The notes under the pieces are model-generated. The model worked only from the letters and a program-made list of their open reading frames with translations. It did no database searches and was not told the DNA's origin. Shown in pieces: positions 1 through 64,000 of a DNA stretch of 64,000 bases; positions within the stretch are counted from its first letter, which is position 1; each line of letters opens with the position of its first letter. The translations under genes were made by a program, and so were the position numbers. This DNA comes from Lucinisca nassula (Eukaryota > Mollusca > Bivalvia > Lucinida > Lucinidae), in contig OY757013.1 of NCBI GenBank assembly GCA_963580285.1, forward strand, positions 155,547,900 to 155,611,899, read 5' to 3'.

Positions 1-59
1 TTTAAATTTTCAGTGCAAAATTTTGTATATAAAAAGTGATCCCTATCAAACTTTGAGTA

Positions 60-135
60 GTATATATAAGAAAAATATATTGGATTTTCATCAGAAAAAT
101 GGCCAGTTTGGAGATGTGAAAAAAATCATGAAAAA
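60..135. repeat. HpM MITE fragment (right arm)
   Basis: The stretch reading 'ataagaaaaatat', 'ggattttcatcagaaaaatgg' and 'ttggagatgtgaaaaa' matches the right arm of HpM copies at 7.5-7.65 kb and 14.45-14.5 kb. The central palindrome is missing, so this is a decayed or truncated copy at the window edge. Confidence 0.45.
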
Positions 136-1267
136 CGACGTGACTCGTACGTCCTACTTCAGAATTTAATGGAGTCGGGGGCCTCGTTCAAAAAAGGTTG
201 TACGACTGATTTTCATCGTATCAATCATACGACCAAAAATGTCTTTCAAGAAACAAAATCCGGTTTCAAAAAAAGTATCGTATCGTGCCATCTACGATGA
301 AATCCACGGTCACTTTAGACCACTGGTAGAACAAATATTCACAAATTTAATTTTCAATGTTCGCGCAAGTATTAAAATTTATTCAACAATATTCGTACCG
401 ATTTTCTTAGTTAAATATTAAGTTGTACTGTAGATAAATTAAAAACAATAGACCTACCATCATTTTCAAGCATGTTTCTGATCAACGAGAATCGTACGAT
501 TTTCGTAGAGTGGAAACATTAAACGTAGGAGAGGGAATCAATTGTTTTTACCTCTTAACACAAAGGCATTGTGTGTTCCTAACCTTCTGAAATAATGGCC
601 GCTGTTCTTGTTTCAAGGCGAAGGAGTTATCTTGCTCTAGAAAGAGTCTTTAAGGATAGAGCCAACTTAATCTATCGTTTAAGGGCCAAGGAATTGATCT
701 TGAGGTACAGATTAAGCAGATAGTGTATTTTAGATCTGACGCTTCTCTGCCACTGGCTGCTTCCAACGAGAAGTTGCAGATTTGCATGGTATTTCAATGT
801 CCTCTGTTTAAAGATGTATTTGCTACAGCCACGAAAATGAAAGATTATATAAATCCGGAGCAATTTCGAAAAGTAAAAGCAATGTAGGCCGAGAGTACAT
901 TACAGATCTTCTAGCAGTAGAGTTAAAACAAAAGTAGGTGAGCTACAACACTCCCCCAAACTCGCCAATTATACAGCTACATGTAACAATTGCTCTACGC
1001 TTCAATGCCACTGGCTGCTTCGAACGAGAAGCTGCAGATTTGCATGACATTTTATTATCCTCTGTTTCAATGTGTATTTCAAGTGTGTCGCAAGCTATAG
1101 CCGTAAAAGTGAGAGATGTTCGAAAGACAGCATGGCGGTTCTGAGCCTGCCAAGGCAAATTCTCAAATTTCTCAAATTCGTGAATATGAAAAACTAAAAA
1201 GGAATAGACTTACTCGGTCCAAGGCCAAGTTGTGCAAAACTAATGACATCGTAAGCTAAACTGTCAA
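136..1267. other. Unassigned AT-rich interval with one diverged direct duplication
   Basis: No supportable gene. A segment of about 80 bp containing 'ccactggctgcttc', 'acgagaag' and 'gcagatttgcatg' occurs at 738-822 and again at 994-1081 in the same orientation, diverged by scattered substitutions. Short frames covering it on both strands show no recognisable protein. The palindromic 8-mer CGTACGAT recurs near 490 and at 2065-2105. Confidence 0.5.
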
Positions 1268-1547
1268 GGGCCTTCGGCCATCGAGGATTGAAGAAATAGA
1301 ATGTGCTGCATGGCGATTCCACGCAGAGCTGAAACTTACCGTACATGAGAGCCGGTAAATCGCCTTGAAGGACTAAGGTTGCCCAGATAAAGTGGTGCAC
1401 ATAATGCATAAAAGCCCTATTGGTTTCACTTGGTGGCAGGGTTTGAGATGTCATTTTATCTCATTGTCACACCAATTTGGAAGCAGTGTCTTCAAAATGA
1501 CCTAAATAGTGTTGACGGGAACGTTAAACCTCAAATCAAACAAACAA
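1268..1547 (+). repeat. SINE-A copy, diverged
   Basis: SINE-A in sense orientation: head 'ttgaagaaatagaa', body 'cacgcagagctgaaac' and 'ccctattggtttca', tail 'gttgacgggaacgttaaacc' followed by a CAAA-rich end. It is clearly more diverged than the copy at 1716-2010. Confidence 0.75.
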
Positions 1548-1715
1548 AGCTAAAGATTCGTGACAGTTTCAAACATTAAGATCACAACTGCGTCAGTACT
1601 TTGGTGTGAAAAGAAGAATGAGAAACTTTTGCTTGCCAACTCATTTAACCAGCAATCTTCGCCAACAATGCTTTGAACAACGGGGACCCTGAAAACCCCT
1701 AACGCCAATGTTTGC

Positions 1716-2010
1716 AAGCCCCCGCCCATTGGGGCTTGAAGAAATAGATAGGCTGCATGATGCTTCCACGCAGAGCTGAAACCGACCAACACACGAGTAC
1801 TGGTAAACCGCTTAGAGGATCTGAGCCTGCCCAGGCAAAGCGGTGCGATTCGGACCGTCCATGCTTATAGACCCTATTGGTTTCATTGGGCGACAGGGCT
1901 TGATATGTCATTTCATCTCAATGTCGGGTAAAAGTCCCACAAAATTGGAAGTAACGTCTCCAAAATGACCTTTCTAGTGTCAACGGGGACGTTAAACCTT
2001 AAATCAAACA
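1716..2010 (+). repeat. SINE-A copy with 15-bp target-site duplication
   Basis: Near full-length SINE-A (about 295 bp), starting in the C-rich head 'cccccgcccattggggcttg' and ending 'gttaaaccttaaatcaaaca'. It is flanked by aacgccaatgtttgc (1701-1715) and aacgccaatgtttac (2011-2025), a 15-bp duplication with one mismatch. That is the mark of LINE-mediated retroposition and fixes both ends of the element. Confidence 0.88.
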
Positions 2011-2139
2011 AACGCCAATGTTTACGATCGATTGTACGACTTAATTAAGTCTACAATTTATCCTAGGAGAATCGTACGATTTGTACGATGGATCGTACGA
2101 TTTGTTTGTTTGAAAGAGGCGCAAGGTTGTGATGTCATT

Positions 2140-5100
2140 TTTAGCTCACCAGAGCCGAAGGGCTCCGGGGGAGCTTATAGGATAGGCAGTTGTCCGTCGT
2201 CGTCTGCGTCGACTGTGTCGTCTGTGTCAGCGTCGTCTGCGTCGTCTTCGTCAACATTTTCAAACGACATCTCCTCTGAAGCCACTGGGCCGATTCAGCC
2301 CAAATTTCATCTGTAGCATCCTTGGGCAGGGGGATTGAAAGTTGGTGTTTTTAATGAAAATCGGCTCATTAGTTTGGTTGCTATGGCAACTTAGAGTTTC
2401 CATAGACTTATAATGGGGAAAATAGAAAAATGGCATTTGCTACCAAGCCTCTGCAGATATTTTGACAAAACTTTCATAGAAATGTTTCAAAGGTAATCTT
2501 CTATCTGCCGTATGATTTTAGGCCTTCTGCTCATTTTTATTGGTAACCATGGAAACCAAAGTGCAAAAAAATAGACAAAAAATACTTAAAAAATCATCTC
2601 CTCAGAAACCATATGCTCTAGCAGGCTGAGACTTTATGAAAATATTCGTCATATTTGCCTTTATAGGTTTTGTGTTTTTTTTTTTTTTTTAAATTTGACC
2701 TTTTAGTTTTGTTGCTATGAGTTTCCATTGACTTATAATGGGGAAAACTGAAAAATGGCATTTACTGCCAAGTCATTGCAGATATTTTGACAAAACTTAC
2801 ATAAACATGTTCCTTGTGTAAACTTCTCTCAGCCATATGCTTTTATGTCAACCTGGGGGTCCCCTAGGTTGTGCCAGGGCCATGCTCCGCCCCCTCCACT
2901 TCATAAAATGCCTTATATCTCAGAAACCTTACAGATCCCAACCCTTAATCCATATATATTCTTGTTCCTTATGATAAGATGCATTAAGTGAAACCAACCT
3001 GGGGGTCCCCCGGGATGTGCCGGGGACATGCCCTGCCCCCTCTTTTCCATAAAATGCCATTAATCTCAGAAAACATTCAGATCCCCACCCCTAAACTATA
3101 TATATTCTTGTTCCTTATGCTAAGATGCATTAAGTGACACCAACCTGGAGGTCCCCCGAGATGTGCCGGGGACATGCCCCACCCCCTCCACTTCATAAAA
3201 TGCCATAATCTCAGAAACCATACAGATCCCTACCCCTAAACTATATATATTCTTGTTCCTTATGCTAAGATGCATTAAGCGACACCAACCTGGGGGTCCC
3301 CCGGGATGTGCCGGGACCATGCCCCCCCCCCCCCTCCTCTTCATAAAAGGCCAAATATTCCAGAAACCTTACAAGTCATTGCAGATATTTTGACAAAACT
3401 TACATAAACATGTTCCTTGTGTAAACTTCTCTCAGCCATATGCTTTTATGTCAACCTGGGGGTCCCCTAGGTTGTGCCAGGGCCATGCTCCGCCCCCTCC
3501 ACTTCATAAAATGCCTTATATCTCAGAAACCTTACAGATCACAACCCTTAATCCATATATATTCTTGTTCCTTATGATAAGATGCATTAAGTGAAACCAA
3601 CCTGGGGGTCCCCCGGGATGTGCCGGGGACATGCCCTGCCCCCTCTTTTCCATAAAATGCCATTAATCTCAGAAAACATTCAGATCCCCACACCTAAACT
3701 ATATATATTCTTGTTCCTTATGCTAAGATGCATTAAGTGACACCAACCTGGAGGTCCCCCGAGATGTGCCGGGGACATGCCCCATCCCCTCCACTTCATA
3801 AAATGCCATAATCTCAGAAACCATACAGATCCCTACCCCAAAACTATATATATTCTTGTTCCTTATGCTAAGATGCATTAAGCGACACCAACCTGGGGGT
3901 ACCCCGGGATGTGCCGGGACCATGCCCAACCCCCTCCTCTTCATAAAAGGCCAAATATTCCAGAAACCTTACAAGTCATTGCAGATATTTTGACAAAACT
4001 TACATAAACATGTTCCTTGTGTAAACTTCTCTCAGCCATATGCTTTTATGTCAACCTGGAGGTCCCTTAGGTTGTGCCAGGGCCATGCTCCGCCCCCTCC
4101 ACTTCATAAAATGCCTTATATCTCAGAAACCTTACAGATCCCAACCCTTAATCCATATATATTCTTGTTCCTTATGATAAGATGCATTAAGTGAAACCAA
4201 CCTGGGGGTCCCCCGGGATGTGCCGGGGACATGCCCTGCCCCCTCTTTTCCATAAAATGCCATTAATCTCAGAAAACATTCAGATCCCCACCCCTAAACT
4301 ATATATATTCTTGTTCCTTATGCTAAGATGCATTAAGTGACACCAACCTGGAGGTCCCCCGAGATGTGCCAGGGACATGCCCCACCCCCTCCACTTCATA
4401 AAATGCCATAATCTCAGAAACCATACAGATCCCTACCCCTAAACTATATATATTCTTGTTCCTTATGCTAAGATGCATTAAGCGACACCAACCTGGGGGT
4501 CCCCCGGGATGTGCCGGGACCATGCCCAACCCCCTCCTCTTCATAAAAGGCCAAATATTCCAGAAACCTTACAGATCCCCCGCCCTAAACCATATATATT
4601 CTTGTTCCTTATGATAAGACACATTCAGTGACACCAACCTAGGGGTCACCCAGGGTGCTCTCGGGCCATGCTTCACCCCTTTACTTCACTAAAGACCATA
4701 TATCTGAGAAACTCGGACCATGCCCAACCCCCTCCTCTTCGTGAAAAGCCAAATATTCCAGAAACCTTACAGATACCCACCCCTAAACCATATACATTCT
4801 TGTTCCTTATGATAAGAGACATTCAGTGGCACCAACTTAGGGGTCACCCAGTGTGCGCCCGGGCCATGCTCCACCCCTTGACTTCACAAAAGACCATATA
4901 TCTGAGAAACTGTTCAGAGCCCCACCCCTAAACCATATATATTCTTGTTCCTTATGATAACACCCAATTAATGACACCAGCATGCGGGTCCCCCGGGGTG
5001 CCACAGGCCATGCCCCACCCCTTTTCTTCATTAAAATCGATATATCTCAGAAACCGTTCAGATCCCCACCCCTAAACGATATATATTCTTGTTCCTTATG

Positions 5101-6193
5101 ATAAGACACAATCAGTGACACCAGCTTGCAGGTCCCCCCGGGATGCCACAGGCCATGCCCCACCCCTTTACTTCATTAAAATCCATATATCTCAGAAACC
5201 GTTCAGATCCCCACCCCTTAACCATATTTATTCTTGTTCCTTATGATAAGACTCAACTTCATAATAGGCCATAAATCTCAGAAACCATTCAAATCCCCAT
5301 CCTATAATCACATCTATTCTTGCTCATTGTTATTAGACACATTCAGTCACCCCGTCTTTGGGGATCGCAGGGGCCATTTTCTCTCCCTGCAACTTCATAA
5401 AAGTGCCTCATATCTCAGAAACCATTCAGATCCCCACCGTTTAACCGTATATACTATTGGTCCTTATGATAAGACTTATTCATTGATAACAATCTTGGGC
5501 TTTTCTGGGATCTGTCATGCCCGATTCCCTCCATTGCTTAAACGGCCTTATATCTCAGGAACCATACATATTCCCACTGATAAACCATATATGTCTTTGT
5601 TCCTTTTGATAAGACGCATTTAGTGACACCAACCAGGGCTCCATTGGGTCCATGCCCTGATCTCTCTACGTTATAAAACACCTAATATTTCAGATACAGT
5701 CCACGTGGGTGCTCATTTGGGTATGGGGTTTGTTTGGGAGACTTTATAATTGTCATAATAAAATCATATCATGTTATAATACATGGCTGCTATTGGGCGG
5801 TGTCCACCTGAGCACTGGTCTGTGAACTTTGGCTCTTTGGTTTGTTTGCTATGCCAAGTTATGAGTTTCCATTGTCCTATAATGGGGAAAATTGAAAAAT
5901 GACATTAATGCCTTTCAAGATATTTTGTCACACTTTCATGGCAATGTTCCTTTAATAATGTTCTTTTTTGGCCTATTTGTTGCCACAGATGGGAAATTGT
6001 CAATTGTCATCTGTTGTTCTGCAACAACACATTCAAGCGACATCGAATCTAAAGCCACGAGGCTTATTGGGTCCAAATTTTATCTGTAGCATCCTAGGGC
6101 ACAGGGCTTCCATGGTTAATTAAAATACATTGCTGCCAGTGGGCAGTGCCCCCCTGAGCTCTGGTGAGCATTGTGGCCAATGGGCCTCTTGTT
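2140..6193. mobile_element. PRL (pearl/HINE-like) element with internal satellite array
   Basis: The left tip at 2141-2178 holds AGCTCACCAGAGC and a hairpin GAGCC-gaag-GGCTC, followed by a GTCGTCTGCGTC-type microsatellite (2190-2260). The right tip holds the inverted counterpart GAGCTCTGGTGAGC (6156-6169) and a small GGCC-aatg-GGCC hairpin (6176-6185). Sub-terminal blocks are repeated at the two sides: 'gccactgggccgattcagcc' and 'catctgtagcatcc' near 2280-2330 match 6050-6100, and 'gtttccat..actTataatgggg' occurs at 2393, 2724 and 5865. A long tandem array lies between. Left hairpin, microsatellite, core tandem repeats and right hairpin is the layout known for bivalve pearl elements and Helentron-derived HINEs. 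The class assignment is inference. No protein is encoded, so it would be non-autonomous. Confidence 0.65.
2838..5700. repeat. Satellite array: ~145-bp monomers with 600-bp higher-order repeat
   Basis: The marker 'cttgttccttatg' recurs at 2961, 3107, 3252, 3564, 3710, 3855, 4601, 4799, 4944, 5088 and 5233, usually 144-146 bp apart. Segments starting 'agtcattgcagatattttga' at 2771, 3374 and 3974 define three nearly identical units of 603, 600 and about 600 bp. Each unit contains three monomers plus a longer spacer. From about 4570 onward the monomers are more diverged and shorter, fading by 5700. Proline/glycine-rich frames on the minus strand repeat with the array and are artefacts. Confidence 0.85.
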
Positions 6194-6204
6194 TTACAAA
6201 CTGG

Positions 6205-6300
6205 CTGACCGTTTTGAAATCGTGTAGGCCCTGACCAGACGTCTGATCTGGGCCTGTACTGTTTGCCAACGCCCTGTTATGGATTGTCCCGTATACAATC
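6205..6300. repeat. Degenerate TTTGCCAA-type palindrome
   Basis: 'GGCCctgaccAGAC..gtcTGATCTGGGCC' followed by 'tactgtttgccaac' is a degraded copy of the inverted repeat seen cleanly at 19921-19993 and 29142-29216. Confidence 0.5.
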
Positions 6301-6393
6301 AAGAATGTAACGCTTCCACTAAAGTCCGATCAGAGTGGGTCATGCATATTCTCGACCTGTTCATGCAAATTTCATACAATGATCTTGAAAACT

Positions 6394-6404
<11 letters not shown>

Positions 6405-6424
<20 letters not shown>

Positions 6425-6440
6425 GTGGTGGTGGGGAAGG
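6405..6440. repeat. GT/poly-G low-complexity run
   Basis: A (GT)n stretch passes into an uninterrupted run of about 18 G and then GGT repeats. The glycine-rich frames here are artefacts. Confidence 0.9.
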
Positions 6441-6559
6441 GTGTATAGAGAACCGAGTAGTTATTCAATCAAAACATGGACAGCACTTGCGGGTCGATTT
6501 GCCTATGAACTTAGGTTCTGAAATTAGACTTCTACTGTTTAGTTCTTGTACTTTCGGCA

Positions 6560-6745
6560 AATAGTGTAGACTCTGATCAGACACTGCGTTATACAAATAC
6601 ATGTAGTGTGGACCCTAAACATACGCCGCGTACTGCGGCGTCTGATCTAGACTTGCACGCGAACAGTGTGGTGCCTGATCAGACGCTGCGCTCGGTGGCG
6701 TCTGAACTGGGCTTACTCTGTTTGCCAATGACCCGTATACCAGAC
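6560..6745. repeat. Clustered degenerate palindromes (TTTGCCAA family)
   Basis: Repeated motifs 'gtgtagactctgatcagac', 'gccgcgtactgcggcgtctg' and 'gcctgatcagacgctgcg', ending 'tctgtttgccaatg'. At least two overlapping copies of the family palindrome are present, with no other content. Confidence 0.5.
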
Positions 6746-6774
6746 TTGTCCCGTACACCAGATTTGTCCCCTAC

Positions 6775-6958
6775 ACCTCTAAAATATAGATTGTTGGTAC
6801 TCGTTAGAACCGCCTCGATGAGGCGGTTCTAAGGAGTACCAAAAATATATATTTTGAGCAGAAATAAGAAAAATATCACAATTTTTCATCTTTAAATTTT
6901 CCTTTTTTCGGTGGTAAAGTTTGGAATGTATTTTAATGGGCGTGTTTTCGGAATGCAT
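6775..6958. repeat. HpM hairpin MITE, right half plus centre
   Basis: Central palindrome GAACCGCCTC-ga-TGAGGCGGTTC at 6808-6831 with flanks 'ttggtactcgtta' and 'taaggagtacca'. The right arm carries 'gagcagaaataagaaaaata' and ends in a form of GGCGTGTTTTCG (6939-6950). The left arm is mostly missing. Confidence 0.75.
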
Positions 6959-7189
6959 GGTCAGCGATAACCATGTGAGCAAAAGCAAGCGAGAAGCTTC
7001 TGTAGTTAGTGCATTTGAATCGATTGATAAACAAAAAAACATACACACGTTCTTAGATGCGTACGTAGGGACAAACGTAGGCGATTCTAAGGATTCTCTT
7101 GCAGCGCCCGTGGGTCGATTGTCTTTGACTGTAGGCTGGAAAAAATGTCCTCAACAAGGATTTTACCCTTACATTCTTGCACTGTTAGC

Positions 7190-7250
7190 AAACAGCGTAT
7201 ACTCTGAGCATGCGGCGTCTGATCTGGGTCAACACTGTTTGCCTAACCTA
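7190..7250. repeat. Half palindrome, TTTGCCAA family
   Basis: 'gcaaacagcgtatactctga' and 'gcggcgtctgatctgggtca' ending 'acactgtttgcc' make a diverged copy of the internal palindrome of TTAA-C MITEs. Confidence 0.5.
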
Positions 7251-7267
7251 ACATCATGATTCATGTC

Positions 7268-7745
7268 CAGTTTCTTTAGATAACCCTCTTTTACGTAACA
7301 CATATTGCGGCGTCTCATCTGCGTCTACACTGTTTGCCAAACCCAGCATATGATTCCAGTTCAGATTCTCATCACATGAACAAGTCCGTAAAATGAAGAC
7401 CCCCTTATACCTCACTTATATAGAGAAAACTGGGGTTTACGGGGGTATATACTATTTTTCTTATTTTTGCTCCATGACATAGGTTGTTGGTACGCGTTAG
7501 AACCGCCTCAATGAGGCGGTCCTAACGAGCACCCACAACCTATGTTTGAAGTATTTTTAATAAAAATATCAAGGATTTTCATCATAAAAATGACCATCTT
7601 GGAGATGTGACAAATGCACTTTGTCGCACGGTTGTGTTATCGTAATGTTTAGATAACCCTCTTTTACGTAGCACAAATTGCGGCGTCTCATCTGAGCCTA
7701 CACTGTTTGTCAACCCAACACATGATTCCAGTCCAGATTCTTTTG
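7268..7745. repeat. ~95-bp direct repeats flanking an HpM MITE
   Basis: 7268-7365 and 7648-7745 are two direct copies starting 'tttagataaccctcttttac' and containing 'gcggcgtctcatctg' and 'acatgattccag'. They differ at only a handful of positions, and the HpM copy at 7372-7650 lies exactly between them. The duplication could predate the MITE or have arisen by unequal exchange around it. Confidence 0.75.
7372..7650. repeat. HpM hairpin MITE, near full length
   Basis: Left end 'catgaacaagtccgtaaaat', inner arm 'actggggtttacgggggtat', central palindrome GTTAGAACCGCCTC-aa-TGAGGCGGtCCTAAC flanked by 'acataggttgttggta' and 'cacccacaacctatgt', right end 'gcacggttgtgttatcgtaa'. It encodes nothing. 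Confidence 0.85.
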
Positions 7746-7973
7746 ATAACCGTCCTTACGCAATACTTTGACCTCACAGCGATAGGATTAGCGCGGCTAT
7801 TTTCTATTAACATTTCTTAGCCGGATTTCCTACGAGTCAGTGATAGTTACGTGGACTAAAGCACAGAAGACCTACTTGTTCTTAGTAACTTTTTTGGTTA
7901 TTAACAAACAATCGGCCCAAAAGTAAAAATAAAAAAAAAATCATCTGAAAAGACGCCATATAAAAGACGCCAT

Positions 7974-8195
7974 ATAAGGGAATGGGAACACCTTCGGGAG
8001 AGGCAAAACATGCAAAAGAATTGTTGTCTCACATGTCAATAGGGGTCAACTCTTAAGGAAAATAATTCGGTCCTGGTGACATCCCTTTTTAAGTGGGATA
8101 GAGCTTATAGAAAAGTTAACAGGAAGTCCCAAAAATTAAAGACTTCCCTTTGAAAAATGGTGTAAAAATCTGCCAGGTGTTCCCATTGCCGTTAA
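7974..8195. repeat. TTAA-G MITE (copy 1)
   Basis: Starts ATAAGGGAATGGGAACACC and ends GGTGTTCCCATTGCCGTTAA, so the tips are inverted repeats next to TTAA-like targets. The interior shares 'catgtcaataggggtcaact' and 'gagcttatagaaaag' with the copies at 16.8, 47.8 and 63.8 kb. TTAA targeting is typical of piggyBac; PIF/Harbinger with a TAA target is the alternative. Confidence 0.75.
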
Positions 8196-8469
8196 TGTTA
8201 TACATCACAGCATTATGGCAACGAAAAGTTAGGAATTCAAAGAAGATAAAAATATAACAAAATGAAGAAACCATTTATCAAGTGCCATTGATTCTACGGA
8301 CACCGAGAATTTCGAAGACCAAGCTTTTTTCAACGTTGGACGACCTGTGAGCATTTCAAGGCATCAGGGGTCAGTTTCGAATCACTTGTTTGCGGTGAAC
8401 CTTTTCAAACATAATTTAGTAGTAAGGGTTGCTCATCGAAATTGTGCGGATATTTTGCTAAAGCGGGGG

Positions 8470-8620
8470 TAAAAGTAAGTAAGTAAGTAAGTAAATAGTT
8501 TATTTAACGAGGGTGACCCAATTTGTTTACCCAATCTTTCTTGGGGCCCTCAAAACATGACATGTACATTAACAGTCATATTATCAAAGTACAATGCAAG
8601 AAACACTATTAATACACATT
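8470..8620 (-). repeat. LINE 3' end with (TTAC)n tail
   Basis: Read on the minus strand it gives 'gagggccccaagaaag', 'gggtcaccctcgttaaataa' and then a TTAC tail. The same signature, in the other orientation, ends the segment at 61125-61245. A GGGCCTC...GTCACCCTC hairpin followed by a short-repeat tail is typical of CR1/L2-group LINE 3' ends. No coding part remains. Confidence 0.6.
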
Positions 8621-9590
8621 ATTCAAAATTTCAAAATGAAGAAATTAGAGAGAGAGAATGAGAGATGGAGTGATGTCTTCTGGTGGTTTTAGGCCGTTCC
8701 ATGCCGAAAATCGCCATAGATCATGATCAACGCTTCTTGTTGAATATTCTGCATAAACTCTCGGACCCATTGATGGGTCCGAGATAAACTGTAGCACCTA
8801 TATAAGAGCATCCCAATTCTATTAAAGCGCTAACCATGAATATCATTAAGGTGTATTTACTTAGGCTAGGCTGTCAATCTAGGAAACTTAAGATAACGTG
8901 CAATTATTGTCTTCTCAGCTTCAGCCAATGTCGACATATTGTCACAGAGCGTTATTTGAATCTCGTAGACCTTCTGGTGTAGCCGTTTACCGTCTATTTA
9001 GCAGCCGTTTAATAATTGCATACGCGTGCTCCGGGCCTATCGGAACAGGGGCTCAGCCTCAGTGCCGGTCGGCCTGGACATGCCTTAGATAAACTACAGT
9101 TCCGATATGTCGGGACGTCCCTCGGCTATGCGTCGGTTCCGATCGATTAGAACACCGCAACATGTAGTGTATGGCTTGAATCTGTTTGGTTCACAAATCC
9201 CCGTCTTAAACAGATTCGGTTCGGTTCCGATATGCCCGGTATTTCAAGCGCTGGATCGAAAGAATCGAAATCAAACCTATGAAAGGATATTCCAGCCACC
9301 AAAGAACGCTAGACCAACGCCGGGCCGGTATAGACGTCAGCCTGACGCTGGGCCGCTGTTCTGTGCTGGATGGATTTTAATCTGGCAAAGATGTGCTTTC
9401 CTGATGTTAATGTTTTGAAGCAGAGCATTTTGCAATCTGAATAGCGGTCTTGAAGGATTAATGGAGCATAAATCCTTCACAATCCAATAATTGCATGAAT
9501 GAGTCTTAACTTCATTAAGCGCATTGCGTTAGTTCTTGTTCTCGAAACGCACGCATTGTAGAAACAAAAGAAATACAGTAAACTTCCTTT
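8621..9590. other. Unassigned interval
   Basis: No repeat relationship or protein recognised in about 970 bases. A perfect 11-bp-arm palindrome, CTCGGACCCAT-tg-ATGGGTCCGAG, lies at 8759-8782. Frames of 64 and 103 residues in 8.9-9.4 kb have no recognisable motif and are probably chance. Confidence 0.5.
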
Positions 9591-9772
9591 ATTAAGAACT
9601 CCTTTGGGACTGTTCAAAAGTGGTCTAACGAGTACCCACAATCAATATAATAAATAATTATATTCTGAGCAGGAATAATAAAAATATCACCATTTTTCAT
9701 GATAAAATCTTCATTATTTTTTTCGGCGACAAAGGTTGCAATGCATTTGCATAAGCGTGTTTTTGTAATAGG
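9591..9772. repeat. HpM MITE, right half
   Basis: 'ggtctaacgagtacccacaa' is followed by 'gagcaggaataataaaaata', 'tttttttcggcgacaaagg' and the terminal 'gcataagcgtgtttttgtaa'. The left half is missing. Confidence 0.65.
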
Positions 9773-10165
9773 GTCTACTGACAATCAGTCCAGTCAAAAC
9801 GCTCCGTAACATTTGCTTTCAAAATGGGGACTGACTGCCATTGCTTCCTCTGTTTGAAAAACAACATCAAGAAAAAAATGCATGTTCATATTGTACTTGC
9901 ACTTCCGTCCGCGTACGCATGCTCGTTGGGTATGGCCGCTTACCTGTGACAGCATAAAATTGTAATACATTAGAAATTGACCCGCACCAACGCGGGATAT
10001 AGGTGGATGCAAATACAATGTATAGGCGTTTGGTTTAGGTTGGAGCTGGACGACCCAGTCAAAACTATCAAGCATATTCGAATCGTTCAGTTTACCTAGC
10101 CGCTCTTAGAAACCTGTGTTGACAGAATGCATAAGCGGTTAACCGGTACAGTTAAACTTCTGTAT
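9773..10165. other. Unassigned interval
   Basis: About 390 bases with no recognised repeat or coding motif. A 93-residue minus-strand frame shows no family signature. Confidence 0.4.
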
Positions 10166-10180
10166 TTCCATCATGGCGCG

Positions 10181-10405
10181 GGCCTCCGTGGCCTAGTGGT
10201 TAAGAGCGCTGACTCTTGATCATTAGGTCTCTCACCGCTGTGGTTCGAGCCTCGCTCGGGTCACATGTGAGACGACAAGTTCTGCAACGGAAGGTCAGGT
10301 GGTTTTTCTCCGGGTACCCCGGTTTTCGCCCACCTCTGATTAACGATCGGCTCGATATGAGTGAAATAATCTTGAAAGGGCCGTAAAACCAAAACCAAAA
10401 AAAAA
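10181..10405 (+). repeat. SINE-T: tRNA-headed SINE with target-site duplication
   Basis: The head contains an A-box-like TGGCCTAGTGGTTAAGAG (10189-10206) and a B-box-like GGTTCGAGCC (10242-10251), the pol III promoter pair of a tRNA. The body runs 'gttctgcaacggaaggtcag', 'ttctccgggtaccccgg', 'aatcttgaaagggccgtaaa' and ends in an A-rich tail. Flanks ttccatcatggcgcg (10166-10180) and ttccatcatggcacg (10406-10420) are a 15-bp duplication with one mismatch. Copies lie at 16139 and 16961, and a 3' fragment at 44520. Confidence 0.92.
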
Positions 10406-10410
10406 TTCCA

Positions 10411-10681
10411 TCATGGCACGTGAACAAGTCCGTGAAATGAGTACCCACCTAAACCCGACTCTGGGGTTTACGGAGATAAACATTATTTTTTCTTATTTCT
10501 GCTCTAAAACATAGGTTGTAAGTTCTCGTTAGAACCGCCTCAATGAGGCGGTTCTAACCAGCACCTACAACCTATGTTTGCTGTAAAAATAAGTACACTT
10601 TCACAGATTTTCATCTGAAAAGTAGCCATTTTGTGGATGTGAAAAATGCACTATGTTGCACGGGTGTGTTATCGTAATGCG
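10411..10681. repeat. HpM hairpin MITE, near full length
   Basis: Left end 'cacgtgaacaagtccgtgaa', central palindrome GTTAGAACCGCCTC-aa-TGAGGCGGTTCTAAC with 'acataggttgtaagttctc' and 'agcacctacaacctatgt', right end 'gcacgggtgtgttatcgtaa'. SINE-T is inserted at its left tip, so the MITE was there first. Confidence 0.88.
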
Positions 10682-11343
10682 TAACTACCCAAGTGAGATC
10701 GAACGTCGCGCCACCGAGAACGGCTATAATTATATAGCTTCTTAAGCTTGTGTTGGGAGTATTTTGGCATCAGGGTGCAGTTTCGCATGTGGGGATTGAC
10801 CTTTGTATAATAATATAATTGCACGGTCAATAATGTCATGGCTGCTCATAGAAATTGTGAAATATGGATATATTTTGCCAATGTGTGCTTGTTTGCCGAG
10901 TATCTGTCCCAATGAATTGGAATACGAAACTGACACTCCGGCGGTCTGGCAGCTCTGAAAGGCGATGGTACTGCTGGATATCTGTATTCAAGAAGGTCGC
11001 TTCGACACTTAAAAGTGACTGTTTTTTTTTTTCAAACAGGATTCCCGAAAACTGGTTGCGGAAAACTTTCTATTTATGTCTTTGCATGTGACTGACTGTA
11101 TAGGGCATTTCAACAGATGCAAAGTACTGGTGGTTTGGAAGTTGTACACGGTGTGCCAAAGTGAGGTGGAGTCATGCTTTTTTGTGTGGAAAAAATAGTG
11201 GGCACATGTTGGGTTAATTTAATAATGCTGCTGCAAGCCCATGCAAATACAGAAGTGTTTTATTCAATTCGGCATTCTGTTGCTATCCCTTTTTCGAGGA
11301 GTTGTCGAAAAAGATCCAAAAACCTATAGCCTACTTGTGCGCT
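10682..11343. other. Unassigned interval with a diverged repeat of 8.35-8.46 kb
   Basis: 10745-10880 ('ggcatcagggtgcagtttcg' ... 'gctgctcatagaaattgtg') resembles 8350-8460 ('ggcatcaggggtcagtttcg' ... 'gttgctcatcgaaattgtg'). The rest is unassigned and no coding motif is seen. Confidence 0.45.
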
Positions 11344-11802
11344 TATAGGGAGCTTACCACTAAATATTTTCCATAGGCGACAATAGTAACCTTTTACATG
11401 GTCCCACAAAAACTACACATACAAAACTTTTCAAACCTTACTTATTTATAGAGCCATCCTAGCTCAACAAATTGATGAGAAAAAATCCACATGTTGCCCG
11501 TCTCCTTTTCAAGTTATGGTCCGCCATGTTTGTTTACATGCAGATTCGCAGTGAATACAAGCCGGCTTTTTAACGGAGAGGTGACACTGTAAAATCAGCA
11601 ACAATTTCTTTGAGCTTGCAGATGTAATTAAAAAACACACATCATTTTATTTCCTTATAATTGTCCTTTTCTCACATTGAAATGAAACATGGGATATTTA
11701 TCCAATGGAAGCCTGTCTGGTATTTAGACTGCAACTAAAAGCTCTGTCACAAAGTAATAAAAGCCAGAACCCCCCCCAATATTTAGTGCAAAGCTACCTA
11801 TA
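11344..11802. repeat. Long direct repeat, copy 1 (A of A-B-A)
   Basis: 459 bp nearly identical to 12721-13176. It starts TATAGGGAGCTTACCACTAA and ends GCAAAGCTACCTATA, so the tips are short imperfect inverted repeats (TATAGG-G/T-AGCTT). It could be a TIR transposon present twice, or a terminal direct repeat of a larger unit. No TG...CA ends or primer-binding site were seen, which argues against an LTR. Confidence 0.8.
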
Positions 11803-12720
11803 CCAAACCCTTATTGTCTTTATGATCCACCAAAAGCATTGTCAAATAGAAATTTAGATCATATCTAATAATTTATGTATGCATAATAAATGTTCAGTAA
11901 CAAAGAATCTTTGAAGTTTGCGAAAAAGTTATCGCTTTCAGATGCTACAATGAAAGCCGAACAAACCATATTTTGTGAAAAAGCGCAAAGTTTACCTCTT
12001 TCTGGAATGGAACCCAGACACCAGCTTGCATCAGTGGTTCTTCTCCTATGTCTTTGGAACACTTCAATCCTAAAAAGCACTAAATTATGCCTTAATAGCA
12101 TACCAACTGGCATTTATGGCTGATTTCACACCTATACCCCCTATTTTATGTAAAATGGCATTTTGAGGATATTTTGATGAGAAAACTTTGATAAAAATGA
12201 TTATAAATGCCTTAATACCATGAGAAATAGTGAATATATATCTTTTCAGATCCTTTAACATGAATCTAATCAATTAGAACCAATGAGAAATAGATGAGAA
12301 AACTTATTGCCATTTGCAGCAGAGATAATTTTGAAAATTTCCTTTGGCTAGAGACCAAGGCCAAAAACCATGTAACCTTACTGTTATAATCCAGATGGAG
12401 TAGATTCTCTCTCTTGTGTACCTGGTTATACACTTACTATAATATTTTTTTCCAAAACAAACCCAATAACAACTGATTAACATGGCTTTAAAGTAACAAC
12501 CCCCCCCCCCACATGCACAGATCAGAAGCAAAAACTGATGAAATACACCCAGTTAGACCTAAATTACCACTAACCTTACACTTTTTTTACAGTTCCTATG
12601 GCAAACCACATGCCAGGAATATCCATTTTATGATACAGAATTGGATAGACCCTACCAATGTGTGAAAATATGATGTAATGACTGAAGACTGGAGTGTGGG
12701 ACTGATTTTTTGACTTTTGG
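11803..12720. other. Spacer between the 0.46-kb direct repeats (B of A-B-A)
   Basis: About 918 bp with no recognisable protein. It begins 'taccaaaccc' and ends 'gacttttggta', giving TACCAAA/TTTGGTA inverted tips that adjoin the repeats. It includes a run of 11 C at 12500-12510. Confidence 0.5.
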
Positions 12721-13176
12721 TATAGGGAGCTTACCACTAAATATTTTCCATAGGCGACAATAGTAACCTTTTACATGCTCCCACAAAAACTACACATACA
12801 AAACTTTTCAAACCTTACTTATTTATAGAGCCATCCTAGCTCAACAAATTGATGAGAAAAAATCCACATGTTGCTTGTCTCCTTTTCAAGTTATGGTCCG
12901 CCATGTTTGTTTACATGCAGATTCGCAGTGAATACAAGCCGGCTTTTTAACGGAGAGGTGACACTGTAAAATCAGCAACAATTTCTTTGAGCTTGCAGAT
13001 ATAATTAAAAAACACACATCATTTTATTTCCTTATAATTGTCCTTTTCTCACATTGAAATGAAACATGGGATATTTATCCAATGGAAGCCTGTCTGGTAT
13101 TTAGACTGCAACTAAAAGCTCTGTCCCAAAGTGATAAAAGCCAGTACCCCCCAATATTTAGTGCAAAGCTACCTTT
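12721..13176. repeat. Long direct repeat, copy 2 (A of A-B-A)
   Basis: Second direct copy, with only scattered substitutions relative to 11344-11802 and slightly diverged at its right tip ('acctttac'). Confidence 0.8.
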
Positions 13177-13252
13177 ACGACTTACTGTACCTTGATGCAC
13201 GATATCTGTTACGCACAGTCCCGTGTATTAACCGTGTATAACCTGTAAAACT

Positions 13253-14216
13253 TTTATGCCCCGCCATTCGAAGAATGATGGAATGGCATATAGCGTTGCC
13301 TGTCCGTCCATCCGTTCGTTCGTCAGTTCGTTCGTCCGTCCGAAACTTAAAACGCAGTCAATAACTTTCTTATTTCTGGATGGATTTTGAAATTGCTTTG
13401 TAGAAATGTTAACCATCATAAGACGATGTGTCACGTGCAAAAACCCAAGTCCCTACCTCAAAGGTCAAGGTCATACTTAGAGGTCAAAGGTCAAAAAGGG
13501 TCCGAAACTTAAACATGGTCAACAACTTTCTTTGTTCTAGATGGATTTTGAAATAACTTGGCAGAAATATTAACCATCATAAAACGATGAGTCATGCACA
13601 AAACCCATATCCATACCTCAAAGGTCAAGGTGATAGTTAGAGGTCAAAGGTAAAAATTAGTGTCAAAAACTTAAACATTGCCAATAACTTTCTTATTTCT
13701 GAATGGATTTTGAAATTACTAGGCAGAACTGTTAGCCATCATAAATCAATCTTCCACATACGAAACCAAGGTCCTTACATCCAAGGTCAAGGTCATACTT
13801 AAAGGTCAAATATTAAAAAAAGATCCAAATCTTAAACACAGTCAGTATTTCTTGGTGGATTTTGAAATTACTTGACAGAAATGTTAACCTTCATGAGACG
13901 ATATGTCGTACCCAAGAACTAGGTTGGTACCTCCAAGTCAGACGTAAAAGGTAAAGAAAAATGTTTTTGTTTTTTTGTGTGTGTCCGGGTATTCTGAATA
14001 GATTTGGAAATTACTTGGTACAAATGCTAACAATCATGAGTCAGTGTGTCATACGCAAGACCAGGTTGGCACATCCAAGGTCAAGGTCATACTTACAGGT
14101 CAAAGGTAAAGAAAAAGTGTTGTTTTTTTTTTTACTTGTGTCCGCTCAATATCTTTGTTGTTCATGGATGGCTTTTTCAGGCGGGGGCATCCGTGTCCTA
14201 TGGCTGCATTTCTAGT
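13253..14216. mobile_element. PRL element 2 (pearl/HINE-like)
   Basis: Left tip TTATGCCCCGCC followed by hairpin GCCATTC...GAATGGC (13262-13286), then a GTCCGTCC/GTTCGTTC microsatellite (13301-13342). About five tandem monomers of about 160 bp follow. The right tip is GGCGGGGGCATCCGTGTCC, ending 'gcatttCTAG' (CTAG at 14212-14215). The ATGCCCC..GCC / GGC..GGGGCAT tips are inverted. A terminal CTAG is a Helitron-like hallmark. It encodes nothing, and the Helentron relationship is inference. Confidence 0.7.
13340..14115. repeat. ~160-bp tandem array rich in AGGTCA half-sites
   Basis: Monomers share 'tggattttgaaat', 'ttaaccatcataa' and 'caaggtcaaggtcatactta'. The first monomer contains AGGTCAAAGGTCA at 13481-13493, an AGGTCA pair spaced by one base. 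Related forms occur at 13641, 13795 and 14095. Confidence 0.85.
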
Positions 14217-14247
14217 TTTAAAATTTAATTTCATCAGAAAAAGTATG

Positions 14248-14527
14248 CATCACGTGAACAAGTCCGTGAAATGAAGACCCCCCTATACCCCACTTTATAT
14301 AGAGAAAACTGGGGTTTAAGGGGATAAACATTATTTTTCTTATTTTTACTCCAAGACATAGGTTGTGGGTACTCGTTAGAACCGCCTCATTGAGGCGGTT
14401 CTAACGAGCACACACAACCTATGTTTTGAGCATTTATAGGAAAAATATCAAGGATTTTCATCAGAAAAGTAGCCATTTTTGAGATGTGAGAAATGCACTA
14501 TGTCGAACGGGTGTGTTATCGTAATGA
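14248..14527. repeat. HpM hairpin MITE, best-preserved full-length copy
   Basis: Left end 'catcacgtgaacaagtccgt', arm 'actggggtttaaggggataa', central palindrome of 34-base arms around 'CCTCATTGAGG' with two mismatches (about 14361-14428), right end 'cgaacgggtgtgttatcgta'. A useful reference copy of the family. Confidence 0.9.
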
Positions 14528-14784
14528 TAGTAGAGGTAGATATCAAAAGTTCTTATTATGTGTCACCAGAGATTCGTTTTGATTTAGATTATTTTCTCGG
14601 CGATTAATGCTGGGTGCACTTTTTAAATAGAGATTTGCATTTTTGGAAGTGCTGTGTAATAGCTGTCATAGACGAAGCATCGAAGAGCAAGTCTGCGGAC
14701 ACTAATGGCACAACAGCTTGTGAAAGATTGGTTTTAGCATTAGATTGCCTTGTGGAAGACTGGTTGTCTTGTGGAAGGTGAGCA

Positions 14785-15150
14785 TCCCTATTAGAGGACA
14801 TTGGTGGAAGACGAACTACCCTATTAGAGGACCTTGTGGAAGACGAGCTACACCCTATTAAAGGACCTTGTGGAAGACGAGTTACCCTATTAGAGGGCCT
14901 TGTAGAAGACGAGCTACCCTATTAGAGAACCTTGTGAAAGACGAGCTACCAAATTGAAGGACATTGTGGAAGACGAGCTACCCTATCAAAGGGCCTTGTG
15001 GAAGACGAGCTACCCTATTAGAGGGCCTTGTTGAAGACGAGCTATCCTATTAGAGGGGGTTTTACCAAACGACTTACCCTATTAGAGGGTCTTGTGGAAA
15101 ATTGGTTTTACCATACGAGCTACCCTATTTGAGGGCCTTGTGGAAGATTG
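14785..15150. repeat. ~35-bp minisatellite
   Basis: About ten units of the form 'ccctattagagggccttgtg' plus 'gaagacgagcta', diverged and with small indels. Later units carry 'ttggttttacca' insertions. The overlapping minus-strand frame at 14604-14801 is not supported as a gene. Confidence 0.88.
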
Positions 15151-15186
15151 GTTTGATATATATATGACCTTACTGACTTACTTTAG

Positions 15187-15335
15187 AAGCCTCCGTTGTG
15201 TAGTGGTTACGCTACTCGCCTTGTAAACCAGGGGTCGCAGCATCGATCCCAGGCGTGTCCAGACTTTCGGATGAGTCTATAAACAGAGGTCCCGTCTCCG
15301 TAGTTGTTGGTGGATCGTAAAACTCAAACACTCAC
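15187..15335 (+). repeat. SINE-C: tRNA-headed SINE
   Basis: Head with A-box-like 'gttgtgtagtggttacgcta' and a diverged B box 'gcagcatcgatccca'. Body 'gtccagactttcggatgagt' and 'gttgttggtggatcgtaaaa', then a CACT-type tail. An inverted, interrupted copy lies at 32129-32610 and a fragment at 41700-41775. Confidence 0.75.
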
Positions 15336-15337
15336 TC

Positions 15338-15378
<41 letters not shown>

Positions 15379-15430
15379 TACTTACTTACTTACTTACTTT
15401 AATTACTTAATTACTTTACTTACTTACTAA
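15336..15430. repeat. (ACTT)n microsatellite grown from the SINE-C tail
   Basis: The SINE tail 'caaacactcactcacttact' passes without a break into about 90 bp of ACTT repeats with a few interruptions. Confidence 0.92.
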
Positions 15431-15729
15431 TTTATCCGGTAACAGGTTTTGAGGCACAACTTCCAAAATCTGGCGCCTAAAACACTGTTACTCTCGATGG
15501 CTTAGACGCTGCCCGTCTAATGATGATCAGCGGGGCACGGGTTCGATACTTGCCAGATCGTCAACTTTTCTTACTCGGAGATTTATCATTCCCTCCATCC
15601 CGCTGATTCAAAAGGGCGATTCTCAGCTTCGGGCAAACGAACGTGCCCTGTACTGCTAAACAACAAAACAGGAAAGTACTGACTATGCATTCAACTCCAA
15701 ATCAAACAAGTAGACAAAATGAAACACTA
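15431..15729. other. Unassigned interval
   Basis: No gene. 'ctgcccgtctaatgatgatc' with 'cacgggttcgatacttgcc' resembles a decayed tRNA-type SINE head with a B box, but the body is not matched elsewhere in the window. Confidence 0.35.
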
Positions 15730-15935
15730 AGATGAAATGACTTCTCTAGCCCTACCGTCCAAGCAATCCACTATGGTTTATACGCAGGGACGGCCCGACT
15801 CGCAACACTGCCTGGCTTGCTTAGACCTTCTAAGCGGTTTACCAGTACTCATTTGTGGTCAGTTTTAGCTCTGCGTTGAAGCACCATGCAGCCCAATCTA
15901 TTTTCTAGGCCCCGATAGGCGCGGGGGTAAGTGGG
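15730..15935 (-). repeat. SINE-A fragment, diverged
   Basis: In plus orientation it shows 'gatgaaatgacttctctagc', 'agcggtttaccagtactcat' and 'agctctgcgttgaagcacca', the reverse of the SINE-A body. The 3' tail is missing. Confidence 0.7.
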
Positions 15936-15949
15936 GGCGTAGCTCGCGT

Positions 15950-16105
15950 CGAGGCGGTTCTAACGAATTAACACTATCTATGTTTTGAGCATAAATATGA
16001 ACAATATTAAAAAAACCACTTATGTTTTTATGGTGTGGGTGGGGGTGGGGATTAAAACAAATAAGCGCATTTTCTGAATGACTCGTGTATTTACGGGATG
16101 CGTCA
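15950..16105. repeat. HpM MITE, partial
   Basis: Half of the central palindrome ('gtcgaggcggttctaacga') is followed by 'tatctatgttttgagcataa' and a decayed right arm. Confidence 0.55.
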
Positions 16106-16138
16106 TCTCGGTATATGAAAAAGAAATCTCTCGGGCCT

Positions 16139-16364
16139 TCGTGGCCTAGTGGTTAAGAGCGATGACTTTTGATCATTAGGTCATTCACCGCTGTGATTCG
16201 AGCCTCGCTCGGGTAACAAGTGAGGCACCAAGTTCTGCAACGGAAGGTCAAGTGGTTTTTCTCCGGGTACTCCGGTTTTCGCCCACTTCTGATTAACGAT
16301 CGGCTCGATATGAGTGAAATAATCTTGAAAGGGCCGTAACCTCCCCCCCCCCCCAACAAAAAAA
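16139..16364 (+). repeat. SINE-T copy
   Basis: Head 'gtggcctagtggttaagagc' and B box 'gattcgagcc', with the same body as 10181-10405 and a C/A-rich tail. Flanking 'aaatctc' on both sides is a probable 7-bp duplication. Confidence 0.85.
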
Positions 16365-16382
16365 AATCTCCCTTATCAACAT

Positions 16383-16665
16383 GGTTCTCATTACGTTAAC
16401 ACATCCGTGTGATATAGTGATTTATTAATACCCCAAAAGGGAAATTTAATGATGAAAATTTTTGACATTTTTTCTTATTTATACTCCAAACATAGATTTT
16501 GGGTGCTCGTTAGAACCACCTTATTGAGGCGGTTCTAACGAGTACCCACAACCTATGTCTTGGAGCAGAAATAAGAAAAATGGTGTTTACCCTCGTAAAC
16601 ACCAGTTTTCTTCATATAAAGTGTGGTTTAGGGGGTCTTTATTTCACGGACTTGTTCGCGTGAGG
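16383..16665. repeat. HpM hairpin MITE, reverse orientation
   Basis: Left end 'cattacgttaacacatccgt', central palindrome 'GAACCACCTTATTGAGGCGGTTC', right arm 'ctcgtaaacaccagttttct' ending 'cacggacttgttcgcgtga'. It is the reverse complement of the 14248-14527 arrangement. Confidence 0.85.
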
Positions 16666-16834
16666 CCACTCTTACAGGAATAAAAAAATGCTCATGTGGA
16701 GGTGAAAATTTCTTTCCTTTAAGACCAGACCCCTTGTTTGACGAGGAAAGTGTTCAGAAGATCATAAATGCTGTCTCCCTTGATAAAATCAAGAAACCAT
16801 GCCACGTGTATTCAATCACCTTATGAAGTGTGAG

Positions 16835-17319
16835 CTAAGGGGAATGGGAATACTTTCAGGGGAGGCAACTCCTGCAAAAGTATTTTCGTCTCCCATGTCA
16901 ATAGGGATCAACTCTAAAAGGAAAGAATCTGCTACTGAAGAGCAAATTCTTGCCTTTAAGTTGTTTTTTTTTTTTTTGTTGTTGTTGTTGTTGTTTCAAG
17001 ATTATTTCACTCGTGTCGAGCCGATCGTTAATCTGAGGTGGGCGAAAACCGGAGTACCCGAAGAAAAACCACCTGACCTTCCGTTGCAGGACTTGGCGTC
17101 TCACATGTTACCCGAGCCAGGCTCGAACCCACAGCGGTGAGAGACCTTATGATTAAGAGATAGCGCTCTTATCCACTAGGCCGCGGAGGCCTGCTTCCTT
17201 CAAGTATAGACCCTTTTGTAGTGCAACAGGGCTTATAGAAAAGCGAACAAGAAGCCCCGAAAGTTGTCTCCTTTTGATCATTTGTTGAAAAGTCTGCCAG
17301 GCGTTCCCATTCCCCTTAA
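16835..17319. repeat. TTAA-G MITE (copy 2), interrupted by SINE-T
   Basis: Left tip CTAAGGGGAATGGGAATAC, right tip GGCGTTCCCATTCCCCTTAA. Without the SINE-T at 16961-17190 the element is about 255 bp, like the uninterrupted copies. Confidence 0.85.
16961..17190 (-). repeat. SINE-T copy nested in TTAA-G MITE
   Basis: Reverse complement of SINE-T: T-rich tail at 16961-17005, 'cttccgttgcaggacttggc', 'ggctcgaaccc' (B box) and 'ccactaggccgcggaggcc' (A-box region). It is bounded by 'cctttaag' and 'ccttcaag', a duplication with one mismatch taken from the MITE. Confidence 0.88.
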
Positions 17320-17504
17320 GACATTAGGCAGAAATTTGCAAAAGCTTGACCAGGTTTATTTTGTGCTTACGGACTATATGCGTCTTCTATTTTTTCTTTC
17401 TTTCTTTATTTCTTTATTGTTTTATCTATATATTTATTTATTTTATTTTATTTTTGAGGGAGTGTGGAGTTGATTGTTCATCAATCTGGTCTCGTGTACT
17501 AGGA

Positions 17505-17580
17505 ACCTGCTAAACAGTGTAGACCCGGATAAATGCCGCGTTCTACAGAACACGAAGTCTGCTCAGGGTCTGTATTGCAT
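17505..17580. repeat. Degenerate TTTGC palindrome
   Basis: 'taaacagtgtagacccggat', 'gccgcgttctacagaacac' and 'ggtctgtattgcatgc' form a diverged copy of the family. Confidence 0.5.
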
Positions 17581-17932
17581 GCTTATTCGAGGGATGTTCG
17601 AAAATAATTGCTTATTGTCCTCTAGCTTGATATCCACGTGGGGCACGATCTAAACCAATACATACTTGTATAGGGCTATTCAATATCTACACAATGGTGT
17701 ATTAATGTACATGGTATACTAAGTGTAAGACATAAAAATTGCCTTTTGAATGCACGCCGTCATTGACCACTGCAATTAAATGGCTGGTAGAAACGCCGAC
17801 TAAAACAGATGAAATACGGGCTTACATCAAAGCTTGCTCAAAATTGGGATTTCTTTGAAGAAGCTTATGACGGAAATTTCTACTGCTTTTGGACCTTCTT
17901 GTGTGTCTTATGACATGCAGTTGGGTGGTGAA

Positions 17933-18237
17933 TTGTTTGTTTGATTTGAGGTTAAACGTCCCCGTCAACACTGTAAAGGTCATTGTGGAGACCTTGCTTA
18001 CAATTGTGTGGGACTTTTACCCGACATTGAGATGAAATGACCTCTCAAGCCCTGTCATCCAATGAAACCAATAGGGTTTATTAGCATGGACGGTCCGTCT
18101 CGCACCGCGGTTCCTGGACAGGCTTAGATCCTCTAAGCGGTTTACCAGTACTACTGTGCGGGCCAGATTCAGCTCTGCGTGGAAGCATCATGCAGCCCAT
18201 ATATTTCTTCAAGCCCCTATGGGCGGGGGCGTAGTTC
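17933..18237 (-). repeat. SINE-A copy inserted in the mariner, 9-bp TSD
   Basis: Reverse orientation, 305 bp. GGTGGTGAA at 17924-17932 is repeated at 18238-18246, fixing both ends. It postdates the mariner. Confidence 0.92.
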
Positions 18238-18299
18238 GGTGGTGAAAAAAGAAATTTGAGTATGGTGTAGAGTCCATAAAAAACGCACCGAAATCAGGT

Positions 18300-19162
18300 A
18301 GGCCACAATCTGCATCTCATAAAGAAATCGTTTCCAAAATAAAGGACAACATCGAAGGAGCTGCCAGATTTACAGTTCGTGATATTGCAAGAAAGGTATA
18401 GGCATATCACCATCAACGGTTCCTCTTATTTTTAAGAAGCATTTGAAAGTCAGAAAGATTTCTGCTAGATGGAGGCTACATCTGTTGACTGACGAGCAAA
18501 AGATGCAACGGGTTAAAGTGGCCAAAAGCTGCTTCAAATGCTTCAAAAATAGACAAAAAGCCATTTGACAATGTCGTCACAGGTGCTGAAACCTAGGTCC
18601 ATTATTTTGAGCCAGTCAGAAAGGTTAGCAATAAGATCTGGGCCACTAAACACAGCAAACGCCCAATAATTTGCCAAACTTTCTTTGAGTACAAAGAAGG
18701 TTTTGTATGCAATCTTCTTCTCTGGTGAAGGAGTCGCAATAAAAGTGCCGGTGAAAAAGGGCAAAAGCATCACCGAAAAGCACCACTAAGACGTAGTACT
18801 GAAGAAACTGAAAAAGAATTATCAGAAACGACACACTGCCACTGGTTTTAAACTTGTCCGTCTTCTACATGACAATGCAACAGCTCATACCTCCGCAAGA
18901 GATACGGCGTTTTTGAAAACAGAAAAAGTAACTATGTTACCTCACCCCACGTATTCCCCAAACCTTGTCCCATGTGATTTCCGAAATTGAAATCATTCCT
19001 TGCTGGGCGGAAATACCAGTCCCGACAGGCACTTGGATCTGCAATTCATTAGTACCTTATTACTGTGCCCAAATCGGCGTACAGTGATGCCGTAAAGAAA
19101 TGGATACATCGGATGAAACTTTGCATTTCGAGCCACGGGGAGTACTTCAAGGGCATGAAATG
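18300..19162 (+). pseudogene. mariner transposase relic
   Basis: The coding remnant of the mariner above, readable only in pieces. The helix-turn-helix region (about 18360-18460), a form of the WVPHEL linker motif, the TGDETW block with D to A, the HDNA block and the C-terminal WIRRLKLCIS/GEYFEGMK tail appear in order but in shifting frames. A family protein is about 345 residues; this copy cannot make one. Its intact C-terminal Trp is useful for reading the stop in the second mariner at 62.6-63.7 kb. Confidence 0.8.
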
Positions 19163-19289
19163 AACACTTTTTGGGCTAACATGAAATTTGAATTCTCCAG
19201 ATAGAAATAAACAGTTCTTTTCGAACATCCCTCGTAGTACAGGAATTTAAAACTTTAACGACACGTTCTCAGTCCATTTCTTAATCTAC

Positions 19290-19378
19290 TCTCCGAGTCC
19301 CACAATATTGGAAGCAACGTCTCCAAAATGACCTCTACAGTGTTGACGGGGACGTTAACCTCAACTCAACCAACCAAC
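19290..19378 (+). repeat. SINE-A 3' fragment
   Basis: 'gagtcccacaatattggaag', 'cgtctccaaaatgacc' and 'gttgacggggacgttaacct' are the 3' domain only, followed by a CAACC-type tail. Confidence 0.75.
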
Positions 19379-19699
19379 AACTCTCAAAGACGACCCGCCG
19401 CTGCTGTCAGCCTGTTAGTCCTTTTATCAAATTACCTTGCCGCCCTTGATGACTGATATAAATCTCAGTATCATGATCTGTCTAGCGTGTTACTTGATGA
19501 AGAACCTTGTTTTCGTTGATCGAATTTCATCCTGATTCGATAACAACTGTCTTCCCCAAGAAAACATTTGCATGCAAATATGCACTTTAAAACAGATGAG
19601 CACGCGCAGCCATTGCCATTACACCACCGTTGTCGTTTCATCAGCCTGTTGTTGACCTGTTCCGCCTTCTTTCTTTCTTTCTTTTTCTTATTTTAATCT
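19379..19699. other. Unassigned interval
   Basis: About 320 bases with no recognised repeat or gene apart from a CTTT-rich stretch near 19670-19690. Confidence 0.4.
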
Positions 19700-20097
19700 T
19701 TAACCCTTGTCCAGCTGAATATTCAAATACGATACACCCACTACTGACTATCAACCAATCAGATTACCTGATGCGAAATATTGCAACAAATTCATGCACT
19801 GAATGACAAACAATGAAGACGCCATCTGGTTTGGATCTACATTGTTTCAAAGATAAGACATATCCGGGCTCAGCAAGACAAAGGTTAACCCTTCTCTTGC
19901 TGTTCATGACAACCCCTATATTTGCAAACAGTGTAGATCCAGATCAGATGGCTTCTGAAGAAGTCATCTGATCAGGATCTACACTGTTTGGCATTCAGTT
20001 TATGAATTTGTAGCAATAAATTACATCAAGTAATTTGATTGGTTGATAGACAGAAATGGGTGTGGCTTAAATGAATACTCAGCAAGATAAGGGTTAA
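19700..20097. repeat. TTAA-C MITE (piggyBac-like) with long inverted arms
   Basis: Bounded by TTAA at 19700-19703 and 20094-20097. The tips TTAACCCTTGTCCAGCTGA and TTAACCCTTATCTTGCTGAG (read inward) are inverted, and homology extends past 'tatcaaccaatcagatta' about 70 bp inward. A second TTAACCC lies at 19886. The right half contains a palindrome, GCAAACAGTGTAGATCCAGA with its complement, at 19921-19993. TTAA plus CCC ends is the piggyBac signature. Confidence 0.82.
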
Positions 20098-20150
20098 TAA
20101 ATGTGACTCTTGTTGTTCAAGTGATTTTTATTCACCAATAATGTGAAACC

Positions 20151-20397
20151 ACAATACGAAAACACGTCTATTTAAATATATTGAAAATTTAACCATCAAC
20201 AAATAAAAATTTCCGTATTTCTGCTCAAAACAAAGCTCGTGGGTACTTCTTAGAACCGTCTAGGCGAAACGGTCTGATAACCTACCCACAAGCTTTGTTT
20301 TTTGGGCAGAAATAAGAAGATTGATATGCATGTATAACCCTGTAAACCCCAGTTTTACTGTATATAAGTGGGGTTTTAGGCAGTGTTTCCCTGATGA
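20151..20397. repeat. HpM hairpin MITE
   Basis: Left 'tacgaaaacacgtctattta', centre 'TTAGAACCGTCTaggcgaaACGGTCTgATAA' with 'aaagctcgtgggtacttc' and 'ctacccacaagctttg', right arm 'gtaaaccccagttttactgt' and 'gtggggttttaggcag'. Confidence 0.8.
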
Positions 20398-20589
20398 CTT
20401 GCAAATTATTTTTATTGTTGGAACGCAAAATACATAAACAAGATATATCTTTAAAAAGATTTAATTGGAAGGTTGTTTTGAAATATTAGCTACTATAGTG
20501 ATTTAGCAACAATTTTCCAGCTATGAAGTGGTTTACTGCATTCAAACAATTGAGCTGTCACGTGAGAAAAAAATAATATTGCAGAGCAC

Positions 20590-20865
20590 GGTGTCCCGCC
20601 TGTCTAGGCTAAGGTCAAAGTTAAAGGTCAAGGGTAAAATCGACCTAATTTGAACAAGTATATGCACAACATATATGAAAGAACTCTTCATTTTTTCCTT
20701 TTTTTAGTTTTGAGCACAACTGCTAGGATCAACATAAAGGGTTGTACATATGGTGGACTTAGGTGCACAGACGGATGAATAACGGATGAATAGACAAACG
20801 GATGGAAACTTGCACGCCTTTATTCCCCTGCTGAAGCAGGCGTGGCAACATATAATGTCTTATGT
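20590..20865 (-). repeat. PRL-type fragment
   Basis: Read on the minus strand: left-tip palindrome CCTGCT-tc-AGCAGG (20827-20841), a degraded GTCC/ATCCGT microsatellite, then AGGTCA-containing sequence ('aaaggtcaagggtaaaat'). It has the same order of parts as the 13.25-kb element with only a short core. Confidence 0.5.
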
Positions 20866-21476
20866 AGACCTAACTAGACAAAATTTTGACATAAAACTTT
20901 AACATTTTCTGCTACCAATGACCGTGGTAAATTGGTTGTTCGGGAATGTTGTTCATACGTTGAACTAGACTTTGTTTGTTTGGTTTAAACTTTATTTTAT
21001 TTGCATAATACATGAAAAGTATACAAAACAGAATATAATACGATTACAGTACAATGACTATACAAATGGGATTCAGAAAAAAGTCAAATGACTTATTCGA
21101 ATCTGTATCCCAAGTGTTTGCAATACTATTATATGTACAATCTTATTGTAATTGTCATTCAATAATTATGAAATTCCTCACACTTTTGTAACTGTTTAAA
21201 CATAAATATAACAGATAGTTAGAAGGGGCTCCACGGGGAGTGGAACATACTTGCATTTTTGTAATAATTAAGAAGGCATTATGTTATGGACAACATTCAA
21301 CAAAAAACCTGTAAAGAGCTGGATTTCATGCTGTTCGACATATGTGTAAGAGTTCCCGCATTTGAAAGTAGCGCATCTAAATTTTCTTTATCTTAGTTAT
21401 ACCATATAAACACATGTGGTCAGAGGTAATTACTTTTAAAGTTGATGCATGGGTATAAACAGTCGATCAGACTAAA

Positions 21477-23825
21477 TCAAAAGCGTTTAGATTTTAATAT
21501 GTACATGTAATCATGCACCGCTGAGAAGATATCTTTATTTTGGTCGTCTGACAGGTCAGTACTACCATATAAGAAAATATTTACTGTTGGTTGACAATAT
21601 ATCGAGACTCTATTTAGCAGCTCTTGCCTGATCTGTCCAAAACGGTTGCATATAAAGAAAAAATGTGAAGTGTCCTCAACTGCGCCACATTCGCATAAAG
21701 GACTGTCAATAATATTTTTCTGAAAAAGGTGTTGGCTTAAAGAGCTACAGTTCAGTCGTATTCGAGCATGATATATTTGTCCTAGTCGTGAACCAGATTG
21801 GTAGTATTGTGGGGGCTTGTTAATATTATTATTAAGTTTATATTTAAAAGTTGCTGCAGACGGTGAGTTCTTAATATCTTCCGAAAGATTATTCCAAATT
21901 CGCGTGGATGAAGGAAGAAATGAATTATAGTACTGCTGGGATCTTGCAGGGATTGTCTGAAGGTTTGTCTCATTACGCAAATTATATCGAGATATACTGC
22001 CTACAGTTGGTGGTACAAGTGAAGAGAGGTATTCGGGGGTAATATTGTTAACCATCTTATAGTATAGGATGAGTTTGTGTTTTTCTCTTCTCGATGCAAG
22101 ACTTTCCCACCCTGTGTCCGATAGAAGTGATTGGATTGATGCAAGTTTAGTTGCTCCCGTGACAATACGAGCAGCTTCATTTTGGATTTTTTCCAAGTCG
22201 TTTGACTCTTGCTGAGTGCAGTTATCCCAAACAACATTGGCGTATTCTAAAAGTGGTCTTATAAAAGATATAAATATAGTTTGAAGAGACTTTCTATCAA
22301 GCTGGAATTTCAGTCTACGCATAATATTTATGCGAAACCATGCTTTTGCTTTAACAAGTTCTATATGTTCGTGCCAGGAACAGTCCTTTGAGAAGGTGAG
22401 ACCTAAGTGTTTGTGGAAGTCCACATCATTAATTAATTGTTGATTCATGTTAAGCGGTGGATGAAGGGGTTTATTATGTTTCCGTGATAATACCATGGAG
22501 TCAGATTTCGCTGGGTTGAAAGATACAAGCCATTTAGTCGCCCACGAATGTATTTTGGCAAGGTCTGCATTCAATTCATCAGCCGCATGTATAGGGTTGT
22601 CTACAATAATATAAAGGCTGGTATCGTCGGCGAAGAGCCGTATACAAGAGTTAATATCGTCTACAATGTCATTGATGAAGATAAGAAAAAGTATAGGTCC
22701 TAAAATAGATCCCTGCGGTACACCTGCTTTAAGAGGTGCCCAGGAAGAAGCAGATCCAGGTAATACTACTCTCTGTTTCCTGTTTTCCAAATAGTCCTTA
22801 AGCCACGCCAGGAAAGAGCCAGATATCCCAGTAGATTCGAGCTTATAGAGAAGGCCACGGTGCCACACTCTATCAAATGCCTTGCTTATATCGCAAAACA
22901 CTGCGCGAACTTCTTTGCCTTGGTCAAGAGATTGACAGAAAGTGTTATATATATCTACAAGCTGATTGACTGTAGAGTCGCCGGGAATAAATCCTGACTG
23001 TAATGTTGTCAGTATGTCATTATCTCGGATGAAATTAAATAAATGTTTATGAACTATTTTTTCTAAGACTTTGCCTACAGCACTGAGAAGAGATATAGGC
23101 CTATAATTAGAAACAACTGAGGGGTCGTCTTTTTTAAAAATAGGAGTTACATTTGCTTCCTTCCATATCAAAGGTACCTTGCCAGAGGTTAACGAGAAGT
23201 TAAATAAATCACTAAGAGGAAAAGAAAGAGGTTGAGCTAGTTCCTTCAATACGCGGTTGTTTATAGAGTCGGGGCCCGTTGCCTTGCCTAATTTTAAGGA
23301 TTTTAAAACGGATTCAACTTCGGAGGGTGAAGTAGAGACAGAACTCAAGCTATGTCCAGGAGGGGGAAAGTCAAATGATAAGGTGGCATTTGTTTCGTCC
23401 AGCTCGGTTTGTCCTACAAAGAAATCGTTCATTAGCCTTGCCTTGTCAACCTCTTCTGTGTAGACAGTATCATCTTTGTATAACGGAGGGACTGAGGATG
23501 ATTGGTCAGGTTTTATAAACTGCTTAAGAGTCTTCCACCAGTCACGTGGTCCTATATCGTTATTATTAAGTTTTGCCGCCAATTTGTCTATTTGTTGTTG
23601 TTTAAGCTTGCGAATTTCTGCTGTAGTATTATTTCTTACGCGTTTATAGCTTTCAAAGTCTGTTATGTTATTTGTTCTTTTAAATTTTTTGTATAAACGT
23701 TTGCGTTTTCTAATTAATTTTTTAGCATCGTTTGTTAACCAGGAAGGATCAGATTGTCGTATCTTAACTCTTTTATTGGGGATGTGTTTGTCAGCTAGTT
23801 CTGAGATACGTCTTGTTAATATCTA
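21477..23825 (-). CDS. LINE ORF2, C-terminal part: reverse transcriptase
   Basis: Open from the frameshift near 23815 to the stop at 21477. The frame upstream of 23582 is a continuation with no Met needed. RT blocks appear in order: 'NYRPISLLSAVGKVLEK', 'QSGFIPGDSTVNQL', 'FCDISKAFDRVWH' (first catalytic Asp), 'GVPQGSILGPILFLIFIND' and 'RLFADDTSLY' (FADD at 22623-22634, catalytic pair intact), then 'FNPAKSD' and 'HLGLTFS' of the thumb side. The C-terminus holds CECGAVEDTSHFFFIC, a C-x-C-x6-H-x4-C knuckle often seen at LINE C-termini. All catalytic RT residues are present, so the RT could be functional if the frameshift were bypassed. No RNase H domain is seen. Confidence 0.92.
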
Positions 23826-24807
23826 TATCAATGTTCATAAGTGTTTCCCAGTCAGTTTCTCGAATATCGCGAGTAAAAGATTCATAATCACCGCGATCAA
23901 ATAACCGTATATGCCTGTAGAAGGCAGGAACTACATTTTTATGAAAGTTTAATACAAAATAGACTGGACAATGGTACCTAGTATTTTGATCGAGAAATGG
24001 GTCACCTACCCCGCTTAAAAGTATACTATTTTTATTGGAAGTAAAGACCAAATCTATAATAGAAGATGAGTTCTCAGTGAAATGGGTTGGCTCCACTATT
24101 ATCTGGTCTATGCTGAATTGTTGACAGATATCAGAAATTTTTTCATTGGTTGCGTTTTTTAGGGTATCGAGATTGAGATCAACTGTAATAAATACGTCTT
24201 TTATATTACTATCAAAGGCAAGGCTAATTGAATCTTCAATAACAGACATGATTTGGGAAGGGGAATTTGGGGGTCTATAGAAATTTCCTAGAAGAAATTT
24301 TCTGTGATGAACTGTGACTTCGACCCAGATGCACTCAATATTCGGTAATTCAAGATCGCTCCGACGACGGGAAAATACGTTGTCCTTAATGTAGACGCAT
24401 ACCCCTCCGTGGTTATCTCCACCTCGGTCACGGCGATAAAGTTTGAATCCATCTAGTTTTATGGAGTCGTCGGGTATATTTTGGTTAAGCCAAGTTTCTG
24501 TTAAGCAGATGATAGAAAAATTTCTTAGTTCAGTTCCTATCAAATCAATTTTATTAGTGATGCTTTGGATGTTGTAATGAACTATAGAGAAGTATTTTGA
24601 TAGTAATGCATCATCCATGTCTAATGAGTCAGATTCAGTTTGAGATAAATTCGGGCCGGGGTTGAGTTCGATGTCCCCTGATCGTTGTAGTAAAAGTGAT
24701 AGAATTATCAATAATTCAAAAAGCGTAATGTGTTTTATTCCTTTAACTTTGCAGTGGCGAACGTAATGTAAGCCTATCCGCATCCTGTAAAGTTGAATAT
24801 CACTCAT
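23791..24807 (-). CDS. LINE ORF2, N-terminal part: signal-like segment, 2A-like motif, APE endonuclease
   Basis: A 338-residue frame. Residues 24-41 are hydrophobic (ITLFELLIILSLLLQ), followed at 45-52 by DIELNPGP (24652-24675), which fits the 2A consensus D-V/I-E-x-N-P-G-P with recoding between G51 and P52. An APE endonuclease follows: 'HYNIQS', 'LTETWL', 'RDRGGDNHGGV', 'GNFYRPP', 'IIDLVFTSN' and a terminal 'HCPVYF'. Two usual catalytic positions look altered: the GDFN block reads VDLN, and the Asp of SDH reads Tyr (RYHCPV). Nuclease activity is therefore doubtful. The frame ends by frameshift, and the next frame continues the protein directly into the RT part. In families with this layout, 2A makes the ribosome skip a bond and, near a signal sequence, can split protein targeting; function here is inference. 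Confidence 0.88.
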   Translation of the reverse strand: MSDIQLYRMRIGLHYVRHCKVKGIKHITLFELLIILSLLLQRSGDIELNPGPNLSQTESDSLDMDDALLSKYFSIVHYNIQSITNKIDLIGTELRNFSIICLTETWLNQNIPDDSIKLDGFKLYRRDRGGDNHGGVCVYIKDNVFSRRRSDLELPNIECIWVEVTVHHRKFLLGNFYRPPNSPSQIMSVIEDSISLAFDSNIKDVFITVDLNLDTLKNATNEKISDICQQFSIDQIIVEPTHFTENSSSIIDLVFTSNKNSILLSGVGDPFLDQNTRYHCPVYFVLNFHKNVVPAFYRHIRLFDRGDYESFTRDIRETDWETLMNIDIDINKTYLRTS

Positions 24808-24830
24808 TCAATTCTAGGAGAAGGCCCTGT

Positions 24831-25152
24831 GGATGCGGATAGTGCGAGCAACATGCGGGCACATGTTTGGGATACCCAGCGTCGTCCATGATTGAACGTT
24901 TTGTTAGTTGAAATCAGGTAATACAGTCAATTAGCCAACGTGTTAATTTGGACGACGCTAGCACTGGTTTAGTTTGAATCCTGTCCATGGTAATACTAAT
25001 GGTCATTAAAAATGAGAAGAAATAAAATTCCCCGTGGAGCAAAGTAATGGTAAAGTGAAAAACAGCAAAAGTAAGTACAAAATGTAACATAATGTTACCG
25101 GTGAAAACACAATGAATCAGGACAAAGGACAAATGCTTTTTAATCAATCGAT
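24831..25152. other. LINE 5' flank, unassigned
   Basis: Probably includes the LINE 5' UTR. 'tgtggatgcggatagtgcga' lies just upstream of the start. No other feature recognised before the MITE at 25153. Confidence 0.4.
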
Positions 25153-25400
25153 CATCGCGAAAACACGCCTATATAATTTGGACCCCTTAAACCCCACTCT
25201 CATGTAGAAGAACTGGGGTTTACAGAGGTATACAATATTTTGCCTGCATCTTACCAAAAGCATAGACCGCTGGTACTCGACATAGCCGCGGCCCTCTCGG
25301 GCCCCAACAATCCACCCTCCGAGCAGAAAAGAGAAAAAGAAAAAAATCATAATTTTTCATCTTAATGGCAATGTCTTTGTACAGGCGTGTTTTCGCAATA
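25153..25400. repeat. HpM MITE, variant with degraded centre
   Basis: Inverted ends CATCGCGAAAACACGCCTATA (25153) and the complement of TATTGCGAAAACACGCCTGT (25378-25400). The arm 'actggggtttacagagg' is present, but the central palindrome is reduced to 'gctggtactcgacatagccg'. Confidence 0.75.
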
Positions 25401-26067
25401 GAAGTCAACATTCTGCTATTTGGATCTTTACTATCTATAACAGATCTGAAACAGTTTCATAAAAAAAAAAATATGTTAACGGAGAAAAGAATCATGCTTG
25501 GTCGGTTCCGTCACAGATCTCATACAGCGTCGAGACAAGACCTAACCAACATCGATTCGACGTCGCTGTCTAATCAATGCTGTACCGGTGTTGTTCCAAC
25601 GCTATACGCCCACTGAAATAAATAAGATCTCTCTACCCAATACTTGACAATAATGAAACCATAGCGGTTGGAATCTTTTAAGCAAGTATAAACACAATTC
25701 AGTTGAACAATTTTGAGCCGGGGCATGGCAATCCGTGTTGAAACTTCAAACGAAGAAGAAGAGAGAAAAAATGTCTTCTATTTTCTATTTATACCGTTAA
25801 ACAAGGTAAAAGAGAAATTCACGAAAGTCTTCATATGGTCACATAGACCCGACCAAGACTAAGCACCTCTGGCCGCTAGTAAAGTTTTGCAGTTTTCTCC
25901 ATGCCGCGGCTCTTCAGTAACACGAGATAACCGTGTTTGAGTCAAGATCGGTGAAATCAATAGGTCAGCCATGAGACCGTGCGTGTATATGAAGATAGGT
26001 ATTTGTCAAAGTCAACAGTGGACTACATGATACAGATGTAAGTACATGAAGTTCTTGTAATATTATT
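25401..26067. other. Unassigned interval
   Basis: No gene or repeat recognised. A frame of 83 residues at 25365-25616 begins inside the MITE and has no family signature. Confidence 0.4.
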
Positions 26068-26303
26068 TTAACCCCTTTTGCACCGGAAACTCCGAAACGG
26101 GTAATTGGCAAACAGTGCAGGCCCAGGTCAGACTCCGCAGAACGTGGCGACCGATCAGGGCCCTACACTGCTTGCTGGATGCTCAGCGAATTTACACACG
26201 TATTGTTTTTAAATAGGAAAGATAAAACCTTCAACGCTATATCTTGAACTGGACTCAAACAGTATATACGAAGGAAGATTCCAATTGGTACAAAATGGGT
26301 TAA
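26068..26303. repeat. TTAA-C MITE with internal palindrome
   Basis: TTAA at 26068 and 26300; tips TTAACCCCTTTTGCACC and TTAACCCATTTTGTACC read inward. It contains the family palindrome 'ggcaaacagtgcaggcccag' ... 'gggccctacactgcttgc', placing that palindrome inside TTAA-C elements as at 19.9 kb. Confidence 0.82.
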
Positions 26304-26424
26304 AACTCATAGTAAAACTCGTTGCTTTTAATAAGAGTCGTTGTATAAGGAAAAACAAATTAAGAAACCTTTGGTTTTGTCAGAACAACATCATGTCCTT
26401 CGCAAATGGAGAAGAAAAATTAAA

Positions 26425-26700
26425 CACGCATCACCAAAATATGCCTATATAGTTATGACCCTAAAACCCCACCCGTAAATAGCAAGACCGGGGTCCGAGG
26501 CGGTATTAAAAATTCCTCCCATTCACGCCCGAAAAGCACAGACCGCTGGTACTCGATAGAACCGCCTCAGGTTCCACCGAGCCCCAGCAATCAGTGCCCC
26601 GAGCACAAATAAGAAAAAACGTCCCGATCCACCATCTCAAACCTTCACCCCTCAGCTGAAAAATCATCAATGCATTTGTATAGGAATGCCCTCGTAAGGA
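26425..26700. repeat. HpM MITE, diverged
   Basis: 'catcaccaaaatatgcctat', 'accggggtccgaggcggtat', 'gctggtactcgatagaaccg' and terminal 'gtataggaatgccctcgtaa'. Both arms carry many T-to-C and A-to-G substitutions. Confidence 0.7.
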
Positions 26701-27574
26701 CACTTCAAATTGAAGTTAATGTCTTGCGGTAAAAAAAGGAATTTAAATAAGTTCGGGACTAGTTCAAGTCATGGTCTTACTCACGAGCAAGGCCATTTAT
26801 TGGCACTAGTCTATACGTGTGTCTCACATCATCGTGACTCTTTGTCTCCGCCTTGTCGAAACGAAACACAAGGCCAGAGCGTCAGAGTCATGAATTGGTA
26901 CCAAAGTATAATACATCACGAAAAAATTGCATCTGCTTTTTCAAGTACAAAATAGTTGGGAACAATTAAACACGTGGGACCTATTCAGTAGGAATCGATG
27001 AGCCGAGGCAAAACAAACCCCGCCATAAGAGCTGAGATTCCGGTGAAGACCCAGGCCAGGTCGCGCATCAAGCCAGCTGGACCAAGCCATCGCCTGTTAG
27101 TTTCCCGTGTTAGCTACAAAATATTTTATTTATTTATTTTATTATTATTATTGGCATTGTCGCGCAGGCTGGCTCGAGCCGTCACCGGGCCAACTGTGGG
27201 CCCCGTCCCGCACCGGCTCATGTTTCCTGTCTTGTACAAATTAAGATAGCGGCGTGTTTTTTTTATAATTGAGAATATACGACTGTCATTGACATGATTC
27301 TGTCACTATGTCACGATGATCACGCACATGTCGTGGAAGAGACTGCACGTAGGTCAGTGGGCTACGAAGACATAACAATACTCGTATATGATATTACAAG
27401 GAAGACAATTATTAACAGTTACATATGTTGCACATGATAATGCAACAGGTAAGCTTTTGAGTGTCATTATGAAAGCATATGCCAACTCAAATACATCGGA
27501 AGTATGATTGTTCAAAAATGAACAATCTAAGACAAAAACTGAGACATTTTCCGCGACCGCACAAAACACAGATC
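26701..27574. other. Unassigned interval
   Basis: No gene supported. It contains an AT-rich low-complexity run (27120-27155, TTTATTTA/TTATTATT) and GC-rich sequence around it ('aagccagctggaccaagcc', 'gccaactgtgggccccgtcc') that I cannot assign. A 141-residue minus-strand frame (27354-27779) runs through HpM sequence and is not credible. Confidence 0.4.
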
Positions 27575-27700
27575 GCGTGCACTCGCCAGTCAGTTCTGAC
27601 GAGCACCCACAGCCTGTGCCCCGAGTCGGGAACAAGAAAGGTACTGTCCACCCCCCACAACCCCAGCCCTGATACACGATAGTGGGGTTCGACGGGGTCA
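27575..27700. repeat. HpM MITE, right half, C-enriched
   Basis: 'gttctgacgagcacccacag' and 'cccgagtcgggaacaag' are followed by 'ccccagccctgatacacg' and 'gtggggttcgacggggtca', the standard right arm with many T-to-C changes. Confidence 0.6.
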
Positions 27701-27824
27701 AGATCACAATATACCTTCGTGTTGGTGCAGTGATATTACATTTAAGCGAGCTCAGATAAAAATAACTTAATCTAAACAAAAAAGACTAATAAATATATGG
27801 ACGATCTTACATGAGTGCCCATGC

Positions 27825-28060
27825 ATTATTAATTCCCTCAACGAGTTGAGGAAGAGGGATAAAAAGCTAGGCTTTGGCGAGCACTCTATGCCTCTTTCCT
27901 CCGCGAGTTCAATAAGCACAGCGAAAACATAGCACGGGTGCAAGATGCTGTTTGTAAAACGCACCCTACGCCCACAATATGCATGCAAAAATTTCAGCAT
28001 TCCACCATAAGTAAATGCAACGTCGCTGAGGACGTTGTGAATTTGCATATTTAATCCATT
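27825..28060. repeat. Diverged relative of the 28.1-28.6 kb repeats
   Basis: 'gcacgggtgcaagatgctgt' and 'tttggcgagcactc' echo 'ccacgggtgtaagattctgt' and 'cttcggcgagctc' downstream. Small hairpin CCTCAAC-ga-GTTGAGG at 27837-27852. Confidence 0.45.
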
Positions 28061-28082
28061 AGTGGATTAAGGAATCTATTAA

Positions 28083-28610
28083 ATAGAGGATCCCACACGA
28101 ATGGCCATTTCATTTGAAACTCATGAAACGAGCCTTCGGCGAGCTCCATAAATCTCATATAAAACGACCACGGGTGTAAGATTCTGTTTATCATACTACC
28201 ACCTCAAATGGAATTTTCTCGCTTCTAAAGCCGACAACCATCCAACAGAAAGCGCACGGCCGACATGGACGTCGTCACGACGTTACTTTCTCCCGCCAAA
28301 GTGTTATTACACGATATTTATCACATGGCTTTTTTCACTGCTTATCAACGACGCCAGGTGATGAACAGAGGATCTCACACGAGTGGCCATTCCATATGAA
28401 ATTTATGAAACGAGCCTTCGGCGAGTTTCATAAATTTCATACAAAACGACCACGAGTGCAAGACTTCGTCCATCTCATGACCATTTTAAAAACGACTTTT
28501 TGCCTTTAAAGTTCACAGTATTTCAACAGAAAGTGCATGGTTGACATGGACGTCATCATGACGTTACTTTCTCCCGCCAAAGTGTTATTACACTGTGGTC
28601 ATACGTCATT
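28083..28610. repeat. Two direct copies of a ~240-bp hairpin-bearing repeat
   Basis: 28083-28330 and 28372-28610 share 'gaggatc-cacacga', 'gaaacgagccttcggcgag', 'aaaacgaccacg', 'gacatggacgtc' and 'cgttactttctcccgccaaa'. The second copy has a hairpin TGAAATTTATGAAAC-gagccttcggcga-GTTTCATAAATTTCA at 28398-28441. Confidence 0.82.
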
Positions 28611-29138
28611 TATAACGCGACGTTATCCACTGCAAATCAACGCCATGTGACAAATGACGTTATTACACTCTCAGCCGCGACGTCATATGATAAAACGATA
28701 TAAGATACGCCAACCATATACGGCCAAACGATTAAAATACTACTGATGCTCAGTAAGTCGTCATGGTGAACACAGACATAAAGGTCCGGACGGCCCACAC
28801 AGCCCAGTCGCACCAAGTGCCAACTGGTTGATCAATGTTTGGCTCGATGCTTTGTAGAAAGCTTTGTGTAGTAACAAGAATGACCCAAGCGCCGACGGTA
28901 ACTTATAACCTTAATACAAACGAAAACATTTCGAAATCACGCCTGTTGAAATAGGGCGAAAGTTTATCCATCGCAAGAATGGACGTTATCTGATAGGAAA
29001 TTAGGATGTTTGGATATCTTATCCTATTTCTTCTTAAACACACAAACCCAGTGTACACGCCAGAACCGAGGCCAGCGTTTGTTTAGTGCTACTTGACCCA
29101 TGTACATGTTTGACTGGCGCCCTTTTTGGGACCATCAT
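28611..29138. other. Unassigned interval
   Basis: About 530 bases; no gene. 'gttattacactctcagccgc' and 'gcgacgttatccactgc' suggest the preceding repeat continues for about 70 bp; the remainder is unassigned. Confidence 0.4.
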
Positions 29139-29141
29139 GGG

Positions 29142-29216
29142 CAAACAGTGCATGCCCGGATCAGACGCCCCACCACGTGGCGTCTGATCCGGGTTTACAC
29201 TGTTTGGTAAAGGTAC
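29142..29216. repeat. Hairpin of the TTTGC palindrome family
   Basis: 28-base arms with three mismatches: CAAACAGTGCATGCCCGGAT... against the complement of ...ATCCGGGTTTACACTGTTTG, centred on GGCGTC/GACGCC. The flanking TTAA tips are not evident. Confidence 0.85.
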
Positions 29217-29737
29217 TTTTCTGGCTAAGCACACACACATATACATCATAAGCTAATCATAAGTACCGTTGTAAGCATGGAGCCTCTATGTTCAGTTACA
29301 CCATCTTACTGTGAATATACATTCTAGAGGGCTATTGTATCCTGAGTGTACTACACGTACACATAGGTCACTTGGGTGACTGCAAACATTTGATACACAT
29401 GTGAATCCAAGGTCGAATATAACTGTTAATTGTGATGCACTCAACAAATATACCATAAAGTATCTAAAATTCTAAGAGAGAATGAGATTGATACCCCAGC
29501 AGGCACCCAACGCGTGTGCAACGTCACATCTACGTCGATGCAACGTCGTGACGTCGCATCAACGCCGATACGACGCTGCACAGACGTCGTACTGGGACGA
29601 GGTCTGTAATGAGACTAAAAATCATCACAGGAAGCATTGTCAGGATGTACGGAGGGGGTCAGGCCGTTTCGTGGTAATCACGAAATAACCGGACCCCGTC
29701 CTTACATCAGAGTACAAACCAATCTCGTGACCATAGC
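29217..29737. other. Unassigned interval with ACGTC-rich stretch
   Basis: 29500-29600 is rich in ACGTC and ACGTCG repeats. 29660-29705 contains an imperfect inverted repeat, GGGGTC-aggccgtttcgtgg... with ...CGGACCCC. No gene. Confidence 0.4.
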
Positions 29738-30859
29738 TTAAGCACTTCCTGGCCTACCAGTTTCTCTCACCTCAAATCTCTGTAAGTCAGACATACATGT
29801 AATTTTTATTTTGTTCCCAGATGTATCAAGTACGTGAGGGTATCCCGCGTAAACCCATGTTTTCTTGATTGTAGAACTTGTTCTTTTAACTCGTCTGCAT
29901 TCGTATGCTAACATTTTTCTGAAAGGTGTAAGGTCCTCGTTGATGAAGATATTCCTCACATTGTCATTACGCAATTTTGCACGCCCCCGCAGAAAATTTA
30001 GTCTGGCGACACTATTTGTAAATTTGATTATTATTTCACGCGGTTCGGGATGACCCGCACCACGACGTCTCGTAACACTTTCCACATCCCCTCCGTTATA
30101 CCTGCCCACACGATGCGCGCGATCAATATCGCTGGGGCTTATGTTTGCGTTTACTCGCTTGGCAAAGTCCAGTACAACCTTGGTAACATCTTCATTCTGT
30201 GTTTCTGATATACCAGCTAATCGCAGACACATCCTTCTTGAATATTGTTCTGTGTCGTCTTGTTTTCTGTTTAATGTATCATATTCTTCTTTAAGTGAGC
30301 TGTACTTCTGTTTCAGGTCGTCTAGTTCAGACCTTATAGATGCTATTGCTGAATTAACCTTGGTCTGGACAAGCTGACTTATCTCATCATTCAGCATGGA
30401 TTTAACAGCAAGCGCTATTCTAGCAATGTCCTGATCTGATAATGCTGGCATAACCGGTTGTTGAAACTGGGTGAACATTTGATTTGGCAAAGTATATTGA
30501 TCACTGAACATCATGGGGTTCATCATCGACGGCGGTGGAGGCGGTAGCTGAGTAGCAGCTGCCTCGGCAGCTACACCCGATGGGTCCTCACTCTGGAGTG
30601 TTAGCTCTAGATCTTGCATTATAGGACTTAGTGGCGTATTCCTGCAAGTGGAATCAGTGGGTTTGATGCTAACTGGAGTTTTAAGAAGTGACAGTGACTC
30701 ATTTGACGTATCGTGTTCGGCTAGTACAGTTGGTTCCTCGGCCGTTACCTCAGTTTGACATTTGTTGACTGTCTTGTGTGGCTTGTTCTTTTTAGGGGAA
30801 GATTGTAGTAAAGGCGAGGATTTATTGCGTTTCCTACCCTTGCTTCTATGGCCCCGCAT
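29738..30859 (-). CDS. LINE ORF1-type nucleic-acid-binding protein, intact
   Basis: A 373-residue uninterrupted frame starting MRGHRSKGRKRNK. Order: Lys/Arg-rich N-terminus (1-30), low-complexity middle with a PPPPPP run (106-111), predicted coiled coil about 160-205 ('LDDLKQKYSSLKEEYDTL'), then an RRM-like region from about 207 ('RRMCLRLAGISE') containing 'IDRAHRVGR' and 'REIIIKFTNS', and a basic C-terminal region ('FINEDLTPFRKML', 'ITCMSDLQRF'). This is the L1 ORF1p / transposase-22-like plan, which binds LINE RNA as a coiled-coil multimer. No EN/RT ORF follows directly: the next minus-strand LINE coding starts about 4.9 kb downstream and has its own N-terminus. So it is an orphan ORF1, a separate truncated LINE, or a domesticated copy. 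Lack of stops implies recent insertion or constraint. Confidence 0.82.
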   Translation of the reverse strand: MRGHRSKGRKRNKSSPLLQSSPKKNKPHKTVNKCQTEVTAEEPTVLAEHDTSNESLSLLKTPVSIKPTDSTCRNTPLSPIMQDLELTLQSEDPSGVAAEAAATQLPPPPPSMMNPMMFSDQYTLPNQMFTQFQQPVMPALSDQDIARIALAVKSMLNDEISQLVQTKVNSAIASIRSELDDLKQKYSSLKEEYDTLNRKQDDTEQYSRRMCLRLAGISETQNEDVTKVVLDFAKRVNANISPSDIDRAHRVGRYNGGDVESVTRRRGAGHPEPREIIIKFTNSVARLNFLRGRAKLRNDNVRNIFINEDLTPFRKMLAYECRRVKRTSSTIKKTWVYAGYPHVLDTSGNKIKITCMSDLQRFEVRETGRPGSA

Positions 30860-31146
30860 ACTAAGTGTTATACTATACTATATGTTATGTGATCCAACAC
30901 CTAAGAGTCAATACGGTAATTTGTTTTCCCGCCTGTCAGTCATTATCGACCACCGAAGAATCGTCAAAATAAATAATATGCGATAATGTCAGAAACTCAA
31001 AAATACCATCTTCTGGTAGTCCAATTAATAATTGTCACTTACATTTTGATTTCAATATCCTTTGTTCCTGATTTCCATTTCAAATTTCACATTTTTATCA
31101 CATCACAATTCGTTTGTTTTGAACTGACAATCACGTGATCATACTT
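30860..31146. other. ORF1 5' flank, unassigned
   Basis: Possibly the 5' UTR of the ORF1-bearing element. No motif recognised. Confidence 0.35.
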
Positions 31147-31248
31147 GTTTGTTTGATTTGAGGTTTAACGTCCCCGTCAACAATGTAAAGATCATTTTGG
31201 AGACGTTGCTTCCAATTTTGTGGGACTTTTACCCGACATTGAGATGAT
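31147..31248 (-). repeat. SINE-A 3' fragment
   Basis: 'gtttgtttgatttgaggttt', 'aacgtccccgtcaaca' and 'gtgggacttttacccgacat' are the 3' domain in reverse, cut where an HpM copy begins. Confidence 0.8.
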
Positions 31249-31252
31249 ATTT

Positions 31253-31545
31253 TGAAGTTTCCTTATTTTCACTCCAAACACCGGTTGTGGGTGCTTTTTA
31301 TAGCCGCCTCACTGAGGCGGTTTGAGGTTGTTCTAAAATGAGGCGGTTCGAAAATAAGGCGGTTCTAACGAGAACAACACAGTTTGCGGGTGCTCGTTAG
31401 AGCCACCTCATTGAGGTGGAGTACCCACAACCTATATCTTGCGGCAGAAACAGAAAAGTATAAAACCAGCTCCTGTAAACCCAAGTTTTCTTATATAAAG
31501 TGAGGCTAAGAGGGGTGTTTATTGCACGGATAATGACCTGTTGCT
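31253..31545. repeat. HpM MITE with rearranged, partly triplicated centre
   Basis: 'ggttgtgggtgctttttata' is followed by three blocks of 'gaggcggtt' between 31315 and 31365, then another 'gggtgctcgttagagccacc' and the right arm 'tcctgtaaacccaagttttc'. The palindrome has been copied or slipped within the element. Confidence 0.72.
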
Positions 31546-31784
31546 TAAAGCGTATCCATGTACTTCAAGTTTCTTAAAACATTATTGATTTACCCAGATT
31601 ATTTTCCATGATATTGCTAAAGTCATTTATTATTCAAATCAAGATTGTGTTTAACCTTATTAAAGTTGCATTCGAGTAAAACAACATGCAAACAAGCAAT
31701 TATAATTGTATTACCCTGATGAGCAAGCTTATGCATATGCCTTCCGCAGCAGGACGAAGTGCGTGCTTTGGTGCTTTCTTTATA

Positions 31785-32090
31785 TCATGCTAACAAGTCT
31801 GTTGTACATTACGACAATACACGCGTGTGACATAGTGCATTTTTTTCGAATCTCCAAAATGGCTACTTTTCTGATGAAAATTCGTAACATTTTACTTATT
31901 TATACTACAAACATAGGTTTTTAGTGCTCCTCAGAACTGCCTTATTGAGGCGGCGGTTCTAACGAGTACCCACAACCTATGTCTTGGATCAGAAATAAGA
32001 AGTATATTGCATACCCTAGTTAACCCAAGTTTTCTCTATATAAAGTGGGGTTAAGTGGGGTGTTCATTTCAAGCACTTGTTCACATGATG
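31785..32090. repeat. HpM hairpin MITE
   Basis: Left 'cacgcgtgtgacatagtgca', 'aaaatggctacttttctgat', centre 'GAACTGCCTTATTGAGGCGGCGGTTC', right 'cccaagttttctctatataa' ending 'aagcacttgttcacatgatg'. Confidence 0.82.
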
Positions 32091-32125
32091 AAACCTTATA
32101 AACAATATGTCGGGCCTGCAAGGGA

Positions 32126-32128
<3 letters not shown>

Positions 32129-32179
<51 letters not shown>

Positions 32180-32610
32180 ACGTCCCACCAACAACCAAGG
32201 TCATACAAAGACGAACAGCCGGCCTCGGTAGCTCAGTCGGATGCGCGTCCGACTGGTGAACAGGAGTACGCGGGTTCGATACCTGCTTGGGTCAGCAACA
32301 TTCTTTCATGGAGATTAATAATGCAATCTTTTCTACGGTCATTCTCTCCCTTCCGCTGATGCAAGAATCGCAGTTGTCAGTTTCTGGCGAAAGAATGTGC
32401 ACTGTACTGGTTAACCGCTTACGTATAAGCCTGCCCAGGCAAAGTGTGGATAGGTAAACTGAACGTCTCAAACATGGCCTAAAATAGTGTTGACTGGGCC
32501 GTTAAACTCCAATACAAACAAACAAACGGATACGAGACCTCAGTTTAAACACTCATCCGACAGTCTGGAGAAGCCTAGGATCGAACCAACGACGCCTGGT
32601 TTATGAGTAT
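32129..32610 (-). repeat. SINE-C copy in reverse, with (GT)n tail, split by SINE-B
   Basis: 32129-32176 is a pure (GT)n run continuous with 'tttacgtcccaccaacaacc', the reversed SINE-C 3' end. After SINE-B the rest resumes: 'gagacctcagtttaaacact', 'catccgacagtctggagaag' and 'cctaggatcgaaccaacga', the reversed body and B box. Confidence 0.82.
32216..32522 (+). repeat. SINE-B: tRNA-headed SINE nested in SINE-C
   Basis: Head 'ggcctcggtagctcagtcgg' (A box) and 'gggttcgatacctg' (B box). Body 'attctttcatggagattaat', 'cagtttctggcgaaagaatg', 'ggttaaccgcttacgtataa' and 3' domain 'tgttgactgggccgttaaac' ending in CAAA repeats. The 3' domain is shared with SINE-A. Confidence 0.87.
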
Positions 32611-33150
32611 GGTGCAACGTCACGTGACTTGGTAACAGACCGCAGGAAAAAACATTGGACAATTTATTCATTTTTCAATTAAAGGAAGTGTTATAGTAAT
32701 ATCAAATATGGACTACAGTGTGACTTAAGGATTACTCTATCTATAGACTTATGACTTTCAGATAAGACCTTATGTGTTGTATATAATAGGTTTTAGGAAT
32801 TCCGTTTATGACGTCATTCTTGCGCATGCGCAAAGCACTGGTCGTCAATTGAAACAGCCATCGCCATTCAAATGTATTAACGGAACTAAAAATAGACATT
32901 ATGAGAGAAAGTATACCCGTTTTCACTGAAATAATTCCTCGAGAAGGAAAGAATGATATTTTGCTTTTATTACTGAAATTCATTTATCCTGTATCCGTTT
33001 TTAATTGTCGAAAATCTCTTCGTGAATGACCCATAACAATGGCCTGAGATACCGTTATTCACGAAAGCTTACTTACAAAATAAGTTTTTACGTCACTTTT
33101 CGTTTCACTCGCTATCCAAGTATAGCTATCACATACGGACTGAACTGCCA
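32611..33150. other. Unassigned interval
   Basis: About 540 bases, AT-rich, no gene or repeat relation found. Confidence 0.4.
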
Positions 33151-33152
33151 TA

Positions 33153-33230
<78 letters not shown>

Positions 33231-33232
33231 AT
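33151..33232. repeat. (TATC)n microsatellite
   Basis: About 20 uninterrupted TATC units. The overlapping frame encodes a YLSI repeat and is an artefact. Confidence 0.97.
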
Positions 33233-33867
33233 GAGACAACTATTCAACGATCTGCCTACATGTGCAATTAAAACTACAACAACACAAAAAAGCAATTCAA
33301 AGATCTGTCTAGAAGTGCAGTTAAAATGTCCAGCGATCTGTTTACATGTGTAATTTTAATAAGTTGAAGATGCCAATTTTTTTCTTCAAATTTTATTTGG
33401 AAAATGGATAAACGTTTGGCAAATAGTGTAGATCTGGGCATGCACTGTGTCCGGTACCAGATGGGTTAATGTAAGGTTATTGTAAGGTTCATGTAAGGGC
33501 TGGGCAGTTTGAATAAATCAACAAATCTACCAGATTGTACTGTAAAATCTTGCACTTGCGAAGGAGTGTTTCATTCTCATGCACTGAAAGGGTGTGCTTT
33601 GTTTGTTTTGAATTTAATGTTCCAAATCCACTGAGTCTTGATTGGTCCGAGCACTGGGCAAATGACATTTTATTGAGCAACGCCGTATTATCGCCAAAGC
33701 AATATTCTGACGTTTCATTTACGATTCAAAATCAAATCGTGTGCATCGCTTTGATGTTGGTTTGATGAAACACGACGTTGACACGTTGCAAGTTAGTTGA
33801 CATGGAGTTATCTAACGACAGACAGTAATATTCATTTACCTACGCTCGCTAATTGCTGGTACGCTAA
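33233..33867. other. Unassigned interval with a TTTGGCAA-palindrome fragment
   Basis: 33412-33470 ('ggcaaatagtgtagatctgg' ... 'cagatgggttaatg') is the right end of a TTAA-C-like element. Otherwise no feature recognised. Confidence 0.45.
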
Positions 33868-33935
33868 GAGAGAGAGAGAGACAGACATAGAGATAGAGAC
33901 AGAGAGATAGAGCAACATGTAGGCCATGGTACTCT

Positions 33936-33989
<54 letters not shown>

Positions 33990-33996
33990 GAGAGAG
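33868..33996. repeat. (AG)n low-complexity tract
   Basis: Imperfect then pure AG repeats, interrupted at 33912-33946 by unique sequence. Confidence 0.95.
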
Positions 33997-34034
33997 GACC
34001 CAGTTAACCAAAAAGTAACACTTGGGATTTGCCA

Positions 34035-34200
34035 TCATGAAAACACGCCAACGCGAATTAGACCCTCTAAAACCCCAGTTTTATATAGTCCCCGCAATCT
34101 ATGTTTTAAATTACCACAATTTTTCATCTTAAAATTTCCATTCTTTTGGCCGAAAAATTGATAAATATATTTGTATAGGCATGTTTTCGTAATGCGAAAC
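34035..34200. repeat. HpM MITE with internal deletion
   Basis: 'catgaaaacacgccaacgcg', 'aaccccagttttatatagtc' and then directly 'cgcaatctatgttttaaatt' and terminal 'tataggcatgttttcgtaat'. The central palindrome is lost. Confidence 0.72.
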
Positions 34201-34469
34201 TTCTCACATGGCAGCATATCAGTGTTTCTCTCATTATCTTACATAAGAATTCGTCAAAAGTTCAAAAGAATTCCACTGTTTTACGCTGTAATTAACATTT
34301 TATCTGTCCAACTGCCTTGAAGCAATGCGACAGAACGAGTGGTCGTTGACGGCCAGGCCTTTTCCCGGTCTATTTTTAGAACCGGAAGTACGTCACGAAA
34401 AAAGCTCCTAGATCTACTACTGAACAGACAGAACTAGTGCGCTGTCCCTAAACGCAATTATTCCATAGA
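34201..34469. other. Unassigned interval
   Basis: No gene or repeat recognised. Confidence 0.35.
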
Positions 34470-34810
34470 ATTCCTATTAGCAAAGTACCTATTGTCCCAA
34501 GCGATCCAGTCCTCGCGAGGACTGTGGCCACTCAAAATCGATTTGAGCCCACCAGTGGAATTCGATTCACTGATCGTTCCAAAAAAGAAGTAGAGGCAAT
34601 GATCAGGAATCGATACAATTAACCCACAGCTCCCATCAGAGACACCAAAGGGAAAGAAACATAAACATGAAGGGAAACACCAACATCGGAAAGCCAAAAG
34701 GACAGTTACTTTCCCACAAAATGGCCAAAAGGCTATCCAAAATAAAATAATATAAGCGACACAAACACCCAAAGACAAACCATACCAAAACAAAAAAAAC
34801 GCGACAATGC
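34470..34810. repeat. R500 copy with internal inversion
   Basis: 34490-34584 ('gaggactgtggcca', 'actgatcgttccaa') matches 61555-61610 in plus orientation. From 34585 the remaining part ('aagaagtagaggcaatgatc', 'caccaaagggaaagaaac') runs in the opposite orientation. The 130-residue minus-strand frame here is repeat-derived. Confidence 0.72.
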
Positions 34811-34825
34811 TTTCTGCTATTGATG

Positions 34826-34940
34826 TTTCCATTAGGGTTTGTTGTTTCATGTTTGTGTGTCTTTCCCTTTGGTGTCTCTGATGGGAGCTGTGGGTATATT
34901 GTATCGATTCCTGATCATTGCCTTCACTTCTATCATGTAG
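34826..34940 (+). repeat. R500 3' fragment, plus orientation
   Basis: 'ttgtgtgtctttccctttgg', 'ttgtatcgattcctgatcat' and 'gccttcacttctat'. With 34585-34800 it forms an inverted pair. Confidence 0.8.
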
Positions 34941-35193
34941 TAGGGTTGTCTGAACACTGGATAAGTCTTACCAATATGCATTTTCTGCAAAGCATACATC
35001 GTGACTACATGCAGTGGCTTTGGTGTTCCTGATAAGGATTTATGTTCAAGTAATAGAATACTTGGCAAGGGGGTTTTGCGCTCATGTGGCATAGATCATT
35101 AACAAACAATGTCTGGAATCTGGATATAGACAGTGACCGCATCTGCGGTGTACGGTATAGATGTAATGTAAATCAGTTCATGTTTTTATACAG

Positions 35194-36714
35194 GTGTACG
35201 CCCCGTGTAGTCACCACTCGATATTTGTATTCCGTGATTTATTGATTATTTACAGTCTATTATATGTAGAGACTGGCATATGTATTGTAATGGGAGACTT
35301 TAATGCTCACTTGCAGGGTCAACATTTGATAAAACCAACAGATGCCAGAGGTAGATATTTACAAGATATGGTAATCTATCATAATTTGCTGGCCATACAT
35401 ACTCTGTCTCTCTGTACGGGAGCACATTATAGCGATGTCGCTTGTGATAATTTGCATTCACCTTTGATAGATCATATACTTCTACCTGAAACATTTGATA
35501 TAATTTTGTCTTGTTAAATAGCAGACGATCACGTCCTGAATGTCTCCAGACATAGGCCTATAATTTGCAATTTGGTAAGACCTATTCTATTCTAAATTCT
35601 CAGAATAGTAAGTTTTGGACAAATGCGTACATAAAATGGAAAAACATTGATGACCACATTCTTCAAGTGTACAGGTCAGGTCTAGATGACTTTGTTGTTA
35701 GATGACAAATATAGTGATATCCCGGATGATAAAACAAGAATAACTGAACGGTATTCGCATATCGTAAATAGCATTGAGATTATTTCTGAATCTTATTTAC
35801 CGAAAAGTCGCTACAGACATTTCCTTAAGCCCGACTGGGATCAGACTATGAAAGATCTATTTGCAGGAAATGCGTCAAGCGCGACGGCTCTGGTTAGCAG
35901 AAGGTCGACCTCGTGGTAGTACATTCGAAACATACCGTAAGTATTAACGTGCAAAAGCAATATTTCGTTCCTATCACAGCAAATGTGTTGAAAGTTACTT
36001 GTTTGAGCTGAACAATGAAATTGATAAAGCGGCTGAAATTGATGCTGCTTATTTCTGGAAAAAGACCAATTATCGTCGTAAGATGTCAACCTCACACGCG
36101 GGAAATGCAATAGAGATTTATGGTCAGATCCGTTGTGATCCGGAAGATATTGCGAATGGTTGGGGAGAGTATTTTTACCAGCTTTACTCCGACACAGAGC
36201 GGTCAAATTTCGTCTCCTCTTTCAAGGAAGAAGTTGATACACGTTAAGAACATATACGACACGAACTATCGAACTGTCGGGATAGCGAATATCATTTTAT
36301 TATTGCAGAGCATGTTTGATCTTTCATTAGATCCCTTAAAACTAGAAAAGCGGGGGGGGGGGGGGGGGGGTTAAGGACGGTGTATACAATGAACGTTTGA
36401 TGCATGGAGGTAACAACTTAGTAAATCAGCTACCCTTGTTGTACACAGATATGATGTATAATTGCGGTTTTATTCCTGATACAATGAAAAGGGGGTGGGG
36501 GCGGTAATTATAACACTACATAAAGGTGGCAGGAAATCTTACGTCTTCTATGTTACAGCTGTTCGAGAGAATTTTGTTAAACCTCATAGAAAATACTTTA
36601 AGCGATCCCCTTAATAAACTTCAAGGTGGATTCCGGCATGCAATTGGTTTCAGTATGACATCATTAATGTTAAAGAAATGTATACACTCATCCTCAACTG
36701 AATTAGTATTTTAG
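35194..36714 (+). pseudogene. LINE endonuclease and N-terminal RT relic
   Basis: Readable endonuclease: 'CIVMGDFNAHLQG', 'KPTDARGRYLQDM' and 'LIDHILLPETFD' (35280-35510). Then come linker pieces 'HFLKPDWDQTMKDLF' (about 35815) and 'DIANGWGEYFYQLYSD' (about 36150), and RT pieces 'DGVYNERLMHGGNNL' (about 36375), 'LFERILLNLIENTL' (about 36555) and 'KLQGGFRHAIGF' (about 36615). A run of about 19 G at 36352-36370 sits where the protein would read KAGG-x-DGVYNE, so the G tract expanded inside the coding sequence. A short deletion near 36535 removes the NNYR block. The frame stops at the CACTA-like insertion. Confidence 0.8.
36352..36370. repeat. Poly-G run inside the LINE relic
   Basis: About 19 consecutive G, a likely slippage expansion and potential G-quadruplex. 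Assembly length may be unreliable. Confidence 0.9.
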
Positions 36715-39346
36715 CCGTTTAAAAAGTCAAATTATTAAGTTACTTAGATCAGTCGAAGATATGTTCACAATAAAGTATCAACATGTACACATACTCAGTT
36801 AAAACTCCTTGATCAAGAAATGAGAAGTAATTTCACACCAACAGCTAGAACTATGTCGGTATTTTGAAAAATTTTGATTGTGAGAAATGTACGCTACAAT
36901 CTACTTGTTCGTTATGTCCTTCCATAACATCACAAAAGTCAAGACACCGCAGCTCGCAATGGCAGAAACTTACGACGGGTTATTAAGCGGGGACAAAAAT
37001 GAGCATATTGTCATATATATAATAAAGAACTGACTAATCATTTCGAATAAAATTCTGGATTGGTTAGAGACGACAGAAAAAGAAATAGTTTTCGGAAAAT
37101 ATACAAACTTTCGTTTTGTTTTAAGAGAAGCATATGATAGCCAGATCACTTACAATTACTGCATTTGAACAGGTATTGTAGGGTTAATAAGGAACACAAG
37201 TTATATTACTTTGGATACACTATCAACATACGCAATAAGTTTATTTGAATTATATGTAAAAAGTCGCGGGCATTACAGTGCTTTTGCTTCTATAAGTCAA
37301 GTAGTTTACTAAACGTGATTAACTGACAATATAGCTGTCAGTGCCATTTTCTTTCATTTTTTTTAATCTAACTAATGTAACAGTGTATGTACAGTCATGT
37401 TGTTTTAAAACTGGGTGTTGCTATTAAGTAAAAAGGCCTCGGTATATACTGGTATGCATGAAAATGCTCTTCTGACAGATAAACTGGTGTCTTAAGGCAG
37501 GCGAAACATTAAAATACATATCTCTCTCATATAAACACAAAACAACCGCATGACCTTATGTAATCAGCAATCAAATCTCTAAAAATAATGATGCAACTGC
37601 GAGAATCTAGTATCGATCATTATACTGCATTCAGAGTAATACTTTTCTATACACAAGTCTGCAAAATGTAAACAATTTTGTCTACCAGCTGGAAGAAAGT
37701 AACACGTTTTGAGGAGTTTGTAAATTAGTTCTAAGAAATGTAAATAAATGCATGTCTGTTAATGGCAGCTTTGATGGTCTCGGACATTACCATATACGGT
37801 AAAGGGACATGCGATGCCGCTTTACCATTTCTAACAGTAAAATTGAAAATCAATCTGATATTATATTTGGTTTATCTAGTTTACATAATCAACAGTAATC
37901 ATGCATATCAGAAAATATACATATTCATTTCAGGTGGAGATGTTCGATTCAATTTGTAATGTTCAATACCATACTTTTAGTAGAATAAACTGCACATACA
38001 ATATTTATCTAACATTCAAATATGCGTTTGGAAATACAAAGAGATTAAATGCCGTCTTAACATGACACAGTTTATATTGAAAGGTATTCATTCTGACAGA
38101 TAATATTTGAAAAAAAGTTTCTAAGCAATGGGACTCAAATCCAAATTCAAAAGTAAGTAATATTAAACCAGCATTGTTACCTCATGCAGCTATTGGTAGA
38201 GATGTAGCAAATGTGTATATCACTAATCTTATAAAACTAAGGTTGCATAATTCAACATATTTCATTTATTTGCAGTCATTATCCCTGGACAGTTAACATA
38301 CCAAACTTGTCATGTTCTATACCAAATGTAGCGGACATTTCATCGCATACAACCACTGCTTATTGCAATAGAATAATGATCTTGCAAGCATGCAATTGTT
38401 GTTCATTAATATTGATTTTTGGTGGCATATTCTTAATTGAACAGTATCATTGTGGCAAATAATATTGGAAAAGAGTAAAACGTTCCATGTAAAAAAAAAT
38501 ATAACATATTTTTTCTTTACTGTGGTATTGTCTGCCGACTCCCTGACCCATCAAACACCGGGAAAGGCAATTATGTCGTATGCAGACACTTTCTACTACG
38601 TAATCTGGTAATGGAAAACTGTGCTAAATGCGAATAATGTGATCAAGCTGTTAGACTAACAATTTTCGGTATTGAACATTACCGGTCTCGAACATAACAA
38701 AACATTGGAAATGAGGAACTTTCAACATCAAAATATTATGCTCGTTCCAGATGATGTGTTTGTGTTAGTCACACATAACGGGAGTTTCTTTCGATCTGTC
38801 ATTTTTGTCCATACATACGTAATAAGCCTGGTATAATGATCGCGAACTTTACATGCATTTTTGCAACAAATTCATGCACATTTTTATATGACATGTATTT
38901 TTTATTTCATATCAAACGACCTTATATGCTTATTATAATATAAAATGTCGATTTGGTCACGTTATGTAAATTAAATTTCGACGACAGCCATAATCGAGAA
39001 GAAATATTTAGTACGACTCCATGTAGTCGTGCTAAAGGTAGCTATTTCCCTACCCAGAATATGTAAATTTTATGGAAACCACATAACCCTTTCCTTTCTA
39101 GTGGGATTGAAAATTTGTAAGTGTGCAAACAAAGAGAATTCGAAAAGCGATAATCTCGAACATTACAAAACCAGGATTTCTCGTGGCTCATTTTCTTTGA
39201 AAAGGTTCTCTTCGACAGGAGGTTTATCATTATATCATTGGAACCTGTTGTTCTGTAATGTAAACGTATGTATAGGTTAAAAATGACTGCTTGATTTCAG
39301 AAAATGTACGGCGACTGCAATATCCCAATTCATTTGAGAATGAGTG
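36685..39346. mobile_element. CACTA/EnSpm-like element, 2.66 kb, inserted in LINE RT
   Basis: Inverted ends CACTCATCCTCAACTGAATT at 36685 and, read inward from 39346, CACTCATTCTCAAATGAATT: 18 of 20 match. Flanking ATA at 36682-36684 and 39347-39349 is a 3-bp duplication. The interrupted RT reads in one frame across the joined flanks, so both ends are well fixed. CACT ends with a 3-bp duplication fit the EnSpm/CACTA superfamily. No transposase is seen; the longest frames (65 and 84 residues) have no family signature. A motif like GAACATTAC recurs in both orientations (37958, 38671, 39158), including a 15-bp inverted pair GTAATGTTCAATACC. Confidence 0.8.
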
Positions 39347-39349
39347 ATA

Positions 39350-40050
39350 GTGTTTGCGAAGGAGCGTCATAGTAAACTCTTTGCATGTTTTCTTGATGTA
39401 CAAAAAGGTTTTCTGTGGCGATTTATTTATGTTGTTGTTTGTTACTTACTGTGTGTATCACTTGTGTCTTTTAATTTTGGATGGCCATATGGCCATTTTG
39501 TGGGAAAGTAACTGTCCATATGGCCTTCCTTTGTTTAGGTTTCCATTATGGTCTGGTCGCTTAATGTTTGTATTTCTTTCCCTTTGGTGTCTTTTATGGA
39601 TGGAGTAAGTTAATTGTATCAATTCCTGATCTTTGTTTTATTTCTACTTTGATACGGTTTGGCACAATGGTCTTTTCTTTAAATTGTACAATGTGAGTAT
39701 TAAGTCTAAATTACTACGTGTTGTGATTGATCTACACTGCAACTAAATGAGCTCTGTTTTTCACAATGGCTACCATTTGCGCTGGTTTCCTATATCACAG
39801 GGTACCCGCCAAGGAGGTGTTATCTCTACTCTTACGTATCTGTGTTTTGTCAATGACTTACTTTATGAACTTTTTACGTGTGGTCTCGGTTTTAAGATGT
39901 TTGGAGAGTGTATGGTTGCACCTACCGTTTGTGATGATATGGAACTATTGGTTCTATCTAAATTCGGCCTCGACAATTTGATGGAAATTAGCTATAGGTA
40001 TGCTAGGAGTTCTATAATTGTCTTCAATGAGACAAGACAGTAATTTTGTA
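39350..40050 (+). pseudogene. LINE RT relic, catalytic core
   Basis: Resumes right after the CACTA-like element with 'AKERHSKLFACFLDVQKGF' (about 39355-39411). R500 splits the motif, which continues 'DTVWHNGLFFKLYNV' (39651-39695), then 'QGTRQGGVISTLTYLCFVND' (39798-39857) and 'VCDDMELL' where YADD is expected (about 39930). Tyr-Ala is replaced but both Asp remain. A stop lies near 39745. Confidence 0.8.
39412..39647 (+). repeat. R500 3' part inserted in LINE RT
   Basis: 5'-truncated R500 (236 bp) from 'tctgtggcgatttatttatg' to 'ttttatttctact'. It breaks the Phe codon of the FLDVQKGF/DTVW block; TTT on both sides is the likely target duplication. Confidence 0.82.
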
Positions 40051-41157
40051 AAAGTCAACGCAATTTGCACTTAGGCCCTAACGCAGTTGACGAGGCAGAA
40101 ACCTATAAACAATTCTGGGTGCCAACTGTTGCAAGTATCTTGACCTGAAGGTTAACTTGAAAGCGAGAGTAGATAAACTTAAGGGTACTTTTATGAGCAT
40201 AGCCCACTGTGGTCTTATAAGTGACTTAACCCACTATCATGTAAGAAAAAATACAATACTTTTGTGCTACCAAAATCTCTTTACGGCCGTGAAAGTTGGA
40301 AAGCAGTACGTCGATGTAATATTTTGTTCCTCGAAAGAGCACACAGTTTCTGTGTTAAAAATATATGCAAGGTCTGAACACAAGAACTCGCACTGACATT
40401 GCTCTTAGTCTGTATGTGGGTGTATCCAATTGAAACAGAAATTGATTTCAGGAAATAAACATTGCGGGGACAGCTCTGCCAGCTGGTTAAGAGTAGCGTT
40501 TCTGTGCAGGCTAACTTTATACAGTCTACATAAAGACATTCAATTAGGTCACTTTATCCTTTGTTAGAATACTAGAAAAATATGAGTTAAGATATTACAT
40601 CGATGCCTTTATGCAATACAATGTCTTTCCAAATAGATTTGCTTGGAAACGATTAGTCAAACATAAAATTCAATCAAAAGAGATTAACTTATGGCAAGCT
40701 AGACTCTCAAGCCCTGAATTACATCGCTTTAGTATTTTACACTATGAGTATACACCACACAGATTTTGGGTTAGCTCATATGAACATCCTCATGCTATGT
40801 TTAAAGTCTGTTTTACAAGTGATTGCCATTGTCTCTAACAACTTCATTGGTCAGATAACTTGTTTTAATTGTGGTAATTTGTACAAAAATATAGATGACC
40901 ATTGCGTTCATGACTGTATATATGTGGAGGCTGAGAGGCTCAAACTGTGGCTAGATGTTCTCCAGCTAAATACTGAAGTTTATGCCTGTTTGAGGAGCCT
41001 TGATGATGAGAATAAGTCTCTTATATTTATTGGTGCAGTTTCAGATGGCATCGCCTCCTGGCTGGGAAAACATTTCCCTGAGTTTGAGTTTATCCGTGTG
41101 TCTAGTCTGCATAGAATCTGGAGCAAAAACCGCCATAATGCTAATTTCCGTGTGTAG
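40050..41157 (+). pseudogene. LINE C-terminal region relic
   Basis: Pieces in the expected order: 'VDKLKGTFMSIAHCGL' (about 40165), 'RFAWKRLVKHKIQS' (about 40630), 'FWVSSYEHPHAMFKVC' (about 40765), 'CFNCGNLYKNIDDHCVHDC' (about 40860, a Cys/His cluster CxxC...HxxxC usual at LINE C-termini), and 'SLIFIGAVSDGIASWLG'. The frame changes several times. Confidence 0.7.
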
Positions 41158-41294
41158 TCACGGGTTATCACTGTGAACATTTGCATTCAAGTTACTCTCG
41201 GCACACATTGTCATTATCTCCTCTGATATAATGACAGTGTACTCCTCATACCTCCTATATTACTCACATTTTATCTATATGTATTTGCTGGTTA

Positions 41295-41297
<3 letters not shown>

Positions 41298-41345
<48 letters not shown>
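41298..41345. repeat. (TC)n microsatellite
   Basis: Pure TC repeats inside the LINE 3' UTR. Confidence 0.96.
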
Positions 41346-41347
<2 letters not shown>

Positions 41348-41411
41348 GCATGTTGCATTGCATTTTTTCTTGTGTTTGTACTCTCAATCAGGAGGAAATA
41401 AAGAATATATA

Positions 41412-41775
41412 TAGCTGTCGGATGCGCGTCTGACTGGTGATCAGGAGGACGCGGGTTCGATACCTGCCTGGGTCGGCAACATTCTTTCGTGGAGATAAAT
41501 CATGCAATCTTTTCTACGGTCATTCTCTCCCTTCCGCTCAATCAAGAAGCGCAGTTGTCAGTTTCTGGCGAAAGAATGTGTACTGTACTGGTTAACCGCT
41601 TACGTATATGCCTGCCTGATAGGTAAACTGACCGTCTCAAAAATGACCTACAATAGTATCGACTGGGTCGTTAAACACCAATACGGACATACGGAGACGA
41701 GACCTCGGTTTAAACATTCATCCGACAGTCTTGAGAAGCCTAGGATCGAACCAATGACATCTTGGGCCAGTTTCA
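41412..41775 (+). repeat. SINE-B (5'-truncated) joined to a reversed SINE-C fragment
   Basis: 'gctgtcggatgcgcgtctga', B box 'gggttcgatacctg', 'cagtttctggcgaaagaatg' and 3' domain to about 41695. Then 'gagacctcggtttaaacatt', 'catccgacagtcttgagaag' and 'cctaggatcgaaccaatgac' repeat the SINE-B/SINE-C junction of 32.5 kb. Confidence 0.82.
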
Positions 41776-41933
41776 TTGCGTTTCACTAACAGAAGTCGTA
41801 ATTTTGAATATGCGCTTAAACAGGGCCTCTAATTGTCACATGCATGATCACGTGCCGTCTTGAAATAGCCGTGTTAATGGATAACACGTTTTAAATTATT
41901 GGTCATGTGGACGTAGATGAATATTCAGTACAA

Positions 41934-42420
41934 ACAACGTTGAATCAATGTTGATCCTATGTTGTTTCAAACTTGTGTTTCCATTTCATTATCGTATTAA
42001 AGATATAGACATTAATTACCTGGACCTCCTAACCACATTACCACTGGCGAGTTGGTATGTTTTATGTAGCCCGCTCCCCCTCCCCCCATCGGGGCTTGAA
42101 GAAATAGATGGGCTGCATGATGCTTCCGCGCAGAGCTGAAACCGACTGCACATGGGTACTGATGAACCGCTTAGAGGATCTTAGCCTGCTTAGGAAAAGT
42201 GATGCGAGTCGGACCGTCCATGCATATAAACCCTATTGTTCTCATTGGGCGGCAGGGCTTGAGATGCTATGTCGTCTCAATGTCTGGTAGAGTCCAACAA
42301 AATTGGAAGCGACGTCTCCAAAATGACCTATATAGTGTTGACGGGGGCGTTAAACCTCAAAACAAACAACATTGTTTTGTGGACGTCGTGACGTCAGACT
42401 AGCGTTGATTTAACGTTGTT
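41934..42420. repeat. MITE with ACAACGTT ends, hosting a SINE-A
   Basis: ACAACGTTGAATCAATG at 41934 and the complement of the right end (ACAACGTTAAATCAACG, 42404-42420) form 17-bp inverted ends with two mismatches. Without SINE-A it would be about 180 bp. Confidence 0.65.
42066..42368 (+). repeat. SINE-A copy
   Basis: 'cccccatcggggcttgaaga', 'cgcgcagagctgaaacc', 'ctattgttctcattgggcgg' and 'gttgacgggggcgttaaacc' plus CAAA tail. Confidence 0.85.
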
Positions 42421-42818
42421 ACAATGATTCTTTTACAAGCATATATGTCAGTTTATGCGTATATGCGACCTCTTCAATGAGTGCACTTGCATTGTTGAGT
42501 TTATAATATTAGTTATGGAGGAGGGATAGCATGCGAGACTTCGCTGAGCGCTCAATTTAATAAATTCAGTAATGCAGGACCATAATGGAAGATTTTATTT
42601 ATCGTATGAACTTAAAACACAGTTTATGCACGATTTTAACACAAAACGACAATACATGAAGTTGTTTAATCAGGATGCCGCATATAGCGTTACATGACAT
42701 AGCCTCTGCAAGTTTTCGTATTTAAAGTGCGTCAGTTTTCAGCTCCGGTTTGTTGTTGGCAATGGTCTGTAGCAAATATTTATTCATTGATTGTTCATCT
42801 GTCAGGCCGTCCAGTGGA
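42421..42818. other. Unassigned interval
   Basis: 42475-42670 faintly resembles the 27.8-28.6 kb repeats ('gaggagggatagcatgcgag', 'cttcgctgagcgctca'). No gene. Confidence 0.4.
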
Positions 42819-42833
42819 CTTTTCTTTCAATGA

Positions 42834-43137
42834 TTTTTGTTTGTTTGATTTGAGGTTTAACGTCCCCGTCAACACTGTAAAGGTCATTTTGGAGACGTTG
42901 CTTCCAATTTTGTGGGACTTTTACCCAACATTGAGATGAAATGTCATCTCAAGCTCTGTCGCCCAATGAAACCAATAGGGTTCATTTATTAGCATGGACG
43001 GTCCGCCTCGCACCACGGTTCCTGGGCAGGCTTAGATCCTCTATGCGGTTTACCAGTACTAGTGTGCGGGCCGGATTCAGCTCTGCGTGGAAGCATCATG
43101 CAGCCCATATATTTCTTCAAGCCCCTATGGGCGAGTG
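42834..43137 (-). repeat. SINE-A copy, full length with 15-bp perfect TSD
   Basis: 304 bp in reverse orientation. CTTTTCTTTCAATGA at 42819-42833 is repeated exactly at 43138-43152. This is the cleanest definition of SINE-A boundaries in the window. Confidence 0.95.
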
Positions 43138-43152
43138 CTTTTCTTTCAATGA

Positions 43153-43635
43153 AAAATAAATTCAATTCATTCACAAAATACATCCTACTGCATGACTGAT
43201 TTTAAATTACAACGAACCTGACTCGAAACAAAGTTCTATACATGTAGCTACATACATGTATACGCAATTATACAATCGCCTGCAAAATTATACCTTACAT
43301 AGACGAACTGACAGTACGCAAGACTATGAATCCCCCAACCCCTGTCATTGGCATGATGCCTGATACGAGGGTGTGCATATGTACGTACGTCCTTCCGTAT
43401 GAGGTGTACGTATACATGGACGTGATCCTGTTACCTCAGGTTTAGGCATTGTACCAGGAAGAACCTAAACTTCTAAGAGCCCACATTTTCCAGACCATAT
43501 GATGGAATTGTGATAATAGGTATAGTTTAAAATGTTTATTCAGCAATACACTGGTCCTTAACAATGACCTCTAGGTTTAGTCATTCAAATTGGGCTTATA
43601 TTTTAAAAATCACATTATGGATTTGCATCACAGTG
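43153..43635. other. Unassigned interval
   Basis: No gene or repeat relation recognised. It contains short TACATG/GTACGT-rich stretches. Confidence 0.4.
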
Positions 43636-43935
43636 GATTTGTTTGATTTGAAATTTACCGTCCTAGTCAACACTGTAAAGGTCATTTTGGAGACGTTACT
43701 TCCAATTTTGTGGGACTTTTACCCGACATTGAGATGAAATGACATCTCAAGCCCTGCCGCACAATGAAACCAATAGGATTTTAAGTACGGACAGGCCGAC
43801 TTGCACCGCATTGCCTGGGCAGGCTTACATCCTCTAAGTGGTTTACCAGTACTCATGTCCGGGTCGGTTTCAGCTCTGCGTGGAAGCATCATGCAGCCCA
43901 TCTATTTCTGCAAGCCCCGATGGGCGGGGGCTACC
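43636..43935 (-). repeat. SINE-A copy
   Basis: 'gtttgatttgaaatttaccg', 'tcctagtcaacactgtaaag', 'agctctgcgtggaagcatca' and 'cccgatgggcgggggcta', near full length. Confidence 0.88.
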
Positions 43936-43974
43936 ATCACATTTGGTACGATGATAGATACACGTCTGAAGTTT

Positions 43975-44110
43975 TATGCAGCATACCCGTGCAATTGCCC
44001 TGACCTCAAGGTCAAGGTCCCGGCCTCAGAATTTAAGCATACCCGCACCCATGCCCATGACCTCAAGGTCAAGGTCACGGACTCAAAATTTTTAGCGTCA
44101 ACGTTTTTAA
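43975..44110. repeat. PRL-core fragment with AGGTCA repeats
   Basis: 'cctcaaggtcaaggtcccgg' and 'cctcaaggtcaaggtcacgg' lie about 65 bp apart, like the AGGTCA-bearing monomers at 13.3-14.1 kb. Confidence 0.5.
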
Positions 44111-44119
44111 TAAGATAAG

Positions 44120-44450
44120 TTCTGAAGTTAGATCCTTTGGACGCAAGGAATACACCAAATAAACGAAAATAGCTGACTCGGTTTTATTGAGTCTGTTCAT
44201 GACCAGTTCTGAAATGTGCAACACCGGCCACGCCCTCTAGCACCGGCTTAAGCAGAACTCTCTTTTCAAAATGATACCAATGAACTCAATGATCCCAAAG
44301 GACCAGAAAATATAATCTGCACTATGATGATTTACCGGGAGACGTTTTACGGTCGCCACACGGCGCAACACCTGCTACAGTGAAAATAAATAAGTTCTGA
44401 AGTTAGATCCTTTGGAAGCAAGGAATACACGAAATAAACGAAATTGCAGA
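44120..44450. repeat. Dispersed repeat 'GCAAGGAATACACC', two units
   Basis: 'ctgaagttagatcctttgga', 'gcaaggaatacac' and 'aaataaacgaaa' occur at 44124-44170 and again at 44399-44445. The intervening sequence ('caatgatcccaaaggacc', 'atctgcactatgatg') matches 45000-45100 (reverse) and 57410-57480. Confidence 0.75.
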
Positions 44451-44519
44451 AGAGCCCACATAATCCAACCCATATAATGGATTTATTTCTTATTTGGTAT
44501 GATGAAAGATACAGGTCGT

Positions 44520-44605
44520 TTCTCCGGCTAATCCGTTTAGTTTTGGCCCACATCTGATTGATGACTAAAAGAAATAGACTTGAAAGTGCCGTAAAACCAA
44601 AACTC
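44520..44605 (+). repeat. SINE-T 3' fragment
   Basis: 'tctccggctaatccg', 'ggcccacatctgattgatga' and 'gacttgaaagtgccgtaaaa' are the last part of SINE-T. Confidence 0.72.
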
Positions 44606-44805
44606 AAGGTCAATGTCACAAACTTAGTAATTAATTTTGTTTGGATATGGTTCATATTGGGTATGATACACACATTTATAAGGTTTAAACGACTTTACCC
44701 CTACCCACGCCGATGTCCTCAAGGACAGTTTTCCAGGCGAGCAATGCTGTCTTTTTTCTTTTTTGGTCTTTTGTTTACAACATGATTTTTTCTCGAAGGA
44801 GATTG

Positions 44806-44855
44806 ACCCTGGGCAGGGCATCCCGTGTCGTACTGACAATTCTAGTTTTTTTGTA
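44806..44855. repeat. PRL right-tip fragment
   Basis: 'gggcagggcatcccgtgtcg' ... 'caattCTAGttttt' resembles the right tip of the 13.25-14.2 kb element, including the final CTAG. Confidence 0.5.
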
Positions 44856-44869
44856 TGTGTGGATTTGAG

Positions 44870-44945
44870 GTGCACCGAGTCTTCATTTTAATCAAAAGTC
44901 TAATCGCAGATTGTGGGTATTCGTCAGAACTATATACCTAAACGC
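44870..44945. repeat. HpM MITE fragment
   Basis: 'cgcagattgtgggtattcgt' and 'cagaactatatacctaaacg' are the left arm and half of the centre. Confidence 0.45.
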
Positions 44946-44984
44946 TTCGGCTCTTTTGTTTGTTTGTATTGAGGTTTTATTGCT

Positions 44985-45215
44985 TGTGTGTGGGAATGTG
45001 TGGCGGCGGTAAAACGTCTCCCCGCCCTACATCATAGTGCAGATTATATTTTCTTGTCCTTTGGGATCATTGATTCCATTGTGGAATTTTGAAAATATCT
45101 GAGGGTCACTGATGAGGCCTAATTGGCCGAAACTAGCTAGTCTGGCCCAGAAAACATATACACTCCATATTTTTCAGTTCTGTGGTGTATTCCTTGCTTC
45201 CGAAGGATAACCCTT
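44985..45215 (-). repeat. Dispersed repeat 'GCAAGGAATACACC', reverse copy
   Basis: 'tggcggcggtaaaacgtctc', 'gatgaggcctaattggccga', 'aactagctagtctggcccag' and 'gtggtgtattccttgcttcc', the reverse of 57300-57480. Confidence 0.78.
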
Positions 45216-45425
45216 TTATAGAACATATTTAAGTCCCCGTCAACCGTTGGTACATGTATTTAGGTCATTTTTGAGACGCTGCTTCCGATTTTTGGGGGCT
45301 TTTACCAGAACTTGAAAATCGTAAATCCTACCGACCAAACAAACCGCTAGGATTTAAGGAGAGGTCCTACTCAAACCACATTTCTTGGGCAGGCTTCTTA
45401 CATTATAAGCGGTTAACCAGCAGTC
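45216..45425 (-). repeat. SINE-A copy, highly diverged
   Basis: 'agtccccgtcaaccgttgg', 'tttttgagacgctgcttccg', 'cttgggcaggcttcttacat' and 'agcggttaaccagca', an old SINE-A. Confidence 0.6.
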
Positions 45426-45950
45426 AAAGTAGAAGTAAAACAAAGATCAGGAATCGATACAATTAACTTACTCCACCCATCAAAGACACCAAAGGGAAAG
45501 AAATACAAACATTAAGCGACCAGACCATAATGGAAACCTAAACAAAGGAAGGCCATAAGGACAGTTACTTTCCCGCAAAATGGCCATATGGCCATCCAAA
45601 ATTAAAAGACACAAGTGATACACACAGTAAGTAACAAACAACAACATAAATAAATCGCCACAGAAGAACCGCCTTGGAACGGTCAGTGGAAAGATTTCCA
45701 CTAGGGGGGGGGGGGGGGGGCTTAAATCGATTTTACGTGGCCACAATCCTCGCCCTTACTTCCGCCGCGATTTAGACAAATAATTGTTCAGTCCGCATGA
45801 AGGCCTCCTAACTCATCAGTGCAACATCTCCGTGAACACAAATAATCAAAGAACCACAGAGGTGAGACAACGGTGAGGACTCGACAGCAAGAAACCACTG
45901 AAATGCTGGAGCAAAAGAAAACCAACAGTTAGACTCCGATGGGCCCGACC
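45426..45950 (-). repeat. R500 copy, long
   Basis: Reverse of 61370-61862 over its length: 'caaagtagaagtaaaacaaa', 'ggaatcgatacaattaactt', 'ctttcccgcaaaatggccat', 'cgccacagaagaaccgcc', then after a poly-G run 'gtggccacaatcctcgccct' and 'gagcaaaagaaaaccaacag'. Confidence 0.85.
45704..45721. repeat. Poly-G run in R500
   Basis: About 18 G at a site where the 61-kb R500 copy reads 'gaccccattgga'. Slippage expansion. Confidence 0.9.
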
Positions 45951-46014
45951 AGAGACAGAGCATCTTGTCTTGTCCGGTTCAGCTCTGATGGGCAAAAGCA
46001 AGTGTAGGTTACCT

Positions 46015-46205
46015 CATGAAATATAGACTGTGGGTACTTGTAGGCACAACCACATCGCGGCGCTTCTAATTCGTTCCCTCAATCTCTTATTTTAAAAACT
46101 AAGAAAACCCCCGCCAAAACCCAAACTAAAGATCATAACAAAGGGTTAGTTTCGAGGGGTCTTGATTGCATGGGCTTGTATTAGTAATGGGCGTGATCTG
46201 CGAAG
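46015..46205. repeat. HpM MITE, diverged
   Basis: 'atatagactgtgggtacttg', 'cgcggcgcttctaattcgtt', 'ctaaagatcataacaaagg' and 'ttgattgcatgggcttgt'. Orientation and ends are decayed. Confidence 0.5.
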
Positions 46206-46454
46206 GTTAGCGAAATGACATGCTACGTACCATTTTTTTAACAACGCCACTCAAGCAAAAAGTTTCTTTAACCTATGACACGCGTTATCTTTTTCAGTTA
46301 TGACCGTGACATGTCCAAAGTTTAAGACGAAAATTTCAATGCGCGCTGTCTAAATATGCATCTCAGAAATTTAAGACGAAACTACGTCGCAAATGCTTTG
46401 ATGAAACTGGCCCCAGGTTTATGAGGCCAGTATCGTAAACACTACACAGTGGAG

Positions 46455-46740
46455 GCTTATGTTTGCAAGTTGTTTTTTTTTTTACTCTAATTTTGCATAG
46501 ATTTTGGATACTCGATGAGATGGTTCTAATGACAACCAACAGTCTTTGTTCGAAACAGAATGAACAACACATGTTAAAATGTCCGTGTAATCAACACTCC
46601 TCTAAACCACGTTTTCAAACGAATAAATTTGGTTTACGGGTGTACTAAAACTTTTTTTTTTTTTTCAAAAACCAAATTCCCATTTTTTTTGTATATAAAG
46701 CACGGTTGAACGATTTTGCTTCCTCTGAAGGTTTATCTAT
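46455..46740. repeat. HpM MITE fragments and poly-T
   Basis: 'tttggatactcgatgagatg', 'acaaccaacagtctttgttc' and 'accacgttttcaaacgaata', then T-rich runs. The right-hand part is duplicated or slipped. Confidence 0.45.
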
Positions 46741-47039
46741 CACGCCCCACAACCACCGCCTCCCCAACCCTCAGCCCCACACCCACCACCTCAAAATGCA
46801 GGTTTTGTCCAAAGTCATTCGTTTGCCTTTCTTTTGAGACATTGTCAAACGGTGAAACACAGAATCAAAAGCCGTAGAACGCGGCGTCTGGTCTGTGTCT
46901 ACACTGTTTCATTAAAATAGAGGTATTTCTATCTACTGTTACTGCGTCGGTCACATTTGACCATTACCGCGCAGGTGTATATTACATACACTCAAGGTTG
47001 TGCAGGATGAAAGCCTACACAGTAATCATGTAATTACGG

Positions 47040-47275
47040 TACGGATCTTTAACCTGCACAGGGGATGGTACTCTCTGCACAGGGGGGGGGGGGGGGGGGG
47101 CCTCCAGACAACGTCCCGATCCAAAGGACGGTGCACTTTATGGCATTCGTCCCTGCAAATGATGCCAATGGAGTGTGTTTGGACACCGAAATTTTATCGC
47201 CCTGCCGGGGATCGGACCCGGGACCTCTAGCATCAGAGGCAAGTGCACTAACCACTGAGCTATCACGCCCAACCT
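47040..47275 (-). repeat. SINE-D: tRNA-headed SINE with poly-G expansion
   Basis: On the minus strand the head reads TAGCTCAGTGGTTAGTGCA (A box) and GGGTCCGATCCCC (B box) at 47203-47272. The body is 'ccaaacacactccattggca', 'gaatgccataaagtgcaccg' and 'cctttggatcgggacgttgt', then a poly-C tract (poly-G on plus, 47083-47100) and 'cctgtgcagagagtaccatc'. Anticodon-stem pairing is poor and the homology continues far past the tRNA part, so it is a SINE rather than a tRNA gene. Confidence 0.7.
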
Positions 47276-47605
47276 TACCGCAGCAAAACAACGCTTACAC
47301 CCCTGTGACTAGAAATTAACCGGTCCTAAACTATTAGATAGCAGATTCTATTGTCATATATAGGTTAAAGTTTTGTTTAGGATTGGGGACCGTAAGTCTG
47401 ACTCATCATTCTATGTTTCCTTCCGGTATAACGTCGCGTGATTAATCATAAGCATCGTTACTTGAGGCTAATCGAGGTCGTTAATGTCTAAACTGTAAAC
47501 CTATTTTAGCATGGACAATATCTAATTCTGTGATATGTTTTAGTGAAAGGAAATGTGAGTTGCGTTTGCATTGCGAAAGCTACTCACAGTTCTTGTGGAT
47601 TAGCC

Positions 47606-47777
47606 ATTCACCATATTTGCATTATTTGCTGGCTCCTAGCTTGCATATTGTCAATATTGGAAAAACAGGTAACTAGACCCCCCTGACCTTTTAAGGTCAG
47701 GGAGGTCTGGTTACCTGTTTTTCCAACACTGATAACCTTCAGACTAGGAACCAGCAGAGTATGCAAATAAGGTGAAT
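47606..47777. repeat. Foldback element with ~86-bp arms
   Basis: The arms run from 'attcaccatatttgcattat' to 'gtaactagacccccctgacc' and back, meeting at CCTTTTAAGG. The inner 35 bases ('ggaaaaacaggtaac' and on) are nearly perfect; outer parts have scattered mismatches. Confidence 0.93.
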
Positions 47778-47778
47778 A

Positions 47779-48006
47779 TTAAGGGGAAAGGGAACACCTT
47801 CAGGCGAGGTAACTCCTGAAAACGTATTTTCGTTTTCCATGTCAATAGGGGTCAATTCTTAAAGGAAAGAATTTGCTTATTTCCTTTAAGCGTAGCCCCC
47901 TTTTTTCAGTGAGACAGAGCTTACAGAAAAGCGTACATGAAGTCCCGAAAGTTGTCTCCTTTTAAAAAATGGTGGAAAAATCTGCCAGATGTCCCATTCC
48001 CCTTAA
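47779..48006. repeat. TTAA-G MITE (copy 3), directly next to the foldback
   Basis: TTAAGGGGAAAGGGAACACC at 47779 and complement-type tip 'cccattccccttaa' ending 48006; 228 bp, uninterrupted. Best copy of the family here. Confidence 0.88.
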
Positions 48007-48414
48007 AGGCATTTATTCTTAGACACTAGGACACATCGTGTGTCCATAATTGTTTTTGTCCCCTGTGATATACTGTCTATAGCAGATCAAAGGTTCTTTT
48101 AATAGGGTGACAAGTTGCTCCTGTTGAATCCCCTGACTGAGGCAATAAAGAGGAAAATCAATAAGGTGCACTGTGTTTAACAGTTTGTCAATTATTGATT
48201 TTCCTATAGAAAGCCCCTTCCTTACCTGTTGCAGAAAGAGGACTTCTCTTTAGTCAGCACTGAGGCTACATAATATTATGTAATGAACTGATAGTCCTCA
48301 ATAATCAAGAATAAATGCCTTTAAGTGGTCAAAGTGTTGATGGTATCTTCAGTAACGAATTCGTTCTAACACTGGTCGCATATATAGCCAATAGACAAAT
48401 CTAACGATGTACTC
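48007..48414. other. Unassigned interval
   Basis: About 400 bases, no gene. 48155-48215 has an inverted pair 'gaggaaaatcaataaggtgc' / 'caattattgattttcctat'. Confidence 0.45.
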
Positions 48415-49287
48415 AAGAAATGAATTTTATTTTTCTGCTGTTCATGAAAGTATGGACGCAGTGGGTCACGTTCAAAATAAATGAACCCCTGAAATCGAAG
48501 GGGTTTATGTAAACTTCGCTAGCGAACCGCTGCCGTTATAATTCCATGAAAAGCAGAAAAAAATAAAGTTATTTTTTTATAGTTACATTCTTTGCCTCTC
48601 ATCACTGGGCGATAAAATGTTTATAAGGCAAACTTTTAAAGCTGATAAAAAAAAACAACAACAACAAAAAAAAGGACATGTACACATTGTTTTTCTTCAA
48701 AGAGCGAACAGCGTTGACGTCACCAACGCGCGTAGAGAACCATGGTTTAGACTTACGTCACTTGACGTCACTGAAAATCATGGGACTCGATGCGTTCATG
48801 GAAGTATGAACTGCATTGTTTTCTATAGGTTTACATTACACTTTACACTGGGAATGTAAATATTTAAGAAATGAAATTTATTTTTCTGCAGTTCATGGAT
48901 GTATGAACGCAATGGGTCGCTTGCAAAGTAAATGAACCCCGAAGGGGTTTCATGAAAACTTTGCTAGCGACCCACTGTCGTTCATACTTTCATGAAAAGC
49001 AGAAAAAAAATAAGTCTATTTTTTATATTTACATTCTTTGCCCCTCATCACTGGGCGAAAAAATGCTTGAAGGGCAAACTTTTAAAGCTGAAAAACATTT
49101 ACACGCTGTTTTTCTACAAAGAGCGGAACAGCGTTGACGTCATCAACGCCCGTAGAGAACCATGGTGTAGACTGACGTCACTTGACGTCACTGAAAATCA
49201 TGTGACTCGATGCGTTCAAGGAAGTATGAACTGCATTGTTTTCTATAGGTTTACATTACACTTTACACTGGGAATGTAAATATTAAG
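48415..49287. repeat. Tandem duplication of ~430 bp with inverted tips and TGACGTCA sites
   Basis: Units 48415-48868 and 48869-49287 both begin 'tttatttttctgc-gttcatg', carry 'tgaaccccgaaggggttt'-type palindromes and 'catgaaaagcagaaaaaaa' (inverse of the start), then 'gcgttgacgtca', 'acgtcacttgacgtcactga' and end 'acactttacactgggaatgt'. The first about 150 bp of each unit fold back. Confidence 0.88.
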
Positions 49288-49544
49288 CGATAAATCACTG
49301 GGAGGAAGAACGTGTTGCGAAGAGCCGCCTTTTTATCCCTCTTGATGACGTCATTCATTGTTACCCTGACGATAGATGGTGTAACGTCATTTTCTTGTAT
49401 CAGTTATGTTATGAAAACAGGTAAAAGCATGTGATACAGTCAGTCATATAAGCGGGATTTTGTTTTCAACAATGGCGCAAGATAGGGAGAATCTGAAGGA
49501 ATCAATAGCATTTTCGGCATTTTCGTCGACATTTAGCGTGTTAG

Positions 49545-49650
49545 AATCGAAATAGATCAGCTCTAGTGCCGAACGCGCTTCTTGGAACTAACCCCCAAAC
49601 AGTGATATATCACTCAATAAATCACTGCTAGAGCTAATCTATTTCTTAAA
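49545..49650. repeat. Hairpin GAAATAGATnAGCTCTAG
   Basis: GAAATAGATCAGCTCTAG (49549-49566) pairs with CTAGAGCTAATCTATTTC (49628-49645). The palindrome AGTGATATATCACT lies in the loop. Confidence 0.82.
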
Positions 49651-50272
49651 CAGCTAGGCCCGGAACGTTTTTCTGACACAGCCATTGTATTGACGATGGT
49701 GCTATACCAAATGTACTGCAACCACGTGACTTGTTTCTTTCCCCTGCGTAAGACCAGAGATTCTTGCGGAAAGAAAATGGAGTAGATTTCCTTATCTGGC
49801 GTGCAAGAATAACATAATCATTTGCGTATTAGATCTAGATCATCGCTCAGAAGAGCCAAATAGCCTTCAAATTGCATGGGAGAGGGAAACATGTAATTTA
49901 CCAGCGTAAATGAACTCATTTGCAAGATGTCAAAAGATGTCAATTTCCTTAATGGCATGGTTGGTATAAAGAAGTAGACGGTCAATGTGTCGAAATGACG
50001 GTAAAAGACCAAGTTCACGAGAAAGTAAAAACATTCTCCTCAACAAATATGCGAGTATATATCGAAAGCTCTGGTAAAACTGTGCTTGTACGCAGGCTCG
50101 CCTGAGTCTCTGCTGGCCGCCTTTGCGACGAGTGTTAGTATCTCTATAGCTGACTCACAAGTTTGTTGTGACTTTTCTATACATTAGGAAAACATGTCCG
50201 TGTGGAATAATGGCGTCCAGCTTGGTGTAAGAAATGACAAATTGAGTATATAAATGATAACAGCTTTCAACA
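49651..50272. other. Unassigned interval
   Basis: No gene or repeat recognised over about 620 bases. Confidence 0.4.
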
Positions 50273-50274
50273 TA

Positions 50275-50604
50275 CAGTCGAACTTCAATGGCTCGAAAAC
50301 CTGTTCGAGGCAGGGGCAGTTCGAGCCACTGAGGGAGGCTGCCAGGAGGTATACGATATACTTTTGGATATCTTTTCGATATTTTATAATGAAAATGTAT
50401 GCTGTGTGTACTCATTAGAATCGCCTCATCGAGGCGATTCTAATGAGTACACACAGCATACATTTGCAAGATGAAAGACTAAAATCTCCTTAATTATCCC
50501 CCACTATTTCTTATGTAGAGGATTTCAATGTAGGCGCTCAAGAATGGGTTCCACGCATCCATGGTAAACGAGCCATCGGTGTTCGAGCCATCGAAGTTCT
50601 AGTG
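50275..50604. repeat. pogo/Tigger-like MITE with TA target, hosting a hairpin
   Basis: Tips CAGTCGAACTTCAATGGCTC (50275) and, inward from 50604, CACTAGAACTTCGATGGCTC, flanked by TA at 50273-50274 and 50605-50606. CAGTCGAAC ends with TA duplication are usual for pogo-like non-autonomous elements. An HpM-type hairpin sits inside. Confidence 0.75.
50394..50464. repeat. Perfect 34-bp-arm HpM-type hairpin
   Basis: Arm AATGTATGCTGTGTGTACTC plus ATTAGAATCGCCTC, a 3-base loop, then the exact complement. No mismatch in either arm, unlike all other HpM centres. Confidence 0.96.
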
Positions 50605-50611
50605 TAGTTTC

Positions 50612-50700
50612 AACATAGATTGTGGGTGCTCGTTAGAACCGCCTCAGACACCGCGGTTTGCTGCGTCTGATCTCGATCCACATGGTTGTCAAGTTCCTTT
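50612..50700. repeat. HpM/TTTGC-palindrome chimera
   Basis: 'catagattgtgggtgctcgt' and 'tagaaccgcctcaga' run straight into 'caccgcggtttgctgcgtct', so half an HpM centre is fused to half a TTTGC palindrome. Confidence 0.6.
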
Positions 50701-50975
50701 TTTTTTACATTTAAGGCTGCAACAGCTGTCCTAAAAATTGCATATTTGGTTTCACTGGATGAGACAATTTTGTGCAAGCGGCAGGGGATTGGCCAACGTC
50801 GCAGACACTGATCAAGGTACACCTGTAATGGGTCTTCATTGTTTGAAACCACGCTAACAAGACCTTCAAAGAGGCAGTCTAGAAATCACCATTCAATACA
50901 GAGAAAGTAGATATTGCAGCGTTTGAAACACCATTTACCTATTCAGTCTGCTCTTTGGTGCAAATGTAGTTGACA
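50700..50975. other. Unassigned interval
   Basis: No gene or repeat relation recognised; a run of T at 50699-50707. Confidence 0.35.
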
Positions 50976-51075
50976 TATATGGATGCTTATTAGAACCGCG
51001 TCTGGATCAGTAGCCAATGGTCTTGACTAATTCCACTACTTATGGACACGGCGGTTATAACAAGTGCCCAAACTC
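50976..51075. repeat. HpM centre, diverged
   Basis: 'tggatgcttattagaaccgc' and 'cacggcggttataacaagtg' with 40 bases of unrelated loop. Confidence 0.55.
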
Positions 51076-51238
51076 TATGGTAAGAGCATAACGCAATAAT
51101 TGTCGTCTGATAAATGTAATTGAGATTGTCATGACTAATATTCTTGTCTACCAGGCGTGTATTTAAGTAATGACAGACACCCCTGATCAAGACATTAGAT
51201 GGGCCCCGTCAAGCGATTTTGGTACTTATCGCCTATGC

Positions 51239-51300
51239 GAGCAGCGAAGGTTCAGGCGAGCCTGCGCATCCGCGCAGTCTCGCCAGAACCTTCGCTGCTC
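51239..51300. repeat. GC-rich hairpin, 29-bp arms
   Basis: GAGCAGCGAAGGTTCAGGCG... pairs with ...CGCCAGAACCTTCGCTGCTC, two mismatches, loop 'atcc'. Unrelated to HpM. Confidence 0.92.
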
Positions 51301-51707
51301 GCTCATACAAGCAGTGAATCAAGAGGAACCTTCAGACAGATGGCCATATCCCTGGCCCTTCTGAATGGCTGGGCATGCGCAGTTAAAATTTGCCATGAAG
51401 GAATGCTCGAAGACACAAATTCGCTTGGCGAGGCTCAGACACAGATACCAATACAAGCAGGACAGATCCGGATGAGACGCATAATTAAGATTTTCATAGT
51501 CAAGCCCCAAAACCTTGATCTCGTGTTCATCAACGCTTGTGTCTTTTATCATTTTCGTTTCTGTCTCAGACATCAAGGATATCACTCCTAAGGTGAAATG
51601 GAGTTCTATCAGAGAGAAAAGAAAAGAGAAGAACAGAAAAGAATAACTATATAAAATGACTGAAAAGATATTGCTCTTAACTTAAATTGATATCCGACTA
51701 GTGGGCC
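51301..51707. other. Unassigned interval
   Basis: No gene supported; overlapping frames on both strands lack family motifs. Confidence 0.4.
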
Positions 51708-51880
51708 CCCGCTCATAGGGGCTTGAAGAAATATATGGGCTGCATGATGCTTCCACGCAGAGCTGAATCCGGCCCGCACACTAGTACTGGTAAACCGCTT
51801 AGAGGATCTAAGCCTGTCCAGGAATACGCGGTGCGAGGCGGACCGTCCATGCTAATAAGCCCTATTGGTTTCATTGCCAT
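51708..51880 (+). repeat. SINE-A, 5' part only
   Basis: 'cccccgctcataggggcttg', 'cacgcagagctgaatccgg' and 'ccctattggtttcattg', then unrelated sequence. The 3' domain is missing. Confidence 0.85.
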
Positions 51881-51934
51881 CCTGCATACAAGAAAGAGTG
51901 TAAACGTCATATCATGTTAACTGAACTCACATGT

Positions 51935-52165
51935 TATCCACTAAACCCATTCTATATAGAGAGAACCGTGATTATCGGGGTACGCATTATTTTGCTCATT
52001 TCTGCTCTAATAAAGTGGTTGTGGGTAATCGATAGAACCGCGGTTCAACCTCAGTGAGGCGGTTCAAACGAGCATCCACAATCTATGTTTGCAGTATAAA
52101 TAAGAGGGGTTACCATTTTGGATATGTGAATAAAAAATCACTATGTCGCACGGGTGTATACGAAG
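51935..52165. repeat. HpM hairpin MITE
   Basis: 'tatagagagaaccgtgatta', 'tgctctaataaagtggttgt', centre 'gaaccgcggttcaacctcag' with 'tgaggcggttcaaacgagc', and right end 'ctatgtcgcacgggtgtata'. Confidence 0.8.
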
Positions 52166-52600
52166 TGTTCGAATATATTTTGTAATTTCTGTGCGCTGAC
52201 CGTCCGCTATATCCGCACGTAAACATGTCCGATGAATGAAAACCCAAGCTAAGAATGAGATGTAGCTCGCTAAACTCAGACCTTTACCGCAAAAACAATC
52301 TTTTCGGTGTGGAGAATCGGAAAACACAAAACACATCTTATTTACTTGTACCAACTACACCGTTGCAAGGGAGAGGTACCTATCACCCGACCTACAACGT
52401 TACACTGTAAATTATCTTTTGTATGAGAAAACAACCTTATCACCCCACCAAAACGAAGCACTGTTTTTGCAAGTGCAAAACTTTATTGTCAAGTCTGGAA
52501 AATTTGTTTGACACTTACGCATCCTGGCAGATAAACAGTCCAATATCATTCATGATTGTGTAATTTCAATCACAAGCAGATATGCAGATACATGTAGTCA
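52166..52600. other. Unassigned interval
   Basis: No gene or repeat relation recognised. Confidence 0.35.
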
Positions 52601-52602
52601 GT

Positions 52603-52603
<1 letters not shown>

Positions 52604-52672
<69 letters not shown>
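52604..52672. repeat. (TC)n microsatellite
   Basis: About 34 uninterrupted TC units. Confidence 0.97.
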
Positions 52673-52675
<3 letters not shown>

Positions 52676-52879
52676 GTTCGTTCGCCCGTTCGTTAATGTA
52701 TGTTTATTTACATTTATGTTCAGTCAGTCCATTCAGTTATGTTGTATATTTATATTTGTGCTTGGGAGATGTCACTTATAAGCTCCTTAGCTTATAGTCA
52801 GATCCTATTTACCATGTCTTATGTGTGATTGTAATTTGATATCTGCTTCAAATAAATATTGTTTCAACCAAAACTCCAG

Positions 52880-53005
52880 CCAATGCCACTTTATATATAG
52901 AAAAGGACGGTTTGCAGTTGTATACATTTTCCTTACTTTTTCTCAGTATATTGATGTTAACCCCTAATTGAGGTGGTCACAATCTATCTATCTATCTATC
53001 TTCTT
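52880..53005. repeat. HpM fragment and short (ATCT)n
   Basis: 'gccactttatatatagaaaa', 'ggacggtttgcagttgtata' and 'cctaattgaggtggtcacaa', then five ATCT units. A decayed left half. Confidence 0.45.
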
Positions 53006-53159
53006 ATACTGAGTCGGTCAAATTTGACCATTACCTCATTTGGGTGCGTAGCTAAATTTTAAATTTAGCTAAAAAAGAGGAGTCACTGGATGAGTCCTTA
53101 AAACTATTTACAATCTGAATAACAGAGATTTACTAAAACGCATACCTCTGAGTCTCAAT

Positions 53160-54855
53160 CTTACACTGTACGAGCTTTGAACTCCTCTGCGGTCTTAGCA
53201 TTCACCACAGAAGAGGGAAGACTATTCCACTGGGGAATAGTTCTAGGGAAAAAGGAATTTTTCAGGGCATCACTATAGCGCTGGCACCAATGGTATTGTG
53301 AGTTGTTTACTTTTGATGCCCTTGTTCGGGTTGAAACTGCCGCAGGGGTCAAGTATTTGTCTTTATTAATGGCCACTGTACTCGAATGTATCTTAAGAAG
53401 AAGGTTAAATAAGACTGCTCACGACGGGCCTGTAGGGACGGCCATTCTAGCTCGTTATGCATGTCACCGACGCTACTTCTATTGCACCATCGTCGGCAGG
53501 TCCATCGAGCAGCTGTCCTCTGCACCTTCACCACCTGCCGAATCTGAGTTTTAACATAGGGATGCCAAATGGGTGATGTATATTCAAGTTGAGGGCGAAC
53601 CAATGTTTTATATGCAACATCCTTTGCTGCCTAGGTGCAAAAGCCAAGTTACGTCTAAGAAATCCTAAAGTCCTAGTTGCTTTTGATATTATTTCTGAAA
53701 TGTGTTGACCCCAATCCAGAGCAATAGTGATTGTGATACCAAGGTATTTGGCGGATTGAACCTGCTCTACAATTTGCTTGTGTAGTGTATAGTCAAACTA
53801 AATTTGTTTGTCCGGAGGGTGTCGTGACACCCTCATTTGTCGTGACACCCTCATTGAATGACATTTGGCCACATTGAACTTCATCTGCCTATCGGCCTTC
53901 CACTGTGCTAGCTGATTCAGGTCATCTTAGAAAATAAGACAGTCAGAAGGAGAATATATATTCCTATAAAGAACACAATCGTCAGCAAACAAACGGACAG
54001 ATGACCTGATACTATCAGGGAGATCATTAAAAAATACCAAGAAAAGGACCGGTCCAAGGACCGAACCTTGAGGGACACCAGATAAGACAGGGACTGGATC
54101 AGACGCTTGGCCATCAAGTACAACTTGTTGTGAGCGCCCTGAGAGCCATGAGCTAATCCACCTATGTGTGGATCCTCTTATCCATAGTAGTCCAATTTAT
54201 ACAATAGCCTTCTGTGAGGTACCTTGTCAAAGGCCTTAGCGAAATCCGTGATAATCAAGTCAGTTTGTTTGTGGCCACGGTTTATGGCCCCGTCCAGATT
54301 GCCCACAATGTCATGGAAGAATTGAACTAGTTGAGATTCGCAAGACCTTTGACTTAGGAAACCGTGTTGACAGTAAGCAAGAATGCTCTCAAAGGCTGTT
54401 GCTAACTATTATATACTCCAGGGTTTTGCAACAGATGCATGTTAGCGACACTGGTCTATAATTTGCAGCGTCATATTTTTCTCCTATTTTATAGACCGGT
54501 GTAACATTTGCTAGTCGCCAGTCATCTGGTACAGTGCCCTGGCCAAGTGATTCATTGAAGATAAAGGCCAGCACATTCCTGGCATTCAGGTCATCCGGCC
54601 CAGATACCTTATGTATCTTGAGCTTACATAACAGATAAGCGACCCCATTTGGGTAAACTGTTATGTCCCCCATTGAGAGGAACTGACTATTACCTTTCGA
54701 TGGTAGCTCACCATCAGTTTTATGCATAAATGCAGACTGAAACTGTTTGTTATATATGTTGGCCTTATCGCGCGAATCTGTTTTTTAGAATTCCGTTTTC
54801 CCTTAACGAAGTGATCCCAAACGCTTCCTTTTTCAGGGACTTTACGCATGACCAA
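53160..54855 (-). pseudogene. LINE reverse transcriptase relic
   Basis: Pieces in shifting frames: 'KVSGPDDLNARNVLAFIF', 'DWRLANVTPVYKIGEK', 'NYRPVSLTCICCKTLEYI' (54480-54410), 'SGVPQGSVLGPVLFLVFFND' (about 54085-54030) and 'RLFADDCVLY' (about 53990-53965, catalytic pair intact), then 'KAKYLGIT'-type thumb sequence and 'ARTVRL' near the end. Two copies of 'gtcgtgacaccctcatt' at 53820-53856 mark a tandem 17-bp duplication inside the coding part. Confidence 0.8.
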
Positions 54856-54857
54856 AA

Positions 54858-56271
54858 CTATTTAAATTTACCATTCTTCTGGGGACTATCGGGATCTGTA
54901 GTGTCATCCTCAAAGGTAAAGATGCTGGAAACATGCTTCCAATATGCATATCTTATTACCTTTTGTATGTATGCTTTGAACCGTTTGTAATGGCTCTTAA
55001 TGTCAGGGCTGCTAGACTTACGAGCCCGAAAGCGCAATCGATTGCGTCTTCTGATTAGATGCTTGATCGTGTTGTCGATCCAAGGCGCACTATACTTTGT
55101 TTTGGTCATTTTTATTGGAATAAACATTTCCATAGCCGCAGTTAATTCGGCGTTAAAATTGACCCACATATCATTAACTGACATGTGCGAAAGGTCAGAG
55201 GAAAGGAACGAATCCCTAAATCGCGCCATATAGTCTCGCAGACCATCCATATCCGCACGTTTATATAGGTATATTTTACGCGGGACTTGTCTGATTCGCT
55301 CTGCTTTTATGCCATATTCAATTAGGACTATGTCGTGATCAGCTTTGCCGATCGGGGGCATCTCCTTAACTCGAGTAACTGGGGATGGGGAGTTTGTTAA
55401 TAATAGATCAAGGGTCTTTTCTTGTCGGGTGGGTATATTAATTACTTGGGCCAGGCAGTGTTCTTTAATTATATCTAAAAGTTGTTGCTGTGTCTGCCTT
55501 TTAGATGCCCCATGGGGCTCCTGCATGTTGCTCCATTCAATATCTCCACAATTGAAGTCACCACCAACCAAAATTGGAGCATTTGCATTCGACATTATCC
55601 TAGACAAAGATGAACTAAAAATAGAAGTGAAAGCAATGATCAGGAATCGATACAATCAACCCACAGCTCCCATCAGTAGCCTCAATACATTCTGGGTCAG
55701 TTTGATTTGGTGGGCGATAAAAGGAACCAAGGTACAAAGTCCTACATCCATGAATGTTCAATTTACACCAAATTAATTCATATTTGGTGTCCAACTCCGG
55801 AGTTTCTGTACAGATTAGGTCTCGCCTGAAAGCCACAAAGACACCTCCATGTGCATTCCACACTCTGTCGTTCCGGATAGCCTAAAAGGATTCGGGAAAA
55901 AATTCTGAGTTTTTAACTTCTGGGGTTAGCCAGGACTCATTGCCCAAAATGATGTCCGGCTTTGCCGAGTCAATAATGGTATGAAGTTCAGCCCTTTTGT
56001 TTTTTATTGACTGACAATTCATCATCAATATCCTGAGGGGGTGGTTAAGGACCGCCTTTTTGGTCCTTGGTTTAGCTTCTTTTGACTTCTGCACAATGGG
56101 CGAAGAAGCTGCAGTGGTTGGGCCAATATTGTCTGGTATCGGACTATCAGGCTCGGACAGGGTTGATAAAGGTTCAAAGTGGTTATACGTGTCAATAGAA
56201 GATGAAGTGTCAAACAGAGATGTGGAAACGTTTGGCATTCCACATTTCGTGCATTCCCATGCTACGTTCAT
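54858..56271 (-). pseudogene. LINE endonuclease relic, interrupted by stop and R500
   Basis: Begins MNVAWECTKCGMPN (a CxxC pair). A Ser/Pro-rich stretch and KPRTKKA precede the endonuclease: 'LMMNCQSIKNK', 'ILGNESWL' and 'EFFPESF', then a TAG. The same frame continues 'AIRNDRVWNAHGGVFVAF' and 'LGSFYRPPNQTD'. The 56-bp R500 piece then shifts the frame. After it come 'SNANAPILVGGDFNCGDIEW', 'KTLDLLLTN' and 'KADHDIVLIEY', so GDFN and the catalytic Asp-His are intact. The linker 'APWIDNTIKHLIRRRNRLR' follows. Apart from stop and insertion it is well preserved. Confidence 0.85.
55621..55676 (-). repeat. R500 3'-terminal fragment inserted in LINE endonuclease
   Basis: 'atagaagtgaaagcaatgat', 'caggaatcgatacaatcaac' and 'ccacagctcccatca' are the last 56 bp of R500, here in reverse. 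It is the shortest 5'-truncated copy. Confidence 0.85.
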
Positions 56272-56451
56272 ATTCGATGATCTGTTATATAGACTTTACA
56301 TAACTGATGACATGCCTTGAATGTCTATGTGATACCAATCTATACAATCTGTTGGTAGAGCCAGCAAATAGGCGATAACAACTCAATCTGCCCTTATTAG
56401 GGATATTGGCAACAAATGAGTTCGTTTAGTTTAATTAGTTATTTACACTTA

Positions 56452-56841
56452 CATTACGAGAACACGCTTATACAAATACATTGTAAACTTTACCTCCGAA
56501 AAAAAAGAAACATTTAAGATGAAAAAAAAAAAATGATACATTTCTTATTTCTGCTCTAAATATATATTGTATGTACTCGTTAGAACCGCCTCATCGAGGC
56601 GGTTCTAACAAGTGCCCACAGTCTATATTTAGAGCAGAAATATACATTTCTTATTTCTGCTCTAAATATAGATTGTATGTACTCGTTAGAACCGCCTCAT
56701 CGAGGCGGTTCTAACAAGTGCCCACAATCTATATTTAGAGCAGAAATAAGAAGAAGTAAGTTTTTCCCTGTAAACACCAGTTTTACTATATAATAGTGGT
56801 GTTCAAGGGGGTCAAAAATATATAGGCGTGTTTTCGTGATG
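56452..56841. repeat. HpM MITE with tandemly doubled central hairpin
   Basis: Ends CATTACGAGAACACGCTTAT and, inward from 56841, CATCACGAAAACACGCCTAT. The central hairpin unit ('catttcttatttctgctcta' to 'tatttagagcagaaata') occurs twice in a row, about 56537-56641 and 56645-56752, with only two or three differences. Confidence 0.92.
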
Positions 56842-57294
56842 AATTTCAATTAGAATCTTGTCTTGTCTTCATAATATTTTTACAGGTCAAGGGTAACAAT
56901 TACAAGGCTAGATTTGTGAATCCCCTTTCCTCTGAGGAGCTCACTAAAATAATTCCTTTTAAGCCTTGTCCTATCCATTCTTTGGAAACAGTGTTGACTT
57001 CTGAAGCCTACACTGTTTGCCTTTCAGATTTAAATGGCTATAATATGACAGTATATGACAGGATCAGATCGACAGGACTAAACAGTTGTAAAATATAATG
57101 ATAGCACCATAAGGCTAAGATGACCAACGAGACTCTGGCCCAAATGGCTCTCGATATTGCTGACAATTCTTAAGGGAAGGATTATGAAGGTCGATCATAG
57201 GCTGTGGGCGGAGAGTGCCATAAAATCTCCAAGGATTTTGAGGTCCGATAAGGCTAGACTAGTCAATCAGAATGCAATCTTATAATATCCCATA
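56842..57294. other. Unassigned interval
   Basis: No gene or repeat relation recognised. Confidence 0.35.
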
Positions 57295-57620
57295 AAAGGA
57301 TTACCTTTTGGAAGCAAGGAATACACCAAATAACTGAAAACTGTCTACGGTTCAAGTTTTTGGACCAGACTAGCTAGTTTTGGCCGATTAGGCCTCATCA
57401 GTTACCTTCTGATAATTTCCAGTTCCACAATAGGATCAATAATGCTAAAGGACTAAAAAATAAAATACACTATGGGATGAAGGAGAGGGAGACCACATAG
57501 TCCCTTGACACTAGCTGTAGTGAAGTTATGTTATGTTGGAAGCAAGAGATACACCAAGGAACTGAAAACTGTCGAGTGTACAACATTTTTGGGCCAGAGC
57601 TACTCAACTTAAGCCAGTAA
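57295..57620. repeat. Dispersed repeat 'GCAAGGAATACACC', two units
   Basis: 'ttggaagcaaggaatacacc' at 57308 and 'ttggaagcaagagatacacc' at 57537, about 230 bp apart, each followed by 'actgaaaactgtc'. 'gaccagactagctagttttg' and 'gccgattaggcctcatcag' link it to the 44-45 kb copies. Confidence 0.8.
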
Positions 57621-57659
57621 TAGTCTCCGAAAACAAATTAAATTCTTATAACAACTTAA

Positions 57660-58740
57660 AATCTACCCCTTTCAAGCTTTGCATATGAATGGTATTTTTG
57701 GGTACTTCATTGTCAGAATCTGAAAGGCTTAGATGCGGTGTTCATCAAGGTTCTATCCTGGACCCTCTTTTCTTTTTAATTTTTATAAACGACCTTCCTT
57801 TATCACTAGAGACTTCCGTTACCTCAGTTGACTTGTATGCTGATGATACGACCATTTACGATGTACAACCAAATAAACAGAAATTACAGTAAAATCTGCA
57901 AAACTCTTTAACATTGTTAGATAAATGGTGCAAGGAAAATGGCTTATTACTGAATACTGATAAAACTAAAGTAATGCTTATAACTATTCGTCAAAGACGA
58001 TCGCAAATGAGTGATAATACACTTTCACTAACTTATAGTAATTTAGATTCAAAATTAACACATGGCGAAAAAGTTCTTGGAGTAAATATTGAGGAGAATT
58101 TAGTTTGGAACTCGCATTTTCAGCAAGTGGTGAAAAAGTTTCCTCGTATTTATGACTTTCAGGATATTTGTCGGTTAAGACAGATTACTGTTTTATAATG
58201 CTTACATTAAACCTCAGTTTGGTTATTGTTGTGTGATTTGGGGAAATTCAACAACCGATAATATTAATAAAATCGATAAATTACAAAGAAGAGCATGCAA
58301 ACTTATTTTACGATATGAATACACTAATTTAGAGGCGGCTCGTAATCGTCTTAAAATATTATCATTTTCTGAAAGTGTATTTTTACAAAAAGCAAAAGTA
58401 ATGCACAAGGTAGAAAATAAAATTGCACCTGAATATTTGGTGGATCTATTTCAGAAGAGAAATGAGAACATAAATGATACACTATCCAACCTGCGATCTG
58501 TTGCTAATCGAAACCTTTTGATTCCGAAACCAAAAATTGGATTATTTAAGAACAGTTTGACATATTCTGGTGCAATTGTCTGGAATAGTATTCCAAGTGA
58601 AATTAAAAATGCAACGTCAATACAGTCATTTACTACTAATGGGCCTCTTGGTTGAAAAAACTAATTTTACTACATGTTAACCCACCACCACCAACTAATA
58701 ATAAAATGACATGAACATTACATTTATTTAATTGTACAAC
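57660..58740 (+). mobile_element. 5'-truncated LINE (RT part only)
   Basis: The plus-strand coding remnant starts within RT near 57690 and ends about 58655, with a short AT-rich 3' region. 5' truncation is usual for LINE insertions. Confidence 0.82.
57689..58655 (+). pseudogene. LINE reverse transcriptase relic, C-terminal half
   Basis: 'RCGVHQGSILDPLFFLIFIND' region (57735-57795), 'DLYADDTTIYDV' with YADD at 57836-57847, then an in-frame TAA at 57890-57892. The same frame resumes with 'LLDKWCKENGLLLNTDKTKV' and 'KVLGVNIEENLVW'. A frameshift near 58187 leads to 'LFYNAYIKPQFGYCCVIWG', 'KLQRRACKLILRYEY', 'YLVDLFQKRNENINDTL' and 'AIVWNSIPSEIKNATS'. The C-terminal plan is CR1-like. Only one stop and one frameshift were seen, so it is moderately young. 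Confidence 0.85.
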
Positions 58741-59065
58741 AAATATGCATTATTTTCAACTTAAAGATTACAAGCTTTTGTACATGTATTCTCACTCACT
58801 TGGACTAGACAAGCGAATTTTTGTCTTCTGGCATATGCACACAGAAAAAACCTGTATGAGCCTGCAAATGTGTGCAGTCGCGACGGGGTCCTTCCTTCGT
58901 GCAAACTACAACATGATCTGTCAGTATGACGAAACATGCGCATTTGATATTAACGAGGGCTAGAAGGCATTTTTCGCTTGACAGGGTTGGTGTTTAAAAT
59001 TGTAATCAACATTCGTGTACCATGTGGTGTGATTATGATGGTTAATATGTACTTCATGTTTTTTA
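58741..59065. other. Unassigned interval
   Basis: No gene or repeat relation recognised. Confidence 0.35.
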
Positions 59066-61118
59066 TCCCCGTCTATATCGGGGGATATAGCGATCAGCCT
59101 GGCGTCCGTCCGTCTGTCCGTCCGTCCGTAGACGCAACCTTGTGATGGCCATAACTCCTATACCCTTTCAGATTCATTGATGGTTCTTGGCACAATTGTT
59201 CACAAGGCCGAGACGGCGTGTCATGCGCAAGAACCAGAACTCTGGATGCCATACTTTTTTAGTTATCTCCCCTTTTAATAAAATAGAATGACTACTTTGT
59301 GATGGCCATAACTCCAATACCCTTTGAGATATATTAATGGTACCTGGCACAGTTGTTCACAAGGCTGAGACGGCGTGTCATGCACAAGAACCACAACTCT
59401 GGTTGCCATGGTTTTGGAGTAATCTCCCCTTCCAATAAAATAGTGACAACCTTGTGATGGCCGTAACTCTTATACCCTTTGAGTTTCATTGATGGTTCTT
59501 GGCACAATTGTTCACAAGGCTGAGACGGCGTGTCATGCGCAAGAACCAGAACTCTGGATGCCATACTTTTTTAGTTATCTCCCCTTTTAATAAAATAGAA
59601 TGACTACTTTGTGATGGCCATGACTCCAATGCCCTTTGAGATATATTGATGGTACCTGTCACAGTTGTTCACAAGGCTGAACGGCATGTCATGCACAAGA
59701 ACCACAACATGGGTTGCCATGGTTTTGGAGTTATCTCCCCTTCCAATAAAATAGAGTGACAACCTTGTGATGGCCATAACTCCTATATCCTTCAAGAGTC
59801 ATTGATGGTTCATGGCACAATTGTTCACAAGGCTGAGATGGCGTGTCATGTGCAAGAACCAGAACTCTGGATGCCATACTTTTTTAGTTATCTCCCATTT
59901 TAATAAAACAGAATGACTACTTTGTGATGGCCATAACTCCAATACCCTTTGAGATATATTGATGGTACCTGGCACAGTTGTTCACAAGGCTGAGACGGCC
60001 TGCCATGCACAAGAACCACAACTCTGGTTGACATGGTTTTGAAGTTATCTCCCCTTCAAATAAAATAGAGTGACAACCTTGTGATGGCCATAATTCTAAT
60101 ACCCTTTAAGATATATTGATGATACCTGGCACAGTTGTTCACAAGGCCGAGACGGTGTGTCATGCACAAGAACCACAACTCTGGGTGCCATGGTTTTTTA
60201 GTTATCTCCCCTTCCAATAATATAGAATCACTACCTTGTGATGGCCACATCTCCAACACTCTTTGAGATATATTGATGATACTTGGTACAGATGTACATG
60301 AGGTTAAGCAAGTGTGTCACGTGTAAGAACCACAACTCTGGGTGCCCTGGTTTTTTAATTATCTACCCTGACAATATAACCTTGTGATGGCCATAACTCC
60401 AATACCCTTTGAGATATATTGTTGGTACTTGGCACAATTGTATACACCATTGAGATGGCGTTTCATGTCTAAGAACCACAACTCTGGGGGTATGATATTT
60501 GAGTTATCTCCCCTTCCAATATAACAGTATGACAACCTTGTGATCATTGTACCTTCAATACCCTTTGAGACATATTTGTGGTACTTGATGCAGATGTACA
60601 TGAAGTTAAGCAGGTGTGTCATGCTCAAGAATTACAACTCTTGATGCTCTGTTTTTTTTAGTTATCTCCCCTGGCAATATAACCTTGTGATGGCCATAAC
60701 TCCAACACCCTTTGAGATGTATTGAGGGAACTTGGCACAATTGTATACAAGGTACAGAAGGGATGTCATGTGCAAGAACCACAACTGTTGGTGCTGTGGT
60801 ATTTGAGTTATCTACCCTTTCAATATAACAGTATGACCTGCTTGTGATCACCATATCTCCAATACCCTTTGAGACATATTGATGGTACTTTATACAGAAA
60901 TACATGAGCTTAAGCAGGCATGTTATGCGCAAGAACGACATTTCTGAGTGCCCTGGTTTTTTAGTTATCTCCCCTGACAGTATAAGCTTTCGATGGCCAT
61001 AACTGCAATACTTTGTGATATATTGCTGGTTTAATTCTGGTGCACTTTCTGTTGGTGAACAATTTTCTGAAGGCCATATTGGCTTTTGGTCGGGGGATTT
61101 GCCATCTCTTCCGATGGC
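59066..61118. mobile_element. PRL element 3 (pearl/HINE-like) with long array
   Basis: Left tip TTTATCCCCGTCTATATCGGGGGATATAG with hairpin ATCCCC...GGGGAT (59067-59090), GTCCGTCC microsatellite (59103-59131), tandem array, and right tip GTCGGGGGATTTGCC with hairpin GCCATC-tcttcc-GATGGC (61100-61117). The tips are inverted (ATCCCC / GGGGAT). It has the same plan as the elements at 2.1 and 13.25 kb but an unrelated core. Confidence 0.72.
59135..61015. repeat. ~155-bp tandem array, about 12 monomers
   Basis: 'gtgatggccataactcc' recurs about every 150-160 bp, with 'ggcacagttgttcacaaggc', 'gcaagaaccacaactctg' and 'tagttatctccccttccaat'. The first monomers alternate two variants ('actactttgtgatgg' and 'acaaccttgtgatgg'), giving a dimer of about 310 bp; later monomers lose this. 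Minus-strand frames are artefacts. Confidence 0.9.
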
Positions 61119-61124
61119 TATTTT

Positions 61125-61245
61125 TTTCCGTTGTCATGTATATATTTGTATATACGTTGCTTTGCAGAGGGCCTCAAGGAAGATTGTTTCAACAATTGAG
61201 TCACCCTCTTTAAATAAAGTCTTTACTTTACTTACTATGTCGGCT
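61125..61245 (+). repeat. LINE 3' end with TTAC-type tail
   Basis: 'gagggcctcaaggaagattg', 'gagtcaccctctttaaataa' and 'agtctttactttacttact', same family as 8470-8620. Confidence 0.62.
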
Positions 61246-61369
61246 TGTGCAAAGTCATCAAATTAGACTACTTGCGATTATGTCGTCTTCTTTAATGTAA
61301 AACATTTTTTTTCATTCCTAGTGTAGCTTTCATGGGCCAAAATAACGATAAATATTTTTAAGATGACTG

Positions 61370-61862
61370 TCTAACTGTTGGTTTTCTTTTGCTCCAGCAA
61401 TTCTGTTGGTGTATGCTGTCGAGTCCTCAACCTTGTTTCATCTCTGTAGTTTTTTGATTTGTATGTTCTCGGAGATGTTACACTGATTAGTTAGGAAGCC
61501 TTCATGCGGACTTAACAAAATTAGTGTATACCGCGACAGAGGTAAGGGCGAGGATTGTGGCCATGTAAACTCGATTTAAGACCCCATTGGAATTCTTTCC
61601 ACTGACCGTTCCAAAGCGGTTCTTCTGTGGCGGTTTATTTATGTTGTTGTTTGTTACTTACTGTGTGTATCACTTGTGTCTTTTTATTTTGGATGGCCAT
61701 TTGGCCATTTTGTGGGAAAGTAACTGTCCTTATGGCCTTCCTTTGTTTAGGTTTCAGTTATGGTCTGGTCGCTTCATGTTTGTGTTTCTTTCCCTTTGGT
61801 GTCTTTGATGGGTGGAGTAAGTTAATTGTATCGATTCCTGATCCTTGTTTTACTTCTACTTT
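61370..61862 (+). repeat. R500 copy, longest in sense orientation
   Basis: Starts near 'ctaactgttggttttctttt' and continues 'gaggattgtggccatgtaaa', 'ggttcttctgtggcggttta', 'tggccttcctttgtttaggt', ending 'cctgatccttgttttacttc'. Derived frames of 73-94 residues are not genes. Confidence 0.85.
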
Positions 61863-61994
61863 GTTCAAGTCGATTATTATATTAATTCAAAGATTGCAAC
61901 GTTCATTTTAATTCGCGGGAGTGTAAGCCGACTTACGGTGATACAACGGAATATGTAGACAAGTAAATGTCGAACATATACCGGAAAATCGAAC

Positions 61995-62280
61995 CAAATG
62001 GCTATATCCATTACATTAACACACTTATGTAATATTTGGCCACAATGTATTGTTCTCAAAATGGCCATTTTTCGGAAGAAATTTTGAGATATTTTTCTTA
62101 TTTATGGTCCAAACATAGATTTTTGGTGCTTGTTAGAACCGCCTCAATGAAGCGGCACTAATAAGCCGTAATAACTATAATCGAATCATAAATTAAGGGT
62201 ATACCTCTGTAACCCCACAGTTTTCTATATTAAGTGGGGTTTACAGGGATCCTGATTGAAAGGACGCGTTTGCGTAATGT
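61995..62280. repeat. HpM hairpin MITE, reverse orientation
   Basis: 'cattacattaacacacttat', 'aaaatggccatttttcggaa', 'ggtgcttgttagaaccgcct' then a broken right side of the palindrome, 'ccacagttttctatattaag', ending 'gaaaggacgcgtttgcgtaa'. Confidence 0.8.
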
Positions 62281-62437
62281 TGAGTCGCAAAAATTGCGAT
62301 ATAACACAACTAATAGAGGCACCAATACGCTGCCGTAATTTCGCATTATTATTGCGTTTTATTCAATTATTATTGCGCTTCATCAAATAATTATTGTGTT
62401 TTATTGAATTAATATTTCGTTTAGTCGAATTATTATT

Positions 62438-63700
62438 GCTACGAGGACTGTTCAAATATGAATGCAAGTAGAACGTTTTCTCATGTACTAATGCAAAAAT
62501 CACCTGGAAATAAATATCACAGCGTAGAAAAACATTTTACCTATACATTGATACCAAACCTGTTAAAATCCCTGCACTTTAGCCATGTATATCGTTCGAT
62601 AAACACTGTCTACTCTTGTATACTAATACAAAACATGGTTGGAGGAAGGTCAGAGTACGCCGTTGAAATACGGTCCTGTATTAAGAATCGTTGTATTCTT
62701 GGTATACGGTGCAAAGACATTTTTGATGAAATATGTTCGGTTTATGGGCATAATGAAATGTCTTTTCCGACAGTTTTTCGTTGGTGTAAGAAATTCAGCT
62801 GTGGGCTAGTCTCAACAGAAGATGCACCACAGGATCGTCGGCCGAAAAGAGCAACATCTGCCAAGATGGTTGCTAGAGTGAAAGAAATAGTTGCTACCGA
62901 TGCACGATACACCACTAGGCAAATAGCTAGTATGGTTGGCATCTCATTAGGAGCAGCTCATACAATTCTGAAACGGGATTTGAAAACAAAAAAGATCTGT
63001 GCTAGATGGATTCCCCATCTGTTGACAGATGAGCAGAAAAAGACACGCGTTCAGTGCGCCAAGAAGTTGCTTAAAAAGTTTCCAAATTACAATGCACGGT
63101 CTTTCGCTAATGTCGTCACAGGTGACGAGACATGGGTTCACTTTTTTGAGCCAAAACGAAAGATTCAGAACAAAATATGGGCAACAAAGTATTGCGAAAG
63201 ACCATGCATTGCAAAGCGGACCATGAGCGCCAAGAAGGTAATGTATGCCATATTCTTTTCAAATCAGGGCCCTGCTATTCAGATTGCTGTGCCTAAAGGC
63301 AAAGCTGTAAATGCGAAGTTTTACAAGAATAAAGTTCTTCGAAAATTGAAGAAATATTTCAAAGAACGAAGGCCCGCAACTGGTTTGGCCAATGTCAGAT
63401 TGCTACATGACAATGCGTCATCGCACAAGGCGTTCATTGTGCAAGACTATCTGAAGCAGGAAAAGGTTGTTGAACTCCCTCACCCCCCGTATTCCCCTGA
63501 CCTTGCCCCGTGTGACTTTTTTGTTCCCGCGGCTGAAAAAAAACTTTTTGTAAAGCGCAAACACCTCGGTTCTGCAATATTCCAGTGCCTTCATAGTATA
63601 CCTCGAAAAGACTACCAAAATGCATTCAATGATTAGATCAGAAGACTGAAAGTTTGTATATCTGTTAAAGGGGAATACTTTGAGGGGACAAAATAAATTT
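62438..63700 (+). mobile_element. mariner element, left end present, right end not found
   Basis: Left end CTACGAGGACTGTTCAAATA (62438-62457) resembles mariner TIRs. A matching right end is not visible after the coding region; 63700-63745 diverges and then becomes TTAA-G sequence. The right end is probably deleted or mutated. Confidence 0.75.
62635..63696 (+). pseudogene. mariner transposase, near complete but broken at C-terminus
   Basis: DDE transposase of the Tc1/mariner group. The likely start is MVGGRSEYA at 62635; the upstream 59 codons are open but lie in the element's left UTR. Helix-turn-helix DNA-binding region about residues 5-110 ('SFPTVFRWCKKF', 'TTRQIASMVGIS'), linker 'ARWIPHLLTDEQK', then catalytic VTGDETW (Asp 63124-63126), LLHDNAS (Asp 63409-63411) and YSPDLAPCDFF (Asp 63514-63516). 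34 residues lie between the second and third Asp (DD34D). Two faults follow. 63517-63560 is read in the wrong frame between two compensating indels; the +1 frame reads FLFPRLKK, the usual motif. A TAG at 63634 replaces the conserved Trp before IRRLKVCIS; the frame then continues to TAA at 63694-63696 ('GEYFEGTK'). Confidence 0.9.
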
Positions 63701-63744
63701 TTCATCGAAATCTAGTAGTAGTATGGGAACATCTAGCACATTTT

Positions 63745-63885
63745 TCCGCCATATTTCAAAGGGAGAAAACGTTCGTGACTTCCTGTTTGCTATTCAATAT
63801 GCCCTGTTCCACTGAAAAAGGTGTCTACTTTTCTTTCTTTTAAGAGTTGACCCCTGTTGACATGGGAGACAAAAACACTTGATAT
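63745..63885 (-). repeat. TTAA-G MITE fragment (copy 4)
   Basis: 'aacgttcgtgacttcctgtt', 'tttcttttaagagttgaccc' and 'ctgttgacatgggagacaaa' are the reverse of the family interior. The terminal inverted tips are not clear. Confidence 0.7.
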
Positions 63886-63906
63886 GGGTATAAATCCTAT
63901 TCTTGA

Positions 63907-64000
63907 CATCACGAAAACACGCCTATATAATTTTGACCCCCTTGAACCCCACTTTAATATAGTAAAACTGGGGTTTACAGGGGTAAACTTTATTTTTCTT
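63907..64000. repeat. HpM MITE, left half cut by window end
   Basis: CATCACGAAAACACGCCTATA followed by 'actggggtttacaggggtaa' and 'actttatttttctt', where the window ends before the central palindrome. Confidence 0.8.

Follow-up and report, generated by a model that had tools for sequence, protein, structure and literature searches.

In the window, the 64,000-nucleotide stretch of Lucinisca nassula DNA analysed here, we detected a LINE spanning 4.7 kb or more on the minus strand with a 2A-like core, DIELNPGP, ahead of its endonuclease. Based on the position and conservation of this core, we consider it likely that a StopGo (2A) release site heads this one-ORF endonuclease-type LINE, and that, across the wider family, it acts as a portable 5' module. 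The preliminary description of this DNA had placed DIELNPGP at 24675..24652, behind a hydrophobic run at the start of a minus-strand LINE ORF, and had read it as a 2A-like site in front of an endonuclease-RT. Both its coordinates and its residues were confirmed, and the reading is borne out by matches to Exo_endo_phos and RVT_1 and by the conservation of the core in other copies.

We hypothesize that, when translation reaches residue 51, the nascent leucine-rich segment together with DIELNPG would block the formation of the Gly-Pro bond. A 51-residue N-peptide would then be freed and translation would resume at Pro52, and most of the endonuclease-RT would be made without its basic-hydrophobic N-peptide.

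Layout of the LINE in the window

The minus-strand ORF at 24807..23791 starts with ATG, encodes 338 amino acids and reads MSDIQLYRMRIGLHYVRHCKVKGIKHITLFELLIILSLLLQRSGDIELNPGP..., and its protein consists, in order from 24807, of a basic peptide, the hydrophobic run ITLFELLIILSLLLQ, RSG, DIELNPGP, a spacer and the endonuclease. The run (residues 27-41; 24685..24729, minus strand) lies among the 44 residues that precede the core, contains a Glu (E31), and represents a leucine-rich 2A upstream context that is possibly signal-like. The core itself (residues 45-52; 24652..24675, minus strand) is conserved, with no replacements between families, and skipping is predicted between Gly51 and Pro52, so that the putative N-peptide comprises residues 1-51 (24655..24807, minus strand). 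The spacer and the endonuclease part follow at 23791..24651 on the minus strand, with the Pfam domain Exo_endo_phos (PF03372, E 6e-08) at residues 77-213, while RVT_1 was found with an E value of 5.5e-33 in a separate ORF (23582..21477), which corresponds to the reverse transcriptase part (21477..23582, minus strand). The RT lies in another frame because the window copy is broken between endonuclease and RT; both are encoded in one open frame of approximately 1112-1123 codons in other copies of the family.

The 5' UTR extends over 24808..25993 on the minus strand, its left end being placed near 25993, as 9 of the 13 window-family copies compared with L002 stop at the same position, 1318 nt upstream of the 2A core. 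No ORF1 was found, the 5' part of the window copy having no ORF of at least 80 aa on the minus strand, and the longest stop-free stretch in the 5' part of L002 is 103 codons. On the other side, the 3' UTR extends at least to 21228. With an APE-type endonuclease, an RT, a single ORF and no ORF1, the window element has the composition of the 2A-bearing non-LTR retrotransposons. Odon et al. reportedly found, in 2013, 2A-like sites ahead of the endonuclease in one-ORF APE-type non-LTR retrotransposons. The RT of known 2A-bearing APE-type LINEs belongs to the Rex1, Crack, L2, CR1 or Ingi clades. Like the elements that Odon et al. are said to have described, the window LINE has its 2A-like core before the endonuclease and a single ORF, with no testable difference in the window copy.

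The named nearest relatives come from bivalves (Mercenaria, Pinctada) or from metagenome-assembled genomes (MAGs) of lucinid symbionts, which points to a probable molluscan host, and a sequence search against solved structures gave no match. Many animal-type LINE proteins (P0012, P0016, P0018, P0022-P0024 and others) are filed under Candidatus Thiodiazotropha MAGs, and these probably represent lucinid clam DNA that was binned with the symbiont.

The UTRs of the LINE carry complementary motifs about 3.8 kb apart, of the GCTCCACGGGGA type in the 5' UTR (25029..25040, minus strand, in the window) and of the TCCCCGTGGAGC type in the 3' UTR (21228..21239, minus strand). Both were found in 18 of the 28 elements listed, namely the window element, L036, L038-L041, L044-L048, L057, L058, L060, L061, L063, L066 and L067, with a complementarity of 12-15 bp in 17 of them and of 9 bp, including one G-U pair, in L045. 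Among the remaining 10, nine lack the 3' motif alone, in most cases because the locus ends close to or short of where it would lie, and L064 has neither. In L038, L044 and L046 the motifs vary in a matching fashion at both ends. The duplex energies of the own pairs, calculated on motif-centred pieces, were equalled by 140 of 40320 re-pairings among families that are related and non-independent. A test on the longest complement was weak, with shuffles reaching up to 14 bp, 1976 of 40320 re-pairings being as good, and the motif of L036 cut off. The motifs may possibly mediate an end-to-end pairing of the LINE RNA. Besides, the subfamily of L047, L048 and L069 has a long (CA)n tract in its 3' UTR, approximately 110-210 nt past the stop codon, that was not seen at this position in the window copy.

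Other features of the window include, as judged by eye, an L1-type ORF1-like sequence of 373 aa (29738..30859, minus strand), a LINE endonuclease-like ORF (54858..55655, minus strand) and a mariner-like transposase ORF (62458..63636, plus strand), as well as a weak tRNA match (RF00005; 47205..47262, minus strand) that scores 30.9 bits (cut-off 29).

Conservation of the 2A core

The window core fits the expanded StopGo core (D/G/C/N)(V/I)ExNPGP described in PMC12846837. The degenerate DNA pattern of DIELNPGP has one match in the window and none in 100 shuffles. NPGP alone is expected 0.53 times per 64 kb, and the weight against chance therefore rests on conservation. A chance match is excluded by the shuffles together with the conservation in own-genome copies and relatives.

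Within the genome, 10425 candidates were obtained at first look and 119 were scored. In all, 70 loci were used (30 from the search output and 40 hand-picked, one of the latter being a 301-base piece); a readable endonuclease start was present in 66 of the 70, the window's own included. These loci are best matches and no random sample, and some lie near one another. The preliminary description had named copies lacking the motif as evidence against it; at least one intact core is kept in 64 of the 65 other own-genome copies among these best matches. One D-type core was found in 34 copies (26 belong to the window family, 5 to the L047 subfamily and 3, L035, L042 and L043, to the tandem group), one G-type core (GIExNPGP or GVERNPGP) in 14 and two D-type cores in 16, and a single copy, L026, has a damaged core. 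Families with G at position 12 (p12=G) are ruled out as 2A-losers, since p12=G is a prevalent and active StopGo variant according to PMC12846837.

For the relatives, the best 120 each of 341, 800 and 568 database matches yielded 185 proteins, of which 114 could be counted, their endonuclease start being preceded by 40 residues or more, and 71 could not. Among the matches listed, 90 of the 114 have an intact core, with E or H at p14, the latter being a rare but active variant (PMC12846837). NPGP is kept with another core position altered in 11 of the 114 listed, one NPGP residue is changed in 12, and a larger loss occurs in one (P0011). The damaged NPGP of these 13 of 114 listed relatives and of L026 may point to decayed copies or to a dispensable 2A. 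The distance to the enzyme is also restricted, with NPGP starting 14-40 residues before the endonuclease start in 147 proteins among the matches listed, except for the first cores of two tandem proteins (66 and 68 residues).

Two further types of N-terminus were observed. A distant group (P0065, P0071, P0073, P0082, P0115 and others) has a longer, unrelated N-terminus, mostly with D(V/I)HPNPGP cores and with long uncharged runs ahead of the core. P0125 from Pinctada imbricata has its core at residues 15-22 and a second core-like DVETNPGP at residues 246-253, about 230 residues further on and within or after the endonuclease region.

The comparison of L031 with L040, two families with two cores each, indicates how the core evolves relative to its surroundings. 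Their dS is 1.25 for the endonuclease and 1.34 for the remainder. The two cores together show no replacement at 36.6 sites, with 7 silent changes at approximately 11.4, while replacements amount to 18/54 in the linker, 22.7/60.5 in the spacer and 45/554 in the endonuclease. Judged from these substitutions, constraint is much stronger on the cores than on the flanking residues, and an excess of constraint over the whole endonuclease is not clear. Between L002 and L047, the core has 0 replacements and 2 silent changes.

Tandem cores and chimeric relatives

Elements of the L031 type carry two 2A modules in tandem, ...FELLTFLSMLLVMCGDIETNPGP-VLDYLSPLQTSLDLIIMPLLLVRSGDIELNPGP-..., and the L040 type is built likewise. 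These families have open frames of up to 1177 codons and a distance from core end to core end of approximately 33-40 residues. L042 and L043, which lie on different contigs and have different 5' extents, have in common an in-frame deletion of the second module. A separate tandem, outside the own-genome loci, is represented by P0012 and P0019. Several 2A (NPGP) sites in one frame, varying in number among relatives, are also found in picornavirus polyproteins, where the tracts between sites span about 50-150 aa (PMC11512398), as against about 33-40 residues at the start of a retrotransposon protein here. A literature search below full-text level led to no recognised description of tandem 2A in a LINE.

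P0012 and P0019 are well supported as chimeras of two LINE lineages. Their module 1 shares 77% and 72% identity with P0067, while module 2 shares 74-75% and the endonuclease 79% with P0008. Both proteins belong to the P0067 group in the N-peptide tree (64 rows, 52 columns; support 99/94) and to the P0008 group in the tree of the endonuclease (support 99). A constraint that places the N-peptide in the P0008 group is worse by 46.9 lnL (AU p 1.1e-05), and one that places the endonuclease in the P0067 group by 67.0 lnL (AU p 2.8e-04), p values that are somewhat generous because the groups were named after BLAST and a first endonuclease tree.

The own-genome tandems probably, though not demonstrably, arose by capture of a foreign 5' end as well. 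A local duplication of one 2A module, with no foreign 5' end involved, is possible, if somewhat doubtful, as an origin of these tandems. The DNA identity of the modules does not separate duplication from capture, and neither do the AU tests, the tandem N-peptide being held with the window clade at p 0.051 and with P0064 at p 0.29, and the endonuclease at p 0.65 and p 0.28, respectively. On the other hand, the L031 N-peptide is nearest to P0064 (29/42 identical residues, compared to 27/44 for the window family and 21/44 for P0031), whereas its endonuclease shares 50% identity with that of P0064, whose branch in the tree of this domain is long, 71% with the window family and 75% with P0031. The well-supported chimera of P0012 and P0019, which is of the capture type, also speaks against duplication. 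The 12 residues after module 1 rank P0064 3rd of 96 for L031 and 50th of 96 for L040, so that these residues do not single out P0064 as the donor.

Under capture, a LINE would acquire a 5' end of foreign origin that places its own 2A ahead of the old one, resulting in tandem 2A, after which both 2As would be kept or the inner one lost later. We tentatively suggest, as quite a possible reading, that 2A serves LINEs as an adaptor for their 5' ends. A 5' coding end from another element could be accepted in frame and leave the enzyme unharmed, because everything that precedes 2A would be shed in translation. Tandems would represent intermediates, and the loss of the inner 2A, as in L042 and L043, would complete the swap, so that the 5' ends of LINEs would evolve independently of the endonuclease-RT. 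A similar decoupling is known from the reticulate ORF1 history of the Jockey superfamily, where the 5' coding part and the enzyme also differ in history; that history concerns whole ORF1s (PMC4120745), while here a short N-peptide with 2A lies in the same frame as the enzyme. Metcalfe and Casane proposed that shuffling proceeds via a 5'-truncated LINE inserting into another (PMC4120745). Tandem 2A is a possible trace of such a LINE-into-LINE insertion in a one-ORF element.

The N-terminal segment ahead of the core

The sequence LSLLLQRSG in the window fits the leucine-rich StopGo upstream class in a by-eye comparison without a score. The StopGo upstream contexts that suit p12=D include a leucine-rich, LLLLSG-like class with (A/S/C)G at its end (PMC12846837), and the upstream segments of the family are leucine-rich and end in SG, CG or AG, as in known StopGo classes. 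The hydrophobic run would thus primarily be the upstream context of 2A.

The N-peptide could itself be a selected product, for example binding RNA or membranes, with 2A yielding a fixed ratio to the enzyme, an explanation we consider unlikely. The peptide is conserved across families, with a dN/dS of 0.07-0.10, where computable, among the p12=G elements L038, L045, L046 and L062, and a YRxRIGLH...KG pattern is common to many relatives. However, constraint is looser between L031 and L040 (dN/dS 0.42), and P0071, P0082 and P0115 have an unrelated and longer N-terminus before the core.

Somewhat more doubtful still is that the N-peptide is a working signal, with skipping setting the nuclear and secretory shares of the enzyme. 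The sea-urchin NLR genes offer a precedent, as their 2A acts as a signal when skipping fails, and PMC4981915, which reports this, describes the non-LTR 2As known at the time as internal sites. The window element resembles the NLR 2A in that an N-terminal hydrophobic, leucine-rich segment leads into the 2A core. It differs in that the NLR 2A comprises 26 residues, belongs to host immune genes and is a tested signal, while the window has a predicted 51-residue LINE peptide in which an extended basic portion precedes the run.

Across the family, we compared 84 non-redundant upstream segments (from 106), taking as strongly hydrophobic those with a 10-residue stretch of mean Kyte-Doolittle value of at least 2.0. 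By this measure, 75 of the 84 segments are strongly hydrophobic, and runs of 20-24 uncharged residues, the length of membrane segments and beyond the need of the hexapeptide classes, occur in several of the more distant relatives; both observations favor a signal. In the window element, the run has an uninterrupted stretch of 9 residues. An uninterrupted hydrophobic core as in the NLR-type 2A signal was, however, not found family-wide, since 9 of the 84 segments remain below 2.0, the Arg-interrupted clade and module 2 of L036 included. Arg lies within the run with 2A intact in P0050, P0057, P0067, P0076, P0124 and module 1 of P0012. In module 2 of L036, a 9-residue deletion removed most of the run and left LLLVRSGDIELNPGP, within an open frame of 1172 codons. 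Further against a working signal, Glu or Asp occupies position -14, directly before the run, in 34 of the 84 segments. We do not accept the run as a proven signal, as Arg-interrupted and low-hydrophobicity segments retain 2A.

The geometry of translation points in the same direction. The exit tunnel holds 30-40 nascent residues, according to PMC2978324, and the window run is located 10-24 residues upstream of the skip point. The run would therefore still be in the tunnel at that point, skipping should precede SRP recognition, and a signal could act only on unskipped chains. With the run serving as 2A context, it would be retained only by non-skipping chains, which could be misdirected to membranes.

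That the motif is a frozen relic, inherited with its function gone, is very improbable. The window copy is frame-broken and isolated damaged cores exist, but cores in copies with long open frames have no replacements while silent sites and flanks changed.

Overall, the window element is a further case of the already known 2A LINEs. The newer part lies outside the window, in its tandem and chimeric relatives: compared with the elements that Odon et al. reportedly described in 2013, the relatives may add tandem cores, chimeric 5' ends and a p12=G clade. One genome thereby holds a natural series of a single p12=D core, a single p12=G core, a tandem, and a tandem reduced to one, which makes testable both the use of 2A to a LINE and the movement of 5' coding ends between LINE lineages.
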